Assembly: GCA_036567785.1 (NCBI GenBank)
Contig: DATCTV010000062.1
Coordinates: 186,001 to 250,000, forward strand
Length of the DNA: 64,000 bases
Direction of reading: 5' to 3'
From: Desulfomonilia bacterium
GTDB lineage: Bacteria > Desulfobacterota > Desulfomonilia > UBA1062
Below, piece by piece: positions 1 to 64,000 of the stretch. The notes beneath the pieces were generated by a model, which was not told the origin of the DNA, searched no databases, and was given only the letters and a program-made list of their open reading frames with translations. The translations under genes were made by a program, and so were the position numbers. Positions within the stretch are counted from its first letter, which is position 1. Every line of letters begins with the position of its first letter.

Positions 1-1037
1 GTGACATCGTTTGCGCTAATCTCGAGATGCCGATCGATACGGAAAAGCCGCCAAGGAAGCCCTTTGATCTTAAATCCATAAAGTTGGACAGGTCATTGTT
101 CAAGGCCCCGAAATTCAACGGTTCGTCTCTTACGCTCGATGCTCTTCAGCGTAACGGACGCAGGCCGGACATACTGTCAACGGCTACCAATCACTGTCTT
201 AACATGGAGGAATCAGGCGTGACAAATACCCTCGGGCTGCTCGATGAGAGGGGTATCAGGCATGTTGGCACTGCCAGGACACACGAAGAACAGGAAGACA
301 TCCCGATAATAGAAAGGAACGGGATCAAAGTGGCGTTCCTTGCATACACTTATTCGATAAACCAGGACATGGTGCCCGAAGGGAAGGAATATCTGGTAAA
401 TATTGTACAGCTTAATGAAAAGAATGCAGACATTTCTATCATCCGCAGACATATAGGAATCGCAAGGTCAAAAGGGGCCGATATCATTGTTGCTTCGCTG
501 CATTGGGGGTATGACCAGGAGGTGTATCCGACAGCCAGCATCATCGATAATGCCCATGAAATAATACAGGCAGGGGTGGATATAATTATCGGTCACCATC
601 CGCATATTCTTCAGCCGCTGGAAAAGTATATCTGCTTGGACCCGGTAAACGGTAAGAAAAGGACAGGACTGATCGCCTATTCGCTGGGCGAGTTTTTAAG
701 CTATCCGCCGTATTCTTATCCTCTTTCCCCGATTCCGGCGGTGTGGCTCTCGGCGGTTTTTTGCATTGAGATATCAAAAGGCCATTCAGGCAGCGGGTTT
801 CAGACATGGATATCCGGTGTCAAGCTGCGGCCATTCTACAAACTTGGAAGAAAGACCGGCAGGGGCAGTTACTCTGTGAGATTTATCGATCTGAGGAAGA
901 CCTTGAACGGTCTGATTACTGCCGCCGGGCATTACAGGCTGAGTATCAGGGATATCAATAAGATAGCCAGGGCAAATGCGTACCTGGAAGAATTCATATA
1001 TCCGGCAGATAACGACAGCATCCTCGAATCTCTTTAG
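1..1037 (+). CDS. CapA family metallophosphatase-like protein, 5' truncated by window edge
   Basis: The reading frame is open from position 3 to the TAG at 1035-1037, so the true start lies upstream of the window. The ATG at 27 is only an internal codon: the residues before it (DIVCANLE) match the conserved N-terminal motif of the CapA/PgsA fold. Further family marks are NH near residue 57, a GHHPHI metal-site motif near residue 197 and a SLGEF motif after it. CapA-family proteins belong to the calcineurin-like phosphoesterase superfamily and are linked to capsule or poly-gamma-glutamate synthesis, but many members have no known substrate. No capsule genes are visible beside it, so the substrate is unknown. 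Confidence 0.85.
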   Translation, partial: DIVCANLEMPIDTEKPPRKPFDLKSIKLDRSLFKAPKFNGSSLTLDALQRNGRRPDILSTATNHCLNMEESGVTNTLGLLDERGIRHVGTARTHEEQEDIPIIERNGIKVAFLAYTYSINQDMVPEGKEYLVNIVQLNEKNADISIIRRHIGIARSKGADIIVASLHWGYDQEVYPTASIIDNAHEIIQAGVDIIIGHHPHILQPLEKYICLDPVNGKKRTGLIAYSLGEFLSYPPYSYPLSPIPAVWLSAVFCIEISKGHSGSGFQTWISGVKLRPFYKLGRKTGRGSYSVRFIDLRKTLNGLITAAGHYRLSIRDINKIARANAYLEEFIYPADNDSILESL

Positions 1038-1202
1038 GTTTAGGCTGTCCCCTTTGTCTCTGTATTTATTGTGTCTAAAATAAATCAGCAAATACCGCGT
1101 CATCTTAACATTCAGACAGGAATTCTTTTTGATAAGTCTGTCCGCTTTTCTTTTCTAAAGTATTTGCGTGTTATTCCGTTCAATTAAATTGGAGGGGTAT
1201 AC

Positions 1203-2351
1203 ATGCAGAGTTCTGCATTTGTAATATTATTCATTGCCAGTATGGCTACATCACTGGGGATCAGTATAATCCTCCCGATCCTTCCTGTATATGCAAAGGA
1301 CATGGGTGCCCGGGGATTCATGATAGGTCTGGTTTTCTCAAGTTTCGCCGTCACTAAAACAATCGTGAGTCCATTCTTCGGACGATGGGCCGATCGAAAA
1401 GGAAAGAAGCCTTTCATTGTGTGGGGTCTTTTACTCTTCACGCTTGTGGCTCTGGCCTTTGCCTGGGCTCAGAATGTGTATGACCTTATAGCCATTCGCT
1501 GTTTTATGGGTATATCCAATGCCATGGTAGTTCCCATTATTGGTGCCTGCATCGGCGGTATGGCCAGACAGGACAACGAGGCCCATTATATGTCACTTTT
1601 TGCTTTATCGGCCTTGATGGGAATGGCCATGGGTCCATTGCTGGGCGGTATTGTATCAGACAGGTTCGGCATAAATATGGCCTTCTATGTTATGGCAACA
1701 GCCACTGCTGTTGCATTTGCCACAACACTCTTCGGTCTTCAGCGGAATGAAGATTTAAGTAAAAAGAACAATATCCTGTCCCGTAATCCATTAAAAGAAC
1801 TTCTGGCAATTCCAAGGATTCGAGGTTTGATGGTCTTTCGTTTCATCGATGTGCTGAGTGTGGGAGGGATGCTCATTTTTCTGCCCCTTCTTGTCAAACA
1901 GCAGCATATCAGCACTTCCCGGATAGGGATTCTTGTTTCAATCCTTATCTGTTATGCCGGAATTATGCAGCTACCCTTTGGACGGCTGTGTGACAGAATG
2001 GGGAAACACGTTACATTTATCATCTTCGGAGGAGCAATAGCAGCTCTTGCACTTGCATGTCTGCCTCTTGCCCGGGGATTCTGGGGATTTTTGACTGTCG
2101 GTCTTATATCGGCTTCAGGAGGTGCTATTGCAGGGCCTGCAGCCAATGCACTTATCGTTAGAAGTTCAAGGAAGATAGGGCTAGGCTTTGCGGTGAGCTC
2201 TTTCGATTCAGTTCAGGCTGCAGCCTTCATTGCCGGACCGCTGATTTCCGGCCTTATAATGGATGCTTTCGGACTCAATACCGTCTTCTTTTTAACAGCC
2301 GTCATTTATCTGCTTGGACTCGGAACATTTTTTTACTACTCAAAGAAATAG
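1203..2351 (+). CDS. MFS transporter (paralogue 1)
   Basis: A 382-residue inner-membrane protein of the major facilitator superfamily. It has about twelve hydrophobic segments, and the loop after segment 2 carries the family signature GRWADRKGKKP (motif A). The second half repeats a similar loop, GRLCDRMGKH. A GGAGG ribosome site lies 7 nt before the ATG. It resembles the MFS gene at 3472-4623 in length and in many motifs, such as ILPVYAKDMGARGFMIGL against ILPIFAADLNAAGFMLGL. The two are paralogues placed around a CofE-like gene. Such proteins are usually drug or metabolite exporters; the substrate cannot be read from the sequence. Confidence 0.9.
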   Translation: MQSSAFVILFIASMATSLGISIILPILPVYAKDMGARGFMIGLVFSSFAVTKTIVSPFFGRWADRKGKKPFIVWGLLLFTLVALAFAWAQNVYDLIAIRCFMGISNAMVVPIIGACIGGMARQDNEAHYMSLFALSALMGMAMGPLLGGIVSDRFGINMAFYVMATATAVAFATTLFGLQRNEDLSKKNNILSRNPLKELLAIPRIRGLMVFRFIDVLSVGGMLIFLPLLVKQQHISTSRIGILVSILICYAGIMQLPFGRLCDRMGKHVTFIIFGGAIAALALACLPLARGFWGFLTVGLISASGGAIAGPAANALIVRSSRKIGLGFAVSSFDSVQAAAFIAGPLISGLIMDAFGLNTVFFLTAVIYLLGLGTFFYYSKK

Positions 2352-2548
2352 AATATATATTATCCCGATAGGACGTCATGAAATGATTCAATACGAAAGA
2401 GACTAAGAGAAAAATGCATTGTAAAGCACTGATTGAATTGGTATGTAGTATAAATAGAAGAATTTGAGGCGAGATATCTTCTATAGTGTTGACCCACTCC
2501 GGAGATACGGCCCCGGGTTCATATCTGATAAAGAGGAGGAAACGTGAA

Positions 2549-3469
2549 ATGCCTGAAAAAGGAATAACCTTCTACCCCGTACTTATGAAGGAACCTGTAA
2601 AACCTGAAGATGCCGGAAAGGTCGATGTTGCGGACCTTCTACTGGATCAGATAGAGGTGCAGGACCGTGATATCGTTATTGTTACATCGAAAATAGTAAG
2701 CATTCTGGAAGGCCGATGCGTAAGGCTCGATTCGGTTGTTCCTTCAAAAAAATCCCGGAAAATAGCTGAATTCTATGGAAAAAACCCAGGACTTATCGAA
2801 CTCATAAATCAGGAAGGCAAGCCTGTATTTGTTACCCCCGGCTTCAGGCTGATGAAAAAGAAGTACTACAGGGATATCCTCCTTTCTCTTGCCAGACCCG
2901 GGCTTAAGGAGGAGGATGCGAACAGGATCATGAACTTCTCCTACTCCATACGGTGGATGGTAAGGATGCATGGATACCTTGCCGACAACGCAGGAATAGA
3001 TTGTCAAAATGTTCCCGAAGGCTATGCCGTCCTTCTCCCCAAAGACCCGCGTAAATCTGCCGATAATATCAGGGAAAAGATTTTCGAACGGACCGGAAAG
3101 AAGGTTGCGGTCATAATCACCGACAGTCTTGGCGGCGGGGCAGTTCTTGGCAACTGGGACGTTCCCCTGGGGTACAGCGGGATGGACCCTGTGGAAAGAA
3201 ACTGGGGACAGGTGGATGTTTTCGGAAGACTAGGCACCGGGGGAGGCTCAAACTTCATAATTCCCATTGCCGCTATGGGTGGCATAGTGATGGGCAATAG
3301 TGATGAACGCACCCCGATAACTGTACTCAGAGGTTTTGCCTACAAAGACGAACGGCCTGAAGACATCGGGAAAAACATCCTTACATTCCCTTCAAAATAT
3401 ATTTATGAAGGGCTTTTCTGGATAATTGTAGAGACAATACGCTATTTCTTTATACGTTGGAGAGCTTAG
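2549..3469 (+). CDS. CofE-like (F420-0:gamma-glutamyl ligase family) protein
   Basis: A 306-residue protein of the CofE/FbiB N-terminal family, which in methanogens and actinobacteria adds glutamate to coenzyme F420-0. Matches are DIVIVTSKIVSILEGR near the N terminus, then ADNAGIDCQNVPEG, a VLLPKDPRKSADNI stretch and VAVIITDS. The C-terminal part departs from the usual family text: the Asp-rich segment before the conserved VMG is replaced by a Gly-rich one (GRLGTGGGSN). The start at 2549 is chosen because GAGGAGG sits 9 nt upstream; a GTG at 2486 would add 21 residues without a ribosome site. No other F420 biosynthesis gene is seen here, so the acceptor may be a different molecule. Confidence 0.75.
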   Translation: MPEKGITFYPVLMKEPVKPEDAGKVDVADLLLDQIEVQDRDIVIVTSKIVSILEGRCVRLDSVVPSKKSRKIAEFYGKNPGLIELINQEGKPVFVTPGFRLMKKKYYRDILLSLARPGLKEEDANRIMNFSYSIRWMVRMHGYLADNAGIDCQNVPEGYAVLLPKDPRKSADNIREKIFERTGKKVAVIITDSLGGGAVLGNWDVPLGYSGMDPVERNWGQVDVFGRLGTGGGSNFIIPIAAMGGIVMGNSDERTPITVLRGFAYKDERPEDIGKNILTFPSKYIYEGLFWIIVETIRYFFIRWRA

Positions 3470-3471
3470 GA

Positions 3472-4623
3472 TCACTTCCTGATTTTTGCAAAATAGTAAA
3501 AGAGTATTGTGATAACGGCATATAAGCCGGCCATGAGACGAAATACGCTCGACAGGTTGAACTGGTCCATGATGAGGCCGGAAACGATAGGCCCTGCAAT
3601 AAGCCCGGCCTCCTGGAAAGAAGATATCATTCCGACCGAGGCTCCAAGACCTGTCTCCCTGCATTGTTCAATTATAAGGCCTGATGCTGCTGGCGCCGAA
3701 AGGGCGGTGCCAACCGCCACCACCATGCCGATGGTCAGAAAAGACCAGAATGTTTTGCATTCAGGCAATAATGCCAGACTGATTGCACCTATGATTCCTC
3801 CAGCACAAATGAAAAGGACCTTGTCGTGCCTGCCTGCAAGCTTTCCGAAAGGCAGTTGTAGGAATCCTGCAAGTATCATTACAACGGCAAGGAGAATGCC
3901 AACCTGGGTATTGGAAAAATTCAGTTTTTTGCAAAGAAGTGGCATGAAAACAAAAAGGCCGCTGACAGCCATTGCGCTGACTGTTGTAGCCAGGGCCAGG
4001 CCCTTCATCAGATTGGAGGTGAAGAGTGCTTTGAAAGGCCTCTTAACAGGTTGAGATGTGTATCTGTGCTCGGCATCTTTCGGCAACAGAAAAAGGGTAA
4101 TCAAAAAGGCCGCGAATAGGAGAACGGCTTGACCTATGAACGCCATATCCTTATTGTATAAATCTGCCAGGACACCTCCGATAACCGGACCAATGGCCAT
4201 GCCTATACCTACAAAGAGGTTAAGATTGGCCATGTAGAAGCTTTCCTCTCCCTTTGGTGACATGCTTCCCATGTATGCTGCAACGACAGGCATAACCATG
4301 GAAAAAGCAATTCCTGCTGCCAACCGGACGATAAGGAGCTGATGGGGTGTGGAAACCAGGGTATAACTCAAAGCCACCCCTGTATAGGCAAAAAGGCCGG
4401 TAACAATAAAGATCTTGCGGCCCCATTTATCGGAAAGCCGTCCTACCAAAGGGTTGAATATAAGTTTCGATATCGACAAGCCAGAGAATATAAGTCCGAG
4501 CATAAAACCGGCCGCATTCAAATCAGCGGCAAAAATGGGCAATATGGGCTGTATGATACCGAATCCAAGATTGGTTACAAATGTGGCAAACATGAGAGTC
4601 ACAAGTTCAGAAGACCATGCCAT
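3472..4623 (-). CDS. MFS transporter (paralogue 2)
   Basis: A 383-residue major facilitator superfamily protein with about twelve membrane segments, motif A (GRLSDKWGRKI) after segment 2 and a degenerate copy (GKLAGRHDK) in the second half. The start at 4623 is preferred to the ATG at 4641 because GAGG lies about 7 nt before it, while no ribosome site precedes 4641. It converges on the CofE-like gene with a gap of only 2 nt and is a paralogue of the transporter at 1203-2351. The arrangement of two related permeases around one ligase suggests, but does not prove, that all three handle one metabolite. Confidence 0.9.
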   Translation of the reverse strand: MAWSSELVTLMFATFVTNLGFGIIQPILPIFAADLNAAGFMLGLIFSGLSISKLIFNPLVGRLSDKWGRKIFIVTGLFAYTGVALSYTLVSTPHQLLIVRLAAGIAFSMVMPVVAAYMGSMSPKGEESFYMANLNLFVGIGMAIGPVIGGVLADLYNKDMAFIGQAVLLFAAFLITLFLLPKDAEHRYTSQPVKRPFKALFTSNLMKGLALATTVSAMAVSGLFVFMPLLCKKLNFSNTQVGILLAVVMILAGFLQLPFGKLAGRHDKVLFICAGGIIGAISLALLPECKTFWSFLTIGMVVAVGTALSAPAASGLIIEQCRETGLGASVGMISSFQEAGLIAGPIVSGLIMDQFNLSSVFRLMAGLYAVITILFYYFAKIRK

Positions 4624-4861
4624 AGGTTTCCTCAATTCCATTATTATTTTTGGGTTCAGCCTAAAATGCTCTTCTTACAAATAACACGATTTTCAGGCAA
4701 TACAAAAAGAATTCGGGTCACTCAGGATACATTCAGGCAATCAATCGGAATCGGAATCAATTTATGAAGGATCAGTAACTTTCATGTCTTCTGCAGAAAT
4801 TGGTTTGATTATAAGTGATTGATGTACGAGATGATAAAATAAATCTCCGCGATTAAATTAT

Positions 4862-5293
4862 CTATGTTGCTATCCAGGCCCCTAAATAGGACAGGACGAC
4901 ACCGATGATGAGTCCCACCGTCCCTATCTGAACCCTGCGGTCGTTCTGAGAGATCATATCCAGTATGCTAAAAAATCTGCCTTCGGCTGATTGAGGGTTC
5001 ATCATCTGAACCGCCATCTTTATTGTTGAGACAATCGAATTTGCCGCCTTGTCCCGGATGACAAGTACTATGATACTGGCTATAATCAGTATATATGCGT
5101 TTACCATTATGAAAGTTCCGAAGATAAAACCTGAAAGACCCACTTTCGCCAGAACGTGTCCTGCCGGTATTTCAAGATGAATGGGGATATCCGCTGAACC
5201 GTCATCGCCTATATGTACATTGTCCGAACATGCCGCCAGACTCATACTAGCACAGATGAAAAGCATCAAAAGGATTGTTTTTGCCCTTCTCAT
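4862..5293 (-). CDS. small predicted lipoprotein with membrane segments
   Basis: A 143-residue protein not recognised as a named family. It starts with a lipoprotein-type signal peptide ending in SLAAC (Cys22). It then has a polar stretch, a long hydrophobic segment around residues 49-80 and another at the C terminus (VGLIIGVVLSYLGAWI). A GGGAGG ribosome site precedes the ATG. A lipoprotein that also carries membrane-spanning segments is uncommon, so the Cys may simply sit at the end of a first membrane helix. The 238 bases between it and the upstream MFS start show no gene. Confidence 0.6.
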   Translation of the reverse strand: MRRAKTILLMLFICASMSLAACSDNVHIGDDGSADIPIHLEIPAGHVLAKVGLSGFIFGTFIMVNAYILIIASIIVLVIRDKAANSIVSTIKMAVQMMNPQSAEGRFFSILDMISQNDRRVQIGTVGLIIGVVLSYLGAWIAT

Positions 5294-5416
5294 GTCAGGC
5301 GGCCTCCCTAAATGTATTGGAAAAGATATATGCGTGAAATATCTATAATGTCAACCGGCATTAGGCTGCTTTACCAGGTTGACTTGCATGGACATTTGTA
5401 GCATCCAGATATAATC

Positions 5417-6031
5417 ATGATAGCTATTGTCGATTATAAAGCCGGAAACCTGAGGTCAGTGGAAAGGGCTCTCAAGAATATCGGGGAAGACTGCATCATT
5501 ACCGGCCATCCTCATGCGATACTAAATGCCGACAGGGTGATCTTCCCCGGTGTGGGCGCTGCAGGAAAGGCCATGGAGCAGATTAGAAATACCGGTCTTG
5601 ACAGAGTTCTGTGCGAAGTTGTCGGACACGGCAATCCATTCCTGGGTATATGCCTCGGCACCCAGATAATTCTTGATGAGAGCGAAGAGGACGGAGGAAC
5701 AGGTTGTCTGGGCATCATTGCCGGTAAAGTCAGGCGGTTTCCTGAAATGGATTTGAAAATCCCGCATATGGGGTGGAACAATATATCAGTCAGGAATGAC
5801 CATCCTCTGCTTGAAGGGGTTGACAGGGACGCGCAGTTCTATTTTGTCCACTCATACTATCCCGATCCGGCTGAAAAATCCGATGCAATAGCCGAGACAT
5901 GCTACGGGGTTGACTTCGTTTCGATAATGGCCAGGAAAAATGTATTTGCAACCCAGTTTCACCCGGAAAAAAGCGGAGACGCCGGGCTCAGGCTGCTGAA
6001 GAATTTCTGCTGCTGGGACGGAAGGTATTAA
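5417..6031 (+). CDS. hisH: imidazole glycerol phosphate synthase, glutaminase subunit HisH
   Basis: A 204-residue class I glutamine amidotransferase. HisH releases ammonia from glutamine and passes it to HisF in step five of histidine synthesis. The N-terminal DYKAGNLRSVERAL is typical of HisH. The catalytic triad is complete: Cys79 in GICLGTQ, with His182 and Glu184 in QFHPEKSG. The length is normal. It stands alone: no hisF, hisA or other his gene is next to it, so it either partners a distant HisF or serves a HisH/HisF-like pair in sugar amination. Its stop overlaps the stop of the convergent pcm gene in TTAA. The ribosome site is weak. Confidence 0.85.
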   Translation: MIAIVDYKAGNLRSVERALKNIGEDCIITGHPHAILNADRVIFPGVGAAGKAMEQIRNTGLDRVLCEVVGHGNPFLGICLGTQIILDESEEDGGTGCLGIIAGKVRRFPEMDLKIPHMGWNNISVRNDHPLLEGVDRDAQFYFVHSYYPDPAEKSDAIAETCYGVDFVSIMARKNVFATQFHPEKSGDAGLRLLKNFCCWDGRY

Positions 6032-6678
6032 GAGTCTTCCTTCCAGCCGTTTTCGCCTATCAGCTTCACGAACCTGCATCCGCCAAGGCTTTCGGTCTTT
6101 ATCCCGTTTTTCTTTTTGGTTATGCGTTTCAGGTCCTGTAGATACTGATTTCCCACCGGGATAACAAGCATGCCTTCAGGCGCAAGCTGCTCAATGAGGG
6201 CTTCAGGTGTACAGGGAGCGCCGGCAGTCACGATTATCCTGTCGAAAGGGGCTTCTTTTGCATAGCCCTTTGAGCCGTCGCCAATGATGATGTGAACGTT
6301 GAATATACCCAGTTCATCAAGAGTTTTTCTTGCCCTTGATGCAAGAGGGGCAAGGCGTTCGATTGAATACACGAAATTTGCAAGCTTTGACAGGATAGCT
6401 GCCTGATAACCCGAGCCTGTACCTATTTCCAGTACCTTGTTTTCAGGCTTGAGCATCAGGGCTTCTGTCATGATAGCCACCATATAGGGCTGTGAAATGG
6501 TCTGGCCGAGACCTATGCTCAATGGATAATCGTCGTATGCTTTATATTTGAGATAGTCTTCCACGAACTTATGCCTGGGAATATCGGTGAATGCTTTCAA
6601 TATTCTTTTATCCTTGATACCCCGCGCCATTATCTGGTCACGCACCATGGTCTGCCGTGCAAGGAGAGGGTCGTTCAT
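6028..6678 (-). CDS. pcm: protein-L-isoaspartate O-methyltransferase
   Basis: A 216-residue SAM-dependent methyltransferase that repairs isoaspartyl residues in aged proteins. It has the family N-terminal MVRDQI stretch, the FV(E/H)-type IPRHKFVEDYLKYKAYDDYPLSIG region, QTISQPYMVA, and the SAM-binding motif VLEIGTGSGYQAA. The C-terminal part contains the usual RIIVTAGAP. The start at 6678 is favoured because AGGAAA precedes it; an upstream ATG at 6726 would add 16 residues with no ribosome site. Convergent with hisH, overlapping by 4 nt at the stop codons. Confidence 0.93.
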   Translation of the reverse strand: MNDPLLARQTMVRDQIMARGIKDKRILKAFTDIPRHKFVEDYLKYKAYDDYPLSIGLGQTISQPYMVAIMTEALMLKPENKVLEIGTGSGYQAAILSKLANFVYSIERLAPLASRARKTLDELGIFNVHIIIGDGSKGYAKEAPFDRIIVTAGAPCTPEALIEQLAPEGMLVIPVGNQYLQDLKRITKKKNGIKTESLGGCRFVKLIGENGWKEDS

Positions 6679-6835
6679 TAAAAATTTCCTAGTATTTGAG
6701 ATAAATGTTATGAACGGATTATACACAGGCGGGGCCTTGTTTACAAGGTTATGAAAATATTTCCTGGAATCTCATTGCCCGAAAGGGCAGTTCATAGGCT
6801 TGACCCGTAAAGGGGCATATAGTAATTAACCTGAT

Positions 6836-7846
6836 ATGGAATTTATCTGTCTTTCTAAAGTTTCCCGGTATCTTGATCCGATGAAAGGGTACGCTCCTGC
6901 GGAGGCAACATCCGAGATAAGATATGATCCGCTTACTCTCCATTCAACAAGGATACTTAATTTCCCGGTCAGGCCGGTAGAGAAGCCTGACCTTGCTGAT
7001 TTGATAGAAAAATCAAAAGCTGTCTGCCCTTTCTGCCCGGAATTTGTTGAACTTGTAACTCCGAAGTTCCATCCCGATATGGTGAGCAGTGAAAGATTTG
7101 TCAGAGGTGATGCAATATGCTTTCCGAATGCGTTTCCTAACGATGAGAATGCAGCCGTCACAGTGATGACAAAGACTCATTATGTGCCTGTCAGTGGTTT
7201 TGATGAGGTTATCCTTGCCGATTCGATAAACTGCTGCATCGATTATCTCGAAGAGATCGCATCAAGGCAGCCTTCAGCGGTCTATCAGTCAATCAACTGG
7301 AACTATATGCCCCTGGCCGGCGGCTCCATCGTCCATCCGCATCTGCAGATAACGGCTTCTTCGACGCCTACAAATTATTACAGTTCGATGGAACCCGGTC
7401 TGTCGGAATATTCGAGTGATAACGGGGACCTGTTCTGGCATGCCCTTATCGAAAAGGAAAAGAAAGAGGCCAGGAGGTTTATTGCGGAAAGCGAAAATAT
7501 ATCATGGGTGGTGGCTTTTGCACCCCTGGGTATATTCGATGTGATCGGTGTCATAAAAAATTGTTCAAGCGCCCCTGATTTGAGGGGAAGCATACTTGCA
7601 GAGCTGCTTGCAGGGATTATAAAGGTGCTTGCTTATATCGATTCGCTCAATATGCACAGCTTAAATATGTCAGTTTACCTGAGGCCCGATAGTGAAGTAT
7701 TTACACCGCATATAAGGATATGTCCCAGGGTCAGCATTCCGCCGTTTGGCACAAGTCAGATAAATTATATGCGCATGCTGCACAACGAACCCATGACGAC
7801 AATAAGGCCGGAGTCGGTTTGCGAGGCAATTAAAGCAGTCTGGTAA
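6836..7846 (+). CDS. GalT-like hexose-1-phosphate nucleotidyltransferase
   Basis: A 336-residue protein of the galactose-1-phosphate uridylyltransferase branch of the HIT superfamily. It keeps the active-site signature His167-Pro-His169-x-Gln171, which corresponds to the HPHxQ of E. coli GalT where the first His region carries the uridylylated residue. It also has a CPFC pair (Cys64, Cys67), a likely zinc site. It is divergent overall and is not in a gal operon, so the sugar is uncertain. The start has no convincing ribosome site; Met16 is a possible alternative. The signal-peptide barrel gene follows after 31 nt. Confidence 0.75.
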   Translation: MEFICLSKVSRYLDPMKGYAPAEATSEIRYDPLTLHSTRILNFPVRPVEKPDLADLIEKSKAVCPFCPEFVELVTPKFHPDMVSSERFVRGDAICFPNAFPNDENAAVTVMTKTHYVPVSGFDEVILADSINCCIDYLEEIASRQPSAVYQSINWNYMPLAGGSIVHPHLQITASSTPTNYYSSMEPGLSEYSSDNGDLFWHALIEKEKKEARRFIAESENISWVVAFAPLGIFDVIGVIKNCSSAPDLRGSILAELLAGIIKVLAYIDSLNMHSLNMSVYLRPDSEVFTPHIRICPRVSIPPFGTSQINYMRMLHNEPMTTIRPESVCEAIKAVW

Positions 7847-7877
7847 GATAAAAGCTTTATCAGAACGGAGGTATACA

Positions 7878-8660
7878 ATGAGAAGGCTGATGTTTATAAT
7901 TTTAGTGTGCCTTATCTTCTGTCCGGCGGAATCCTTTGCCGCAATGCCTGAATTTGTATGGGCTGGAGGATCGCTCATGGTGTCGGATCAGTCAAGCCCC
8001 GGATATATGGCGGATACCATGATTTCATTCGGGTCATACAACTCGGTTGTTTTCTTTGCAGACCCGATGCTGACGCTCAGGCATGAGAAGCTTGGCATAA
8101 GCCTGGGAGGGGGAGGGCGATTCCCGATGTTCTCAGGCGAGATCATCGGTGGCCTAAACGGATATTTTGATTATAACAATGACCATAACCACAGGCGGTT
8201 CGGCATAGGCGCCGAGGCCTTTCATAAATACGGTTCGGCCTACTTCAATGCCTATTTTCCTACATCGGGATTGAATGACGGCGAGGAGGCATTGCCGGGA
8301 TTTGATATCAATGTCTGCATCCCGATACCAAACTATGCATTTATAACGATATGGCCCGGGATATACTATTACAGCGGCAATCACGAAGACAGCCTAACCG
8401 GGGGAAGTATAAAGGTGCAGGTCCAGCCCATAAAGCCTCTACAGGTTTATCTGGGTTTCAGAGGTGATGCGCCTGAATCCGGAAGAAATAAAGGAGAGGT
8501 GTTTGCAGGAATAGATATTACAATACCGATTACCGGGTTCGATATCGACAAGATGATCAAGTTCTATAACCCTGAATACCCTCTGAATATAAATTCTCAG
8601 ATGGACTCGAGGGTGGTCAGGGAAAGGTTCATTTCCTATGAAAACCATGATGGAGAGTAG
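7878..8660 (+). CDS. secreted inverse-autotransporter-like beta-barrel protein
   Basis: A 260-residue protein with a clear signal peptide (about residues 1-22, ending SFA-AMP) and no long hydrophobic segment afterwards. The middle reads like the beta-domain of intimin/invasin-type inverse autotransporters: GGLNGYFDYNN, HRRFGIGAEAF, then alternating aromatic/polar strands. No passenger domain follows, since the protein ends soon after the barrel-like part. A GGAGG ribosome site precedes the ATG. The role is inferred: an outer-membrane barrel, possibly a stand-alone porin-like protein. It is followed by a tRNA gene and then the lipoprotein array. Confidence 0.6.
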   Translation: MRRLMFIILVCLIFCPAESFAAMPEFVWAGGSLMVSDQSSPGYMADTMISFGSYNSVVFFADPMLTLRHEKLGISLGGGGRFPMFSGEIIGGLNGYFDYNNDHNHRRFGIGAEAFHKYGSAYFNAYFPTSGLNDGEEALPGFDINVCIPIPNYAFITIWPGIYYYSGNHEDSLTGGSIKVQVQPIKPLQVYLGFRGDAPESGRNKGEVFAGIDITIPITGFDIDKMIKFYNPEYPLNINSQMDSRVVRERFISYENHDGE

Positions 8661-8712
8661 GGCTGTTAGCGCTTGACTAAATTAAAGTTTGTCTCTAATA
8701 AGGTGATGCATT

Positions 8713-8789
8713 CGGAAAGTGGCTCAGCCTGGTAGAGCACAGCGTTCGGGACGCTGGGGTCCGGGGTTCAAATCCCCGCTTTCCGACCA
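8713..8789 (+). tRNA. tRNA-Pro (anticodon CGG)
   Basis: A 77-base tRNA that folds fully. The acceptor stem pairs CGGAAAG with CTTTCCG, followed by A and an encoded CCA. The D arm has GCTC/GAGC, the anticodon stem CAGCG/CGCTG encloses the loop TTCGGGA (anticodon CGG, G37 as in proline tRNAs), the variable region is GGGTC, and the T arm is CGGGG-TTCAAAT-CCCCG. Confidence 0.97.
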
Positions 8790-9319
8790 TGGATAACCTA
8801 TTGAATATTAGCTGTTTATATCTTTGTAAAATCCCGATCGAAATAAACCTCTCTGAAAATAATAATCTTTCTGAATCCAGGACTTGATTTTCAGGCATAT
8901 GGGCAGATATTTCTGTTAATCCATAAAGCCGTTCATGATAAGGTTGAGTTTTGAAAATAATTGTAAATTTAGATTAAAAAAATTTAAAATATCTATTGAC
9001 TTTTGTTTACAGGCTAATTAAATATTGCAGTGTTTAATGTCGGTCTGCTTTATTGTAATTTGAGGTCTATCAATCCAGAGACTAACGCCAATAGCGTTTT
9101 GCACCTTAGAAGAATCCCTGATTTGCAGTCTCAATTTGGTAAAGGTTTTCATTGTGGACCCGCTGATTGCGGGGGTTTGATGAAGCTGGAGCATCTTTAG
9201 AATTTATTTGATACACTTTAATAATGATACTTAGCAAAAGATTTAAATGAGGCTTCACACGATTAACGGGGTTTGTATTTAAGATGACTTTCATAGAATA
9301 TAGAACGCAGGAGGTTATT
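8790..9319. other. AT-rich intergenic region upstream of the lipoprotein array
   Basis: No convincing gene is present. The first half is strongly AT-rich. One short hairpin (CCCGC, loop TGATT, GCGGG at 9159-9173) is followed by GGTTT and could be a weak terminator. A possible promoter lies at 8996-9024. No copy of the tRNA 3' end was seen at the far end of the lipoprotein array. Confidence 0.6.
8996..9024 (+). promoter_or_regulatory. possible promoter for the lipoprotein array
   Basis: TTGACT at 8996-9001 is followed after 16-17 nt by TTAAAT/TAAATA in a very AT-rich stretch. The -10 match is only partial, and the transcript would have a long leader of roughly 420 nt before the first large gene. 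Weak evidence. Confidence 0.25.
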
Positions 9320-9451
9320 ATGTGTTTGGGGTCAATGAATAGGGATGGACCTTTGTTCAATGTAAACCTGTCAGAAATCAATCAAACCTTCAACAAAAGA
9401 TACGGAATGCGGCTTGATATGGTCGCATGCCAAATAAAATGCAGGAGGTAA
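9320..9451 (+). CDS. 43-residue small ORF or leader before the first large lipoprotein
   Basis: A short frame starting ATG at 9320 with an ideal ribosome site (AGGAGG at 9309-9314, 5 nt spacing). It ends with TAA at 9449-9451, inside the region of the ribosome site of the next gene and 2 nt before its ATG. The peptide begins MCLGSMNRDGPLF and ends with a basic CRR. No family is recognised. The good ribosome site and the tight junction suggest translational coupling to the following gene. A shorter frame (17286-17366) occurs at the same place before the duplicated copy but is not similar over its length, so this may be a decaying remnant instead. Confidence 0.3.
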   Translation: MCLGSMNRDGPLFNVNLSEINQTFNKRYGMRLDMVACQIKCRR

Positions 9452-9453
9452 CA

Positions 9454-12400
9454 ATGAAGAGAAACGCAATCTTGCTGGCCATGCTGTCAATCATGGCCAT
9501 ATGGCTGAGCGGCTGTATAACCACTCACAGCCCTTCCGCGACGGAAGTCACGATCAAGGTGGGCAATTCACAGACATTTACGGTCGCTGGAATTGCGAAC
9601 GGCCCCTACACATGGACAAAGGGCGGTGTCGCCGTTGGTGATACAACCGCGTCATATACCTACACCGCAACCCTTGCGGATCTGGGTACATTCCAGATAA
9701 AGGTTACTACAACGGATGCGTTCAATGTCACAAACCAGTTCGTATGGACCGTTACCGTTGTCAATGACCTGCCGCCTGTTGCGAATGCAGGGATTGACAG
9801 AAACCTGTACTTCCCGAATGCGGTTCAGCTCGATGGCAGCGCAAGTTATGACCCCGAAGGCGCTACCCTGAACTATGTCTGGGAGATCGTCGGACGTCCT
9901 GCAGGAAGCACCTGCTCCCTTGATAACCCGACCGCCCAGAAGCCTATCTTCGTTCCTGACAAGCAGGGCGCGTACACCATCGTTCTGATTGTCAGCGACG
10001 GCAGGTTTACGAGCGACCCTGACACTGTTATCATTAATTCTTACGTTGGCTATGCCCCGCCGACAGCCGATGCAGGTCCTGACCAGAGCGTTGTGTATCC
10101 CGGCGTTGCGGTCACACTCGACGGCTCGGCCAGCACCGATCCTGAAAGTGCGCCTCTTACATACATGTGGAAAATAGATTCGGGCCCGGCAGGCAGCACC
10201 GCATACTTTGACGATCCGACCAAGGCAAAGCCTAAATTCATGCCAGACAAAAAGGGTGTGTACGTATGCAGCCTGGTGGTCAACAACAGCGTGTTCGACA
10301 GCGGAATAGACTATGTGACTATACTGGTCTACAACAACCCGCCGGTTGCCAGGGCAGGAGACAATGTAACCATCGCTGATCTTGGCGGTTCAACAACCCT
10401 TCAAGGAAGCCTGAGCTACGATCCGGACGGACAGGATCTCACCTATGATTGGGCAGTCATCTCAAGGCCGTACGGGAGCACTGCCGATGTGAGTGATGCG
10501 GCTATTGCCGACCCGAACTTCACGCCTGACAAGAAGGGTGCATACATCCTAAAGCTAACAGTCAGCGACGGTGACTTCACAAATGAAGACACCGTGGTCG
10601 TAACCTGCTCCAATCACACTCCTACAGCAAATGCAGGTACCGCCATCAACATCAATTTCGGCCAAACCGCACAGCTGAACGGCAGCGCATCAGACCCGGA
10701 CGGCGATCCGATGACATATGCATGGACGATCGTATCTGCGCCGGCAGGCAGTGTTGCTGTTCTCTCCAATGCAACAATACTCAATCCAACATTCACACCT
10801 GATGAGCAGGGCTCATACCTGTTCGCACTGGTCGCGACCGACAATTCGGGCCTCTCGAGCGCACCGTCAACGGTTGCGGTTTCCACAAACAACCACCAGC
10901 CGGTAGCGAATGCTGGCGATGACGTGATCATGGAAGCCAACACCTCGGCAGTGCTTGATGGCAGCGCAAGCTATGACCCGGACGACGACACGATCACCTA
11001 CACTTGGAGGGTCATCACAGCGCCTATGGGCAGCGGCGGCGACAGCACCATATCCGATGTTCATATAGCTAAGCCGAGTTTCTCGCCTGACATAAGGGGC
11101 GATTACGTGATCGGCCTTATCGTGAACGACGGCAAGGTTGACAGCGTGGAAGACACGATGAAAGTCCACGTGCTCAACAACCTGCCAGTAGCAGATGCCG
11201 GGTCCAGCCAGAACCTGCACAGTCCGTACGGCATCCCGCTCGTCTTCAACCTGGACGGCAGCGCAAGCCATGACCCTGATGGTGATTCTCTTACCTACAA
11301 ATGGAGGATCATATCAAAACCGGCAGGCAGCACGGCGTATCTTTCCAGTTTGACTGTAGTGAACCCGACACTGACCACGAATTTACCGGGTGCATATGTG
11401 GTGGGACTGATAGTCAATGACGGCGCCATAGACAGCGCGGAAGCGACCGTCACGCTTAACTACACCAATGCAACGCCTGTAGCCGATCCCGGGGACAACA
11501 CAAGCCAGCACACTGCCTACGGCACGCCGAACGTATTCCACTTAGACGGCAGCGGCAGTTCCGACGATGACGGCGACGGGCTATCCTATACATGGACGCT
11601 GAAGTCCAAGCCGAGCGGCAGCACTGCAGCTCTATCCGACAGGTATATCCAGAACCCGACCTTCACAGCTGACAAGATTGGCGCATACGTGATCGGCCTT
11701 GTCGTCGGCGATGGCTTTGCTGCAAGTGCTGAGAGTACTGTTACCGTAACATATACAAATGAAGTACCTGTTGCAAATGCAGGGACATACTCTCCTGTGC
11801 TCTACGCTAACCGCAACGTAGTCACGCTGAACGGCAGTGAAAGCTCAGATCCTGATGGCGACGCGCTAGGTTATGCCTGGGTACAGACAGGTGGCCCGGC
11901 AGTAACGCTTAACAATGCTAACACCGCAACACCATGGTTCACCATGGCTACTCCCGGAACTTACACCTTCAACCTGACCGTGGGCGACGGCTTTGCCACC
12001 AGCGCCAGCACGACAACTGTCGTCAACAGCACAGCCACTGATACAATAACCACTTTTGAGGGCCCGTCACTGTTCGGCTGGACTCAGTCGAGTGGCGGCA
12101 GTACCAGTTCTGTTGGAACCTCAAATGCCCTGAACCATACATCCGGAGGCTCGTACAGCTTCAGAACCGTATCCTATGATAGTGGTAGCTCCTCCGTAAG
12201 TGGATGGGGACAGATTTCCAAGGATTATCCCGGCCCGGTAACTTCTGTAAGAATATGGACTGCATGGGCGAAGTCAGATTCAAATGCCAATACCCCGAAT
12301 GCACATCTATACGAAAACGGCGTTGACCGTGCGACAATACCCCTGTCCGGGTCTCAAAACACTTGGCAAGAGTGGACTTACAATTTTACGAACATTGTTA

Positions 12401-12504
12401 CAAATATTCAATTTAGGGCAAACGTAGATATGCGTTATTACCTATTTAGTCGTAGAACCAACAGAGTGTACTTTGATGACATCACTGTCACTTACTGGAA
12501 CTAA
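9454..12504 (+). CDS. large PKD/REJ-like repeat lipoprotein A
   Basis: A 1016-residue predicted surface lipoprotein. The signal peptide ends in the lipobox LSGC (Cys21); position +2 is Ile, so inner-membrane retention by Asp is not expected. Residues about 30-108 form an Ig-like module shared with the five neighbouring proteins. Eight repeats of about 90 residues follow, each with PVANAG, LDGSASYDPDGD, YxW and FTPDxxGxYxxxLxVxDG motifs typical of PKD/REJ-type beta-sandwiches. Residues about 864-1016 are a different domain, probably a jelly roll, ending in VYFDDITVTYW. The start at 9454 is chosen from AGGAGG 5 nt upstream; an in-frame ATG at 9427 lacks one. Likely role: cell-surface binding or adhesion (inferred). 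Confidence 0.85.
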   Translation: MKRNAILLAMLSIMAIWLSGCITTHSPSATEVTIKVGNSQTFTVAGIANGPYTWTKGGVAVGDTTASYTYTATLADLGTFQIKVTTTDAFNVTNQFVWTVTVVNDLPPVANAGIDRNLYFPNAVQLDGSASYDPEGATLNYVWEIVGRPAGSTCSLDNPTAQKPIFVPDKQGAYTIVLIVSDGRFTSDPDTVIINSYVGYAPPTADAGPDQSVVYPGVAVTLDGSASTDPESAPLTYMWKIDSGPAGSTAYFDDPTKAKPKFMPDKKGVYVCSLVVNNSVFDSGIDYVTILVYNNPPVARAGDNVTIADLGGSTTLQGSLSYDPDGQDLTYDWAVISRPYGSTADVSDAAIADPNFTPDKKGAYILKLTVSDGDFTNEDTVVVTCSNHTPTANAGTAININFGQTAQLNGSASDPDGDPMTYAWTIVSAPAGSVAVLSNATILNPTFTPDEQGSYLFALVATDNSGLSSAPSTVAVSTNNHQPVANAGDDVIMEANTSAVLDGSASYDPDDDTITYTWRVITAPMGSGGDSTISDVHIAKPSFSPDIRGDYVIGLIVNDGKVDSVEDTMKVHVLNNLPVADAGSSQNLHSPYGIPLVFNLDGSASHDPDGDSLTYKWRIISKPAGSTAYLSSLTVVNPTLTTNLPGAYVVGLIVNDGAIDSAEATVTLNYTNATPVADPGDNTSQHTAYGTPNVFHLDGSGSSDDDGDGLSYTWTLKSKPSGSTAALSDRYIQNPTFTADKIGAYVIGLVVGDGFAASAESTVTVTYTNEVPVANAGTYSPVLYANRNVVTLNGSESSDPDGDALGYAWVQTGGPAVTLNNANTATPWFTMATPGTYTFNLTVGDGFATSASTTTVVNSTATDTITTFEGPSLFGWTQSSGGSTSSVGTSNALNHTSGGSYSFRTVSYDSGSSSVSGWGQISKDYPGPVTSVRIWTAWAKSDSNANTPNAHLYENGVDRATIPLSGSQNTWQEWTYNFTNIVTNIQFRANVDMRYYLFSRRTNRVYFDDITVTYWN

Positions 12505-12524
12505 CAGCATTTTTGCAAAGCAAG

Positions 12525-12587
12525 GGGAAGGCTCAACGCCTTCCCTGTTTAGACACACCCGCGTGGGGGACTGTGAGAGCGACCCCA
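12525..12587 (+). other. two intercistronic RNA hairpins between A and B
   Basis: The first hairpin pairs GGGAAGGC (12525-12532) with GCCTTCCC (12538-12545) around the loop TCAAC and is followed by TGTTT. The second pairs TGGGG (12564-12568) with CCCCA (12583-12587). The matching gap between A' and B' also holds two hairpins of different sequence. They may act as a leaky terminator or protect mRNA ends so that A and B/C are made in different amounts. Confidence 0.5.
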
Positions 12588-12618
12588 GGCAGGGCATTAA
12601 ATAAGATGGAGGTAATGC

Positions 12619-14739
12619 ATGAAAAGAAACATTAAATTATTACTGATAATGATGATACCTCTGATGGTGATGTGCGGATGCATTCTCAAAACCACGCCGC
12701 CGGAGGGCACCTATTCCCTGTTCTGGGGCCAGTCACAGGTCTTCAAGGTCGGGGGCATGGGTTCATATCAATGGTCAGTCGATGGAAATCCCATATCGGG
12801 AGCAACAGGCCTCACATTTACCTTTAACAGCACCCTGTTCAGTCTGGGCGATCATCAGGTGAAGTGTACTAACTCTATACCGATCGGCAAGACCGAGGCA
12901 GTCTGGACAATGCATGTAATCGGCGGGGCTGTCCTTGTACCTACGGCAACAGGATGCCAGGATATAATGAATGCAGGCCTTGTTTGCGACGCAAAGCTCA
13001 ACTGTAGCAACTCGGTGCCTGCAGGCCAGGTCATCAGCCAGACACCTGCGGCTGGAACAAGCGTTCCGCTTGGGAGTACAGTGCACCTCAGCATATCGTC
13101 CGGTGAATGCACCAACGAAGTTGCGGTGCCGGCAGCAACAGGCTGCGCGGACCTCGAGGCTGCGGGCCTTGTATGCAGCGTAAGCCAAAGCTGCAGCAAT
13201 ACGATCCCGGCAGGCATAGTTATCAGTCAGAATCCTCCTGAGGGCGCGATGGTCGCTCCGGGCTCCACGGTATCTCTTCTCATCTCCACAGGACTCTGTA
13301 CGGGTGAGGTCGAAGTGCCTAACGCAACGAGCTGTGAAGATGTCGAGGCAGCAGGCTTAATCTGCAGCCGTGCCAGGGAGTGCAGCAATACCGTGCCACT
13401 CGATGCGGTTATCGACCAGTCCCCGGCGCCGGGTTCCATGGTAATGCCAGGTTCTACTGTAACGCTGACGCTCTCAACAGGACCGTGCCCGCTGCTGGTG
13501 CCTAATGCGCTCACCTGTGCTGACCTCACGGCAGCAGGACTCGCATGCAACCTGGTCGAGACCTGCAGCAACTTAAACCCGATCCCGGGCACCAGACTTG
13601 GCATAAGCCCGCCGGTAGGCACGCCGACAGAGCTTGGAGCACTTGTTACACTTACCCTTTCCAGCGGTCCTTGCACGGTTGTTGTGCCGACAGCAGCAAG
13701 CTGTGATGACATAACAGGTACAGGTTGGCTCTCATGCAGCACCAGTACGCAGTGCAGCGATACAGTTCCGGCAGGCAATGTCATCAGCCAGAATCCGGTT
13801 GGCGGAACAGTCGTAGCGGCAGGTTCCACAGTACAGCTTCTCCTCTCAAGCGGGCCCTGCACGATACAGCTTCCGGCACCGGCCAATGTCCAGGCAACGG
13901 ATGTTGTCCTTACCTCGCAGACCGACCCGTTGCTCAACGACAACCTAAACAGCAAGGTCACCATTACATGGGATGCAGTGCCGAATGCTCAGACCTACAA
14001 CATATACAGGGCAGATACTCCGGCAGGCATATACAACCTTATCGGATCGGTAATAGCACCGATAACGACATTTGACGACAACCAGTCCGAAACGCTTACA
14101 CTGCCCGCATGGCCGGATCCTCTCACATCGGCCGCTCTGGATACCTATGAAGCCACGGCGAGATCGATAGTGAACGACTTCAAAGGCTTCAAGTATTACA
14201 AGGTCAGGGCATGCAGCTCCGATCCTCTTCATCCGAACAGCGAGCTTAGCGCATATGACGAGGGCCGCATGGACTACACGCTAGAGGAATTCTACACCAT
14301 CGTGACAGGTGTGATAGAAGGCATCCCGATGGCAAGGATGATACTCTCGGCCGATCCTCTTCATGTTGGAACAAATAAGTACTTCTACGACAACTGCAGT
14401 CTTACCGGACAGATGCATATAAGCATCACCGAAGATCATCCCGCCGACATGTCAATCAGCATTGAGAACTTTATCGATTCACTGGTCTTCGGCGGGTCAA
14501 TAAACTGCAACGAAAGTCTCGGAAGGCGCATGATAATCAACAGCCTGGTCTCTTCAGAGGAGATCGATAACAATATCAACGGAACGCTTTCAGGATCGAT
14601 GAACATAACAGGCAACTACGCCGGCAAGTTAACCAGCATGAGCATTCCGGTAACCAACGGAGTGCTGCAGACAGGAACATGCACGGTCATCTATAACGGT
14701 CATAGTGCAGCCGGCCATGCCTGCAGTTTATTCGAATAA
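12619..14739 (+). CDS. cysteine-rich PASTA-like repeat lipoprotein B
   Basis: A 706-residue predicted lipoprotein with a signal peptide ending MCGC (Cys21) and a GGAGG ribosome site. After the shared Ig-like module (about 22-105) come five PASTA-like repeats of about 60 residues (VPxATxC ... AAGLxC ... CSNTVPAGxVISQxPxxGxxVxxGSTVxLxxSxGxC). Each repeat has four cysteines at fixed places, twenty in all, which classic PASTA domains lack. Residues about 418-500 resemble a fibronectin type III domain (PAPANVQATD ... VTITWDAVPNAQTYNIYRA). The last 200 residues are not recognised. Exported cysteines suggest disulfides or metal binding (inferred). Confidence 0.82.
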   Translation: MKRNIKLLLIMMIPLMVMCGCILKTTPPEGTYSLFWGQSQVFKVGGMGSYQWSVDGNPISGATGLTFTFNSTLFSLGDHQVKCTNSIPIGKTEAVWTMHVIGGAVLVPTATGCQDIMNAGLVCDAKLNCSNSVPAGQVISQTPAAGTSVPLGSTVHLSISSGECTNEVAVPAATGCADLEAAGLVCSVSQSCSNTIPAGIVISQNPPEGAMVAPGSTVSLLISTGLCTGEVEVPNATSCEDVEAAGLICSRARECSNTVPLDAVIDQSPAPGSMVMPGSTVTLTLSTGPCPLLVPNALTCADLTAAGLACNLVETCSNLNPIPGTRLGISPPVGTPTELGALVTLTLSSGPCTVVVPTAASCDDITGTGWLSCSTSTQCSDTVPAGNVISQNPVGGTVVAAGSTVQLLLSSGPCTIQLPAPANVQATDVVLTSQTDPLLNDNLNSKVTITWDAVPNAQTYNIYRADTPAGIYNLIGSVIAPITTFDDNQSETLTLPAWPDPLTSAALDTYEATARSIVNDFKGFKYYKVRACSSDPLHPNSELSAYDEGRMDYTLEEFYTIVTGVIEGIPMARMILSADPLHVGTNKYFYDNCSLTGQMHISITEDHPADMSISIENFIDSLVFGGSINCNESLGRRMIINSLVSSEEIDNNINGTLSGSMNITGNYAGKLTSMSIPVTNGVLQTGTCTVIYNGHSAAGHACSLFE

Positions 14740-14751
14740 GAGGAGGTCATG

Positions 14752-17265
14752 ATGAGAAAGCACATTTTATTACTTTTTATCGTTCTCCTGGCGGCAGTGC
14801 TGAGCGGATGTATAGTAACCAAGACACCCTCCTCAAACAATGTCGTCATGACATACGGCGAGACCAGGACCTTCAGCGTCAAGACCGCCGTTACCAATGA
14901 CAAGCTCTACTGGTTCATAGATAATGTACCCCAGCCGGTCCCGGTCACCCAGTCCTCCATATCCTATACGGCGACCGGCGGGAAGCACACCATAGTTTGC
15001 CGCGCTGTATACATAGACATTTTCGGCGAACCCAAGGAGGACACGGCTGTCTGGTACATTACATCCAACAGCCCGCCGACGGCTAACGCCGGGGCTGACC
15101 AGGTTGTGGGCGAGAATGTGACCGTCACGCTCGACGGCTCCAATTCGGACGACCCGGATGGCGACATAGTATCCTACGCCTGGGTGCAGACAGACGGGCC
15201 ATTGGTTACGCTTTCAGATGCAAGCGCTGCGAAGCCGACCTTCATATCGCCCAATGTGGGTATTGAAGGGGCATCTCTCACCTTCCAGCTTACAGTGACC
15301 GATGCCACCTCGCTGACTTCAACTGCGACAACAATAGTCAACGTTTCCTGGTCCAATGCTCCTCCGGTTGCGAATGCAGGACCAAACCAGCATGTTTCTG
15401 AGGGAGTACTAGTAACCCTCGACGCATCGGCATCGACCGATTCGGACGATGGAATAGCATCATACAAGTGGGAGCAGATAGCAGGACCTCTGCCATTTGT
15501 AACACTTTCAGATGCTAATGCGGTCAATCCTACATTCACGTCCCCGAACGTTGGCCAGAGCGGAGAGGCACTTATTTTCAAACTCACGGTAACGGATGTC
15601 GGCGGACTCAAAGCCACCGATACGGTAATCATAAATGTCAGCTGGTCGAACATTCCTCCGGTTGCAGATGCAGGACCCGACCAGACCAAGGCAGAGGGAA
15701 CCCTCGTCACACTCGACGCTTCCGCATCCTATGACACTGATGACGGCATTGCAACGTACGTATGGGTACAGACAGGCGGGGCACCGGTGACGCTAAGTAA
15801 CCCGCACGCGATGAAGCCTACATTCACTACACCCGATGTCGGCATGGCAGGCGATACCCTTACATTCGAACTCACGGTAACCGACCGTGGAGGCTTGATG
15901 GCAACCGATACCGTGACGATCAACGTCACATGGGTGAACGCACCGCCGGTAGCCAATGCCGGCCCGGACCAGAAGGTAAATATGAACGCTTCGGTCACGC
16001 TGAACGGTGCAGGCTCGACAGACCCTGACGATGGAATAGCAACTTACCTATGGGAACAGATAGGCGGGCCATCTGTGACACTCAGCAATGCTGGCACCGC
16101 CACCGCATCGTTTACGGCGAATATCGAAATCGGATCAGTCCTCACATTCAGGCTGACCGTTACAGACCACAACTTGCTTACCAGCATAGACACATGCACG
16201 GTCGCGGTTGTCTCAGTTCCGGTATATGTAAAGATAACCGGAGGGTACTATTTCACAGCCGCCATCAAGAGCGACGGCACGCTGTGGACCTGGGGCCGCA
16301 ACACCTACGGTCAGCTTGGGCTTGGTGACACGGCTGGGAGGCTTACTCCCACCCAGGTAGGAACCGATGCCGACTGGGCCTCGGTTGCCGCGGGCGACAA
16401 CCACACCGTGGCCCTTAAAACCGATGGTTCGCTGTGGGCATGGGGCTACAATGGCAGCGGACAGCTTGGCGACGGCACCACGACAGTCAGGCTTACACCG
16501 ACAAGGATAGGTACGGCCTCTGACTGGGTCATAGTCGACGCGGGCGAAGATCACACTGTGGCACTCAAGGAAGACGCTTCCATCTGGTGCTGGGGCAACA
16601 ACAGCAAGGGTCAGCTCGGTGACGGGACCACGACATCAAGGCTCGTACCCACACGTGTTGGCGCAAGCAACACTTGGGTCATGATCGAGGCCGGTGCACA
16701 GCACACAGCGGCCATCGACACAGACGGCAAGATGTGGGCATGGGGCTACAACTACAACGGACAGCTCGGCGACGGCACCACGACAAACAGGCTGAGCCCG
16801 GTTCAGATAGGCTCTGCAACAGACTGGGTCAGTGTCAGCGCCGGGAACAACCACACAATTGCAATTAAGGATAACGGCACGCTGTACGCCTGGGGCTCCA
16901 ACAGTAACGGTCAGCTGGGCCTTGGCGACACGACCGACAGGCATGCACCGGTACAGGTAGGCACTGACACTGACTGGGGCAGGGCAGATGCTGGCACAAC
17001 GCAGACTGTGGCTGTGAAGACCGACGGCACGCTCTGGGCATGGGGCATGAACAGCAACGGACAGCTCGGCGACGGAACCACTGCCGACAGCTGGTTACCC
17101 ATCCAGATCGGCATTGACACAGACTGGGTATGCGCGGATTCCGGTTATTACCATACCATCGGTCTGAAGGCGGACAATTCGCTTTATACCTGGGGCAAGA
17201 ATAACAACGGACAGCTCGGCGACGGGACCACAGTTGACAAATGGCTCCCGACGCTGATCTGGTAA
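14752..17265 (+). CDS. PKD-like repeat and RCC1 propeller lipoprotein C
   Basis: An 837-residue predicted lipoprotein. The signal peptide ends in LSGC. The shared Ig-like module is followed by four PKD/REJ-like repeats ([12 protein letters not shown] ... VTLDxSxSxDxDDGIASY) and then seven RCC1 repeats ([37 protein letters not shown]) that should close as one seven-bladed beta-propeller at residues about 490-837. AGGAGG ends 5 nt before the ATG at 14752; the ATG at 14749 is too close (2 nt), although it aligns better with the start of the copy C'. RCC1 propellers are protein-interaction platforms; in secreted bacterial proteins their ligands are mostly unknown. Confidence 0.85.
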   Translation: MRKHILLLFIVLLAAVLSGCIVTKTPSSNNVVMTYGETRTFSVKTAVTNDKLYWFIDNVPQPVPVTQSSISYTATGGKHTIVCRAVYIDIFGEPKEDTAVWYITSNSPPTANAGADQVVGENVTVTLDGSNSDDPDGDIVSYAWVQTDGPLVTLSDASAAKPTFISPNVGIEGASLTFQLTVTDATSLTSTATTIVNVSWSNAPPVANAGPNQHVSEGVLVTLDASASTDSDDGIASYKWEQIAGPLPFVTLSDANAVNPTFTSPNVGQSGEALIFKLTVTDVGGLKATDTVIINVSWSNIPPVADAGPDQTKAEGTLVTLDASASYDTDDGIATYVWVQTGGAPVTLSNPHAMKPTFTTPDVGMAGDTLTFELTVTDRGGLMATDTVTINVTWVNAPPVANAGPDQKVNMNASVTLNGAGSTDPDDGIATYLWEQIGGPSVTLSNAGTATASFTANIEIGSVLTFRLTVTDHNLLTSIDTCTVAVVSVPVYVKITGGYYFTAAIKSDGTLWTWGRNTYGQLGLGDTAGRLTPTQVGTDADWASVAAGDNHTVALKTDGSLWAWGYNGSGQLGDGTTTVRLTPTRIGTASDWVIVDAGEDHTVALKEDASIWCWGNNSKGQLGDGTTTSRLVPTRVGASNTWVMIEAGAQHTAAIDTDGKMWAWGYNYNGQLGDGTTTNRLSPVQIGSATDWVSVSAGNNHTIAIKDNGTLYAWGSNSNGQLGLGDTTDRHAPVQVGTDTDWGRADAGTTQTVAVKTDGTLWAWGMNSNGQLGDGTTADSWLPIQIGIDTDWVCADSGYYHTIGLKADNSLYTWGKNNNGQLGDGTTVDKWLPTLIW

Positions 17266-17338
17266 CGGTATAAGGGATGCAGGTTATGAGACTGTATATG
17301 AACAGAGAGGCATCAAGGCACCCGGAACCGGGAATGGC

Positions 17339-17380
17339 TGCAACGGTAGCGTTGCATGTCAAATAAAATGCAGGAGGTTA
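17339..17380 (+). promoter_or_regulatory. leader hairpin next to the A' ribosome site
   Basis: TGCAACG (17339-17345) pairs with CGTTGCA (17350-17356) around the loop GTAG. The end of this arm, TGCAT, can also pair with ATGCA just downstream, at the edge of AGGAGG. Unit 1 has the same geometry: ATGCG...CGCAT upstream, then GCAT with ATGC beside AGGAGG. Two exclusive hairpins next to a ribosome site could tune translation, but this is inference from reading only. Confidence 0.3.
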
Positions 17381-17382
17381 AG

Positions 17383-19920
17383 ATGAAGAGAAATGCAATC
17401 TTGCTAGCCATACTATCGATGATGGCGATATTGTTTAGTGGCTGCATAACGGCCCAGAGTCCGACTGGTGATGTCAGGATCACCACAGGCGACTCTCAGA
17501 AATTCTCGGTAACGGGATCTAACAACGGACCATATTCATGGTACTGGAATGACGCCCCCATCACGGGGGCCGAAGGTGCTTCCTACACCTATATTGCCAA
17601 GTCGGCGGATGTGGGAGAAAACACACTCAGGGTTGAGACGACAGACAAGCTTTCAGGATCACTGCTTTTCGTCGAATGGAAGGTGACCGTCGTCGAAGAC
17701 CTTAAGCCGGTGGCAGTCATATCCGGCGCGAACCCGCTGGACGTGACCTTTGACGGAGTGACCCCTGTCACACTTGACGGGAGCAACAGCTTCGACCCGG
17801 AAAGTAAACCTCTCACCTACATGTGGGAGATAGTTTCTCAGCCTTCCGGCAGCACGGCAAAGATAGCCAAGCCGGGTGACATGATTACGAGCTTCATACC
17901 CGACAAAATGGGCGCCTACACAATCCGCCTGATGGTCAACGACGGAAGGCTCAACAGCCTAGGCGCAGCGCTCGCAGTCAATGCTTATATAACAAGCGCA
18001 CCGCCTACCGCCAATGCAGGAGCCGATCAGAACGTTCTGTTCGGTAACACCGCACAGCTCGACGGGACAGGAAGCTTTGACCCCGCATCCCTGCCGCTCA
18101 CCTACAAGTGGACCATAGACTCAGGCCCGTCAGGCACTGCGGCCACGTTAGACGATGCGACCAAGGCAAATCCGGTCTTCTCGCCGGATAAAAAGGGCAT
18201 GTACGTAATCAGCCTGGTGGTGAATAACGGCGTGTACGACAGCAACACTGACTTCGTCGTCATAACAGTTTACAACAACATGCCAATCGCCAAAGCCGGG
18301 GCCGCCATATATGTCCCCGACCTTGGTGGCACGGCGCATCTAAACGGCAGCGGCAGTTACGACCCGGACGGAACCACGCTTTCATTTGAGTGGATACTCA
18401 TCTCAAAGCCACAAGGCAGCACTGCTGCACTAAGCAGCACTACTATAGCCAACCCGACGCTCACCTGCGACAGGAAAGGCGCATATATTGCACAGCTCAC
18501 GGTCAGTGATGGTGACCTTAGTGCTACCGACCAGGTGCTCATCACATGCAGCGACCAGGTGCCTGTTGCAGATGCCGGTTCTGACATTACCGTCCCGTTC
18601 CTCAGCACCGCCAATCTCGACGGCAGCGGCAGCTATGACCCGGACGGCGACCCGCTCACCTATGCCTGGTCGATTCTCTCGGCGCCTGTTGGCAGTATGG
18701 CAGCACTCTCAAGCACTACCATCGTCAACCCGACCTTCACTCCAGATATAAGAGGAGTTTATGAGATCCAGCTGGTAGTTACAGACAACGACGTACCGCC
18801 GATTTCAAGCGCGCCTGATACGGTGCTCGTGACTGTCACAAACCATCTGCCTGTAGCTAACGCAGGGTCTGACATCAACGTCAGCATAGGCGGCACGGCC
18901 AATCTCTTTGGAAGCGGCTCAGACTACGATGGGGACGCCATAGAGGCCTATGCATGGACCGTCATCAATGCGCCTTACGGCAGCACGGCAGATGTATCCG
19001 ACCCGGCCATAGCCAACCCGACCTTCACGCCTGATTTAAGGGGCGACTACACAATCGGCCTATCTGTTTACGACGGTATGGACTGGAGCTTGGTTGACAC
19101 CATGCAGGTGCACGTGTTCAACAACAGGCCCATCGCAGTTCCCGGCCCTGACCAGGCTGTGCATTATGCCAACCGCAACAGCATCCATCTTGATGGCAGT
19201 GCAAGCTGGGACCCCGACGGAGATCCTATCAAGTTCTACCGCTGGGAGGTGACATCCAAGCCGGAGGGAAGTAACCCAGTGTTCTCTAATGACCTGATCG
19301 CCAACCCGACCCTGTCAATCGATAAATTCGGCACTTACCAGGTCAGCCTGATTGTATCGGATGGAAACATCGAGAGCCCTGCGAGCACAATGACAATAAC
19401 CACGCCGTTTACCAGAACCCTTTTCCTTGAAAATTGGGAAAGTGGGGCTGGAGACTGGTATCAAGTTAATAGTGGCTCTATACTTAGCTCCGGAGTAGTA
19501 ACCACTCTTGCTAACTCCCCAACTCATTCCTGGTCGGCAGCAGCAAATAAGTCTGGAACCGATTGCTCCGGTGCAACAAGATATGCCAGGATCCATAAGA
19601 ATCTGCCTCCAAACTCGCATGTTGTTAAGGTAAGCGCATGGAATGCATGGAGAGTTGTTACTTCTGGTACAAGCGGGCAGGGCAATGTGAGTAATCAAAA
19701 GTTCTGGACTGGTGGAAGCAGTGGAACCCCTCTAGGCACTATGTTCCAGTCACCAGACCAGAACACATGGTATTATAACGAGATTGAGCTCAACCAGCCA
19801 TTAACCGATATTGGACTGGGCGCCGAACTTTTTACTATGAGAATCGTTGTTTTAATTGAAATTGGATCTGGATATGGGCAAGTATTCTGGGATGATATTC
19901 AAGTTACTGTATGGGATTAA
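17383..19920 (+). CDS. large PKD/REJ-like repeat lipoprotein A'
   Basis: An 845-residue homologue of A. The signal peptide (MKRNAILLAILSMMAILFSGC, start first 20: MKRNAILLAILSMM) differs from that of A at few positions and ends at Cys21. After the shared Ig-like module come six PKD/REJ-like repeats, two fewer than in A. The C-terminal 170 residues (about 677-845) form a jelly-roll-like domain that ends in VFWDDIQVTVW like A but is otherwise hard to align with it. AGGAGG lies before the ATG at 17383; the in-frame ATG at 17356 again lacks a ribosome site. Likely a surface-binding paralogue with different ligand specificity (inferred). Confidence 0.85.
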   Translation: MKRNAILLAILSMMAILFSGCITAQSPTGDVRITTGDSQKFSVTGSNNGPYSWYWNDAPITGAEGASYTYIAKSADVGENTLRVETTDKLSGSLLFVEWKVTVVEDLKPVAVISGANPLDVTFDGVTPVTLDGSNSFDPESKPLTYMWEIVSQPSGSTAKIAKPGDMITSFIPDKMGAYTIRLMVNDGRLNSLGAALAVNAYITSAPPTANAGADQNVLFGNTAQLDGTGSFDPASLPLTYKWTIDSGPSGTAATLDDATKANPVFSPDKKGMYVISLVVNNGVYDSNTDFVVITVYNNMPIAKAGAAIYVPDLGGTAHLNGSGSYDPDGTTLSFEWILISKPQGSTAALSSTTIANPTLTCDRKGAYIAQLTVSDGDLSATDQVLITCSDQVPVADAGSDITVPFLSTANLDGSGSYDPDGDPLTYAWSILSAPVGSMAALSSTTIVNPTFTPDIRGVYEIQLVVTDNDVPPISSAPDTVLVTVTNHLPVANAGSDINVSIGGTANLFGSGSDYDGDAIEAYAWTVINAPYGSTADVSDPAIANPTFTPDLRGDYTIGLSVYDGMDWSLVDTMQVHVFNNRPIAVPGPDQAVHYANRNSIHLDGSASWDPDGDPIKFYRWEVTSKPEGSNPVFSNDLIANPTLSIDKFGTYQVSLIVSDGNIESPASTMTITTPFTRTLFLENWESGAGDWYQVNSGSILSSGVVTTLANSPTHSWSAAANKSGTDCSGATRYARIHKNLPPNSHVVKVSAWNAWRVVTSGTSGQGNVSNQKFWTGGSSGTPLGTMFQSPDQNTWYYNEIELNQPLTDIGLGAELFTMRIVVLIEIGSGYGQVFWDDIQVTVWD

Positions 19921-19933
19921 TTAATGGCTGGCA

Positions 19934-20009
19934 GTGCAGAGAGAAGGTTCGATTCCTTACCTCTGCACCTGACCCTGAAGAAAAGGGGCCGGCCGGAAAG
20001 GTCCCCTTT
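19934..20009 (+). other. two intercistronic RNA hairpins between A' and B'
   Basis: GTGCAGAG (19934-19941) pairs with CTCTGCAC (19961-19968), with an inner AAGG/CCTT helix around TTCGATT. A second hairpin pairs AAAGGGG (19982-19988) with CCCCTTT (20003-20009). The position after the A' stop matches the pair of hairpins after A. The sequences differ between units while the two-hairpin layout is kept. Confidence 0.5.
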
Positions 20010-20043
20010 GAAGGGCAATCATAATAATAAACGGAGGTAATGC

Positions 20044-22200
20044 ATGAAGCGAAACATAAAATTATTACTGATAATGATGATACCCCTCTTTATGTTGTCG
20101 GCGTGTATCATATCAGTTACGCCGTCTGCGAGAACAGTATCGTTGGAATGGGGCAAGAATCAAATATTCAAGGTAAACCAGATCGGGACATGCACGTGGT
20201 TCCTTGATGGTGTTCAGCTGACGGAAAGCAGCTCCACTTATACATTTGTGAGCTCATCTCATGTGATCGGGACATATCATCTCAAGGTCGTATCCACCTT
20301 GGGATCCACATCGGCTTGGCGTGAATGGGAGATCACGGTCAAATCAGCGCCAGTCATCGTACCTGCGGCTACGAGCTGCAATGACGTCACAAACCTGGGC
20401 CTTGTTTGCTCGACCAAGCTCCTGTGCACCGGCGAGGAGTATGAAGAAGGTGATGTAATCGCACAGGAACCGGCGGCAGGCTCAAGTGTTCCGGCAGGCT
20501 CCACCGTGAAACTGACCATATCTTCAGGCCCGTGCGGAATTCATGAGGTGATGGTGCCAGCGGCAACCAGCTGCGCATCGGTAGAGGCTGCAGGCTTCGT
20601 ATGCAGTACGACAACGAGCTGCAACAACACCGTGCCTGCCGGCGTTGTCCTCTATCAGTCTCCGGCCGCAGGCACCATGGCCATGCCGGGTACCACGATA
20701 TCTCTGGTCCTGTCCTCAGGCCCGTGCACAACCGAGGTCGAGGTGCCTAATGCCACGAACTGCGCCGATGTCGAGGCGGCAGGTTTCATATGCAGCCGCA
20801 TATATGAGTGCAGCATGACTGTGCCCATAGATTCTGTAATAGAGCAGTCACCCCCGCCAGGCATGATGGAGATGCCGGGCTCGATCGTCAACCTGACGCT
20901 TTCATCTGGAGTCTGCAAGTCGCAGGTCCCGAACGCAACCACTTGCGAGGAACTGGTTGAGGCAGGATTTGTATGTAATGAGGTCAATGTCTGCAGCAAT
21001 TCACATCCGACACCAGGCGAATTCGCAGGACTCAGCCCTGCTCCGGGAACACCGGTAGCCCCTGGCACGACAGTGACGCTTAGACACTCAATCGGCCCGT
21101 GCACCGTGGTTGTACCTAATGCGGCCACCTGTGACGACATCACAGCGACCGGCTGGCTAACATGCAGCACGATCTATGAGTGCAGAGACGGGGTCCCGGC
21201 AGGAACCAAACTCGGCCAGAACCCGGCACCCGGCACTGAGGTGGCTACTGGATCAGGCGTTGAGCTTATTATCAGCACCGGCAACTGCCCGATAATGCTG
21301 CCAGCACCTACTAACGTACAGGCCTCCGACGTCGTGCTGACCTCACAGTCTGACCCGATGCTCAACCACAACTTTAACGACAAGGTTAGGGTAACGTGGA
21401 CCGCGGCCGCAGGCGCCGAGTATTACAAGATCTACCGCGCAAACTCTGCAGTGGGTACATACACCTACATAGGAAGAACAGTTGGTGCAGAGACTACGTT
21501 TGACGATATGCAGTCCAACCAGGAAATACCGACTCTCGTTCTGCCGGCATGGCCCGAGCTGCCGTCAGATAATGCGCCTCTCGCAACAGCGAACCTCAAT
21601 GCATATGAGGCAGCCGCAAGGCCGATAGTACAGCAGTTCAAGGACTTCAAATACTACAAAGTAAAGGCGGCCACGACAGACCCGGCCTACATTGACAGCG
21701 CGTTCAGCCCCTATGACGAAGGCCGTATAGACTACACCCTTGATGAATTCTATCAGGTCGTAAAAGGCGTCGGCATGGGCATCCCGATGTCAAGGCTCTT
21801 CATCGCAGCAAGCCCGATAGGCGTTGGTACAAATGCATACTGGTATGACTTCTGCGGCGACGGCTACATGCGCCTCCAGATAGCCATCTCAGGTACGAAC
21901 GGCGTGGTAACCGCGACGGTCTCCAACTTCGTCGAGTCGTTATACTACAACATGATTATAGGACAGGTGGACTGCAGCCCGACGAAGAGGAAACTCCTCA
22001 TCACGAACGGAAGCATTACGGGCTCCATACCTGTATCCAGCATGGACGGGACCCTAACCGGTTCAGTGGCGTTTACGGGCAACTATGCGGGCAAGTTCAA
22101 CAACATAAGCATCCCGATTGTTGACATGAATATTTTGCCAGGTACTTGCACCGTTGTTTACAACGGCCAGACCGTAGCTAACTACCCGTTCGCATTCTAG
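20044..22200 (+). CDS. cysteine-rich PASTA-like repeat lipoprotein B'
   Basis: A 718-residue homologue of B. The signal peptide begins like that of B (MKRNIKLLLIMMIPL) and ends in LSAC (Cys21). The order of parts is the same: shared Ig-like module, five PASTA-like repeats each with four conserved cysteines, a fibronectin-III-like segment (PAPTNVQASD ... VRVTWTAAAGAEYYKIYRA) and a conserved C-terminal domain (YDEGRIDYTLDEFY, GNYAGKF). GGAGG precedes the ATG. The cysteines are kept between B and B' although the loops have drifted, which argues that they matter. Confidence 0.82.
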   Translation: MKRNIKLLLIMMIPLFMLSACIISVTPSARTVSLEWGKNQIFKVNQIGTCTWFLDGVQLTESSSTYTFVSSSHVIGTYHLKVVSTLGSTSAWREWEITVKSAPVIVPAATSCNDVTNLGLVCSTKLLCTGEEYEEGDVIAQEPAAGSSVPAGSTVKLTISSGPCGIHEVMVPAATSCASVEAAGFVCSTTTSCNNTVPAGVVLYQSPAAGTMAMPGTTISLVLSSGPCTTEVEVPNATNCADVEAAGFICSRIYECSMTVPIDSVIEQSPPPGMMEMPGSIVNLTLSSGVCKSQVPNATTCEELVEAGFVCNEVNVCSNSHPTPGEFAGLSPAPGTPVAPGTTVTLRHSIGPCTVVVPNAATCDDITATGWLTCSTIYECRDGVPAGTKLGQNPAPGTEVATGSGVELIISTGNCPIMLPAPTNVQASDVVLTSQSDPMLNHNFNDKVRVTWTAAAGAEYYKIYRANSAVGTYTYIGRTVGAETTFDDMQSNQEIPTLVLPAWPELPSDNAPLATANLNAYEAAARPIVQQFKDFKYYKVKAATTDPAYIDSAFSPYDEGRIDYTLDEFYQVVKGVGMGIPMSRLFIAASPIGVGTNAYWYDFCGDGYMRLQIAISGTNGVVTATVSNFVESLYYNMIIGQVDCSPTKRKLLITNGSITGSIPVSSMDGTLTGSVAFTGNYAGKFNNISIPIVDMNILPGTCTVVYNGQTVANYPFAF

Positions 22201-22214
22201 GATAGGAGGATGTT

Positions 22215-24722
22215 ATGATAAGAAAACATTTATTATTGATATTTATCGTAATGCTGGCGGCCATACTGGGCGGGTGTGTCATAAGCAGGACACCCGCATC
22301 AAACGACGTGACCGTGCAGCTTGGCACGTCGGCTGACTTCAGCGTGTTCGCGATACCAGGTAACGGCGCCTACATTTGGACCCTGGACGGAGTGGTTCAA
22401 ACAGAAACAACTAAATCATACACGTTCACGGCGTTATCATCAGGCAAGCATGTCCTCATGGTGCAGGTGCCGCCTTCAATAGGCGTTCAGACACAGGCAT
22501 GGACAATCCATGTGAACTATAAGCCTGTGGCCGATGCAGGGCCGGCCCAGCTCGTGGGTGAGAATGTGCTTGTCACGCTCGACGGGTCTAATTCGCATGA
22601 CCCGGACGGCGACATAGTAAGCTATTCATGGGTGCAGACAGACGGCCCTGAGGTCACGCTTGATGATGCGAGTGCAATTAAGCCAACTTTCACCAGCCCT
22701 GCAACAGTCCCGACAGGCGGGGTATCTCTTGTCTTCGAGCTTACAGTGACCGACTCCACAGGGCTCACTTCCAAGGCGAGTACCATCGTTAACGTATCCT
22801 GGGACAACCTGCCCCCGACAGCGAACGCAGGCCCGGATCAGACAGTGTCTGAGAACTCACTCGCGACCCTCGACGGTTCAGCCTCGACCGATCCGGATGA
22901 CGGGATAGCCTCATACGCATGGAAGCAGCTTTCAGGACCGAGGGTGGTGCTCTCAGATCCGGCCGCTGTCATGCCAACATTCACCACTCCCAATGTGGGT
23001 CCAGCAGGGGAATCGCTGACATTCCAGCTGACTGTTACCGATGTTGGCGGACTCAAGTCGAGCGATACCGTCAACGTGAACGTAAGCTGGAGCGACATAC
23101 CGCCGGTGGCAAATGCAGGTCCGGACCAGACTAAGGCAGAAGGCAGCCTGGTGACGTTAGACGGGTCAGCCTCAAGCGACCCGGACGACGAGATCGTTTC
23201 ATACGCTTGGATACAGACGGCAGGCCCGTCTGTGACTCTATCGGACCCCACGGCTAAGAAGCCCACGTTTACGGCCCCTGATGTCAACGTAGCAGGGGCA
23301 GTGCTCACATTCGAACTGACAGTCACAGACACGGCCGGCCTGCAGTCCACAGACTCGGTGGACATAAACGTTACATGGGTGAACGCGCCGCCTGTTGCAA
23401 ATGCTGGTCCTGACCAGAATGTCGGGAGATACTCAACAGTAACGCTGAACGGCACAGCCTCGCACGACCCTGATTCCGACGGCATAGCGTCCTACCTCTG
23501 GACGCAGACTGGCGGTACAACGGTAACACTGGTAAATGCAAATACAGCGGTTGCATCGTTCTACGTAACATCCGCGATTGGATCGACCTTCACATTCCAG
23601 CTGAAGGTGACCGATCCGGGCGGACTGACCTCTACAGATACATGTATAGTCAAGGTCACTACCCAGGGCTCGGTTTATTCCAAGATATCAGGAGGAATGA
23701 ACTTCACGATGGCGATCAAATCGAACGGGACTCTGTGGGGCTGGGGCACCAATGGCTCCGGCCAGCTTGGTGATGGCACCACGGTATCAAAGGCATTCCC
23801 GACCCAGATAGGCACTGATACAGACTGGGTATCAATAGCATGCGGCTATCAGCACACCCTGGCGATAAAGTCAAACGGCACGCTATGGGCATGGGGCCTC
23901 AATGACCACGGACAGCTCGGTCTCGGCGACACCGTTACAAGGCTTGTCCCGACACAGGTAGGATCGGAACAGTGGGTCTGTATTGATGCCGGATCCTATC
24001 ATTCAGTCGGATTGCTGCTGGATGGTACGCTTCAGGCCTGGGGCTATGGCCTCTACGGCCAGCTTGGAACCGGCGGAGTGGCTGATGAACTCGAACCGTC
24101 CTACGTAGGTAACGGTCTGCCAGAATGGAGGGTTATCAACGCAGGTCGCAACCACACCGCTGCAATAGATGGCAACGGCCAGCTCTGGACATGGGGCCGC
24201 AATGGCTATGGCCAGATCGGTGACGGCACAACGATCAACAAGTATGATCCTATCCAGATCGGCACAGCGACCAACTGGGAATATGTAAGCGCAGGCGATG
24301 ACCAGACTATTGCCAAGACGACCACAGGACAGCTGTGGGCCTTTGGAAAGAACCTGCAGGGCCAGCTCGGACTCGGCGATACCACATCAAGAACAACCCC
24401 GGTGCAGATAGGTACGGCCACAAACTGGAGCTCGGTTGATACTGACGCCGCACACACTGTTGCCATAAAGACCGACGGGACACTCTGGTGCTGGGGCTAC
24501 AACAGCAACGGACAGCTCGGCGACGGCACAACGACCGACAGGACATCGCCGATTCAAATCGACGGAACCGGCTGGCTCAGGGCAAACGTCGGATATTTCC
24601 ACACCATTGGAGTCAAGACAGACGGTTCGCTCTACTGCTGGGGCCTCAACTCCTTCGGCCAGCTTGGTGACGGGACCACGATTGACGAGTGGGTGCCGAC
24701 TCTGATCAGCTCCGGCTGGTGA
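22215..24722 (+). CDS. PKD-like repeat and RCC1 propeller lipoprotein C'
   Basis: An 835-residue homologue of C. Signal peptide ending LGGC (Cys21), shared Ig-like module, four PKD/REJ-like repeats and seven RCC1 repeats forming one predicted seven-bladed propeller. AGGAGG is 5 nt before the ATG and the gap to B' is 14 nt, so B' and C' should be co-translated from one mRNA. Compared with C, the third and fourth RCC1 blades are the most changed ([23 protein letters not shown]). Confidence 0.85.
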
Positions 24723-24767
24723 GGAGTCCAGGAAAAGTTACACACAGAAGTAATATAATGTAATCAA

Positions 24768-24804
24768 AGCAGCGGTCAGTGGCATCAAGTCACTGGCCGC
24801 TGCT
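24768..24804 (+). terminator. strong hairpin after the lipoprotein array
   Basis: A 14-bp stem with one G-T pair: AGCAGCGGTCAGTG (24768-24781) and CACTGGCCGCTGCT (24791-24804) around a 9-nt loop. No T run follows, so it is a stable 3' end structure or a Rho-assisted stop rather than a classic intrinsic terminator. Confidence 0.55.
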
Positions 24805-24846
24805 GCCGTATAGGGTTGTGACTATTAAAATTCCATGGGGTGGATA

Positions 24847-25536
24847 ATGCTGTTTGATGCTAAAATAAAAACCTCTGTGTCAACTTTCATCTGCATTACA
24901 TTATTATCAATCCCTCTCTTTGCACTACCCCCTGAGATAATAAATGAGGTAAAACCATCAAAGGTCCTGGAAATCTCAAAGAACAACAAGAAGGACATCC
25001 TGCGCCTCCAGTCAAAGACGAATCTGCCTGACTATGTTAAACTGTATCTAGATAAGAGTGATCTGGACATAGAGCTTAAAGGCATCATTCTTGAATATGT
25101 CTATGCGGGGTACGGTCTTGAGATATCAGGACCGGATTTTGCGAGCTACCTGTTCCCCTTCCTTGGCATCGAAGGTAAACCGGTTTCCTGTTTAGGAAAG
25201 TTGAGTGCCAATGAAAAGTCAGACCATCCTTTACTGACTGGAGTGAAGAAGGTGGAATTTTCCTGCGGATGCTCTCCTTCCTCATCACAATTTATCTGCA
25301 GGAGACCGGATGTGGCAACGCTGCTGACAGGTCAGGACAACACCAGTGCAGCAATCGCATTCAGATATGGGACAGGCAGGGTCATCGCATTCGACAGACC
25401 ATTGAAGTGCATACCGGACATAAAGCATTCGAGCGATGCCGGATACGACACTTACAGGTTCGCGATCAACATCGACCAATGGCTGTGCGGATTCTACGTA
25501 CCGGGCGTCTCTTTCCGGCTGAAGCTACACCACTGA
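24847..25536 (+). CDS. secreted hypothetical protein, possible glutamine-amidotransferase-like fold
   Basis: A 229-residue protein with an N-terminal signal peptide (hydrophobic core about residues 10-27, then PLFALPP). Downstream, SDHPLLTGVKKV and AAIAFRYGTGRVIAFDRP resemble the ThuA/class I amidotransferase-like fold, where a DHP(L/I) motif and a final G-x-GRV strand occur, but no catalytic Cys-His pair is evident. Five cysteines occur in the second half. GGGGTGG lies just before the ATG at 24847; an ATG at 24835 would add 4 residues. Function unknown. Confidence 0.55.
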   Translation: MLFDAKIKTSVSTFICITLLSIPLFALPPEIINEVKPSKVLEISKNNKKDILRLQSKTNLPDYVKLYLDKSDLDIELKGIILEYVYAGYGLEISGPDFASYLFPFLGIEGKPVSCLGKLSANEKSDHPLLTGVKKVEFSCGCSPSSSQFICRRPDVATLLTGQDNTSAAIAFRYGTGRVIAFDRPLKCIPDIKHSSDAGYDTYRFAINIDQWLCGFYVPGVSFRLKLHH

Positions 25537-25556
25537 GTGCTCAACATATCTCTGAA

Positions 25557-26234
25557 TTAAATGTTGGGGTCTGACCCCATGCTTGTTCGAGCATCGGACG
25601 GGTTTACCCGGTTGTTATGCTTCCTCTGGTAAATTGCCGCCAGGATCATGAAGGAAAAAAGACACAGCGTTCCACCAACCGAAAGCCTCTGTTGCAGTCC
25701 AATGTAATTGTGCAGGAAGCGGCCATGCATCATCGCGTAGATCGTACCACCTACGTCGACGGCGGGAAAGAGAGCCCATAAGCAAATTAGCGTTTTAAGA
25801 AGGGGATGATTAGACCATGCGGGATGGCTAAGAGCTGTGAGCATGATTGCCGGGGCCGTCAGGCAAACAGAAACCAAAACAGGAATCATATGCAATCCCG
25901 ATTTAATACTGAAGACGCCGCTCATCATCATACCCAGTCCGCAGACGGCGGCCAGAGCTAAACCTGCTTGTCCTGGGCGACTGAAAAGATGATAACTTTT
26001 TACCCATATGGAAACAACCGCCAGGGCGGTACCGGGGAGAATGATCCCCCCCCAGATAGCGAGGTAACGATAGGGTGAGGAGCTAAGGGCAAGGTTGCTT
26101 ATCGGTTCTAAACGAGTAACATAACCCGGGGTGTTAATGCTGGCGATCAGTACGGAAAAGAAGTGTACCAGCGGTATCGCAATCAGGATAACCAACAAAA
26201 CTCGACGAGATGTCCTGCTCATTGTTTGCTGCAT
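25557..26234 (-). CDS. DUF998-type six-helix membrane protein
   Basis: A 225-residue membrane protein with about six hydrophobic helices and the DUF998 pattern: first helix, then a TPGY ... PISNLALSSSPYRYLAIWGG stretch and a late MHGRFLHNYIGLQQRLSVG motif. The family's function is not known. The C-terminal tail (VNPSDARTSMGSDPNI) is polar; its codons include a GGGGTC/GACCCC palindrome at 25566-25578. The ribosome site is poor. It lies just downstream of nothing obvious on its strand and 16 nt from the stop side of lgt's intergenic space. Confidence 0.7.
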   Translation of the reverse strand: MQQTMSRTSRRVLLVILIAIPLVHFFSVLIASINTPGYVTRLEPISNLALSSSPYRYLAIWGGIILPGTALAVVSIWVKSYHLFSRPGQAGLALAAVCGLGMMMSGVFSIKSGLHMIPVLVSVCLTAPAIMLTALSHPAWSNHPLLKTLICLWALFPAVDVGGTIYAMMHGRFLHNYIGLQQRLSVGGTLCLFSFMILAAIYQRKHNNRVNPSDARTSMGSDPNI

Positions 26235-26250
26235 AAAAATTATTACACCC

Positions 26251-27102
26251 TTAGTCTATTTTTTTAATATTTATTAAGGGCTTTTCAACAGGTTGATGCC
26301 CGGTCAGATCATTTATGGCCCTAGCATAGAAGTATAAAAATATTCCAAATCCCATCATGATGAAGCACTGGATCTGACCCATTGTGAAGGGACCGAGCAC
26401 AAATCCAATCTGAAAATCGGGTTCTCTGAAGAATTCCAGTATAAACCTGAACAGCCCGTAGAAGAAGAGTAATGCGGATATTATCACCCCGTTGATCCTG
26501 GATTTATAACTGATTAAATAAAGTATCATAAACAGCACAGGCCCCTCAAGGAAGGCCTCGTACAGCTGGGACGGATGTCTTGGTTCAGGTCCCGCATGCG
26601 GGAATACCATACCCCACGGAACATCGGTAACGCGACCGTACAGTTCGCCATTTATGAAATTGCCTATACGACCTAAGAAAAGGCCCGGAGGGGCACTAAT
26701 TGCACCGAGATCTGCTAGCATAAGGAATTTTTTATTCCTCTTTCTGCTATATATATATCCTGAAATAATTACGCCGATCAGCCCTCCATGAAATGACATT
26801 CCTCCAGCAAAAATGAGAAGAGGATAGGAAACAAACCATGAGAAGTTGTATATCAGGCAGTGTCCCAGCCTGGCTCCTATTAACAGCCCCGGGATGGGAT
26901 ACATGAAAAGGTCTGCCAATGAGCTTCGTATGCCGGCACAACTCCAGCTTTCGATCATCGGCATTCCGGAATGTCTTCTTTTTGCCTCAAATTTGAATAT
27001 TACGAAAGCTATTGCGAAACCTATAATATACATCATCCAATACCAATGGATTTCAACAGGCCCCCATATATGCAGAACAGGATCTATATTCGGGTATTTC
27101 AT
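26251..27102 (-). CDS. lgt: prolipoprotein diacylglyceryl transferase
   Basis: A 283-residue inner-membrane enzyme that transfers diacylglycerol from phosphatidylglycerol to the lipobox cysteine, the first step of lipoprotein maturation. Family marks are MSFHGGLIGV, the signature GRIGNFINGELYGR followed by VPWGMVFP, and HPSQLYEAFLEG. About seven membrane segments and the usual length. It lies 1.5 kb beyond the six-lipoprotein array, on the opposite strand. lspA, the next enzyme of the pathway, is at 60869. Confidence 0.95.
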   Translation of the reverse strand: MKYPNIDPVLHIWGPVEIHWYWMMYIIGFAIAFVIFKFEAKRRHSGMPMIESWSCAGIRSSLADLFMYPIPGLLIGARLGHCLIYNFSWFVSYPLLIFAGGMSFHGGLIGVIISGYIYSRKRNKKFLMLADLGAISAPPGLFLGRIGNFINGELYGRVTDVPWGMVFPHAGPEPRHPSQLYEAFLEGPVLFMILYLISYKSRINGVIISALLFFYGLFRFILEFFREPDFQIGFVLGPFTMGQIQCFIMMGFGIFLYFYARAINDLTGHQPVEKPLINIKKID

Positions 27103-27389
27103 ATCCTGTTATGTTTCTCACAACAAAGCTCTCATAGTCAAGCACCTTCATGTGGTTATAAAGAATGATTTTGCACAGGGAAGTAGGCCTCCACCTTTAC
27201 TAGACCGTGTGTCTGGCAACACACTACATGGCCATGTGAAGGACTGCCCTTGAGCGTGACCGAATATACCTCTTTCCTGCCGTTGATTCAAAAAGAGTTT
27301 CACCGGTATCGGAACTCTCTTGTTGAACAGGAAATCAGGATAGTATAAGTTTGCCGGTGGTCGATAAGAGAGATCATCAAGGAGTACAT

Positions 27390-29462
27390 ATGAAGTATGA
27401 GCATCTTTTTTCAGAAGGCCTGATCGGTACTGTCAGAATAAAAAACCGTGTTGTTATGCCGGCCCTTGAAGTGGGTATGGCTAATTTTGACGGGACCCCC
27501 TCGGAACAGCTGATAAGCTATTACGAAGAGCGTGCAAAAAACGGGCTGGGACTTATTATAACAGGCGTGACACGAGTGAACGAGCGCCATGGTGCAGGTC
27601 TGCCGAGGCAGCTTGCAATGACGGCTGACCGTCATATCGAGCCTTTCGCCCGTATGGCCGAGCGTATCCATAAACATGGCACAAAGATATTCTGCCAGCT
27701 GCATCATCCCGGAAGGCAGAGTAATTCACTCATGATAGGGTCATGGCCGCTTATGGAGCTGACAGGAAGGATCTGGCCCGGATACTGGAAATATTTTTTC
27801 AAGCTGGTTCCTGCTGCCGAGAAATTCGCAAAAACCGGACTTGTCCCGCCTGTGGTGGCGCCTTCGGCTGTGCCGTGTCAATACTCAAAACAGAAAACAA
27901 GGGCACTCATGCACTGGGAAATAAGACACCTGGTCAGGGATTTTGCAAGGGCGGCCAGACGAGTACAGCTCGCAGGCGGTGACGGCGTCGAACTTCATGC
28001 AGCCCACGGCTACCTGATACAGCAGTTTCTGAGCCCGCATACGAACCGGCGCACCGATGAATATGGAGGCTCGCTTGAGAACCGCATGCGCTTTATCCTT
28101 GAGATCATCCGGGATATACGCGCTTTATGCAGCCCGGATTTTCCCATTGCCGTGCGCCTTGCCGTTGACGAATTTTACCGGTGCATAGGTAAGGCAGGGC
28201 AGGGCATAGAGCTTGAGCAGGGCGTCGAGATTGCAAAGCGGCTGGAACAGGCCGGTGTCGATGCCATAGACGTATCTTCTGCTAATTACGAGACCATGAA
28301 CTACTGGCTGGAACCTGTCTCATATGAGCCGGGCTGGCGGAAGAATCTTGCAAAAGCGGTCAAAGAGCAGGTTAATATACCTGTTCTTGCGGTAAATCTT
28401 ATACGCAGTCCCGAGCAGGCCGAGGCACAGTTGAGCGAAGGATATCAGGATTTTGTGTGTCTGGGGAGACCTCATCTGGCAGATCCGGCCTGGTCGAAAA
28501 AAGTGAGTGAGGGCCGCGAACAGGAAATAAAACGCTGCATCAGCTGCCTTTGGTGCTTCGAGTCTTTCCTTGCAAATGCTGTTCAAGGGGAACCCCTTGA
28601 ATGTGCCGTAAATCCGAGGCTGGGCCGTGAACGCGAGACCACAGAGCCTCTCAGAAACGGAAACGGCAGGGTGGTTGCCATCATCGGCGCTGGACCGGCC
28701 GGACTTTCCGCTGCTGAGATATTGGGCCTGCGTGGATTCAAACCAATTGTATTCGAGAAAAACACATTCGTGGGAGGCCAGCTTCAACTTGCAAATAAAC
28801 CGCCGAAAAAGGAGAAGATAAACTGGTGCTTCACCGACCTCTATAATGCGGCGCTCAAAAACGGGGCCGAGTTCAGATTCAATACCGAAGCCACTTTCGA
28901 GATGATCAAGGATCTCAACCCCTTTGCCATTATTATTGCAACGGGAGGAACCGCAATTACTCCGCCCATAGACGGTGTAAATCAGCCCCATGTCTGCACG
29001 GTTACCGAGGTGCTTGACGGCTCGGTTGAAATCAAAAAAGAGCGTGTGGCAGTAATCGGCTCAGGCATGACCGGACTAGAAACCGCAGAGAAGCTGGCCG
29101 AGGACGGCAACCATGTACTTGTCGTGGAGATGATGGATGCCATCGGGTCCGGAGCTCATTCCCAGCACCTTGACGATATCATGCCGAGGCTCAGGTCGTA
29201 TCATGTGGACTTCATCACCTGCCACAAGCTGGTCAAGATAACCGCTGACGGCATAATAATCGAGAACACGACAAACGGCCAGCGCATGGAAGAAAAGATC
29301 GACAATGTTGTGCTTTCGGTAGGAGTCCGCAGCAACGACAGGCTTGCCAAGGAACTGAGGCCGCACTTCGTAAGGCTTTATACGATAGGCGACGCCCGTA
29401 AGATAGGCCGTATCGCCCATGCCGTCCGCGACGGCTTTGATGTCGCCTGGAATCTGACGTGA
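27390..29462 (+). CDS. old-yellow-enzyme / 2,4-dienoyl-CoA reductase-type oxidoreductase
   Basis: A 690-residue flavoprotein with an FMN-binding TIM barrel (about 1-370), a [4Fe-4S] site and a FAD/NAD(P)H-binding half. The cluster cysteines are Cys383, Cys386, Cys389 and Cys405. The dinucleotide motifs are GAGPAGLSAAEILG and GSGMTGLETAEKLAEDG. This matches FadH, trimethylamine dehydrogenase and NADH-dependent ene-reductases; in anaerobes such enzymes reduce enoates, dienoyl-CoA or related compounds. AAGGAG precedes the ATG at 27390; an earlier in-frame start at 27351 lacks a ribosome site. No partner genes adjoin it, so the substrate is open. Confidence 0.88.
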   Translation: MKYEHLFSEGLIGTVRIKNRVVMPALEVGMANFDGTPSEQLISYYEERAKNGLGLIITGVTRVNERHGAGLPRQLAMTADRHIEPFARMAERIHKHGTKIFCQLHHPGRQSNSLMIGSWPLMELTGRIWPGYWKYFFKLVPAAEKFAKTGLVPPVVAPSAVPCQYSKQKTRALMHWEIRHLVRDFARAARRVQLAGGDGVELHAAHGYLIQQFLSPHTNRRTDEYGGSLENRMRFILEIIRDIRALCSPDFPIAVRLAVDEFYRCIGKAGQGIELEQGVEIAKRLEQAGVDAIDVSSANYETMNYWLEPVSYEPGWRKNLAKAVKEQVNIPVLAVNLIRSPEQAEAQLSEGYQDFVCLGRPHLADPAWSKKVSEGREQEIKRCISCLWCFESFLANAVQGEPLECAVNPRLGRERETTEPLRNGNGRVVAIIGAGPAGLSAAEILGLRGFKPIVFEKNTFVGGQLQLANKPPKKEKINWCFTDLYNAALKNGAEFRFNTEATFEMIKDLNPFAIIIATGGTAITPPIDGVNQPHVCTVTEVLDGSVEIKKERVAVIGSGMTGLETAEKLAEDGNHVLVVEMMDAIGSGAHSQHLDDIMPRLRSYHVDFITCHKLVKITADGIIIENTTNGQRMEEKIDNVVLSVGVRSNDRLAKELRPHFVRLYTIGDARKIGRIAHAVRDGFDVAWNLT

Positions 29463-29499
29463 CGCATGGTCCCGGTCCTGTAAAATGACTGAAAAAACC

Positions 29500-30291
29500 T
29501 TAATCGCACATCCAGTCTGTGACTTTCGGAAAACGTCTTGTATGTTTTATCCTTCCGATGTCTTTTAGGAGCAAGTTGATGCCGAAAGGCCTTCCGTGTG
29601 AAGGGTAGATGGTTTTAACATTGAACATATCATCAAGGCGTTTCCAGTCATTATAATATGTCTGAAGGTCTTCTATATAAGTCTCGGTGTGAAATGTCCG
29701 GGTCCAGGCGAGGAAATTTACGGCCGCATCTCCCACAAATGCATTTCCGCCCGGAAAGACGAGCGAGATGTGGTCCTCGCTGTGCCCTCTGGTGCATATG
29801 ACAACACCGTTCTTTATGCCGAGACTGTCCAGCGGCATTCCGTCGTTGTTGTCATCGATGAGAATATCCGTTTCCCTGAACGTAAAAGCAGGGAACTTGT
29901 GTGTCCAGGTTTTATCCAGTTTTTTCATCCTGAGCAGAAAGACGCATAAAAGATTCGGGCACCTGGCACTTGTTTTCAGAATGTTCCGGCCGAGCGCCAG
30001 CCCATACGCTGATTTCTTATGCGCGATTATTTTTACTTCAGGATTGAGCTCTGCAAGGGCGCTCAACATACCACCATGGTCGTCATGATGGTGCGTAAGA
30101 AAAACATATTTTATGTCAGATAGCTTAATGCCGTTTTCTTGAAGTGCTCTTATGTATTTCTGAAAGTCATTGATATATCCGGTATCGACCTGGACATACC
30201 ATGTACCAAATTTTATCAGGTAACAGGCAACCATGCCGAAATCAATCCTGATGACATCGTCTGAGATTTCATTGAAACGGTCGTGAGCCAT
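29500..30291 (-). CDS. MBL-fold metallo-hydrolase
   Basis: A 263-residue metallo-beta-lactamase-fold protein. The metal-binding motif is complete at residues 67-72 (HHHDDH, giving HxHxDH), with later GHSEDH and a C-terminal PSHG histidine. GGAGG lies 6 nt before the ATG. Substrate unknown; the family includes glyoxalase II-like, lactonase and nuclease enzymes. It converges on the oxidoreductase gene at 27390-29462. Confidence 0.88.
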   Translation of the reverse strand: MAHDRFNEISDDVIRIDFGMVACYLIKFGTWYVQVDTGYINDFQKYIRALQENGIKLSDIKYVFLTHHHDDHGGMLSALAELNPEVKIIAHKKSAYGLALGRNILKTSARCPNLLCVFLLRMKKLDKTWTHKFPAFTFRETDILIDDNNDGMPLDSLGIKNGVVICTRGHSEDHISLVFPGGNAFVGDAAVNFLAWTRTFHTETYIEDLQTYYNDWKRLDDMFNVKTIYPSHGRPFGINLLLKDIGRIKHTRRFPKVTDWMCD

Positions 30292-30465
30292 TTTTACCTC
30301 CAGTCATAAGTATATGAAAAAAGAATATAATTATTATCTTGAATCAAAAAATATTTGTTAAGTCAAGGCGGACCTAAAACTGCTGGTTATGGATCGGCTG
30401 GATAGATGTTGATCTTTGCAAATGGTGTGGGATTTACCGGTTTTCTGTGTTCTTGTGGAATTTCA

Positions 30466-30493
30466 GCTGCGATAAGGGTCAACTTATCGCAGC
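30466..30493 (-). terminator. hairpin downstream of the ribbon-helix-helix gene
   Basis: Perfect 11-bp inverted repeat GCTGCGATAAG (30466-30476) and CTTATCGCAGC (30483-30493) with a 6-nt loop, just past the stop of the minus-strand gene at 30505. There is no strong T run. Confidence 0.55.
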
Positions 30494-30504
30494 AGGGAAG
30501 GTCT

Positions 30505-30810
30505 TTACTTCGGAGATTTTAAAGTTCCGGCACTCTTTCCGGTGGCTGCTTTCTTTGTCCTCGGTGTAGATTTTGGCGCTGCACTTTTGATGGCAGAGGT
30601 CTTACCTTCGATGTTCTTCTGAATAGAATATCCGCCCCTGTTGCACATTACATCAAGTATGAAATCATCGCCGTATTTACCTGTGGCGTCGACAAACATG
30701 CCGATCTGGTCTGCGAGAACTTCACTGATGTTGGCTTTGGCGGGCAATACTTCTCTGAAATGATCGTACTGTTCCTCGGTAAGTGAAATGGTTATCCTTT
30801 TGCAAGCCAT
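30505..30810 (-). CDS. small DNA-binding protein with histone H1-like basic tail
   Basis: A 101-residue protein. The N-terminal RITISLTEEQYDHFREVL looks like the beta strand and first helix of a ribbon-helix-helix domain. The last 30 residues are almost only Lys, Ala, Ser, Thr and Pro (KSAAPKSTPRTKKAATGKSA), like bacterial histone H1-like tails. AAGGAG precedes the ATG. A palindrome sits 23-45 bases upstream of the start (30833-30855), which suggests self-repression. Possible role: nucleoid-associated regulator (inferred). Confidence 0.6.
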   Translation of the reverse strand: MACKRITISLTEEQYDHFREVLPAKANISEVLADQIGMFVDATGKYGDDFILDVMCNRGGYSIQKNIEGKTSAIKSAAPKSTPRTKKAATGKSAGTLKSPK

Positions 30811-30832
30811 GACTTTCTCCTTTTTGCATCTG

Positions 30833-30855
30833 TAATATTGGTAACAGTAATATTA
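30833..30855 (-). promoter_or_regulatory. inverted repeat upstream of the ribbon-helix-helix gene
   Basis: TAATATT (30833-30839) and AATATTA (30849-30855) form a 7-bp inverted repeat around 9 nt; GTAATATT also occurs twice in direct orientation. A TTGACA box lies just upstream on the minus strand (complement of 30868-30873), though no good -10 pairs with it at 17 nt. Candidate operator. Confidence 0.4.
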
Positions 30856-30974
30856 TTTTGCATATTATGTCAAGAAATAATAGAAAACCAATCTGATATG
30901 TTAAGGAATAAAGAACAAATATATTAATATGTTAATATCATACCGGGTGAAATATGATTATCACCCGGTATGAT

Positions 30975-33092
30975 CTATGAGACTTTTCCGCCCGGTTCGG
31001 GGCTTCCGTCAAAAGTGCATATTTTAAGGTCGCTGCCTGCCAGGATCATTCCTTCCGAGAGGCCGAACTTCATCTGCCTTGCCTTAAGATTGGCCACTAC
31101 GACGACCATTTTTCCGATTAGAACGGACGGGTCCGGATATGCTTCTCTTATACCAGCAAATATCTGTCTGGGTCTTGTCTCACCCATGTCCACACTGAGG
31201 CGGATCATCTTATCGGATCCTTCGACGAGTCCTGCTTCAAGGATTTTTCCTGAGCGGAGATCAACTTTGGAGAAATCATCGATTGTAATGGTTCCTGTAG
31301 CAGTCCCCTGAGGTATAGGCTGCTTTGGTTCTGATTTTTTCGATTTGACGGGGCTGGTCTTATCGATTTTGGCCCAGGTGTCTTTTAAGGTAACGGTCCG
31401 GTTGAAGACAGGCTTTTCCTGAATTGAATCCTTTGAGTCTACGCAGAAATAGCCAAGACGCTCGAACTGGAAACGGGCCAAAGGCTTGGAATCTGCAAGG
31501 GACGGTTCGACAAATGAGCCTTCCATTCTCAGCAGAGATTCGGGATTGATGTAATCGAGGCTGTCCTTTCCTGTTTTTTCTGCTTCTGCCCCGGGGTTGT
31601 CGACAGAATACAGCCTGTCATAAAGCCTTATTTCTGCGGGTATGCCGTGAACCGCCGAAACCCAGTGCAGCGTGCCTTTCACCTTGCGGCCGTCAGGTGC
31701 ATTGCCCCCCCTTGTCATAGGGTCATACCTGCAAATCAGTTTCTTTATTCTGCCTGAAGAGTCTTTTATTACTTCTTTGCATGTAATGAAGTATGCTCCT
31801 CTGAGTCTGACCTCTCTGCCGGGCGAAAGCCTGAAAAACCTGGGAGAAGGGTCTTCCATGAAGTCGTCCTGCTCTATATAAATCTCACGGCAGAACGGGA
31901 CCTTGCGTGAGCCCATCTCGGGCTTGTCGGGATGATAGGCTATCTCGAAGTCTTCGTGCTGGTTTTCGGGATAGTTTTCAATAACGACCTTCAAGGGGTT
32001 CAGAACCGCCATCACCCTGGGCGAGCTGGAGTTAAGATCCTCGCGAATGCAGTGTTCAAGGAGCGCCATATCGACCGTGCTGTCCCTTTTTGCAACGCCG
32101 ATGCGATCGCAGAAATCCCTTATTGCGGAAGGTGTTACACCTCTCCTGCGAAGCCCGGATATCGTAGGCATTCTCGGGTCGTCCCAGCCCGAGACGATCT
32201 TTTTCTGTACGAGCTCGAGAAGTTTCCGCTTGCTCATGACCGTATAGTTGAGATTGAGCCTTGCGAATTCGATCTGCCTTGAGCGGAATATATCTAGCTT
32301 TTCCAGAAACCAGTCATATAGCGGTCTGTGGTCTTCAAATTCGAGCGTGCATATCGAATAGGTTATGCTTTCAATGGAGTCTGAAACCGGATGCGCATAG
32401 TCGTACATGGGATAAATGCACCATGCATCACCTGTCCTGTGATGGGTTGAACGCAGTATCCGGTAGATCACCGGGTCTCTCATATTGATATTGGGCGAGG
32501 ACATGTCGATTTTGGCCCGCAGAACCTTTGAGCCGTCGGGAAATTCACCTGCCCGCATGCGCCTGAACAGGTCGAGGTTCTCGTCGATGCTGCGATCTCT
32601 GTATGGGCTGTTCTTTCCGGGTTCGGTAAGCGTGCCTCTGTATTGTCTGATTTCCTCCGCACTCAGTTCGCAGACATAAGCAAGTCCTTTCTTGATCAAG
32701 AGTTCGGCATATTCGTAGAGCTTCTCGAAATAATCAGAAGCAAAATAGCACCTGTCCTCCCAGTCGAAACCGAGCCATCTGACATCCTCGAAAATAGAGT
32801 CGATGTATTCCTGGTCTTCCTTGCTGGGGTTTGTGTCATCGAAGCGCAGGTTGCACATGGCGTTGGGGAATTCGTTTGCAATGCCAAAGTTAAGGCATAT
32901 CGACTTTGCATGGCCGATGTGCAGATAGCCGTTGGGCTCGGGCGGAAAACGCGTGTGAACCCTGCCTCCGTGCTTGCCCGAGGCAATGTCTTCCCTGATT
33001 ATGGACCTGATGAAATCGGTTCCCTGCGGCTGGATGGCAGACTCTTCAGGGTGGGTGCCGTTCTTGTCTGAATGGCTGTTTTCGGTGTTCAT
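30975..33092 (-). CDS. glnS: glutaminyl-tRNA synthetase with C-terminal tRNA-binding domain
   Basis: A 705-residue class I tRNA synthetase that charges tRNA-Gln. It has [18 protein letters not shown] with the HIGH-type motif, the glutaminyl FDDTNP stretch and a KMSKS variant in TVMSKRKL. The GlnRS body ends near residue 560. The last 100 residues are an EMAP-II/Arc1p-type tRNA-binding OB domain ([15 protein letters not shown] ... [25 protein letters not shown]), as found at the C terminus of many MetG proteins. This fusion is unusual for GlnRS; the better known bacterial extension is YqeY. The start at 33092 is preferred (GGAGA upstream) over an ATG at 33152. Confidence 0.93.
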
Positions 33093-33249
33093 ATAAAATG
33101 GTCTCCGGATGAGTTTATTCGGCTTGATGCAAGCCTTGAGGCTATATAACACAGGAGGAGAGTGCTGTTAAGTCCAATGACCGGAAGATACATAATTGTA
33201 TCCGTCAGTGTCCTGCAGGTTCAGGGCTGAGCCGGAGGCGTGTTTATGC

Positions 33250-35313
33250 CTATCCCATTTTCGCCATCAGGATAATGCTGGATCTTGGCTGCACTTTGTA
33301 AAATCTGCCGTGTTCGGCAGGGGCGTTATCCGGTTCGAGAAAGTCATCCGGAGATTCAAGGAAGGTGTCGACGATTCTGTGCCAGAGCATCGGGGTCTTT
33401 AGCCTTGGAAGTTCGAAATCAAGTGCCTCCCAGTATGAATTGAGGATGACATGCAGCTTCTCTCCGAACAGGGGATGGGTCAGTGTGAATGCAAGAGAGT
33501 GCGAATTGTAACTGAAATCGGGTTTGCCGATTTTTATACCGTGCCAGTTTATGTATGCCTTTGTACTGCTGTATGTGCTCGAGAGTATATGCTCATCCTG
33601 AAATATGCGGCATGGTCTTATGATTTTGTTCAGCATGGTGACAAACCTTAGCAACCCGGCGTTCGACTTTACCATATCCCAGTCGAACCATGTCATCTCA
33701 TTGTCCTGACAGTATGTATTATTGTTGCCTCTCTGCGTACGTCTTACTTCGTCTCCCATAAGAATCATCGGAGTGCCCTGGGAAGTGCTGAGTATGGTAA
33801 AGAAGTTTTTTATCTGCCTCAATCTCAACCTTTCGATATCGGGATCGTCTGTGCTGCCTTCAGCGCCGCAATTCCAGCTGAAGTTGTCCGTCATGCCGTC
33901 GCTGTTGCCCTGCAGATTGGCTTCATTATGCTTTTCATTGAACGATACGAGGTCGTTCATGGTAAATCCGTCATGGCAGGTGATGAGATTGATGCTTCTG
34001 TAAGGCTCTCTGTCTGGCCTTGTGTATATGTCCGGGCTTGCTATGATGCGTGAAGATAATTTCTGGACGGTTCCCTCATCACCCTTGACAAATCTCCTGA
34101 CATCATCCCTGAACTGGCCGTTCCACTCTGCGAACCTGCTGCCTATGAATTTGCCAAGCTGGTACAATCCAATTGCGTCCCATGCTTCAGCAATGATCTT
34201 TGTTCCGGCAAGCACGGGTTCGGATTCAATTGACCAGAGAAGCGGCGGATTATCGAGCGGTTCACCGTTTTCTCCGCGGCAGAGGACTGATGCCAGGTCA
34301 AACCTGAAGCCGTCAACATGCATCTCGGTCACCCAGTATTTAAGGCACTCAAGGATCATTGTCCTGACAATCGAGAAGTTTGCATTGATCGAATTTCCGC
34401 ATCCCGAGTAATTCTCATATTTTGAATGGTCAGCCTGAAGGATATAGTATGCATAATTATGAAAACCTTTAAGCGAGAGGGTCGGGCCTTTTTCGTCGGC
34501 TTCGGCTGTATGGTTGAAAACCACATCGAGTATGACCTCTATACCCGCCGCATGCAGTGCTTTGACCATGTCCCTGAATTCATTGACCGGGCCGAGCGGG
34601 CTTCTATCAAAGCTGTAGGAGCTGTGCGGGGCGAAAAAGGCCACAGGGCTGTAACCCCAGTAGTTTGAAAGGCCGGGTGGAGCCTCCTGGTCGTCAAACT
34701 GCTGTACGGGCATCAGTTCGACTGCGGTAATTCCGAGTTCCCTCAGGTACGGTATTTTTTGAATGAGACCCGCATAGGTCCCCCTTTTACCCTGAGGGAT
34801 TCCCGAATTGGGGTTTTTTGTAAATCCTTTTACATGAAGCTCATATATGATCGATTTGGAGTGCGGTGTCATCAGGGGCCTGTCGCCGTTCCAGTCATAA
34901 CCGGTGGTATCGACTACAACCGACTTCATGCAGCAGCCGATATTGTCAAAATGAAGTTTCTTGGCAGCCTCCCTGTCGTATCCGTCAGTGACTATGGCCT
35001 TTGAATAGGGGTCTATCAACACCTTGCTCCTGTCAAACCTGTGACCCATGGCAGGATTATAGGGGCCGTCAACACGGTAGCCGTAGAGCTGACCCGCTTC
35101 AATACCGGGAACGAGACAGTGCCAGTAGTAGAACGTCTTATTTTTATCCGGATCTAATTCTATGACAAGCGGCTCGGTGTCGGCGGGATTATCAAAGAGC
35201 AGGAGTTCGACGGAGCGGGAATTTTTTGTAAAAATGCAGAAATTAACGCCCGAAGGAGTAACTGTTGCGCCAAGCGGATAGCTCCTGCCGGGCAGTGCCT
35301 GGAATTCTTTCAT
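33250..35313 (-). CDS. glgX: glycogen debranching enzyme
   Basis: A 687-residue GH13 isoamylase/GlgX-type enzyme that cleaves alpha-1,6 branches of glycogen. The N-terminal carbohydrate-binding module 48 region opens with GRSYPLGATVTPSGVNF. The catalytic residues are visible: DVVFNHT, nucleophile Asp339 in GFRFDLAS, acid Glu376 in IAEAWD, and CHDGF. The length is standard. The ribosome site is moderate (AAGGTG). The upstream gene on the same strand is the selenoprotein at 35425-35640. Confidence 0.93.
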   Translation of the reverse strand: MKEFQALPGRSYPLGATVTPSGVNFCIFTKNSRSVELLLFDNPADTEPLVIELDPDKNKTFYYWHCLVPGIEAGQLYGYRVDGPYNPAMGHRFDRSKVLIDPYSKAIVTDGYDREAAKKLHFDNIGCCMKSVVVDTTGYDWNGDRPLMTPHSKSIIYELHVKGFTKNPNSGIPQGKRGTYAGLIQKIPYLRELGITAVELMPVQQFDDQEAPPGLSNYWGYSPVAFFAPHSSYSFDRSPLGPVNEFRDMVKALHAAGIEVILDVVFNHTAEADEKGPTLSLKGFHNYAYYILQADHSKYENYSGCGNSINANFSIVRTMILECLKYWVTEMHVDGFRFDLASVLCRGENGEPLDNPPLLWSIESEPVLAGTKIIAEAWDAIGLYQLGKFIGSRFAEWNGQFRDDVRRFVKGDEGTVQKLSSRIIASPDIYTRPDREPYRSINLITCHDGFTMNDLVSFNEKHNEANLQGNSDGMTDNFSWNCGAEGSTDDPDIERLRLRQIKNFFTILSTSQGTPMILMGDEVRRTQRGNNNTYCQDNEMTWFDWDMVKSNAGLLRFVTMLNKIIRPCRIFQDEHILSSTYSSTKAYINWHGIKIGKPDFSYNSHSLAFTLTHPLFGEKLHVILNSYWEALDFELPRLKTPMLWHRIVDTFLESPDDFLEPDNAPAEHGRFYKVQPRSSIILMAKMG

Positions 35314-35403
35314 ATCTTCACCTTTATAATGTTTCGGAAAACAGAGGATTAAACATTAGACTTATAAGGCTTAAGGTTCCGCAAATCAAAAAAGATTTCA
35401 TTG

Positions 35404-35424
35404 AAACCGGCTCACGGCCGGTTT
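35404..35424 (-). terminator. hairpin after the selenoprotein gene, possible second SECIS
   Basis: On the minus strand AAACCGGC pairs with GCCGGTTT around the loop CGTGA. It starts right after the TAA of the selenoprotein gene, and its loop begins 17 nt after the second UGA, which is the usual distance for a bacterial SECIS. It can also act as a transcription terminator; on the plus strand it is followed by a short T run. Confidence 0.5.
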
Positions 35425-35640
35425 TTATACACCTCAGGACCCGTTGTAACCTACAGTGGCCTTGCCGTTTTCGACAACAACAGGGACCCTCCTTACACCA
35501 CCGGAATATTTGAGGAACTCGTTCATTCTCGATGGGTCTTTCCTTACGTCGACGTACTCAGCCCTATCTCCATAGGCCAGCCTGGCCTGGTCGGTATAGG
35601 GTCAGCCCGATTTCCCGAAAATCAAGATTTTATTATCCAT
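35425..35640 (-). CDS. glutaredoxin-like selenoprotein with two in-frame UGA codons (Uxx-star type)
   Basis: Read through two TGA codons, this frame gives 71 residues: MDNKILIFGKSG-U13-PYTDQARLAYG ... a VPVVVENGKATVGYNGS run, then U69-G-V and TAA. The text is a thioredoxin-fold glutaredoxin: a first strand, a redox motif U-P-Y-T where CPYC is usual, and the cis-Pro motif RVPVVV. It agrees with the Uxx-star glutaredoxin-like (seleno)protein family of anaerobes, whose C terminus is Sec-x-x-stop. AAGGAGG lies 5 nt before the ATG. A SECIS-like hairpin follows the first UGA (35602-35604). Standard gene calling would miss it. Likely a thiol/selenol redox protein; partner unknown. Confidence 0.85.
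35562..35601 (-). promoter_or_regulatory. bacterial SECIS-like hairpin after the first UGA
   Basis: Directly after UGA13 the RNA can pair CCCTAT (35596-35601) with ATAGGG (35562-35567). At the top, AGGCC and GGCCT (35574-35588) enclose the loop AGGCT. The loop begins 18 nt after the UGA. In the E. coli fdhF SECIS the loop AGGUCU begins 17 nt after the UGA, so the size, place and loop GG agree well with SelB recognition. Confidence 0.75.
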
Positions 35641-35798
35641 ATATTCCTCCTTAGTTTATATTTGCAAAATAGTCCGAAGATGACCTGATGCCAAATTATC
35701 TTATCGGATATTTTTAACCATTTTATTACATCGATATTGTTTCAAGGGCATGATTCCGCACTTGTTCATTTTGTAGGTTATGATAAAAACAAGTGATT

Positions 35799-36917
35799 AT
35801 GGATATACTTCAGGAATACATTAAAAGTAATATTGTGCAATCATTTTGCATAACCGGCAGGCCTCTTGATCCTCTGCGCATAGGAAACGGCCACATAAAC
35901 GATACATTCCTGATCAAGGTTTGTGAGGGATCGGGTCATGATTATGTGCTTCAGAGAGTAAACGGAAAAGTCTTCAGGAATATCCCGGGGCTGATGGAAA
36001 ATATCAAAAGGGTTACATCACACATTAGAAGCAGGATTGAAAAAATGCCAGGCTCGCAACCCGACAGAGAATGTCTAACGCTGATACCGGCAATCGACGG
36101 GAAATCATATTTTCTGGATGAAAAAGGCGATTACTGGAGGATGTATATATTTATAAAAGACAGCCACAGCTGTGATATTGTAAGAACTGCTGAACAGGCC
36201 TTTGAAGGCGGAAAGGCTTTCGGGTGTTTCCTGGCAGGCCTTGCCGATCTGCCGGGCGGGCCTCTTAATGAAACAATACCTGATTTCCATAATATAGAAA
36301 AAAGACTCAATGACTTTTTCAGCATTACCATGAATGATCCCCTTAACAGGGCAGCATTGGCAAAGCATGAGATTGCCTTTGTCGAGAAGAGGGCCTGCCA
36401 GATGATGAAGATTCCTGATCTGATAAGAACAGGAAAAATCCCTCTGCGCGTCACACATAACGATACCAAGTTCAACAATGTGCTTCTCGATGAGAAAGAC
36501 AGGGCGCTTTGCATCATAGACCTGGATACCGTAATGAACGGGTGCGTGCATTATGACTTCGGCGATTCTATAAGAACGGTCACTAACACTGGAGCCGAGG
36601 ATGAAAACGATCTTGACAGGGTGTCGATGGATATCGGGCTTTTCGAGGCTTATGCAAAGGGATTCCTTTCCGAGATGGCAGGGCACCTGAACGGTGATGA
36701 GATCGATAACCTTGCATTATCATCCGGTCTTATGACCTTTATTATCGGGCTCAGATTTTTAACCGATTATATCAATGGCGACAAATATTTCAGGATTCAT
36801 TATCCCGAGCAGAATATGGCTCGTACAAGGGCACAGTTCAAGCTGATAGAGAGCATGGAGCAACAGTATGAACAGATGCAGGGGAAAATAGACGATATCA
36901 TCAGGGAGTGCAGATAA
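35799..36917 (+). CDS. aminoglycoside-phosphotransferase-fold sugar kinase (NahK-like)
   Basis: A 372-residue kinase of the APH/choline kinase fold. It has GNGHINDTFLI at the N terminus, the catalytic loop as RVTHNDTKFNNVLLD (HxDxxxxN form) and the metal-binding DLDTV with YDFGDSIR. This combination is seen in N-acetylhexosamine 1-kinase and related sugar kinases. A GTG at 35793 is an alternative start; neither has a clear ribosome site. The next gene on the other strand is a sugar-isomerase-like barrel, in keeping with sugar metabolism, but the substrate is inferred. Confidence 0.8.
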   Translation: MDILQEYIKSNIVQSFCITGRPLDPLRIGNGHINDTFLIKVCEGSGHDYVLQRVNGKVFRNIPGLMENIKRVTSHIRSRIEKMPGSQPDRECLTLIPAIDGKSYFLDEKGDYWRMYIFIKDSHSCDIVRTAEQAFEGGKAFGCFLAGLADLPGGPLNETIPDFHNIEKRLNDFFSITMNDPLNRAALAKHEIAFVEKRACQMMKIPDLIRTGKIPLRVTHNDTKFNNVLLDEKDRALCIIDLDTVMNGCVHYDFGDSIRTVTNTGAEDENDLDRVSMDIGLFEAYAKGFLSEMAGHLNGDEIDNLALSSGLMTFIIGLRFLTDYINGDKYFRIHYPEQNMARTRAQFKLIESMEQQYEQMQGKIDDIIRECR

Positions 36918-36945
36918 AAAAACAGTTTTCCTGTAATCTGTCAGA

Positions 36946-37689
36946 TTAAAAATAAAAATACTTCCTTATTTTGGCCTCTGTTTCTTTTAGTTCTTCGGGC
37001 TTCAATTCCATTGTTATTGTCGAGTCATAGCCTTTATTCCCAAGCTCCGTGAAAATCTTTCCGTATTCGATCAGACCCTGTCCGAGTGGGAGGTGTAAAT
37101 CGTCTTCAAGCCTCGTGCCTCCCCTGTTGTCATGTACGTGCACATGATCTATCTTCTCAAAGCAGTATCTGATGAAGTCGAACGATGCATTGGTTTTTGA
37201 AAGCAGCTGGGCATGGCCTATATCAAGAGTCATTCTAAGCCCCGGTATTTCATCGAACAGGGGTATGAAGCTTTCAAAATGCTCGCTAAGGTTTTCAATG
37301 CATATGGTCACGCCGCATGATGAGGCGTATTCGACGAGCTCTTTTAGAATGGGTATTTTGGCTTTTGCAATATCAGGATCGATCCATCTTGTATCCATCC
37401 AGAAATGAAGGGTGCATTTTTTGATTGATAATTCTGGACACAGGTCAAGAATACCTTTTATCTTGGGAAGAAATATTTCCTTCAGGATATCGGGTTTGAC
37501 CGGGTGGTCTTCGTTCGGGAAATGTCCCATATAGCCGTTGCCGTATTTGTCTTTGATTAAGAGAAGTCTGTCGATATTTGCCCTCATATCTTCGGGCGTT
37601 TTGACAGAGATTTCGGCAAAGGGATAACCGAGTGCGGCAACCTTTTCGGCTGCATCTGGATTATGTGCCCTGCCTCCTATGACAGGCAT
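36946..37689 (-). CDS. sugar phosphate isomerase/epimerase-like TIM barrel
   Basis: A 247-residue protein of the xylose-isomerase-like (AP endonuclease 2) TIM-barrel family. Metal-ligand type motifs are TICIENLSEHF, MTLDIGHAQLL and HVHVHDNRGG, followed by a LPLGQGLIEYGKIF stretch. Members isomerise sugars or inositols, or cut DNA at abasic sites; the context favours a small-molecule enzyme. It follows the DUF2889 gene after 3 nt on the same strand, so the two are likely one operon. Confidence 0.8.
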   Translation of the reverse strand: MPVIGGRAHNPDAAEKVAALGYPFAEISVKTPEDMRANIDRLLLIKDKYGNGYMGHFPNEDHPVKPDILKEIFLPKIKGILDLCPELSIKKCTLHFWMDTRWIDPDIAKAKIPILKELVEYASSCGVTICIENLSEHFESFIPLFDEIPGLRMTLDIGHAQLLSKTNASFDFIRYCFEKIDHVHVHDNRGGTRLEDDLHLPLGQGLIEYGKIFTELGNKGYDSTITMELKPEELKETEAKIRKYFYF

Positions 37690-37692
37690 GAC

Positions 37693-38271
37693 TCAACCGC
37701 CTGCCTCGTTGTCGGCTTCAAGTGCTTTGATTGCCGCCTTTGCGAGATCACCGTCTTTTTTCCATATAATGCATGTGTCGATTAAAAATCTTCTGTCCAT
37801 GTTGACGCTGGCCTTTTTCAGGGCATCAGGACTTCCTGCCTTGTTTGTCCACCAGCCCTGGACTGCCGCAGAGGCCATTGAGAGCAGAAGAGAATTGAGA
37901 TGGGCGCACCCGTTGGGGCCGCCGAACCTTTTCCTTACCATACCGGTAAACCCAGGAGCTATTTTGAGGCCCTTGATTCCGTCAAGGGAGTCATGAACCT
38001 GCATGCATTCATTTCTGGGTACGTGAGCCAGCTCGACTTCGACATTTTCAATGTTCATACCGTGATTATCCCTGACGAGGAATCTTATTGTCATGTCATG
38101 TATCACACCGACTGGCATGGTCTGGCCCTTTGTCATCGAAAAGGTTTCTGTAAGCCTGTCGTCTCTCAGCCTTCCTTCAACAACAATTGCATCATCATCG
38201 ATGCGGTAGGTTTTTATCGTAATCGAGCGTGAATGAATCGGGTCTTTTATCAATGATTTGAGGTTTTCCAT
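37693..38271 (-). CDS. DUF2889 family protein
   Basis: A 192-residue protein with the DUF2889 pattern: HSRSITIKTYRIDDDAIVVEGRLRDDR, an IHDMTIRFLV strand, CMQVHDSLDGIKGLKIAPGF and a C-terminal GPNGCAHLNSLL motif with conserved Cys and His. The family has no assigned function; it is common in Proteobacteria that degrade aromatic or CoA-linked compounds. Cotranscribed with the barrel protein downstream. Confidence 0.85.
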   Translation of the reverse strand: MENLKSLIKDPIHSRSITIKTYRIDDDAIVVEGRLRDDRLTETFSMTKGQTMPVGVIHDMTIRFLVRDNHGMNIENVEVELAHVPRNECMQVHDSLDGIKGLKIAPGFTGMVRKRFGGPNGCAHLNSLLLSMASAAVQGWWTNKAGSPDALKKASVNMDRRFLIDTCIIWKKDGDLAKAAIKALEADNEAGG

Positions 38272-38367
38272 AACTATTGATAGACATATCCTTCATTACG
38301 GTCAAGAAATTGTTGAAGCTGTCCTGGAATTGAATTATCAGTAAACAATTATCGGGAGGGTGAAGAA

Positions 38368-38730
38368 ATGAGCGGTTTCCTCGGTTTTTTGATATGCTGC
38401 ATTGCTGCGGTTATGATGTTCGACAGGGGAAGCATCATGCTGACAATAGTTGCTCTCTTTTTTGCTTTCATTTCATTTTTTACTTGGGGGCTTAAGCTGA
38501 GGTTGACCAAGGGTCAGGATGTAAGGCAACTCAGGCGCATAAGGGCGCGCATGATTCTTGAAAAGAAATCGCCCGAAGAGATTCAAAAGGCGCTCAGGGA
38601 TAAGATATCGGCCGTGGAAAATAAGACTGCTTTTGTTCCGGGCTGGGTTTCCACTCTGTATTTTGTTTCCGTAACAGGCGGTATCATACTGCTTGTTTAT
38701 GCAGGGATAGACTTGTTGAGTAAAAAATGA
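38368..38730 (+). CDS. small membrane protein of unknown function
   Basis: A 120-residue protein with two N-terminal hydrophobic segments (about residues 3-44), a basic helical stretch rich in Arg and Lys (LRRIRARMILEKKSPEE) and one C-terminal hydrophobic segment. GGGAGG lies 9 nt before the ATG. It ends 6 nt before the NADH dehydrogenase gene and is probably cotranscribed with it, so it may be a membrane partner. Confidence 0.7.
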   Translation: MSGFLGFLICCIAAVMMFDRGSIMLTIVALFFAFISFFTWGLKLRLTKGQDVRQLRRIRARMILEKKSPEEIQKALRDKISAVENKTAFVPGWVSTLYFVSVTGGIILLVYAGIDLLSKK

Positions 38731-38736
38731 TCAGGG

Positions 38737-39990
38737 ATGAAGAATAAAATTAAAATCGGCATAGTGGGATGCGGGTTCGCAGGACTGTTTACAGTTTCCG
38801 GCCTCAGGAAGAAACTGAAAGATAAAGTTGATATAACCATATTCGACAGGAATAATTACCTTTTATATACACCCATGATGCATGAAGTTGCGACCGGCTC
38901 GCTCAACGCAAGACATATAGTCGTTCCACTAAGGGAAATTCTCGATCCGAGAAAGGTCAACATAAGGTGTGAAGAGGTTCTGTCTGTCGATTTGAAGGAC
39001 AGGTCCATCAACACCGCGACTGGAAAGCAACTCTTTGATTATATCGTTGTAGCACCGGGCAGCGTTTCCAATTTTTACGGGATACCGGGGGTTGAAGAAA
39101 GATGCATAACTTTCAAGAACATTACGGATGTTGTGAGGCTGCGCAATGAAATTATAACCGTGCTTGAAAAGGCAACGCTCTCAAGGAATGCTGAAGAAAA
39201 AGCCCGGCTTCTTTCTATCAGCGTAGCAGGTGCAGGGTGCACCGGATGTGAAGTGGTTGCAGAGATCGCACAGTTCATTTCCATTATCTTAAAGCGCGGC
39301 TATCCTGAGATAGAGCCCTCGGACGTAACGATAAACCTCATCGAGGCATCAGGCAAGGTTCTGCCTTCATTCCCTGAATATCTTTCCGGCGTTGCGCTGG
39401 AGAGATTGAGAGAGAGCGGCATTAAAGTACGGCTGAATTCCCCGATTACAGGTGTTGACGATAAATGCATTATGCTCAAAGACGGCACATGTATTCCTAC
39501 GGGAATACTTGTCTGGGCGGCAGGCATAAAAGCGCCGGAACTTTTAATGTCAGGTAATGTAAAAAAAGATACATCCGGCCGGATAATAGTCGACGCCAGC
39601 CTTCAGGTCCCTGGGAACCCCGGTGTTTACTCAATAGGTGATTTCGCCCGTACGGAAGAGGGAGGAAGGCCTCTCGCTTCAACTGCCTCGGTTGCGGTTC
39701 AGCAGGCGGCATATGTGGCAGGAGATATAAAGGACAGGATTGAGAAGAGAAAATCGAAACCTTTCAAGTTCAATTATCGAGGCGACATGGCATCGCTTGG
39801 CTTCATGTCAGGTGTAAGCGAAGTGTATGGGATCAAGATAAAGGGGTTTCCCGCCTGGATGCTCTGGAAGATTTTCAAGCTAGCGATGCTTCCGAGGTAC
39901 AAAAACCGTTTCCAGATTATGGCGGACTGGATCATCACATGGCTTTTCAAACGTGATACGTCCCGGTTCATAGAACCGCCGTGCAGATAG
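38737..39990 (+). CDS. type II NADH dehydrogenase (NDH-2 like)
   Basis: A 417-residue flavoprotein with two dinucleotide-binding folds: GIVGCGFAGLF for FAD at the N terminus and VAGAGCTGCEVVAEIAQF for NAD(P)H near residue 165. The late VYSIGDFA motif binds FAD. The C terminus (PAWMLWKIFKLAML ... WIITWLFKRDTSRF) is the amphipathic membrane anchor of NDH-2 enzymes, which pass electrons from NADH to quinone without pumping. In an anaerobe it could feed menaquinone or act on another acceptor. It lies between a small membrane protein and a ROK kinase, with short gaps of 6 and 9 nt. Confidence 0.88.
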   Translation: MKNKIKIGIVGCGFAGLFTVSGLRKKLKDKVDITIFDRNNYLLYTPMMHEVATGSLNARHIVVPLREILDPRKVNIRCEEVLSVDLKDRSINTATGKQLFDYIVVAPGSVSNFYGIPGVEERCITFKNITDVVRLRNEIITVLEKATLSRNAEEKARLLSISVAGAGCTGCEVVAEIAQFISIILKRGYPEIEPSDVTINLIEASGKVLPSFPEYLSGVALERLRESGIKVRLNSPITGVDDKCIMLKDGTCIPTGILVWAAGIKAPELLMSGNVKKDTSGRIIVDASLQVPGNPGVYSIGDFARTEEGGRPLASTASVAVQQAAYVAGDIKDRIEKRKSKPFKFNYRGDMASLGFMSGVSEVYGIKIKGFPAWMLWKIFKLAMLPRYKNRFQIMADWIITWLFKRDTSRFIEPPCR

Positions 39991-39999
39991 GGAGGAATC

Positions 40000-40908
40000 A
40001 TGAAGGATGTTCTGTTCGGCGGGATAGAGGCGGGCGGCACCAAGTTCTGCTGTGCTGTCGGTGATGAAAAAGGCCGTATTATCGATGAGACAATAATACC
40101 TACGGCGCATCCTGATGTCACATTGCCCAGGGTGATTGAATATTTCAGGACCATTCATGAAAAGACGCCTCTCTCGGCCTTCGGTATTGCCTCATTCGGC
40201 CCGGTTGACCTGAACAGGGATTCTCAATTTTACGGATTTACGACAACACCGCCCAAGCCCGGATGGCAGATGTTTGATTTTGCAGGGGCCTTGAAAAAGT
40301 CATTCAACCTTCCAGTCGGATTTGACACGGATGTGAATGGTGCCGCTCTGGGTGAATTCCGATGGGGCGCCGCAAGAGGGCTGAATACATTTATTTATAT
40401 AACCGTTGGAACCGGGATAGGGGGCGGCGGCATGGCTGCCGGTAATATCATGCACGGCCTGGTCCATCCTGAAATGGGGCATATCTTCATACCTCATGAC
40501 CGATCAAGGGATCCTTTTGACGGTATATGTCCCTATCACGGGGACTGTCTCGAAGGATTGGCATCAGGACCTTCCATTCAAAAGAGGTGGGGGGTTGAAA
40601 AAGCATCGGACCTTCCTTCAGGTCACCAGGGATGGGCGCTCGAGGCGGATTATCTGGCTTATGCGTTTGCGTGCTATTCTTTAATGATATCACCTCAGAG
40701 AATTATCGCAGGCGGCGGCGTGATGAAGACTTCTGGCCTGATTGAAATGATTAGGCTCCGCGTCAGAAGACTTCTTAACGGATATGTCCGGCACAGTATG
40801 ATACTCGATGAAATAGATAATTACATTGTTCCGCCGGGGCTTGGCGACAGGTCAGGAACATGCGGGGCACTGGCGCTTGCAGAACAGGCTTATTTAAAAA
40901 TCAGATAA
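40000..40908 (+). CDS. ROK family sugar kinase (fructokinase-like)
   Basis: A 302-residue ROK-family kinase. ATP and sugar motifs are GGIEAGGTKF near residue 7, FDTDVNGAALGE and TVGTGIGGGG. The zinc-binding segment CPYHGDCLEGLASGPS is the fructokinase/mannokinase type. GGGAGG precedes the ATG and it is 9 nt from the NADH dehydrogenase gene. Fructose is the most likely substrate by family; not proven. Confidence 0.88.
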   Translation: MKDVLFGGIEAGGTKFCCAVGDEKGRIIDETIIPTAHPDVTLPRVIEYFRTIHEKTPLSAFGIASFGPVDLNRDSQFYGFTTTPPKPGWQMFDFAGALKKSFNLPVGFDTDVNGAALGEFRWGAARGLNTFIYITVGTGIGGGGMAAGNIMHGLVHPEMGHIFIPHDRSRDPFDGICPYHGDCLEGLASGPSIQKRWGVEKASDLPSGHQGWALEADYLAYAFACYSLMISPQRIIAGGGVMKTSGLIEMIRLRVRRLLNGYVRHSMILDEIDNYIVPPGLGDRSGTCGALALAEQAYLKIR

Positions 40909-40926
40909 ATACCTGATACGGTATAT

Positions 40927-41934
40927 TTATAGATATGGCTTCAAAAAAGTTCCGAGTGCAGTATAGTGAAACAGCCTGTCATAATCGATGATTCCCGCCA
41001 GCGCCCTTGAATGGATGCGAATGCCTTTTTCTTCAAGAACTGCAATGGGATTGAGTCCGCCTGTTACTACTGAACCTATGCGGCCGCCACTGACAGGAAT
41101 ATCAAGCAGCGGCTGGCTGGGCCTGCCAATCAGTGTAAACCCGCCGAGCCCGGTTTTCTTGAGTTTGCTGTCAACATCATAAACCTTTTCAAGACAGTCC
41201 GAAGGGAACTCTCTGAATCCTGCGCCAATCCGGCCTTTTCCGGTTGATATAGCACCGGAGTTGTCAGTCATTCCACTCTTGATGAATATCTCCAAGGGAT
41301 CAAGACTCGTGCCGTCATACATTATGATTTCAGTAAATCTCGATGGTTTGAAATCCCTTATCTCGAGCAGACCGCCAAACTTTGATATCATGGGAATCCC
41401 AGCCTTCAGCAACACTCCGTTCAAGGTTATAGAACAAACAGTGCCTATGCCGACCATACCATCTGGAACCGTAGTCGATCCGATGTTTTCCCCGGGCCCG
41501 AAAAGGGTTATCATTTCACCCATGGCGAAGCCGTTCTCGTATACCTGATAGATTGATTCGATATTATCTTTCACCTGTCCCGGTTTGACGATTGATATAT
41601 TTACTATGACGGTTCCGGATTGTTCCTTGAGGTCAAAGCTCATTTTGTATGTGATCTGATCAATTTTTGCGGAGAGAAATCCCACTCTTTCAATGATCCT
41701 GGAAGATTCAATTTCCCTCAGGCCTGTTTCGGTGATGATTCGACCCTTTCTCCCTATTTTTGATGTCAATCCTTCATCATCGAGATCCTTCAGGTACATC
41801 CTGATTGCCCGTTCGCTCATTGACTGGCCGGCATACCTGAGTTCATCCATAATATGAGCGCTTCCCAGAGGTTTCCCTGCATCCCTGAGGACATTAAGGA
41901 TGAGCATTTTCTTTCTGGTTTTTCTTTCTTCCAT
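40927..41934 (-). CDS. nrpR: NrpR-like nitrogen transcriptional repressor
   Basis: A 335-residue regulator with an N-terminal winged helix (residues 1-70; GSAHIMDELRYAGQSMSERAIRMYLKDL) and a single NrpR regulatory domain (about 80-320). The hinge text RVGFLSAKIDQITYKMSFDL and the GVLLKAGIP ... KFGGLLEI region match archaeal NrpR, which represses nitrogen genes and lets go when 2-oxoglutarate rises. It is divergent from gdhA, and three palindromes lie in the shared 311-base gap. This places it as the likely controller of glutamate dehydrogenase and perhaps of itself. Bacterial NrpR function is much less studied than the methanogen protein. Confidence 0.88.
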   Translation of the reverse strand: MEERKTRKKMLILNVLRDAGKPLGSAHIMDELRYAGQSMSERAIRMYLKDLDDEGLTSKIGRKGRIITETGLREIESSRIIERVGFLSAKIDQITYKMSFDLKEQSGTVIVNISIVKPGQVKDNIESIYQVYENGFAMGEMITLFGPGENIGSTTVPDGMVGIGTVCSITLNGVLLKAGIPMISKFGGLLEIRDFKPSRFTEIIMYDGTSLDPLEIFIKSGMTDNSGAISTGKGRIGAGFREFPSDCLEKVYDVDSKLKKTGLGGFTLIGRPSQPLLDIPVSGGRIGSVVTGGLNPIAVLEEKGIRIHSRALAGIIDYDRLFHYTALGTFLKPYL

Positions 41935-42046
41935 AAAGCCTTTTTCCTGTAATTTAACTCCCGTGTCAAGGAAGTGAATACGTAATTTTGCCGGTCGAGT
42001 ATTATTTTATAGCGATTTTATCAAATCAAATAACCGTTTGAAAATG

Positions 42047-42058
42047 GGCAAAAATGCC
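42047..42058. promoter_or_regulatory. candidate NrpR operator 1
   Basis: GGCA-AAAA-TGCC palindrome. Read on the minus strand it lies in TAACGGCATTTTTGCCCA, which has the same TAACGGCA left edge as site 2. Confidence 0.55.
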
Positions 42059-42085
42059 GTTAACAAAAATATAATATTTTGATAA

Positions 42086-42099
42086 CGGCAAATATGCCG
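42086..42099. promoter_or_regulatory. candidate NrpR operator 2
   Basis: CGGCA-AATA-TGCCG palindrome within ATAACGGCAAATATGCCG, followed by CAATAAAA. Its centre is 40 bp from the centre of site 1, about four helical turns, so both could be bound on one face. Confidence 0.65.
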
Positions 42100-42144
42100 C
42101 AATAAAAATGACTTGTAAAGACTCTATAAAAGCCACCAAGCGTG

Positions 42145-42173
42145 TTGACTCGATGTGTTTATAGTGATAAAAA
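42145..42173 (+). promoter_or_regulatory. possible gdhA promoter
   Basis: TTGACT (42145-42150), 17 nt, then TAAAAA (42168-42173). The -35 is good and the -10 moderate. Site 3 would lie just downstream of the start of transcription, fitting a roadblock or repressor position. Confidence 0.4.
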
Positions 42174-42195
42174 ACAATTAGAAAGATAGGTTAAA

Positions 42196-42211
42196 CGGCA
42201 ATAAATTGCCG
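42196..42211. promoter_or_regulatory. candidate NrpR operator 3
   Basis: CGGCAA-TAAA-TTGCCG palindrome, preceded by TAAA and followed by TAATAAAA, so its flanks match site 2 (AACGGCAA ... GCCG-n-AATAAAA). The GGCA/TGCC spacing is 6 rather than 4. It ends 34 nt before the gdhA ATG. Confidence 0.65.
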
Positions 42212-42245
42212 TAATAAAATACTCAACACACTACATGGAGGTAGT

Positions 42246-43574
42246 ATGATTAAAGAGTTGTTTGAAAAGGTAAAAGCCAAGAATCCGGGAGAATTGGAGT
42301 TTCATCAGGCGGTATGGGAAGTTTTCGAATCACTGGAAAAATTCATCGACAAAAATCCCAGATACAGAAAGGCCAAGGTTCTGGAAAGAATTGTTGAACC
42401 TGAGCGGGTAATAATGTTCCGTGTGCCATGGGTGGATGACAAAGGTGAGATTCAGGTAAATCGTGGTTTCCGTATACAGATGAACAGCGCAATCGGTCCA
42501 TATAAGGGCGGTCTTCGATTTCATCCAAGCGTAAATCTGGGCATACTTAAATTTCTTGCATTTGAGCAGGTTTTCAAAAACTCCCTTACGACTCTTCCAA
42601 TGGGAGGAGGAAAAGGCGGTTCGGATTTCGATCCCAAAGGCAAGAGTGATGCTGAAGTGATGCGTTTCTGCCAGAGCTTTATGTCCGAACTGTTCCGCCA
42701 CATCGGGCAATTTACAGATGTTCCGGCCGGTGACATCGGTGTCGGCGGCAGAGAGATCGGTTTCCTGTATGGTCAGTATAAAAGATTGGCAAATGAAGTG
42801 ACAGGGGTGCTTACCGGCAAAGGTCTTACCTGGGGTGGAAGCCTTATAAGGCCTGAGGCCACAGGTTATGGCGCCACATATTTTGCTCAGGAAATGCTAG
42901 CAACAAGAAAGGAAAAAATTGACGGCAAAATAGTTGCGGTATCGGGTTCGGGCAATGTTGCACAGTATACTGTAGAAAAGTGCAATCAACTTGGAGCAAA
43001 GGTCGTTACGCTATCCGATTCCGATGGCACGATCGTTGACGAAGCCGGTATTGATGCCGAAAAGCTTGCATATGTAATGGAACTAAAAAACATTACACGT
43101 GGCCGGATAAAAGAATATGTGAAGAAGTATCCGAAAGCAAAATATTATGAAGGAAAACGACCGTGGTTTGTGAAATGTGATGTGGCATTTCCTTCTGCAA
43201 CGCAGAATGAAATCAGCAGAAAGGATGCCGAAACTCTGGTTAAGAACGGCTGCATATGTGTGTCTGAGGGTGCAAATATGCCGACCGAACCCGGTGGAAT
43301 AGAAATCTTCATCAAGGCAAAGATTCTGTATGGCCCGGGAAAGGCGGCCAACGCTGGAGGGGTCGCAACTTCCGGCCTTGAAATGAGCCAGAACAGCATG
43401 AGGCTTTCATGGTCAAGAGACGAGGTGGATGCAAACCTGAAGAAGATCATGGAGAGCATTCATGAAACCTGTGTAAAATATGGCAAGGATGGAAAATACA
43501 TTAACTATGTGAACGGTGCCAATATAGGCGGGTTTGTAAAAGTAGCAGATGCAATGATTGATCAGGGCGTATAA
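42246..43574 (+). CDS. gdhA: glutamate dehydrogenase (hexameric, NADP type)
   Basis: A 442-residue glutamate dehydrogenase that joins ammonium and 2-oxoglutarate. The long N-terminal part and the text GPYKGGLRFHPSVN, TLPMGGGKGGSDFDPKGKS and PAGDIGVGGREIGFL match the hexameric NADP-dependent class I (GdhA) enzymes. The Rossmann motif is VAVSGSGNVAQYT. GGAGG precedes the ATG. Divergent from nrpR, with palindromic sites between them; a terminator follows at 43600. Its control by an NrpR-like protein fits the pathway, since 2-oxoglutarate is both substrate and NrpR signal. Confidence 0.96.
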   Translation: MIKELFEKVKAKNPGELEFHQAVWEVFESLEKFIDKNPRYRKAKVLERIVEPERVIMFRVPWVDDKGEIQVNRGFRIQMNSAIGPYKGGLRFHPSVNLGILKFLAFEQVFKNSLTTLPMGGGKGGSDFDPKGKSDAEVMRFCQSFMSELFRHIGQFTDVPAGDIGVGGREIGFLYGQYKRLANEVTGVLTGKGLTWGGSLIRPEATGYGATYFAQEMLATRKEKIDGKIVAVSGSGNVAQYTVEKCNQLGAKVVTLSDSDGTIVDEAGIDAEKLAYVMELKNITRGRIKEYVKKYPKAKYYEGKRPWFVKCDVAFPSATQNEISRKDAETLVKNGCICVSEGANMPTEPGGIEIFIKAKILYGPGKAANAGGVATSGLEMSQNSMRLSWSRDEVDANLKKIMESIHETCVKYGKDGKYINYVNGANIGGFVKVADAMIDQGV

Positions 43575-43599
43575 AAGAATTCCATAAGCAATAAAAATG

Positions 43600-43640
43600 C
43601 CTCATGATCCATTAAGGATCATGGGGTATTTTATTTATAT
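43600..43640 (+). terminator. intrinsic terminator of gdhA
   Basis: CCTCATGATCC (43600-43610), loop ATTAA, GGATCATGGGG (43616-43626), then TATTTTATTTATAT. Eleven pairs with one wobble and a T-rich tail. Confidence 0.85.
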
Positions 43641-43913
43641 TGATATAACTTGACTTAATCCTCTTTTTTAAAAAAAACTAATCCCAAAGCAACAGAAATC
43701 AGTAAAAACAAAAAAATTACCGCCGTTAAAATAACCTGAATACTTTCCAAAAGAACAAACAGTTATAACTGGCATGCCCTATCAATACAAAATATAACCA
43801 AGGAACAAAATAATAAAAGTAAGAAAAATAATAAAAAGCTTGACAATAATAAATGAATCTCGTATTAAGCCGATAGTGATTAAAATCAAATTATTTAAAG
43901 GGAGGTTTAAGAT
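43641..43913. other. AT-rich gap between gdhA and the ComEA-like gene
   Basis: With the terminator, 339 bases lie between the two genes. The gap is very AT-rich, with A runs. The only coding candidate is a 31-codon hydrophobic frame on the minus strand (43655-43750). GGGAGG at its right edge serves the next gene. Confidence 0.6.
43655..43750 (-). CDS. possible 31-residue single-helix membrane peptide
   Basis: A frame starting at TTG (43750) and ending TAA (43655-43657) encodes ESIQVILTAVIFLFLLISV followed by ALGLVFFKKED: one hydrophobic helix with a charged C-terminal end, as in small membrane-complex subunits. There is no ribosome site and no neighbour on that strand, and AT-rich DNA easily gives Leu/Ile/Phe codons, so it may be chance. 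Confidence 0.2.
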   Translation of the reverse strand: MESIQVILTAVIFLFLLISVALGLVFFKKED

Positions 43914-44243
43914 ATGAAAAAGGTAGTTGTTTCATTGCTGGTTGTTTTCACAATACTTATGTCCTTTTCCCTGCATGCGGCTTCAGGGAAAAAACCCGGG
44001 GTGGGCAATGATGTTCTTGAAGGAAAGCTTAACATCAATACGGCAACCTCGATTGAATTTCAGATGCTTCCGGGAATAGGGCAGAAAAAGGCTGATGCGA
44101 TTGTTGCATATCGGAGTGCGCACGGACCTTTCAAAGCTGTAAATGATCTTGATAAGATCAAGGGTATCGGTAAGGCAAGACTTGAAAAAATAAGGCCTTT
44201 CTGTATGCTTGAGGGTAAGTCGACATTAAAAGTGGTCAAGTAG
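43914..44243 (+). CDS. ComEA-like helix-hairpin-helix protein
   Basis: A 109-residue exported protein: signal peptide (residues 1-22, SLHA-ASG) followed by two helix-hairpin-helix motifs (LNINTATSIEFQMLPGIGQKKADAIVAYR and LDKIKGIGKARLEKIRPF in shorter pieces). This is the DNA-binding part of the competence protein ComEA, without its N-terminal domain. GGGAGG lies before the ATG. It probably binds double-stranded DNA in the periplasm; whether it serves DNA uptake here is not known. Confidence 0.85.
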   Translation: MKKVVVSLLVVFTILMSFSLHAASGKKPGVGNDVLEGKLNINTATSIEFQMLPGIGQKKADAIVAYRSAHGPFKAVNDLDKIKGIGKARLEKIRPFCMLEGKSTLKVVK

Positions 44244-44255
44244 CAGCCGGAAATT

Positions 44256-44293
44256 AAAAGTGAATAGCAGATATCAGGCTGCTATTCACTTTT
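44256..44293. terminator. bidirectional terminator between convergent genes
   Basis: A perfect 15-bp inverted repeat: AAAAGTGAATAGCAG (44256-44270) and CTGCTATTCACTTTT (44279-44293) with an 8-nt loop. A runs on one side and T runs on the other serve both strands. It overlaps the stop codon of the J-domain gene. Confidence 0.85.
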
Positions 44294-45226
44294 GTTCTTA
44301 TCAGATAGTTTCTTCAGTTCTCCAAACAGTTTCTTCTGCTCGGCACTCAATTGTGAAGGTAGTACAATCTTAATCTGTGCAAAAAGATCGCCTTTGTGTG
44401 AGAGTCCTCGTCCTTTAAATCTTAAGCGCTGTCCGGATGATATCCCGGCCGGGATTTTCAGTTTGACCTTGCCTTCAAGTGTTTCTATCTCCAGTGTCCC
44501 ACCAAGAGCCGCATCCCAGGGCATGACAGGCACATCCATGATCAGGTTTTCTCCCTCGATCTTGAATCTGCTGTCCGGCTGGATACGAAGTATCAGATAT
44601 AGATCTCCGGAACCTCCCGGGCCGGGGTTTCCCTGACCGGAGAGCCTTATTTTCATGCCGTCGTGGGCGCCTTTTGGAACTTTGAAATTAAGCCTTTTAA
44701 TGCCATTTGGCCCCTGAAGCGCGATTTCTTTTGTTACACCATTGTGAGCGTCTTCGAGCGATATTGATATTTCACTTTCTATATCGCTGCCGACTGGCGC
44801 CTGCCTCCTGAATGAATGCTGTTCCGGTCTTCCTCCCATGCCGCCAAAACCGCCGAATAAGGTTTCAAAGAAATCCGAGAAGCCTCCTCCGGACGTATGT
44901 GGAGATCCGCCAAAATCAAACCTGAAAGATCTACCCTGTCCTCTTTGCCCTCCGAAATTAAAGAATTCCTCAAAACCCGGTGGTGGTGAAAAATCCTGTC
45001 CCTGCTGCCAGTTGCTGCCAAGGGCATCATATCTTGCCCTTTTTTCAGGATCGCTCAAGACTTCATGCGCCTCGTTGATTTCCTTGAATCTCTGTTCGGC
45101 ATTAGGATCATCTTTGCAGGTATCAGGGTGGCATTTCCTGGCGAGTTTTCTATAGGACTTCTTGATCTCATCAGGCGATGCATCTCTTTCAACGCCAAGA
45201 ATTTTATAATAGTCTTTATATTCCAC
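44282..45226 (-). CDS. CbpA/DnaJ-type co-chaperone
   Basis: A 314-residue DnaJ-family protein with an N-terminal J domain (DYYKILGV, then the HPD motif in KCHPDTCK), a Gly/Phe-rich linker (about 80-125) and the two C-terminal substrate-binding beta domains. It has no zinc-finger domain, which makes it the CbpA (DnaJ class II) type. It stimulates DnaK. Upstream on the same strand lie the polyprenyl synthase and CoA-transferase genes. Confidence 0.9.
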
Positions 45227-45360
45227 TTTCCTGTCTCCTTTGACAGCATAAACGATCTTTTATTATTGAATTAGTTACTAATGAAGCAGAAATCAATAAC
45301 CATGTAAAACTTTAGCCCGGAAATTCATGAGAACTGCTTTCAAACGGGTGGGGTAAAGGA

Positions 45361-46281
45361 TTAAAGCCTGGTTTCTATCGGGCCAAGTATGATCTCGGGA
45401 AGTTTCAGGATTCTGTCTGTCAGAAAACCGGCCTGTTTTATTGCGGAAATTGCATAATCCAAATATTCAACAACCGTTTTCCTGCATCTGTTCAGAATAT
45501 CATTGCCAAGCCCCGGCATAATAATATTGCGCCATTTTACAGGATCTTCGGTTGCAGAAAGATCGGAAATAATGTCAGGTCTTTCATTGAAAAGATAAAT
45601 AAGGGGAAGTGTTGATTTGCGTTCGAAAATATCATTGCAGGCATCCTTGTCATCATCTTTCAAAGGATAGACATTTATTACATCGTCAACAATCTGGAAT
45701 GCCATGCCAATGCTCTTCCCAAAATCGGATAGCGCCACAATTCTGACCGGATCCAGATCGGCTATGAGTCCGGGTGTTATTGTGCAAAGCTCAAACAGCG
45801 ATGCTGTTTTCAGGTAGATTATATCAAGGTATGTATTGATGTTGTTATGAAAAGATGCAGCATATTCTATTTCCTTCAATTCCCCTTCAGCCATTTTTTT
45901 TATTGTTCTGACGATTGACTGAGCGATTCTGATATTTCCAATGGAAAAAACTATATCCAATGCCGTGGCTGAAAGAAAATCGCCTGCAAGCAGGGCGGGT
46001 TTGTCACCGTATACCTGATTGGCGGTCGGCTTGAACCGTCTGATTTCGGTTCCATCAACGACGTCGTCATGAAGAAGGCTTGCAGTATGAAGAATCTCGA
46101 CAGAATAGGCCATGGGCATTATTTTTTCAGGATCGACGCCTACAGCCTCACCCATCATGAGAACAAGTTTGGGTCTTAACCGTTTTCCTCCCGATCCAAG
46201 AATATAACCGGCAATTTCACCTGTAAGCCTGCTTGAGCTTATTGTGATGTCTAATAATCCCTTTTCAAACTCTTTATTCAT
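45361..46281 (-). CDS. polyprenyl diphosphate synthase (IspB/IspA family)
   Basis: A 306-residue trans-prenyltransferase that lengthens isoprenoid diphosphates, most likely for the quinone side chain or lipid carriers. The GGKRLRP substrate motif and the first Asp-rich motif (LLHDDVVD) are normal. The second Asp-rich motif reads FQIVDDVIN, with Asn where the family usually has the third Asp of DDxxD. It keeps STLPLIYLF after it. No ribosome site is clear. Product length cannot be read with certainty. Confidence 0.88.
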   Translation of the reverse strand: MNKEFEKGLLDITISSSRLTGEIAGYILGSGGKRLRPKLVLMMGEAVGVDPEKIMPMAYSVEILHTASLLHDDVVDGTEIRRFKPTANQVYGDKPALLAGDFLSATALDIVFSIGNIRIAQSIVRTIKKMAEGELKEIEYAASFHNNINTYLDIIYLKTASLFELCTITPGLIADLDPVRIVALSDFGKSIGMAFQIVDDVINVYPLKDDDKDACNDIFERKSTLPLIYLFNERPDIISDLSATEDPVKWRNIIMPGLGNDILNRCRKTVVEYLDYAISAIKQAGFLTDRILKLPEIILGPIETRL

Positions 46282-46331
46282 TCGGTGAAGCTATACCAGA
46301 GCAGGCAGGTCATAGCAATTTAAAACATAAC

Positions 46332-48206
46332 TCAAAACTGCTCTGTTTTGTAAAAGGACAGGTCCAGTTCCGCAGTACAAACACGGTTTGTTATGCTCTG
46401 TCTGAGAGGAAGACCGGTTTTGCCGAAAACCTTCAGCATCTGCATGTTGTCCTCCCATATGTAAGCAATCATTTTTTTGAAGCCAAGGTCATGTGCGATT
46501 CCAAGAATGTATTTCAAAAGAAACGTTCCTATTCCTATGTTCTGCCAGTTCGGATGAACCATGGCGGCAAACTCGCAAACATCATCCATATCCTCTTTCG
46601 TCTCACGTGCAATATGAGCCACGGCTATTATGCCTTCTTCTTTCAGGTTTGAAAGGGTTACCACCAGTGCCATGGAATTAATGTAATCGGAACTGACAAG
46701 TGGCTGAGCCTGCTGGTGATGCAATGCGGAAACATTTCTCAAAAACCTGTAAAATTTGTCATGCCGGCTCATTGCATAAAAAAGGTCCTGGATGCCCCTT
46801 TCATCAGTAACTTTAATCGGGCGGACCAAAAGCTTTTCTCCTCCCATGAAAAGTTCCTTTTCATATTTTTCGGGATACAAAGTGTTGTCAGGAGGTAAAA
46901 ACTGGTCCTTATAAACGTAGTTCAGTCGTTTTGCTTCCTGAAGGAGCCATGACCTGAATTTCGGGTGAGCAATCGTTATCAGCGCCAATGATCTTTCTCT
47001 GATGGATTTGCCAAATAGATCGGCATGTCCGAATTCAGTCACGACATAGTGTATATCGGCCTGGGTGGTAATGATTCCTATCTTATTATCTGAGAACTCG
47101 GGGACGATTCTGGAAAATTTTCCATCACGTGAAGTTGACCTTAATGCAATAATACCTTTTCCCCCCTCGGTGAGCATGGCGGTTCTGTTGAATGTTGCAT
47201 GTCCAAGGGCACCGAAATACCCGAAATTATCACTCATGCCTACGCATGACTGTCCTGTAAGATCTATTTCCACAGCACCGTTTATGGCCACCATTTTCTT
47301 ATGCGAAAGAATATTCTGGGGATCTGTCGTATAACTTAGATTTTTAATTTCCACGCTTGGATTGTCATTTACGAAATCAAAGATCTTTGATGTTCCGATG
47401 CAGAAGCTGGCAACTGTTTTACCGTTGTCGATATCTTTTTTGATGTTTGTAATGACACCGCTATCCATAAGATCGCAGATTTCATCTGTAATGATTTCAG
47501 AATGAACGCCAAGATCCTTTTTGTTTTTAAGCGCCCGCAGAGCGGAATTCGGTATTCGGCCGAATCCGACCTGTATGGTTGAACCGTCATCAATCAGCCT
47601 GGCGATGTTTTCACCGACCTTGATAGTTTCGGAATCCTGTTCATCCTGAGGTATTTCCAGCAAAGGTTCATCCTTTTCGATTATATAATCCACTTTGCTT
47701 ATATGTACAAACCCGTCACCAAAGCTCCTTGGCATGCGGGAGTTGACCTGTGCAATAATGACGTCTGCTTTTTCAATTATAATTTTAGCCAGGTCTACTG
47801 TTATGCCAAGGCTCATAAAACCATGTTTGTCAGGAAGTCCCAGCTGGATGATAGCAGTATTAATCCGTATATAGCCCTGGGAAAACAGCTTGATAAGACC
47901 TGTTGAAGAAAGCGGCATATGATCGGCGCTTCCTTCCTCGTAAGCAGAACTGACTTTAGAAGAAATAAAAAATGATTTGATCCTGAAACGTGAGCCGTAT
48001 TCACCGCCGAAATCTGAATATCCCCTTAATGGAATGGATGTATATATTTCAACATCGCTTAATTCCCTGTTTTCGAGAATGAGTTCCTTAACGAGATATT
48101 GGGGTTCACTGCATCCGGTTTCAATATATACCCTAGAACCTGGACGGATTATGTCTTTTATCTGTTTCGGGGTAACTTTTTTTCTTTCATATTCATCTTT
48201 CCACAA
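46332..48206 (-). CDS. acetyl-CoA hydrolase/CoA-transferase fused to GNAT acetyltransferase
   Basis: A 624-residue fusion. Residues about 1-440 are an acetyl-CoA hydrolase / 4-hydroxybutyrate CoA-transferase family protein (IRPGSRVYIETGCSEPQ, IQVGFGRIPNSALRAL, SYTTDPQNILSHKKMVAING). Residues about 450-624 are a GNAT N-acetyltransferase with the acetyl-CoA loop HPNWQNIGIGTFLL. The same architecture is known in other anaerobic bacteria. The start is a TTG at 48206, chosen because AAGGAGG lies 5 nt before it; no ATG is near. It may couple acyl-CoA turnover to protein acylation (inferred). Confidence 0.9.
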   Translation of the reverse strand: MWKDEYERKKVTPKQIKDIIRPGSRVYIETGCSEPQYLVKELILENRELSDVEIYTSIPLRGYSDFGGEYGSRFRIKSFFISSKVSSAYEEGSADHMPLSSTGLIKLFSQGYIRINTAIIQLGLPDKHGFMSLGITVDLAKIIIEKADVIIAQVNSRMPRSFGDGFVHISKVDYIIEKDEPLLEIPQDEQDSETIKVGENIARLIDDGSTIQVGFGRIPNSALRALKNKKDLGVHSEIITDEICDLMDSGVITNIKKDIDNGKTVASFCIGTSKIFDFVNDNPSVEIKNLSYTTDPQNILSHKKMVAINGAVEIDLTGQSCVGMSDNFGYFGALGHATFNRTAMLTEGGKGIIALRSTSRDGKFSRIVPEFSDNKIGIITTQADIHYVVTEFGHADLFGKSIRERSLALITIAHPKFRSWLLQEAKRLNYVYKDQFLPPDNTLYPEKYEKELFMGGEKLLVRPIKVTDERGIQDLFYAMSRHDKFYRFLRNVSALHHQQAQPLVSSDYINSMALVVTLSNLKEEGIIAVAHIARETKEDMDDVCEFAAMVHPNWQNIGIGTFLLKYILGIAHDLGFKKMIAYIWEDNMQMLKVFGKTGLPLRQSITNRVCTAELDLSFYKTEQF

Positions 48207-48254
48207 AACTGCCTCCTTAATCTCATTAGATATTGTATTAACACTTCCCTTATA

Positions 48255-49016
48255 TCAGGCTGTTAAAGGCAGACTGTATTCGTTCAGGGTTTCCTCAATG
48301 ATTCTCCTGACCTTCTGGAGGAGAATATCCTTGTCATTGTCGGAATAAGCGCTTGTATCGATGGGATCTCCTATTATTATCTTCAGAATTCCTGGCCGTA
48401 TCCTGATTGCTCTTTTGGGAAGAAGACGGTAACTGCCGATTATTGCAACAGGGATGATTGGAAGTTTTGCCTTCAGTGCAAGGACAACACCGCCCTTTTT
48501 GAAGGTTTGAAGGATACCGTCTGAACTGCGGGTTCCTTCTGCGAAAAAGAATGCGCTGATGCCGTTCTTTAAATCCTTTATTGATTTGTTTATAGTTTCC
48601 ACGGCCTTCGTGTGATCTGATCTGTCAATGAAAATCATTCGTCCAAGTTTGGCTGCCCATCCGAATATCGGAATTTTTGCAAGCGAGCTCTTGCCTATGA
48701 ATCTGAGAGTTTGCGGTATAACCAGTATTACTGCGAGAGGGTCGAGATTACTGGCATGATTTGATATGAAAACATATGATTTTTCATGCACGAACTTTTC
48801 AAGTCCGATCACTTGAATTTTAACCCTGTTGGTCTTCATGATGAGCCAGGACCAGGCGCATCCCAATTTGAACGGAAGTTTTCCCGTTTTGCTTACCAGT
48901 GCAATAAATATTACCGGAATACCGAGTAAAATCGTATAGATGACAGTTGTAACTGTTGTCCACAACGCCATGACGCCGTCTGTTATTTTTCTGAACAGTT
49001 TGTTCATGATGGGCAT
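48255..49016 (-). CDS. 1-acyl-sn-glycerol-3-phosphate acyltransferase (PlsC family, copy 1)
   Basis: A 253-residue membrane acyltransferase of phospholipid synthesis. The catalytic NHASNLDPLAV (NHxxxxD) motif and the substrate-binding FAEGTRSSDG motif are intact, with an N-terminal membrane helix. A related copy is at 61417-62193. Divergent from the thiamine operon and probably cotranscribed with the CoA-transferase gene 48 nt downstream. Confidence 0.92.
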   Translation of the reverse strand: MPIMNKLFRKITDGVMALWTTVTTVIYTILLGIPVIFIALVSKTGKLPFKLGCAWSWLIMKTNRVKIQVIGLEKFVHEKSYVFISNHASNLDPLAVILVIPQTLRFIGKSSLAKIPIFGWAAKLGRMIFIDRSDHTKAVETINKSIKDLKNGISAFFFAEGTRSSDGILQTFKKGGVVLALKAKLPIIPVAIIGSYRLLPKRAIRIRPGILKIIIGDPIDTSAYSDNDKDILLQKVRRIIEETLNEYSLPLTA

Positions 49017-49061
49017 ATTATGATTAAGATGGATATTTTATTCAATATTAAAAACGTGAGA

Positions 49062-49090
49062 TTGACACTGTCCGGTAATGATTATATCAG
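49062..49090 (+). promoter_or_regulatory. likely promoter of the thi4-pyrD gene cluster
   Basis: TTGACA (49062-49067), 17 nt, TATCAG (49085-49090). The leader to the thi4 ATG would be only about 20 nt, too short for a TPP riboswitch, and no THI-box text is present. Confidence 0.55.
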
Positions 49091-49118
49091 GGCATAATAA
49101 ATTTCTGGAGGATGCCTC

Positions 49119-49889
49119 ATGCTTAATGAGATTACGATAACAAGGGCCATACTTGACACATATTTCAAGAAGATAAAAGACGCATTGGACATTGATGTGG
49201 CAATTGTCGGTGGAGGCCCTTCAGGACTTGTCTGCGGATATTATCTGGCAAAAGCCGGGAAAAAAGTCGCCATGTTCGAGAGGAAACTTGCAGTTGGTGG
49301 CGGTATGTGGGGCGGCGGCATGATGTTCAATGAAATAGTGGTTCAAGATGCCGCTAAAACAATTATTGATGAATTCGGTATGAAATCTGAAAATTACGAG
49401 GAAGAGTATTATACAATAGATGCCGTTGAAGCGGTTTCTGCCCTTATATATAAATCTGTCAGTGCGGGGCTTAAGATATTTAACCTTGTTTCAATGGAGG
49501 ACGTTGTCTTTAAAAGCGGAAAAGTATGCGGGCTTGTCATAAACTGGACGCCCGTTGAGCTTAACAGGCTTCATGTTGACCCTCTGACCATTCATTCAAA
49601 ATATGTGCTTGATGCAACAGGGCATCCCGCTGAAGTTGTCGGGGTGCTTATCAAGAAAATGGGGGTAAAGCTCAATACTCCTACAGGCGGAATAATGGGG
49701 GAGAAATCAATGGATGCAGATATGGGTGAGATGCATACTGTTGAAAACACCCGTGAATGCTTTCCGGGGCTATATGTTTCAGGGATGGCCGCGAATGCTG
49801 TTTACGGCGGATACAGAATGGGTCCGGTGTTCGGCGGGATGCTTCTGTCAGGCAAAAAAGCCGCCACTTTGATATTGGAAAACCTTTAA
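49119..49889 (+). CDS. thi4: Thi4-type thiazole synthase, His (non-suicide) form
   Basis: A 256-residue Thi4 family protein that makes the thiazole of thiamine from NAD and glycine. It has GGGPSG at 31-36 for NAD binding, [18 protein letters not shown] and the C-terminal [20 protein letters not shown]. The residue that is the sulfur-donating Cys in yeast Thi4 is His152 here (NRLHVDPL), as in Methanocaldococcus Thi4. Such enzymes use free sulfide and turn over repeatedly, which fits an anaerobe. GGAGG precedes the ATG. First gene of a nine-gene cluster; its TAA overlaps the next ATG. Confidence 0.93.
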
Positions 49890-50908
49890 TGAATGACGGG
49901 ATTGACCGCATAATAGATGCAAATATAAACCGCGTGACCGAAGGTCTTCGTGTGGTTGAAGACATATTCAGGTACAGCATCGTATCAGATGAGATACAGC
50001 AGCGGCTGAAAGACTTGCGCCATAATCTTGTAACTGTTGTCGACAGAGGGGATGTTATCCTGGCAAGAAACTCTCTTGATGATGTCGGTTACTTATCCAG
50101 CGGTGCGAACGAGTACAATAGATCAGAACCGGGCGATATCGTTTCGGCAAACCTCAAGAGGGCGGAAGAGGGATTGAGGGTGCTTGAAGAGGTGTACAAA
50201 ATAGGGAAGAAGGACAAATCGTCCTTAATGAAAAAGCTCAGGTATGAGTTATATGAGCTTGAAAAAAAAGCTTATGCCAAAATGAAAAGGAAGCTTCTGC
50301 CAAAAGGCCTTTATCTTGTGATGACAAATCCCAGAACGGGATATGAGGATATTGCTCTTTTGGCTGTAAAGGCGGGTTTGCCTGTAATACAGATAAGGCA
50401 GAAAAAAGGGTCTGACAGGGAACTGATGAACATAGCCTTCAAGATAAGGGAAATAACCTCAGGCACGAAGACGCTGTTTATAGTCAATGACAGACTGGAT
50501 ATTGCGAGGATGTGTAATGCAGACGGTGTGCATCTCGGACAGGATGATATCGAGCCGGGAAGGGCAAAAGATTTCCTCGGAGATAATTTCATGATAGGGC
50601 TTTCGACACATAACCTGTCTCAGGTGGAAAAGGCGCAGAACGAGCCCTTGGATTACATAGGATTCGGGCCGATCTGGGAGACGGATTCGAAAGAAAGACC
50701 AGATCCCGTGACAGGGGTTGAAAAATTAAGAAAAGCAGTGGAGAAATCGCATCATCCGGTGGTTGCCATAGGTGGAATAAACAGGGATAATGTAGGAGAA
50801 CTAAAGGGAACAGGCATAAACAACATCGCTGTTATCAGAGCAGTTCAGGATGCAATGGATCCTTATGCGGAGATGACTTTCCTGAATAATTTTGGAGAAA
50901 ACATATGA
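49889..50908 (+). CDS. thiE: ThiD2-ThiE fusion (HMP-phosphate kinase-like / thiamine phosphate synthase)
   Basis: A 339-residue fusion. Residues 1-125 are the ThiD2 domain (IIDANINRVTEGLRVVEDI, LRHNLVTVVDRGD, VSANLKRAEEGLRVLEEVYK), thought to act as an HMP-phosphate kinase. Residues about 137-330 are thiamine phosphate synthase ThiE (IQIRQKKGSDRELM, FIVNDRLDIA, DGVHLGQDD, VAIGGIN). The start at 49889 overlaps the thi4 stop as TAATG; a longer frame to 49757 would overlap thi4 by 130 nt and is not needed. Its end overlaps thiC by 4 nt. Confidence 0.92.
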   Translation: MNDGIDRIIDANINRVTEGLRVVEDIFRYSIVSDEIQQRLKDLRHNLVTVVDRGDVILARNSLDDVGYLSSGANEYNRSEPGDIVSANLKRAEEGLRVLEEVYKIGKKDKSSLMKKLRYELYELEKKAYAKMKRKLLPKGLYLVMTNPRTGYEDIALLAVKAGLPVIQIRQKKGSDRELMNIAFKIREITSGTKTLFIVNDRLDIARMCNADGVHLGQDDIEPGRAKDFLGDNFMIGLSTHNLSQVEKAQNEPLDYIGFGPIWETDSKERPDPVTGVEKLRKAVEKSHHPVVAIGGINRDNVGELKGTGINNIAVIRAVQDAMDPYAEMTFLNNFGENI

Positions 50909-52185
50909 CACTGCTTGAAAATGCAAGAAAAGGGATAATAACGGATGAAATGACAGTGGTTGCCAGGTATGAGGGGCTCAGTCCCGAATATGTCAGGAAA
51001 GGGCTGGCTGAAGGAACCATTGTAATTCCGAAGAACAGCAAAAGAAATCTTGAGTACATAAGAGGAATTGGAAAAGGACTCAGGACTAAAATAAATGCTA
51101 ATATCGGTTCTTCTCCGTATCATATGGATATGAATGAGGAACTTAGAAAACTCAAGGCTGCCGTCGAGGCAGGCGCTGATTCCGTTATGGACCTTTCACT
51201 GGGATGCAGTCTTAATGCGATCAGGAAGAAGATAATAAAGGCCTCACCCGTAATGGTTGGCACGGTACCCATCTATCAGACTGCTTATGACCTGTCACGG
51301 AAGAAAAAAGACATTACCGATATGAGCATCAAAGATTTTCTCAAGACAGTTGAATCTCAGGCCAGAGAAGGTGTCGATTTCATGACGATACATTCCGGCG
51401 TCAATCTGAATGCACTGAATGCCCTCCAGCGGCAAAGCAGGATACTGGATGTCGTGAGCAGGGGCGGCGCATTCATGGTTTCTTGGATGAGAAAGAATTC
51501 AAAGGAATCTCCGTTATATGAATACTATGACGACATACTGGATATTCTTTCTGAATATGATGTCACGGTATCCCTCGGGGACGGTATGAGACCGGGATCG
51601 ATTGCGGATGCGACAGACCGCGCCCAGATAACAGAACTTGTAACGCTGGGCGAACTTGCGCAACGCGCCAGGGAGAAAGGTGTGCAGGCTATGATTGAAG
51701 GTCCGGGCCATGTACCACTTCACATGGTTGAAGAGAATATAAAACTACAGAAATCATTGTGCAAAGGGGCCCCGTTTTATGTACTTGGTCCTCTGGTGAC
51801 AGACTGTGCAAGCGGCTATGATCATATAGCGGGTGCAATAGGCGGAGCCCTTGCAGCTTATATGGGTGCTGACTTCCTGTGCTATGTAACGCCTGCAGAA
51901 CACCTGATGCTGCCTACGGTCGAACATGTGGTTGATGGAGTCATAGCGTCCAGGATTGCAGCCCATGCAGCCGACCTGGCAAAAGGTATGACATATGCAT
52001 GGGAGAGGGACATCGCCATGTCGAAGGCAAGAAAGGAACTTGACTGGGAAACCCAGATCGAACTTTCATTCAATCCTGAAAATGCAAAAAAGCTCAGGGA
52101 ATCAAGTGAAATCGGAAACTCCGATGTCTGTACCATGTGCGGCGAATTTTGTGCTATTAAAAGGATCAGAGAATCCGGTTTATAG
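50905..52185 (+). CDS. thiC: phosphomethylpyrimidine synthase ThiC
   Basis: A 426-residue radical SAM enzyme that rearranges aminoimidazole ribotide to HMP phosphate. It has the family text GTVPIYQTAYDL, FMTIHSGVN, GDGMRPGSIADATDRAQ and EGPGHVPLHM. The C-terminal iron-sulfur cysteines are Cys409, Cys412 and Cys416 in CTMCGEFC, a C-x2-C-x3-C spacing, one residue tighter than the CX2CX4C of E. coli ThiC. The short form (about 430 residues) is typical of archaea and many anaerobes. ATGA overlap with thiE. Confidence 0.95.
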   Translation: MTLLENARKGIITDEMTVVARYEGLSPEYVRKGLAEGTIVIPKNSKRNLEYIRGIGKGLRTKINANIGSSPYHMDMNEELRKLKAAVEAGADSVMDLSLGCSLNAIRKKIIKASPVMVGTVPIYQTAYDLSRKKKDITDMSIKDFLKTVESQAREGVDFMTIHSGVNLNALNALQRQSRILDVVSRGGAFMVSWMRKNSKESPLYEYYDDILDILSEYDVTVSLGDGMRPGSIADATDRAQITELVTLGELAQRAREKGVQAMIEGPGHVPLHMVEENIKLQKSLCKGAPFYVLGPLVTDCASGYDHIAGAIGGALAAYMGADFLCYVTPAEHLMLPTVEHVVDGVIASRIAAHAADLAKGMTYAWERDIAMSKARKELDWETQIELSFNPENAKKLRESSEIGNSDVCTMCGEFCAIKRIRESGL

Positions 52186-52197
52186 GCAGGAGAGTGT

Positions 52198-53079
52198 ATG
52201 AAACAGCCCATATTCCTTATCGTTACAGGTTTGAGCGGTTCGGGAAAGTCCAGTGCGATGAAGGCGATAGAGGACGAGGGCTTTTTCTGCATGGACAATA
52301 TCCCGGTTGACATGCTTTCGAAGCTTGTCGAAATATATGATTTTGCATCCTTGAATCTGTCAAGGGTATGTTTCGGTGTCGATATCAGGGGTGGGGCGGA
52401 TGTGTTCGGCCAGATGGCTCCGCAGGCGATCCTGGCAATGAAGCAGACCATGCCCATTACTAAGCTTATATTCATAGAAAGCAAGACTGGCTCGCTGCTG
52501 AACAGATTCAAGGAGACCAGGAGACGCCATCCTCTCAGCGATAATTACCCCAATCTGCTTGAGGCCATTGAAGCCGAACGGGAGATTATGACTCCCATCA
52601 AAGACATGGCTGATTTCGTGATTGATTCTACCAGTCTTAATGTCCATGAATTTGCCGGGCGTATTAAAGAGATAATGAAAAGGATCATTGCATCGAAAGG
52701 CATGTATGTTGAGGTCAGGTCATTCGGATTCAAAAAAGGCATTCCTCTTGATGCCGACATCGTCCTGGATGTCAGGTATCTCCCGAATCCTCATTTTGTT
52801 GAGAATCTGATGAAAAAAACCGGACTTGATCCTGATGTCAAGGATTGGCTCAACTCGCACAAGGTCTATACAGATTTCATAAAAAAAACCAAGGGCTTCA
52901 TATCGTTCATATTACCTTTGTGCAGAAAAGAGGGGAGATCGTATCTGAATATTGCAATCGGCTGCACGGGTGGCAGGCACAGGTCGGTTGCAATAGCCGA
53001 GGAAATAGGACAGCTTGTTGAAAAAGCAAAGTTCAATTGCAAGGTTGTTCATCGAGAACTTACACAGGGAGGGCTCTAA
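52198..53079 (+). CDS. rapZ: RapZ/YvcJ nucleotide-binding RNase adapter protein
   Basis: A 293-residue P-loop protein. Walker A is GLSGSGKS (11-18); the family text EDEGFFCMDNIPVDML and, near the end, the GCTGGRHRSV motif are complete. In E. coli RapZ steers RNase E to a small RNA that controls amino sugar synthesis, and in many bacteria it sits beside PTS genes, as here. 12 nt after thiC; its TAA overlaps the next ATG. Confidence 0.95.
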   Translation: MKQPIFLIVTGLSGSGKSSAMKAIEDEGFFCMDNIPVDMLSKLVEIYDFASLNLSRVCFGVDIRGGADVFGQMAPQAILAMKQTMPITKLIFIESKTGSLLNRFKETRRRHPLSDNYPNLLEAIEAEREIMTPIKDMADFVIDSTSLNVHEFAGRIKEIMKRIIASKGMYVEVRSFGFKKGIPLDADIVLDVRYLPNPHFVENLMKKTGLDPDVKDWLNSHKVYTDFIKKTKGFISFILPLCRKEGRSYLNIAIGCTGGRHRSVAIAEEIGQLVEKAKFNCKVVHRELTQGGL

Positions 53080-53486
53080 TGGTCGGCATTCTTGTTGTTG
53101 CACATGGCAATCTTGCAGCGTCATTAATTGAAACTGCAGAGCTTATAGTAGGGCATGTTGACGGTGTGAAGGCATGTTCGTTCTGTCAGGGCAGTGATGT
53201 GGAGAAACTAAGAAAAATGCTGAAGACTTCCATCAGAGAAGTGAACACAGGCAATGGCGTAATAATCCTGACTGACATGTTCGGAGGAACTCCATCCAAT
53301 ATAAGCCTGTCGTTCCTTGAAGAAAATGTTGAGGTCATAACAGGTGTCAATCTCCCCATGTTGATCGGTGCAATAACGAAACGTGAAAGCAGATCAATAA
53401 AAGAAATGGCGCAATTGTTGAAAGAGAGCGGAATGAACAACATATATATAGCATCTGAAATACTGGCGCCTGCTGCGAAAAAGTAA
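53079..53486 (+). CDS. PTS mannose-family EIIA protein
   Basis: A 135-residue EIIA of the mannose family, the phosphate carrier between HPr and EIIB. The phosphorylated His is His9 in VVAHGNLA, and TDMFGGTPSN is the second family motif. The start overlaps the rapZ stop (TAATG). Together with rapZ it suggests a regulatory PTS typical of Desulfobacterota. Confidence 0.92.
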   Translation: MVGILVVAHGNLAASLIETAELIVGHVDGVKACSFCQGSDVEKLRKMLKTSIREVNTGNGVIILTDMFGGTPSNISLSFLEENVEVITGVNLPMLIGAITKRESRSIKEMAQLLKESGMNNIYIASEILAPAAKK

Positions 53487-53971
53487 TGAATATTGTTCTG
53501 ATAAGGATCGATGACAGGCTGATTCACGGCCAGATACTCGAATCATGGCTGCCTTATCTGAAAGCCCAGTGTGTTGTGGTTGCAAATGATACGCTTGCCG
53601 AAGACCAGTTCCAGATGGCTATACTGTCAATGGCTGTTCCAGAAAGAATCAAACTCAGAATGGTAGGCGTCGAAAGCGTAAAAGATCTCTCGGAAGACCC
53701 TGAACTTGTTAATAAAACGACCCTGATTATCGTGTCCTCTGTGCTTGATGCATACAGAATTGTACAAAATGGAATTCTGGCCAGGATAAATCTTGGCAAC
53801 ATGCGTTCATCCGGTGCTGATAAGCAGCTGATGTATTCGTTCTGGGTGAATGAAGATGATATCACGATGCTGAAAGAAATGATGGCGCAGGGGATATCGA
53901 TTAATCTTCAGTCTGTACCGAGGGAAAAAGAGATTGACATTAAACATATACTCGATACTTTAGGAGAATGA
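53486..53971 (+). CDS. PTS mannose/sorbose-family EIIB protein
   Basis: A 161-residue EIIB with the phosphorylation site His14 in RIDDRLIHGQI, and the family's VVANDTLAEDQFQM stretch. It would take phosphate from EIIA and pass it to a sugar at EIIC/EIID. Start TAATG with EIIA; the end overlaps EIIC by 4 nt. Confidence 0.92.
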   Translation: MNIVLIRIDDRLIHGQILESWLPYLKAQCVVVANDTLAEDQFQMAILSMAVPERIKLRMVGVESVKDLSEDPELVNKTTLIIVSSVLDAYRIVQNGILARINLGNMRSSGADKQLMYSFWVNEDDITMLKEMMAQGISINLQSVPREKEIDIKHILDTLGE

Positions 53972-54645
53972 TAACATCCATCACAGCATCAGTATTTATA
54001 GGTGCATTGCTCTGGATGGATAGAGAGTATGCGCTTCAGATACAGATAAGCAGACCAGTTGTTATTTCTGTAATTCTCGGCCTGATATTCGAAAACATCC
54101 AGTTGTCCCTCATGATAGGGGTCTCATTGGAGATTATCGGACTCTATGCCCCTCCGGTAGGAGGCTACCTGCCATATGACGAAAATTTTTGTACTGTTGT
54201 TGCCCTGCCTGTTGCCCATGTCGCTTCACGGACAATGGAGAACCTTCCTGCGGCAGGCTTTGCGCTTGTTTTGTGTCTTCCTGCTCTCATTATAGGAAGA
54301 GAAATGGATTCATATATCATGAAAAGCAATGAACATATTCCCGGCAGACTTGGAGATGACTGGCTTGATAAAATAGATTCCGTTATGATCAAATCGCTGG
54401 CGGGTGTATATTTAAGAGCACTTGCAACAACCGGTGTCTGCGTAGCAGTGTTTTCGGCTCTCGCATGGTTTATTATTCCGGTATTGCCTCAGAAAGCCAT
54501 GAAGGTTTTTTCGTATATGCCCGCGGTTTCAGTTATGATAGGCCTTGCAGGCCTGGTTTCCGGCAAGAGAATGCACTCGCGTTATTCCTGGGTCGGGGCG
54601 TTCATTCTGGGGATTTCGGCTGCCATACTGTGGAAATTGGCATGA
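53968..54645 (+). CDS. PTS mannose/sorbose-family EIIC-like membrane protein
   Basis: A 225-residue membrane protein with about six hydrophobic segments. MDREYALQIQISRPVV and GVSLEIIGLYAPPVGGYLPYDE match EIIC of the mannose family. EIID, which normally follows and is needed for transport, is absent; the next genes are pyrK and pyrD. No HPr or EI gene is in the window. Either EIID is elsewhere or the set has a sensory rather than a transport role (inferred). Confidence 0.85.
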   Translation: MITSITASVFIGALLWMDREYALQIQISRPVVISVILGLIFENIQLSLMIGVSLEIIGLYAPPVGGYLPYDENFCTVVALPVAHVASRTMENLPAAGFALVLCLPALIIGREMDSYIMKSNEHIPGRLGDDWLDKIDSVMIKSLAGVYLRALATTGVCVAVFSALAWFIIPVLPQKAMKVFSYMPAVSVMIGLAGLVSGKRMHSRYSWVGAFILGISAAILWKLA

Positions 54646-54684
54646 TAAGGATAAAAAAGGCTTTATAAAAATATGGAGGTCTCC

Positions 54685-55410
54685 TTGAAGGAATTAACAT
54701 CCACAGTCATAAGCAACAGACAGATCGCATCAAATACTTATCTTTTGAGCCTGGAATGCGAAATGGATCCATACATTCCAGGCCAGTTCGTAATGGTAAA
54801 AGCGCCCTCGCCTGGAGCCTTCCTGAGAAGGCCTCTCGGAATAATGGAGCTTAAGGAAGGAGTGCTTGCTCTGCTTTACAAGACAAGGGGGGAAGGGACA
54901 ATCGCTCTTTCAATGCTCAAGGAAGGAGAAGCAATTTCCGTTATGGGTCCTCTCGGAAACGGATTCAGAATTGAGGATGAAGCTCAGGCTGTCTACATAG
55001 CCGGCGGAATAGGTCTTCCTCCTCTACTGTCCCTGTACAACAAGATTAAAAAAGGAAATTTCCTGATTGGGGCCAGATCTGAAGAAGACATCCCTTTTGA
55101 CTATATACCGGCCAGGGCGGAGATTGCCACCGAAGACGGTTCTGTCGGACATAAGGGGCTTGTTACAGATATTCTGTCAGGCATGAACCTGAAAAAGCCG
55201 AATATTATATATGCGTGCGGCCCGGTGGCGATGTTGAAGAAAGTAGCCGATATATCCAGGCATATGAATATTCCCTGCCAGGTTTCATTGGAAGAAAGAA
55301 TGGCATGCGGTTTCGGGGTATGTGCCGGATGCGTCGTTAAGACGGTTTCGGGCAACAAAAGTGTGTGTGCACTGGGGCCTGTTTTCAATGCAGAGGAAAT
55401 CATATGGTGA
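54685..55410 (+). CDS. pyrK: dihydroorotate dehydrogenase electron transfer subunit PyrK
   Basis: A 241-residue ferredoxin-reductase-like subunit that passes electrons between NAD and the class 1B PyrD. It has FAD motif FLRRPLGI, the GGIGLPPLL pyridine nucleotide loop and the [2Fe-2S] cysteines Cys208, Cys213, Cys216 and Cys228. A TTG at 54685 is favoured as start because GGAGG ends 5 nt before it; the ATG at 54673 overlaps that site and has none of its own. The end overlaps pyrD by 7 nt. Confidence 0.93.
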   Translation: MKELTSTVISNRQIASNTYLLSLECEMDPYIPGQFVMVKAPSPGAFLRRPLGIMELKEGVLALLYKTRGEGTIALSMLKEGEAISVMGPLGNGFRIEDEAQAVYIAGGIGLPPLLSLYNKIKKGNFLIGARSEEDIPFDYIPARAEIATEDGSVGHKGLVTDILSGMNLKKPNIIYACGPVAMLKKVADISRHMNIPCQVSLEERMACGFGVCAGCVVKTVSGNKSVCALGPVFNAEEIIW

Positions 55411-56324
55411 AGCATGCACAGTTGGCAGTTGATCTCGGGCGCGGACTGGTGCTTAAAAATCCCGTCATGAATGCATCAGGGACTTTTGCATATGGAGAGG
55501 AGTTTTCAAGGATTATCGATTTGAATATGATGGGTGGCATAGTAACAAAAGGCTTGTCCATTAACCCGAAAGAAGGAAACCCGACACCGCGCGTGGCCGA
55601 AGCTGCAAGCGGTATGGTCAATGCAATAGGGTTGGAGAATGTAGGCATCGAGAAGTTCCTTAAGGAAAAGCTTCCTTTTCTGAAAGGATTCAATACTCCC
55701 GTCATCGTCAATTTTTTTGGCAATTCAGAGGAAGAATATGTTCTTATGGCTGAGAAGCTTAGTGTTGATGGTATTGCAGCCCTTGAGATGAATGTAAGCT
55801 GTCCGAATGTTAAAAAGGGAGGAATCCAGTTTGGCAGAGATCCGGAGGTGCTGGGGGAACTTGTATACTCTGTAAGAAAAAAGACTGAAAAGCCTTTGAT
55901 AGTAAAGCTTTCCCCAATGTCCAGTGATATCTGCCGGATGGCGGCTTCTGCGCAGGAGGCCGGGGCGGATGCCCTGACATGCATAAATACCATACCTGCA
56001 ATGGTGATTGACGAAAAAACAAAAAGGCCCGTTCTAGGAAATATTACTGGAGGTTTGTCAGGGCCTGCCATAAAACCGGTAGCGCTGAAAATAGTATGGG
56101 ATGTATCGAGACATGTAGGGATACCTGTTATAGGGGCAGGCGGGATTGCATCCCATAAGGATGCCATACAGTTCTTTCTTGCAGGTGCCTCGGCGGTTCA
56201 GGTCGGAACACAGCTTCTTGTCGAACCATTCTGTCTGCCTGGTATAATCGAAGGCATATCAGGATACTTATCCGATCATGGAATTACTGGGTTAAAGGAA
56301 ATATGCGGAAAGCTTGAAATCTGA
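55404..56324 (+). CDS. pyrD: dihydroorotate dehydrogenase, class 1B catalytic subunit
   Basis: A 306-residue FMN enzyme of pyrimidine synthesis. NPVMNASGTFAYG, the catalytic-Cys loop NVSCPNVKKGG, VKLSPM and IGAGGI are typical. GAGGAAAT precedes the ATG at 55404. It overlaps pyrK, its electron-transfer partner, so the pair forms the NAD-linked class 1B enzyme. Last gene of the cluster that starts with thi4. Confidence 0.95.
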   Translation: MVKHAQLAVDLGRGLVLKNPVMNASGTFAYGEEFSRIIDLNMMGGIVTKGLSINPKEGNPTPRVAEAASGMVNAIGLENVGIEKFLKEKLPFLKGFNTPVIVNFFGNSEEEYVLMAEKLSVDGIAALEMNVSCPNVKKGGIQFGRDPEVLGELVYSVRKKTEKPLIVKLSPMSSDICRMAASAQEAGADALTCINTIPAMVIDEKTKRPVLGNITGGLSGPAIKPVALKIVWDVSRHVGIPVIGAGGIASHKDAIQFFLAGASAVQVGTQLLVEPFCLPGIIEGISGYLSDHGITGLKEICGKLEI

Positions 56325-56538
56325 GGGGCGAAGAGATAAAGCAAATAATTTCCAGTATCAGAGAAAATATTTTCATCAAAGTGTGAAATTCAAAAAAACA
56401 TGATTATGATGAGACTATTGATTTCAACAAGTTGGAATTTTGCATGTTTTTTGCATATTTAAATATTTTAAGATTATGATGAATTGTGAACGCAAAGGGA
56501 TGTCAATTCATTCAGAAACAATTTATTAAGGAGATCTT

Positions 56539-57975
56539 ATGGAAAATCCGTTTAGATTCAAACTATGTATCATGTTAATTTTCCTTGTTATTGCTGGCGG
56601 TTTGTCATCCGGCTGTAAACAATGGACGCATCCGGCAAATCTTACAGACAATATAAGTCCTGACGGCCAGCCTGCAAAAAATCCACAGATGGCCATCAAC
56701 TCAACCGGGATCGGTCTGGTTGTATGGGAACAGTCCGATGGAGCAAATTCCCTGATATACAAGGCAGAGTTTGTAAACGGGGCATGGACAAAGACCAAAC
56801 TTACTGATCATATCAGCCCCGAAGGCGGAAATGCATATTATCCGAGAGTTGCAATCAATGATAACGGGGATGCAATTATAGTATGGGTCCAGCATGATGG
56901 AGCAAATTACAGGATATATAAGAGTGAGAGAAACAACTGGATATGGACACATCCTGTCGGTTTGGATGATTCCATAAGCCCCGCGGGAACAGATGCAAAT
57001 TATCCCAGGGTTGCAATGAACACTTCAGGAGATGCAGTGATTGTATGGGAGCAGTCTGACGGGGCATTTTACCAGATATTCAAGAGTGAACGTACAAACG
57101 GTTTGTGGATACATCCGGGAGCCGCGTCCGTAAATATAAGTCCTGACGGACAGAACGCATATTACCCGGTGGTTTCAATGGATGAATCAGGGGATGCAAT
57201 AGTTGCATGGGAGCAGTCTGACGGGGCTAATTGGCAGATATTCAAAAGTGAACGAAGATATGGCATGTGGGTGAACCCTTTAAGTATTGGGGATAATATC
57301 AGTCCTAATTTCGAGGATGCATACTATCCTCAGACGGCAATGAACGATTCGGGTCAGGCTATCATAACTTGGGAGCAGAGAGACGGTTTCAGGTATCAGA
57401 TATTTATGAGTGTTTTTTCAAATGGAGCCTGGGTGCATCCGGCAGGACTGACAGACAACATAAGTCCTGATGCCGGTAATGCATACTATCCGCAGGTTGC
57501 ACTTAACGACAGCGGGAATGCCGTTATCACATGGGAACAGGAACTTGATAGTGGTATTGTGAGGATATACAAAAGTGAATTGAGAAACAAAATCTGGACG
57601 CATCCCGGCAGCATAACAGACAGTATAAGTGTTGCAGATACGTCTGCATGGCTGCCCCAGGTAGCGATAGACAATAAAGGAAATTCGATTATTGTCTGGT
57701 ATCAGCGAGACTCCAAGAACGAGGCTGCCGGAAAGTACCAGATATTCAAGAGTGAATTCCGTGCGATTTCAGGGCTGCCGGCTCAGCTCCTTAATTGGTC
57801 AGTACCTAAGTCACTGACCGATAATATAAGCCAGGACAATCAGGATGCCATTCTTCCCCAGGTCGTCATGAGCAGCAGCGGCAATGCGGCGATTTCCTGG
57901 GAACAGTCCGATGGTGCGAATTCTCAGATATTCAAGAGTGAATACCATGACATCCCAAGTGTATTAGGTTTATAG
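56539..57975 (+). CDS. repeat lipoprotein, predicted eight-bladed beta-propeller
   Basis: A 478-residue predicted lipoprotein with signal peptide and lipobox SSGC (about residue 26). It consists of eight repeats of about 55 residues, each with YPxVAxNDSGDAxIxWEQSDGAxxQIFKSE and a WTHPxxLTDNISPD link. The pattern of four short strands per repeat suggests an eight-bladed propeller that covers the whole protein. GGAGA precedes the ATG and a strong terminator follows, so it is a single-gene unit. The region 56325-56538 before it is AT-rich without a gene. Ligand unknown; not the same family as the RCC1 propellers at 14752 and 22215. Confidence 0.8.
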   Translation: MENPFRFKLCIMLIFLVIAGGLSSGCKQWTHPANLTDNISPDGQPAKNPQMAINSTGIGLVVWEQSDGANSLIYKAEFVNGAWTKTKLTDHISPEGGNAYYPRVAINDNGDAIIVWVQHDGANYRIYKSERNNWIWTHPVGLDDSISPAGTDANYPRVAMNTSGDAVIVWEQSDGAFYQIFKSERTNGLWIHPGAASVNISPDGQNAYYPVVSMDESGDAIVAWEQSDGANWQIFKSERRYGMWVNPLSIGDNISPNFEDAYYPQTAMNDSGQAIITWEQRDGFRYQIFMSVFSNGAWVHPAGLTDNISPDAGNAYYPQVALNDSGNAVITWEQELDSGIVRIYKSELRNKIWTHPGSITDSISVADTSAWLPQVAIDNKGNSIIVWYQRDSKNEAAGKYQIFKSEFRAISGLPAQLLNWSVPKSLTDNISQDNQDAILPQVVMSSSGNAAISWEQSDGANSQIFKSEYHDIPSVLGL

Positions 57976-58002
57976 AACTGAAATTTGAAAACATTTAAAA
58001 AA

Positions 58003-58026
58003 GGCCGGTTCATACCGGCCTTTTTT
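58003..58026 (+). terminator. intrinsic terminator
   Basis: GGCCGGT (58003-58009), loop TCAT, ACCGGCC (58014-58020), then six T; six A precede the stem, so it can work in both directions. Confidence 0.95.
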
Positions 58027-58106
58027 ATTTGTCTGCAGGAAAACCTCTGGCATTGACAATTAGAGGATTCATGCGATACAGACGATGAATATTCTAGGAG
58101 GTAGTG

Positions 58107-60890
58107 ATGGATTACAAGGATACGCTTTGTCTGCCGCAGACTGCATTTCCCATGAAGGCGAGCCTAACAAAAAAAGAGCCCGAACTTCTTCAGCGCTGGG
58201 AGGAAACAGAACTCTATAATAAGATAATTGATAAATCCAAAGGCAGGAGAAAGTTCATACTCCATGACGGGCCTCCGTATGCCAACGGCCATATACACCT
58301 TGGAACCGCGCTCAATAAGATTTTAAAGGATATAATTGTCAAATCCTTTTTCATGATGGGGTACGATACCTTTTACAAGCCTGGATGGGACTGCCACGGC
58401 CTTCCGATAGAGCATCAGGTCGAAATCAACATGGGGGAAAGGAAAGCCGAACTAGGCAAGCTTGATATAAGGAAAGAGTGCCGAAAGTATGCCTTGGAGT
58501 TTATTGATATACAGAGAGACGAATTCAAAAGGCTCGGGGTCTTGGGGCTCTGGGAAGACCCGTATCTTACTATGAAAAATGAATACGAGTCGGCAATTGC
58601 ACATGAGCTTGCGAAGTTTATTTCAGCAGGCTCGCTTTATAAGGCGAGAAAGCCTGTTTACTGGTGTGCGAAATGTAAAACGGCGCTCGCCGAAGCCGAG
58701 GTCGAATATCATGATCAGGTAACGCCCGCAATATTTGTCAGATTCAGAATGAAAACAGATGTTTCCGGAATCATGCCTGAGCTTGAGGGGGAGAGTGTAT
58801 ATATCGTAATATGGACCACCACTCCCTGGACGATACCTGCCAATCTGGCTATAGCACTGCATCCGGACATGGAATATTCTGCTGTAAAGACCGACAGGTT
58901 TGATGTCCTGATAATAGCGTCCGAACTTGTGGAAAGCGTTATGAAAGCATCCGGAATCAGCGAATACAAGACTCTTGCAGTATTCAAGGGTGAGGTGCTT
59001 GAAGGCATGAAGGCAAGTCACCCCCTGTATGAGCGTGATTCGCTGATTATTAACGCACCCTTTGTAACCCTTGATACAGGTTCTGGATGTGTACATATTG
59101 CCCCGGGTCACGGCGAGGAAGACTATGAGATAGGAAAGCAGTACGGTCTTGATGTTTATGCGCCGGTCGATAATGACGGAAAGTTCACGAAAGATGTAGA
59201 AGGCTTTGCAGGGCAGTTCGTTTTCGATGCCAATCCGAATGTAAACAGGGTGCTGTCTGAAAAGGGCGCTTTGCTTAATGAAGACAAGTATTCCCATTCC
59301 TATCCATACTGCTGGCGGTGCAAGAGTCCTATCATTTTCCGCTCGACATGGCAGTGGTTCATATCAATGGAACATAACGGCCTGCGCGAAAAAGCTTTGA
59401 AAGCAATCGATAAGGTACGCTGGATTCCCGAGTGGGGGCGCGACAGGATATACAACATGATTTTGAACAGACCTGACTGGTGCATTTCGCGTCAGCGGGC
59501 CTGGGGTATTCCTATTCCTGTATTTTACTGCAAATCATGTAACGAGGTCCTGATTTCGGGTGAGGCGGCCGAAAATGTTGCCAACATATTCGCTAAAGAA
59601 AGTTCGGATGCCTGGTTTGCTTTAAGCGCTGAAGAGCTGCTGCCAAAAGGGACCAAATGCCCGAACTGCTCATTCACTGATTTTGAAAAAGAACAGGACA
59701 TTGTCGATGTGTGGTTTGATTCGGGAGTGAGTTATGCGGCAGTATGTGAAAAAGACGATAGGATCGGCTCGCCTGTTGACATGTATCTCGAAGGTTCTGA
59801 TCAGCACAGAGGATGGTTCCATTCGACCCTGCTGTGTTCCGTTGGTACGAGAGGAGACGCCCCTTACCGTTCCGTCCTCACACACGGTTTCGTCGTTGAT
59901 GGCGAAGGCCGCAAGATGTCCAAATCTCTTGGCAACACAATAGCCCCGCAGGAAATAATAGACAAATACGGCGCCGAGGTTTTAAGACTGTGGGTCAGCG
60001 CCCAGGACTATACCAACGATATACGCATCTCAAATGAAATAGTAGACCGGCTCGTCGAGACATACCGCAAGATAAGAAATACAGTCAGGTTCATATTAGG
60101 CAACATCTCTGATTTTGAACCCGGTAAAGACGCTGTTGCTTATACCGATATGCTTGAACTTGACCGCTACGCCCTTCATCTGCTTCAGGATCTCATTGAA
60201 AAGGTCAGGAAGGCTTATGATGATTTCGAGCCCTATGCCATCTACCAGCAGATCTATAATTTCTGCGTTGTGGATATGAGCGCCTTTTATCTCGATATAT
60301 TGAAGGACAGGCTGTATGTCTACAAGAAGGACAGCTTGGACAGACGCTCTGCCCAGACCGCGCTCTTCAATATTCTTTCCAGTCTTACCAGACTTGTTGC
60401 CCCGATTCTCTCGTTCACGGCAGAAGAAATATGGGATTATATGCCTGCATTTGAAGGCAAGGAGGAAAGCGTACACCTTTCAGCTATGCCTGTTGTTGAA
60501 AAAGCAATGAAGGACGATGCCCTGGCAGCGAAATGGGCGAAAATAATTGCACTCAAACAGGAAGTATCTAAAACCATGGAACAGGCAAGACGTGATAAAA
60601 TTATCGGGCATCCTCTAGATGCAGTAGTAAAAATAACTGCTGATGGTGACACCTTTGCTTTTGTCGATTCAGTAAAAGACTTCCTCAAGGATGTGTTTAT
60701 CGTATCGGAAGTCGAAGTGGCAAAAGGCAGCGGCCCGTTTGTTGAAAGCGAAATATTCAGGCAGCTTGGTATTGCAGTTGCCAAATCAACCGGAGTAAAG
60801 TGTCCCAGATGCTGGAACTACAGTAAAGACATAGGTGCCGATAAAGATCACCCGGAGGTATGTGCAAGATGCGCTTTTCAGCTGAAATGA
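58107..60890 (+). CDS. ileS: isoleucyl-tRNA synthetase
   Basis: A 927-residue class I synthetase with the HIGH-type motif at 62-65 in PYANGHIHLG, the editing domain (TTTPWTIPANLA), KMSKS at 603-607 and the C-terminal zinc knuckle (CPRCWNY ... CARC). This is the bacterial (type 1) form. AGGAGG ends 5 nt before the ATG at 58107; a GTG just before is not needed. The gene overlaps lspA, a common ileS-lspA pairing. Confidence 0.96.
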   Translation: MDYKDTLCLPQTAFPMKASLTKKEPELLQRWEETELYNKIIDKSKGRRKFILHDGPPYANGHIHLGTALNKILKDIIVKSFFMMGYDTFYKPGWDCHGLPIEHQVEINMGERKAELGKLDIRKECRKYALEFIDIQRDEFKRLGVLGLWEDPYLTMKNEYESAIAHELAKFISAGSLYKARKPVYWCAKCKTALAEAEVEYHDQVTPAIFVRFRMKTDVSGIMPELEGESVYIVIWTTTPWTIPANLAIALHPDMEYSAVKTDRFDVLIIASELVESVMKASGISEYKTLAVFKGEVLEGMKASHPLYERDSLIINAPFVTLDTGSGCVHIAPGHGEEDYEIGKQYGLDVYAPVDNDGKFTKDVEGFAGQFVFDANPNVNRVLSEKGALLNEDKYSHSYPYCWRCKSPIIFRSTWQWFISMEHNGLREKALKAIDKVRWIPEWGRDRIYNMILNRPDWCISRQRAWGIPIPVFYCKSCNEVLISGEAAENVANIFAKESSDAWFALSAEELLPKGTKCPNCSFTDFEKEQDIVDVWFDSGVSYAAVCEKDDRIGSPVDMYLEGSDQHRGWFHSTLLCSVGTRGDAPYRSVLTHGFVVDGEGRKMSKSLGNTIAPQEIIDKYGAEVLRLWVSAQDYTNDIRISNEIVDRLVETYRKIRNTVRFILGNISDFEPGKDAVAYTDMLELDRYALHLLQDLIEKVRKAYDDFEPYAIYQQIYNFCVVDMSAFYLDILKDRLYVYKKDSLDRRSAQTALFNILSSLTRLVAPILSFTAEEIWDYMPAFEGKEESVHLSAMPVVEKAMKDDALAAKWAKIIALKQEVSKTMEQARRDKIIGHPLDAVVKITADGDTFAFVDSVKDFLKDVFIVSEVEVAKGSGPFVESEIFRQLGIAVAKSTGVKCPRCWNYSKDIGADKDHPEVCARCAFQLK

Positions 60891-61393
60891 AATCATATCT
60901 GAAGTGGGGGCTTATGATGCTGCTCCCGCTCTATCTGATTGATCAGATAACGAAATGGGCAATACTGTCAAGAATGCAGATAGGTGACAGCATATCCGTG
61001 ATTCCGAACTATTTCGAGATCATACATGTCAGGAACACAGGGGTTGCATTCGGCCTGCTGCAGGACATACCGGATTCATACAGACTTGCATTCTTCCTTA
61101 CAGTGACAGCAATTGCCGTAATTGCAATATTCATCATTTTTAAACAGTCCAACGATGACTCGCTGATATTGAAGGCGATACTCTGTCTGATACTTGCAGG
61201 TGCAATCGGAAACCTGACAGACAGGATTGTTCATAATGAAGTAGTGGATTTTATAAACGTCCATGCATTCACATACCGTTGGCCTACATTCAATGTTGCC
61301 GACATGTATATCTCCGTCGGTATGGTAGGACTTCTGATCTACACTTTTTTCGTTCCTGAAAAAAAAGGAAAAAAAGACTTGATAACCGGATGA
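60869..61393 (+). CDS. lspA: lipoprotein signal peptidase
   Basis: A 174-residue (from 60869) membrane aspartyl protease that cuts lipoprotein signal peptides after Lgt action. Four hydrophobic segments; the catalytic aspartates lie in NLTDR and FNVADMYI, and VRNTGVAFGLL is the conserved loop. The ATG at 60869 has GGAGG 10 nt upstream inside ileS; an ATG at 60887 overlapping the ileS stop (ATGA) is the other candidate and gives 168 residues. Confidence 0.95.
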   Translation: MRFSAEMKSYLKWGLMMLLPLYLIDQITKWAILSRMQIGDSISVIPNYFEIIHVRNTGVAFGLLQDIPDSYRLAFFLTVTAIAVIAIFIIFKQSNDDSLILKAILCLILAGAIGNLTDRIVHNEVVDFINVHAFTYRWPTFNVADMYISVGMVGLLIYTFFVPEKKGKKDLITG

Positions 61394-61410
61394 AAGACAT
61401 CCGTTATCAA
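61379..61410. terminator. hairpin between convergent lspA and plsC-like genes
   Basis: TTGATAAC-C-GGATG and CATCC-GTTATCAA pair around AAAGA with one bulged C. It overlaps the end of lspA. Confidence 0.65.
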
Positions 61411-61416
61411 GATGAA

Positions 61417-62193
61417 TTATAAAGCTAATGAAACGAGGCCGGTTTTACGGCCGCTTTCATTATCAGGATAATTTATCTTATAGTTTGAGATAATTATTTC
61501 GCGGGTCTTGTCAATCAGTTCCTGTATGGTTTCCTGGGAATAACCCGAGGTTTCAACTGGCTCACCGACTATTACTTCAATCGGGCCGGGACTGAAGACG
61601 AGGCTTTTTTTTGGCAGTGTCCTGCGGCTGCCGTTGATGGTAACAGGAAGTATGGGAAGACCTCTTTCGACTGCTATCATAAAGCCGCCTTTCTTGAATG
61701 GCTGAATGTTCCCGTCATTGCTCCTGGTTCCCTCGGCGAAGAACATGACACTAGTGCCTTCCGGAAGCCTGTTGATGCCTTCGTTGATGCTCTTTATGGC
61801 ATCTTTTGTGTTTGACCGGTCGATAAAGATATTCCTCGACTTATATAGGGCATAACCGAAAAGAGGGGCTTTTTTCAGTTCTTTTTTTATAATCCATCTG
61901 AACTGAATGCCGAGAGTGGTCACCAGCGCGAGTATGTCGAATTCCGACTGATGGTTCGAAATGATTATGTACGACTGACCTTTTTTGATCTTTTCCTTTC
62001 CAGTAATATGAGGACGAACATTCGTTACGGTAAGCAGGGTGTATGCCCAGAGCTTGGAAAGGGTGAATGCGAGGTTGCCGGTTCTGCTAAATATGGCTGC
62101 TGATGTAATGGGTATGAAAAGCACCAGAGTGGCAATTACAGCCCATAAAGAAAGCCACATGATTTTTAACGTATTAACCAAAGGATTGTGCAT
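61417..62193 (-). CDS. 1-acyl-sn-glycerol-3-phosphate acyltransferase (PlsC family, copy 2)
   Basis: A 258-residue membrane acyltransferase with the NHQSEFDILAL catalytic motif and FAEGTRSNDG. It is paralogous to the protein at 48255-49016 with many identical stretches (e.g. IFIDRSN/IFIDRSD, PFKKGGF/TFKKGGV). GGGAGG lies before the ATG. The two copies may differ in acyl donor or substrate. Confidence 0.92.
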   Translation of the reverse strand: MHNPLVNTLKIMWLSLWAVIATLVLFIPITSAAIFSRTGNLAFTLSKLWAYTLLTVTNVRPHITGKEKIKKGQSYIIISNHQSEFDILALVTTLGIQFRWIIKKELKKAPLFGYALYKSRNIFIDRSNTKDAIKSINEGINRLPEGTSVMFFAEGTRSNDGNIQPFKKGGFMIAVERGLPILPVTINGSRRTLPKKSLVFSPGPIEVIVGEPVETSGYSQETIQELIDKTREIIISNYKINYPDNESGRKTGLVSLAL

Positions 62194-62215
62194 GAATTTC
62201 CTCCCTGTTAATAGA

Positions 62216-62842
62216 TTAATTGTCAGCCTGAGCCTCTGATATCCTCATTATTTCAATTATAATTTCATTCTGCTCTTTAGTGTTCAATCCTGATGACGGG
62301 ACGTGCTTTAGAAAAGACCATATCTTTTCTCCGTAATTTACTGCCTTAAGCAGTCTTCCTGAAATATTTGCGGCGGATGGCTCAATGTTTCTTATGACAT
62401 CAGGCAGCATTTTGAGTCTGCTGACAGGCGGACATGCAGAAAGGCCTCTGATCATTGAATTGTCGCCGCCTTTGAATATCGTTCTTACATCATTCTTGTA
62501 TAATACAACAGGTTTTCCGGCTGCAAACGCGATGCCTGCCTCTGCAACGGCACCTTCATCCGGTACTCTTCCGTTCATGTTCATAACGAGACAGTCACAT
62601 CTCTTCACAATCTGATATACATCCAGGGCGAATATTGCGTTGTCCATTTTCCTCCTGCTGCCCATTAAATCCACATTTAAAGGGGTGTTTATAAATCTGG
62701 TCACGAAGCGTTCTATTCCGTCCCTATGTGGAAGGAAAGTAATGAATCCCGAGTCTTCGAGCACCTTAGAGATTGCCGACATGCCGGCCGTTTCTTCAGG
62801 ACAGAAAAGGGGTCCTGAGCAATAGACGTATTTAACTCCCAC
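62216..62842 (-). CDS. nucleoside 2-deoxyribosyltransferase-like protein
   Basis: A 208-residue protein with the family motifs YCSGPLFCPEE at the N terminus and DCLVMNMNGRVPDEGAVAEAGIAFAAGKPVVLYKND, which contains the catalytic Glu region. Such enzymes move deoxyribose between bases or cleave nucleotides. The start is a GTG at 62842, 1 nt after the upstream stop, with AGGA upstream, so it is coupled to the TPR gene. Confidence 0.85.
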   Translation of the reverse strand: MGVKYVYCSGPLFCPEETAGMSAISKVLEDSGFITFLPHRDGIERFVTRFINTPLNVDLMGSRRKMDNAIFALDVYQIVKRCDCLVMNMNGRVPDEGAVAEAGIAFAAGKPVVLYKNDVRTIFKGGDNSMIRGLSACPPVSRLKMLPDVIRNIEPSAANISGRLLKAVNYGEKIWSFLKHVPSSGLNTKEQNEIIIEIMRISEAQADN

Positions 62843-62843
62843 G

Positions 62844-64000
62844 CTACTTTCCTTTCAGCAGGTTTTCATACAGTTCTTTGGCTTCTTTCATATTGATGCG
62901 ATTTTCAGCCATGATTGAAGGGCCGCCCTTGTCGGGGTTCTTTGTTATCAGATTTTCCAGAACCTTGATTGCCTCGCCCTTTCTGCCCTTGTATTCGAGC
63001 AGGAGGGCCTTCGAATACGGGATCTGGATCACGTCCGGATATACTATTGCAGCTATGTCCAGTGATGTAAGAACGTTTTCCGCCGTGACGCCTGCTGCGT
63101 TCATGCCTTTTTCAGTAACCCAGCCGCCATTTGTTATCATTGGCGCCATGGTTATTGCGAATCCGAAATTATTATACTGGGAATTTTCACGCCAGAAAAA
63201 GAGAACAAGCTCGAAAAATGTCGAAAAATGGCTTGCCTTCTTAATCAGACTGGCGTGCTGGACGGATCTTCCAAGGCACGCATTGTACCAGTATTTTGCC
63301 GGGAGACTATTGGGAATCAGCTTGTTTGCCCTTTCACCGTAGGTAATTCCCTTCTTGTAATATGTCAGCCCCTTTTTACTGTCTCCAACGTTGGTAAAGT
63401 AATCACCCATGTAAGAGCATGTCCTGATGGCCCATATCTGGACCGCTCCGTTGTCAGGGTTTGAACTGGCCCAGTCCTCCATCATCTTTTGCGCCTGTGT
63501 CGCCTTGTCTATATCATATCGGGACGCCCAGAGCTTTGCGAAATTATCCCATCCCGGCATACTGGATATGGGATCGAGACTTTCAATATAAGGCTGGGGA
63601 GATATATCCTTTATCCAGTTTCCGTATCTTGACATAATCGAGGCAGATGAATCTATGTTTGATGCGGCATCGATAAGAAGCCTTACAGCCAGGACGTTAT
63701 CCTTGTCTAAACCTCTGGCCTTTGCTGCATAGGTCACAGCATTATTGAAGGATTCAGATCTGATTTTGCCCGAAGAACGCTTTCCTTTGAGGCAATATAC
63801 CCTTGAAAACCACAAATTGAGGCTGACATTGTTCGGGTCTGTTTTCTCGATCCCCTTGAGCAATGAGATAAGCTGATCGATGTTTTTTCCGTCCCAGTGC
63901 TTGTCCCACTGCTGACGAAAGGCCTGCCATTCGGGTGTATTCGACTGAAACGGTGGGTCAATATCGTACGGAGTGGAAAAGGCTGTAGCCGGGCAAGACA
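62844..64000 (-). CDS. TPR-like repeat protein, 5' end outside the window
   Basis: The frame is open from the window edge to a TAG at 62844-62846 (385 residues visible). The visible start SCPATAFSTPYDID looks like the end of a signal peptide, so only a short part is missing; a TTG at 63863 is just an internal Leu. The body is helical with TPR-like units (GLTYYKKGITYGERANKLIPNS, LLLEYKGRKGEAIKVL in part) and matches no family I can name. Probably a periplasmic or outer-membrane scaffold (inferred). Confidence 0.7.
   Translation of the reverse strand, partial: SCPATAFSTPYDIDPPFQSNTPEWQAFRQQWDKHWDGKNIDQLISLLKGIEKTDPNNVSLNLWFSRVYCLKGKRSSGKIRSESFNNAVTYAAKARGLDKDNVLAVRLLIDAASNIDSSASIMSRYGNWIKDISPQPYIESLDPISSMPGWDNFAKLWASRYDIDKATQAQKMMEDWASSNPDNGAVQIWAIRTCSYMGDYFTNVGDSKKGLTYYKKGITYGERANKLIPNSLPAKYWYNACLGRSVQHASLIKKASHFSTFFELVLFFWRENSQYNNFGFAITMAPMITNGGWVTEKGMNAAGVTAENVLTSLDIAAIVYPDVIQIPYSKALLLEYKGRKGEAIKVLENLITKNPDKGGPSIMAENRINMKEAKELYENLLKGK

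Follow-up and report, generated by a model that had tools for sequence, protein, structure and literature searches.

A predicted two-selenocysteine, glutaredoxin-like protein of UXX-star family 1 with a putative SECIS element beyond its stop codon

The question raised by this locus is whether a short minus-strand frame interrupted by two TGA codons is a real gene and, if so, how each UGA is read. An initial annotation of the window (the whole 64,000-nucleotide stretch of DNA analysed) had proposed a hidden selenoprotein gene here, and retranslation reproduced its coordinates, minus strand, frame, TGA codons 13 and 69 and closing TAA exactly. The frame holds 71 codons, TAA being codon 72, and the 71-residue product, with U at both TGA positions, reads MDNKILIFGKSGUPYTDQARLAYGDRAEYVDVRKDPSRMNEFLKYSGGVRRVPVVVENGKATVGYNGSUGV. 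The features of the locus are as follows.

35425..35640, minus strand: predicted coding sequence, from ATG to TAA, of a double selenoprotein in UXX-star family 1 (translation, family match, Pfam, pN/pS)
35646..35652, minus strand: ribosome-binding site AAGGAGG (read from sequence)
35602..35604, minus strand: codon 13, a predicted Sec-UGA that opens the UPYT active site (translation; homologue alignment)
35434..35436, minus strand: codon 69, a predicted Sec-UGA for the third-last residue in the ending U-G-V-stop (translation; homologue alignment)
35562..35601, minus strand: putative bSECIS 1, within the coding sequence; its apical stem pairs AGGCCA with UGGCCU (35574-35588), and the loop GGC starts 19 nt past UGA13
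35404..35424, minus strand: putative bSECIS 2, entirely in the 3' untranslated region; AAACCGGC-CGUGA-GCCGGUUU, loop CGUGA 17 nt after UGA69

The AAGGAGG lies 5 bases 5' of the ATG, bearing out the ideal ribosome site and start that had been claimed, and a GGAGG-like site precedes the gene in most homologues. The gene had been placed between glgX and a kinase gene. The position holds, with a GlgX/isoamylase-type gene (33250-35313) as the 3' neighbour on the same strand, and the kinase gene on the 5' side is more precisely a divergent APH-family phosphotransferase gene (35793-36917). An Rfam search of the gene surroundings gave no match above threshold. Genome-wide reassignment of UGA was considered and rejected, since UGA closes 7 of the 26 long open frames of the 64-kb window as an ordinary stop. 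Elsewhere in the window (30975-33152) lies a GlnRS/GluRS-type tRNA synthetase with a fused C-terminal tRNA_bind domain (PF01588).

The identity of the product was assessed with family models, for which UGA was read as Sec and entered as Cys. With NCBIfam NF041114, "UXX-star selenoprotein family 1", the product reached 104 bits where the cut-off is 72, and a six-frame search with this model also hit the gene, at 89.4 bits. The wider Uxx_star model NF041212 gave 69.7 bits (cut-off 66) and Pfam Glutaredoxin (PF00462) 31.1 bits (cut-off 22.9), so that both the glutaredoxin-like frame and the Uxx-star membership suggested earlier were recovered. Replacing either Sec/Cys by Ser lowered the NF041114 score by about 6 bits each, and CPYC in place of CPYT lowered it by 4 bits, which indicates that the model expects Sec or Cys at both sites and Thr as the fourth motif residue. 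Codon 13 had been said to stand at the first Cys of a CPYC/CPYT motif; the Cys position is correct and the closest motif is CPYT, not CPYC. Beyond the score, the UGA is third from the end in a U-x-x-stop arrangement, and a UxxT motif occurs together with two Sec codons, as the family definition describes.

Known systems place the gene further. The product shares with UXX-star family 1 its length, its UPYT motif and its two Sec, one of them as the third-last residue; here GYNGSU replaces the usual GYGGSU, and otherwise nothing essential differs. Uxx-star families 2 and 3 and the HUGP/GUXX-star fusion are related in fold and share the C-terminal UXX-stop, but the product falls far under the cut-offs of NF041211 (42 against 100 bits), NF047338 (46 against 97 bits) and NF045501 (HUGP/GUXX-star; 37 against 325 bits). 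As in the classical Sec glutaredoxin of UxxC type, Sec would open the active site of a glutaredoxin fold, whereas here Thr takes the place of the resolving Cys, a second Sec lies near the C-terminus and the last helix is absent. A 2026 review lists the family in its Table 1 as 'Distant Grx-like protein 1 (UXX-star selenoprotein family 1)', NF041114, UxxT, with two Sec (PMC13188914). For this entry the review cites its reference 61, an ocean-sampling study (PMC2398784), in whose main text the name UXX-star family 1 was not found. As a family with precisely this pair of Sec residues has been catalogued before (PMC13188914), the gene adds a member to a kind already known.

Selenocysteine decoding requires dedicated machinery, and all four components, proposed earlier as a check, were found in the same genome (3.96 Mb, 97% complete): selA at 500 bits, selB at 359 bits, selD at 378 bits and tRNA-Sec at 66.5 bits with a UCA anticodon, ARAGORN agreeing on the last. 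The selD gene (L048, about 1483-2415) has one in-frame TGA, in the motif GAGUACK, from which the SelD of this genome is probably itself a selenoprotein. Across the phylum selA is too common (269 of 297 genomes) for its correlation with the UXX-star family to be informative.

Homologues were widespread. The NF041114 cut-off was passed by 20 of 60 relatives' genomes, in almost all of which TGA stands at both positions, and by 75 of the 297 genomes of the phylum; the nine relatives with names are MAGs labelled Nitrospirae, Deltaproteobacteria, Syntrophus and Pelotomaculum. A set of 96 homologues was aligned, many of them akin to one another and a few of them close copies. Codon 13 is TGA in 81 of these and a Cys codon in 15, with no other residue, and the C-terminal TGA is present in 96/96, a count that is partly by construction as the site was taken as the first in-frame TGA past residue 50. 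The GG[ST]-U context of this Sec does align across homologues, and no Cys form (GG[ST]C) was seen at the C-terminal site among the 96. Codon 13 thus shows Sec or Cys and codon 69 shows Sec, the residues expected of true homologues. A conserved operon around the gene was looked for among the relatives and was not found.

Under the standard code the frame has two in-frame stops, as would a glutaredoxin gene that had decayed through two nonsense mutations. Both stops, however, are found at these positions across dozens of genera, and pN/pS between the gene and 35 homologues is 0.24-0.51; the frame is under purifying selection by this measure, and the homologues diverge as those of a protein gene do. 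Decay is vanishingly improbable on this evidence. As judged from the family match, the machinery and the homologues, which together uphold the hidden two-UGA gene, 35425-35640 is a real gene for a glutaredoxin-like protein with two predicted Sec residues, of UXX-star family 1. One genome (G051, L037) has the gene split across two frames, either a damaged copy or an assembly error, and another (G017, L020) carries two tandem double-Sec copies about 220 bases apart.

A second concern is the last UGA, which lies three codons before TAA in a genome where UGA is an ordinary stop. If UGA69 were a true stop, the product would have 68 residues and one Sec (codon 13), with Gly-Val-stop left untranslated. 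Yet most of the 96 homologues retain GV or similar and then a stop after this codon, and the C-terminal UGA is never swapped for UAA or UAG among them. The published family also has two Sec (PMC13188914), and a covarying hairpin, described below, stands at SECIS distance behind UGA69. Termination at codon 69 is extremely unlikely given these observations. The codon that follows U-x-x is TAA in 27, TAG in 18 and TGA in 38 of the 96 homologues, so that in 38 members UGA also serves as the true stop directly after Sec and two codons. In a related branch with UPFC or UPYV (L035, L036, L108, L115-L119, L124, L125), about ten extra residues precede a GGTUPV-like Sec site, and most members have their stop not two codons after Sec but further on, partly within the presumed SECIS hairpin.

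The bacterial SECIS rule requires the apical loop to measure 3-9 nt, to have G in its first two positions and to lie 16-37 nt past the UGA (PMC13188914), and both Sec-UGA codons of the gene are followed by hairpins that fit it. The first folds at -19.6 kcal/mol (z -2.2), and a hairpin of this type follows codon 13 in most TGA homologues, with the loop usually at 18 nt. TGA members had the stronger codon-13 hairpins, with a mean of -5.3 versus -3.6 in Cys members (p = 0.007, uncorrected for relatedness). Because bSECIS 1 overlaps conserved codons and some Cys-form homologues retain it, it is the less independent evidence.

The second hairpin, bSECIS 2, folds with z -2.3 to -2.8. Over the 96 homologues the best 3' hairpin averaged -9.2 kcal/mol, compared with -2.3 in dinucleotide shuffles, and reached -5 kcal/mol or below in 86% of homologues versus 20% of shuffles. 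Its loop lies 16-25 nt from the C-terminal UGA in nearly all 96, with the loop G kept. Covariation was assessed on 25 distinct sequences picked for similar loop spacing, a choice that favours a clean alignment and somewhat favours hairpin-bearing sequences. In this set 82.9% of stem cells were paired, against 59.0% in shuffles and 32-42% when the columns were slid by 1-3, and two-sided changes occurred in 57 cells (shuffle mean 19.9) and at all eight pairs; RNAalifold agrees with this covariation. It might be argued that the hairpin is merely a transcription terminator and that decoding at UGA69 uses no dedicated SECIS, as the stem is GC-rich, lies beyond the stop codon and has a T-run some 10-15 bases further on. 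A terminator scan called none at the 3' hairpin, however, and most homologues have no T-run behind it, while the loop G and the loop distance from UGA are held. We consider a terminator very unlikely, and by its pattern of change the UXX-star 3' hairpin is a natural putative SECIS kept by selection.

A precedent for this arrangement is an engineered thioredoxin reductase whose bacterial SECIS works from the 3' untranslated region (PMC10778597). As here, that protein has Sec near the C-terminus and its SECIS past the stop; the construct was engineered for E. coli, whereas the UXX-star 3' hairpin is natural and conserved. In the mechanism that we propose, SelB and Sec-tRNA would decode UGA13 with the aid of the hairpin inside the coding sequence, and UGA69 via the second hairpin just beyond the UAA stop. 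Taken together, the gene very probably encodes a functional UXX-star family 1 double selenoprotein, a judgement on identity and decoding (with catalytic detail apart) in which Sec insertion itself is what we infer.

The AlphaFold2 model (pLDDT 83.4, pTM 0.70) shows a thioredoxin fold in the order beta-alpha-beta-alpha-beta-beta, lacking the last helix, and is weakest at the C-terminus (pLDDT 62-70). The best Foldseek matches in the PDB were glutaredoxin, NrdH and thioredoxin-like proteins (probability about 1.0, with E only 5e-3 or worse), and sequence matches in the PDB comprised 20 chains, all glutaredoxins or thioltransferases. The turn before Sec69 presumably corresponds to the Gly-Gly glutathione loop of glutaredoxins, which adjoins the active site, and from this placement Sec69 may resolve Sec13. 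The protein would be a short thioredoxin fold that ends after its last strand, with the Sec13 of UPYT, where helix 1 begins, as the most likely attacking residue. Sec69, following the Gly-Gly-type turn, would most likely be the resolving partner that replaces the missing second Cys of CPYC, and a selenenylsulfide or diselenide could form during thiol-disulfide exchange or the reduction of small oxidants. We give this attacking and resolving pairing about an even chance.

The main rival concerns the catalytic part only and holds that Sec13 and Sec69 bind a soft ion (arsenic or mercury, for example) and that the protein is no redox enzyme. Metal binding has been suggested for UXX-star Sec residues (PMC13188914), UPYT offers no resolving Cys, and a few relatives (L029, L112, L116, L118, L125; flanks within 1.4 kb) have near the gene a frame recognised by eye as an ACR3-type arsenite transporter. 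Most relatives have no such neighbour, however, no metal-resistance gene adjoins the UXX-star gene in the window, and the glutaredoxin fold and the conserved Val-Pro suit redox work. Ion binding thus appears rather unlikely, though it deserves to be kept in view, and the most likely predicted activity is that of an oxidoreductase with a Grx fold in which Sec13 and Sec69 would act jointly. It is possible, although we hold this only tentatively, that the family combines a natural diselenide couple of Sec13 and an indispensable C-terminal Sec with a SECIS in the 3' untranslated region, and that in many members SECIS distance alone would separate a UGA read as Sec from a UGA read as stop three codons later.

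Genes of this type are overlooked by ordinary gene callers, and the window provides one more clean case. Bacterial SECIS elements are usually stated to lie in the coding sequence. Against this statement, the compensatory changes in the UXX-star 3' hairpins suggest that a bacterial SECIS need not sit there, and the members in which UGA as Sec and UGA as stop stand three codons apart would be ready test material for discrimination by SelB.

Follow-up and report, generated by a model that had tools for sequence, protein, structure and literature searches.

Two divergent genes flank a 311-bp intergenic control region (41935..42245) in the stretch of Desulfomonilia DNA analysed here (64,000 nucleotides; hereafter the window): an nrpR-like regulator gene on the minus strand (40927..41934, 335 aa) and gdhA on the plus strand (42246..43574, 442 aa). 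A profile search identified the regulator as NrpR-like (HTH_12 plus NRD1_2, E 8e-81), with an N-terminal winged helix (HTH_12, 59.8 bits, residues 10-74) and an NRD1_2 match of 271 bits against a curated cut-off of 25, and the gdhA product matched the equivalog model for NADP-specific glutamate dehydrogenase, confirming the identities that the first-pass annotation had given to both neighbours. The NRD is present as one stretch, placing the window protein outside the two-NRD subtype and setting it apart from the NrpR of Methanococcus maripaludis, which has two NRD domains. Single-NRD forms of NrpR exist in archaea, and one versus two NRD domains separates NrpR subtypes, not the family. For an AlphaFold model of the protein (mean pLDDT 89, with low-confidence residues 79-83 between the two domains), the best PDB match was 3nek, the nitrogen repressor-like protein MJ0159 of Methanocaldococcus jannaschii (Foldseek E 2e-20, TM 0.9 over the target). 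The two proteins share the NRD fold and ~30% identity, although the 238-residue 3nek chain matches the NRD part alone, residues 79-323 of the window protein. In the NrpR tree the end branch of the window NrpR is also long (0.77), and the protein may evolve faster than its relatives.

The control region contains three palindromes with GGCA and TGCC half-sites. From the nrpR side, these candidate operators are GGCAAAAATGCC (42047-42058; GGCA-AAAA-TGCC), CGGCAAATATGCCG (42086-42099; CGGCA-AATA-TGCCG, core starting at 42087) and CGGCAATAAATTGCCG (42196-42211; CGGCA-ATAAAT-TGCCG, core 42197-42210), the last lying 34 bp before the gdhA ATG. Their spacers are 4, 4 and 6 bp, with no N5 site. The first-pass annotation had placed three GGCA-N(4-6)-TGCC palindromes at these positions, sites 1 and 2 being 40 bp apart, and both statements hold, the distance being measured start to start. 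It had also described a shared core with shared flanks; the core is indeed common to all three, but the AACGGCA and AATAAAA flanks are true of sites 2 and 3, and site 1 has AACGGCA solely on the opposite strand. A single match of this kind means little, because GGCA-N4..6-TGCC occurs 10 times in the window compared with 4.0 +/- 2.0 in shuffles.

An alignment of twelve NrpR proteins, used to scan species genomes, yielded 80 named loci, mostly metagenome-assembled and named by record title; taxon counts are rough, and gene calls in the high-GC loci are simple open-frame calls. We examined 700 bp upstream of nrpR and counted the 76 loci for which 300 bp or more of upstream sequence was available. 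Sites were present in 69 of these 76 upstream regions, and no exact site was found in the other seven, some planctomycete loci among them. The 76 regions together held 101 N4 sites, 71 N6 sites and four N5 sites, with 0-3 for each of the spacings 2, 3 and 7-10, and sixteen control half-sites gave far fewer matches in the same DNA. A divergent neighbour started less than 900 bp away in 64 loci (gdhA in 20, a glutamate-synthase-like gene in 44), tying nrpR to glutamate genes, and 62 of the 64 carried sites. Within these 62 loci the target-proximal site was N6 in 52 and the nrpR-proximal site was N4 in 61, an order that was the same whether the partner was gdhA or the glutamate-synthase-like gene. 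The window, which reads 6-4-4 from gdhA to nrpR, is among the standard patterns of its relatives. After the window was added and near-copies were removed, the resulting 62 nonredundant gaps contained 88 N4, 0 N5 and 63 N6 sites, compared with 0.1-0.2 expected from block shuffling. That the palindromes arose by chance or from base composition, or are weak RNA hairpins, is hardly credible: isolated GGCA-N4..6-TGCC matches are frequent in the genome, inside genes, but three within the one 311-bp nrpR-gdhA gap have P ~1e-6, spacing, order and position are conserved in many genera, a footprint that contradicts chance, and a 4-bp stem is, in our judgement, too short for a terminator.

In the first NrpR group, to which the window protein belongs, the commonest one-base half-site variant was GGTA, and full GGTA-N6-TACC sites were found in L105 and L124. 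Six loci (L082, L085, L088, L093, L096 and L099) have a second, weaker N6 site with a GGTA-type half ~22 bp off the first on the target side, resembling a tandem operator. No convincing period emerged for helical phasing (looping) between the N6 and N4 sites.

The N6 sites also occupy a characteristic position relative to promoter elements. In 47 of 53 cases the promoter-side N6 site is preceded by a TTGA[CA] box whose start lies 20-56 bp upstream, compared with 2 of 53 in each of three control intervals, and promoter-like pairs around N6 with a score of at least 9 numbered 25 upstream and 5 downstream. The 47 upstream -35 boxes place N6 at the transcription start or shortly behind it, a position where a repressor acts. 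The window counterpart of this conserved box is a probable -35 box of the gdhA promoter, TTGACT (42145..42150, plus strand), accompanied by a weak -10, TAAAAA (42168-42173, plus strand); the distance of 52 bp from TTGACT to the N6 core, together with the weak -10, counts against the explanation that we favour below. We rejected the reading of the sites as sigma-54 (-24/-12) promoters or parts of them and give it next to no weight. The sites do contain GG and GC dinucleotides, GGCA..TGC resembles TGGCAC-N5-TTGCA, and nitrogen genes often use sigma-54, but such promoters need GG-N10-GC, equivalent here to a spacer of N7, and exact N7 occurs 0 times in the 62 gaps; the sites are, moreover, symmetric and downstream of a sigma-70 type -35 box. 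We likewise dropped, as a general rule, the placement of N4 downstream of the nrpR promoter. Promoter-like matches were equally common on both sides of N4, making autoregulation less certain than control of gdhA.

A second bacterial NrpR group (L017, L018, L021-L025, L027, L028, L031, L033, L035, L040, L044 and L045), from the same phylum and with ~35-40% identity to the window protein, also has a single NRD and is often tied to gdhA. Several of its loci are co-directional nrpR-gdhA operons, unlike the divergent genes of the window. In this group too the N6 operator lies just past the promoter: 14 of 16 loci have GG[ACT]A-N6-T[AGT]CC at a distance of 32-40 bp after TTGAC. The half-sites are GGAA-type or mixed, with the consensus GG(A/C)A-N6-T(G/T)CC, and spacer-4 sites were found in none of the 16 loci, in contrast to the window. 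Three loci have exact GGAA-N6-TTCC, the M. maripaludis NrpR operator and the sequence that the first-pass annotation also gave for methanogen NrpR; the NrpR operator of Methanosarcina mazei is GGTA-N6-TACC. The gdhA-side site of the window (42197-42210) conforms to GGNA-N6-TNCC, while the two nrpR-side sites (42047 and 42087) lack the 6-bp spacer and have instead the spacer of 4 that relatives keep as a separate class. Judged by these sites, the predicted bacterial N6 operator is GGNA-N6-TNCC, with the third base mostly C in the window's group; the candidate gdhA site varies the known operator at its third base, and the candidate N4 sites vary its spacing. The suggestion in the first-pass annotation of a different bacterial operator thus survives in part: N6 departs from the archaeal operator only in the third base and relatives have the exact GGAA-N6-TTCC, but the N4 class on the nrpR side is unusual.

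For 84 NrpR proteins placed on a tree, parsimony gave nine switches of partner between gdhA and the glutamate-synthase-like gene, at least five of them on well-supported branches, and the operator layout was unchanged through these switches. One further divergent partner (L147), identified by eye as resembling glutamine synthetase, has the layout 6-4-4. In genome G074, a glutamate-synthase-like gene unlinked to nrpR (L279) has N4 and N6 sites in its upstream gap, and the nrpR of that genome (L051) has no sites at its own locus. No convincing sites were found at gdhA copies away from nrpR in genomes where nrpR faces a glutamate-synthase-like gene. These observations bear on the possibility that the sites are operators of another regulator of glutamate synthesis genes to which nrpR is merely adjacent. 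Most neighbours of the sites are glutamate genes anyway, but the persistence of the sites beside nrpR through its changes of neighbour, their presence on nrpR's own side, the lack of clear sites at distant gdhA copies and the agreement, in the second NrpR group, between the N6 class and the operator of archaeal NrpR make another regulator improbable. A third arrangement occurs in L062 (G018:C85) and L063 (G009:C35), in which gdhA is followed on the same strand by a divergent NRD protein; the gdhA copies of these genomes (L229 and L230) have no clear operator in front.

Taken together, the conservation, fixed order and promoter position support the earlier proposal that the palindromes are putative operators of the NrpR-like repressor acting on gdhA, and from the sequence comparisons we consider it very likely that they are operators of the adjacent NrpR-like protein, placed to control gdhA. 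A dimer of the winged-helix protein would block gdhA transcription by binding GGNA-N6-TNCC immediately past the gdhA promoter elements, and would also bind GGCA-N4-TGCC on its own side, most likely controlling its own gene. If the protein behaves as archaeal NrpR does, it would be released by 2-oxoglutarate, the level of which is high under nitrogen shortage, and the substrate of glutamate dehydrogenase would thus induce the enzyme consuming it; on this analogy, 2-oxoglutarate is probably the ligand of the window protein. That NrpR instead activates gdhA from these sites, or responds not to 2-oxoglutarate but to another signal such as glutamate, is rather unlikely. Bacteria often rely on gdhA under abundant ammonium, which would suit such a scheme, but the N6 sites come after the -35/-10 region, as expected of a repressor, and in archaea NrpR represses until 2-oxoglutarate releases it (PMC4902934, PMC11957540). 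The predicted repressor system of the window shares with archaeal NrpR (M. maripaludis and M. mazei) the NRD domain family and winged helix, a palindromic operator of the GGNA-N6-TNCC type, nitrogen assimilation targets and the repressor position. It differs in the C at the third operator base, in the extra N4 class beside the regulator's own gene and in the usual bacterial target, which is only gdhA or the glutamate-synthase-like gene, not nif, glnA or amt. The autoregulation predicted for the window nrpR would be a further difference, as the level of archaeal NrpR has been reported to be independent of nitrogen supply (PMC9765008).

The predicted regulon in the window organism, as judged from pattern searches of the genome together with targeted stretches, appears to be local, comprising nrpR and gdhA. 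GGCAWWWWTGCC occurs at 15 places in the genome, of which two are the window operator sites, 12 are in genes and one is intergenic (C33:25883) with no clear target. GGCAWNNNNWTGCC occurs at 30 places, one being the window N6 site, and 27 others were examined, leaving out C43:60778 and C52:29792. Among the 25 examined first, two were intergenic: C28:108127 lies 163 bp ahead of a lipoprotein-like gene, whereas C60:75383 precedes no gene. The two further places were both in open frames. A/T-edged core matches elsewhere in the genome were nearly all inside genes, and at the places examined no further intergenic target from the genome-wide core scan was convincing. A scan for the palindrome before glnA, amtB and other nitrogen genes had been proposed as a check, and its outcome did not bear out the expectation: our gene-name search, which took in glnA, amt and gltB, found no site before any of these in the window organism's own genome, even with relaxed half-sites, and the strict genome-wide scan would reveal exact-core sites before glnB or nif. 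One relaxed N4 match was found upstream of a distant glutamine-synthetase-like gene. Since no site precedes glnA, amt or gltB, the regulon looks local, and we rejected a global nitrogen regulon. This lack of sites, which sets the genome apart from archaeal NrpR regulons, counts against the favoured explanation, as do the seven loci in which no exact site was found and the long branch of the window NrpR.

NrpR is known as an archaeal nitrogen regulator, and these sites give a concrete predicted operator code and target in bacteria, in which a single variable base connects the bacterial and archaeal operators and from which controlled genes can be predicted. The same sites and layout are found in dozens of other bacteria, suggesting that glutamate synthesis is under a local switch in Thermodesulfobacteriota and, judging from record titles, in several other phyla (e.g., Planctomycetota and Elusimicrobiota). 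A search of the open literature, with subscription journals and regulon databases outside its scope, found no papers on bacterial NrpR operators, and a 2004 paper on the regulons of delta-proteobacteria leaves nitrogen out. The comparison also exposes a conserved two-spacing design that is testable with one protein and two short DNA fragments. Tentatively, and with the odds against it, one regulator may read the two spacings, N6 at the target and N4 at its own gene in a fixed order across lineages, through different protein states (e.g., free and 2-oxoglutarate-bound). If true, such two-state reading of N4 and N6 would let a single signal control the regulator and its target in opposite directions or to graded extents.

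The glutamate-synthase-like family, a predicted NrpR target, consists of proteins of ~530-550 aa (L047:4485-6119, L055:5990-7582 and homologues in L081-L160) with a cysteine-rich N-terminus, SGLCTLCRADCxGKCE. Four examples gave a weak, above-threshold match to PF01645 (58-62 bits), and no NCBIfam model was matched by the two searched (L047 and L055). A long gene (873-894 aa) lies near gdhA in L049, L053 and L063; its N-terminus is similar in L049 and L063, and the L053 gene is of like size. In L113, L157 and L138, the glutamate-synthase-like gene is downstream of genes identified by eye as encoding NuoE/NuoF/HoxU-like subunits.
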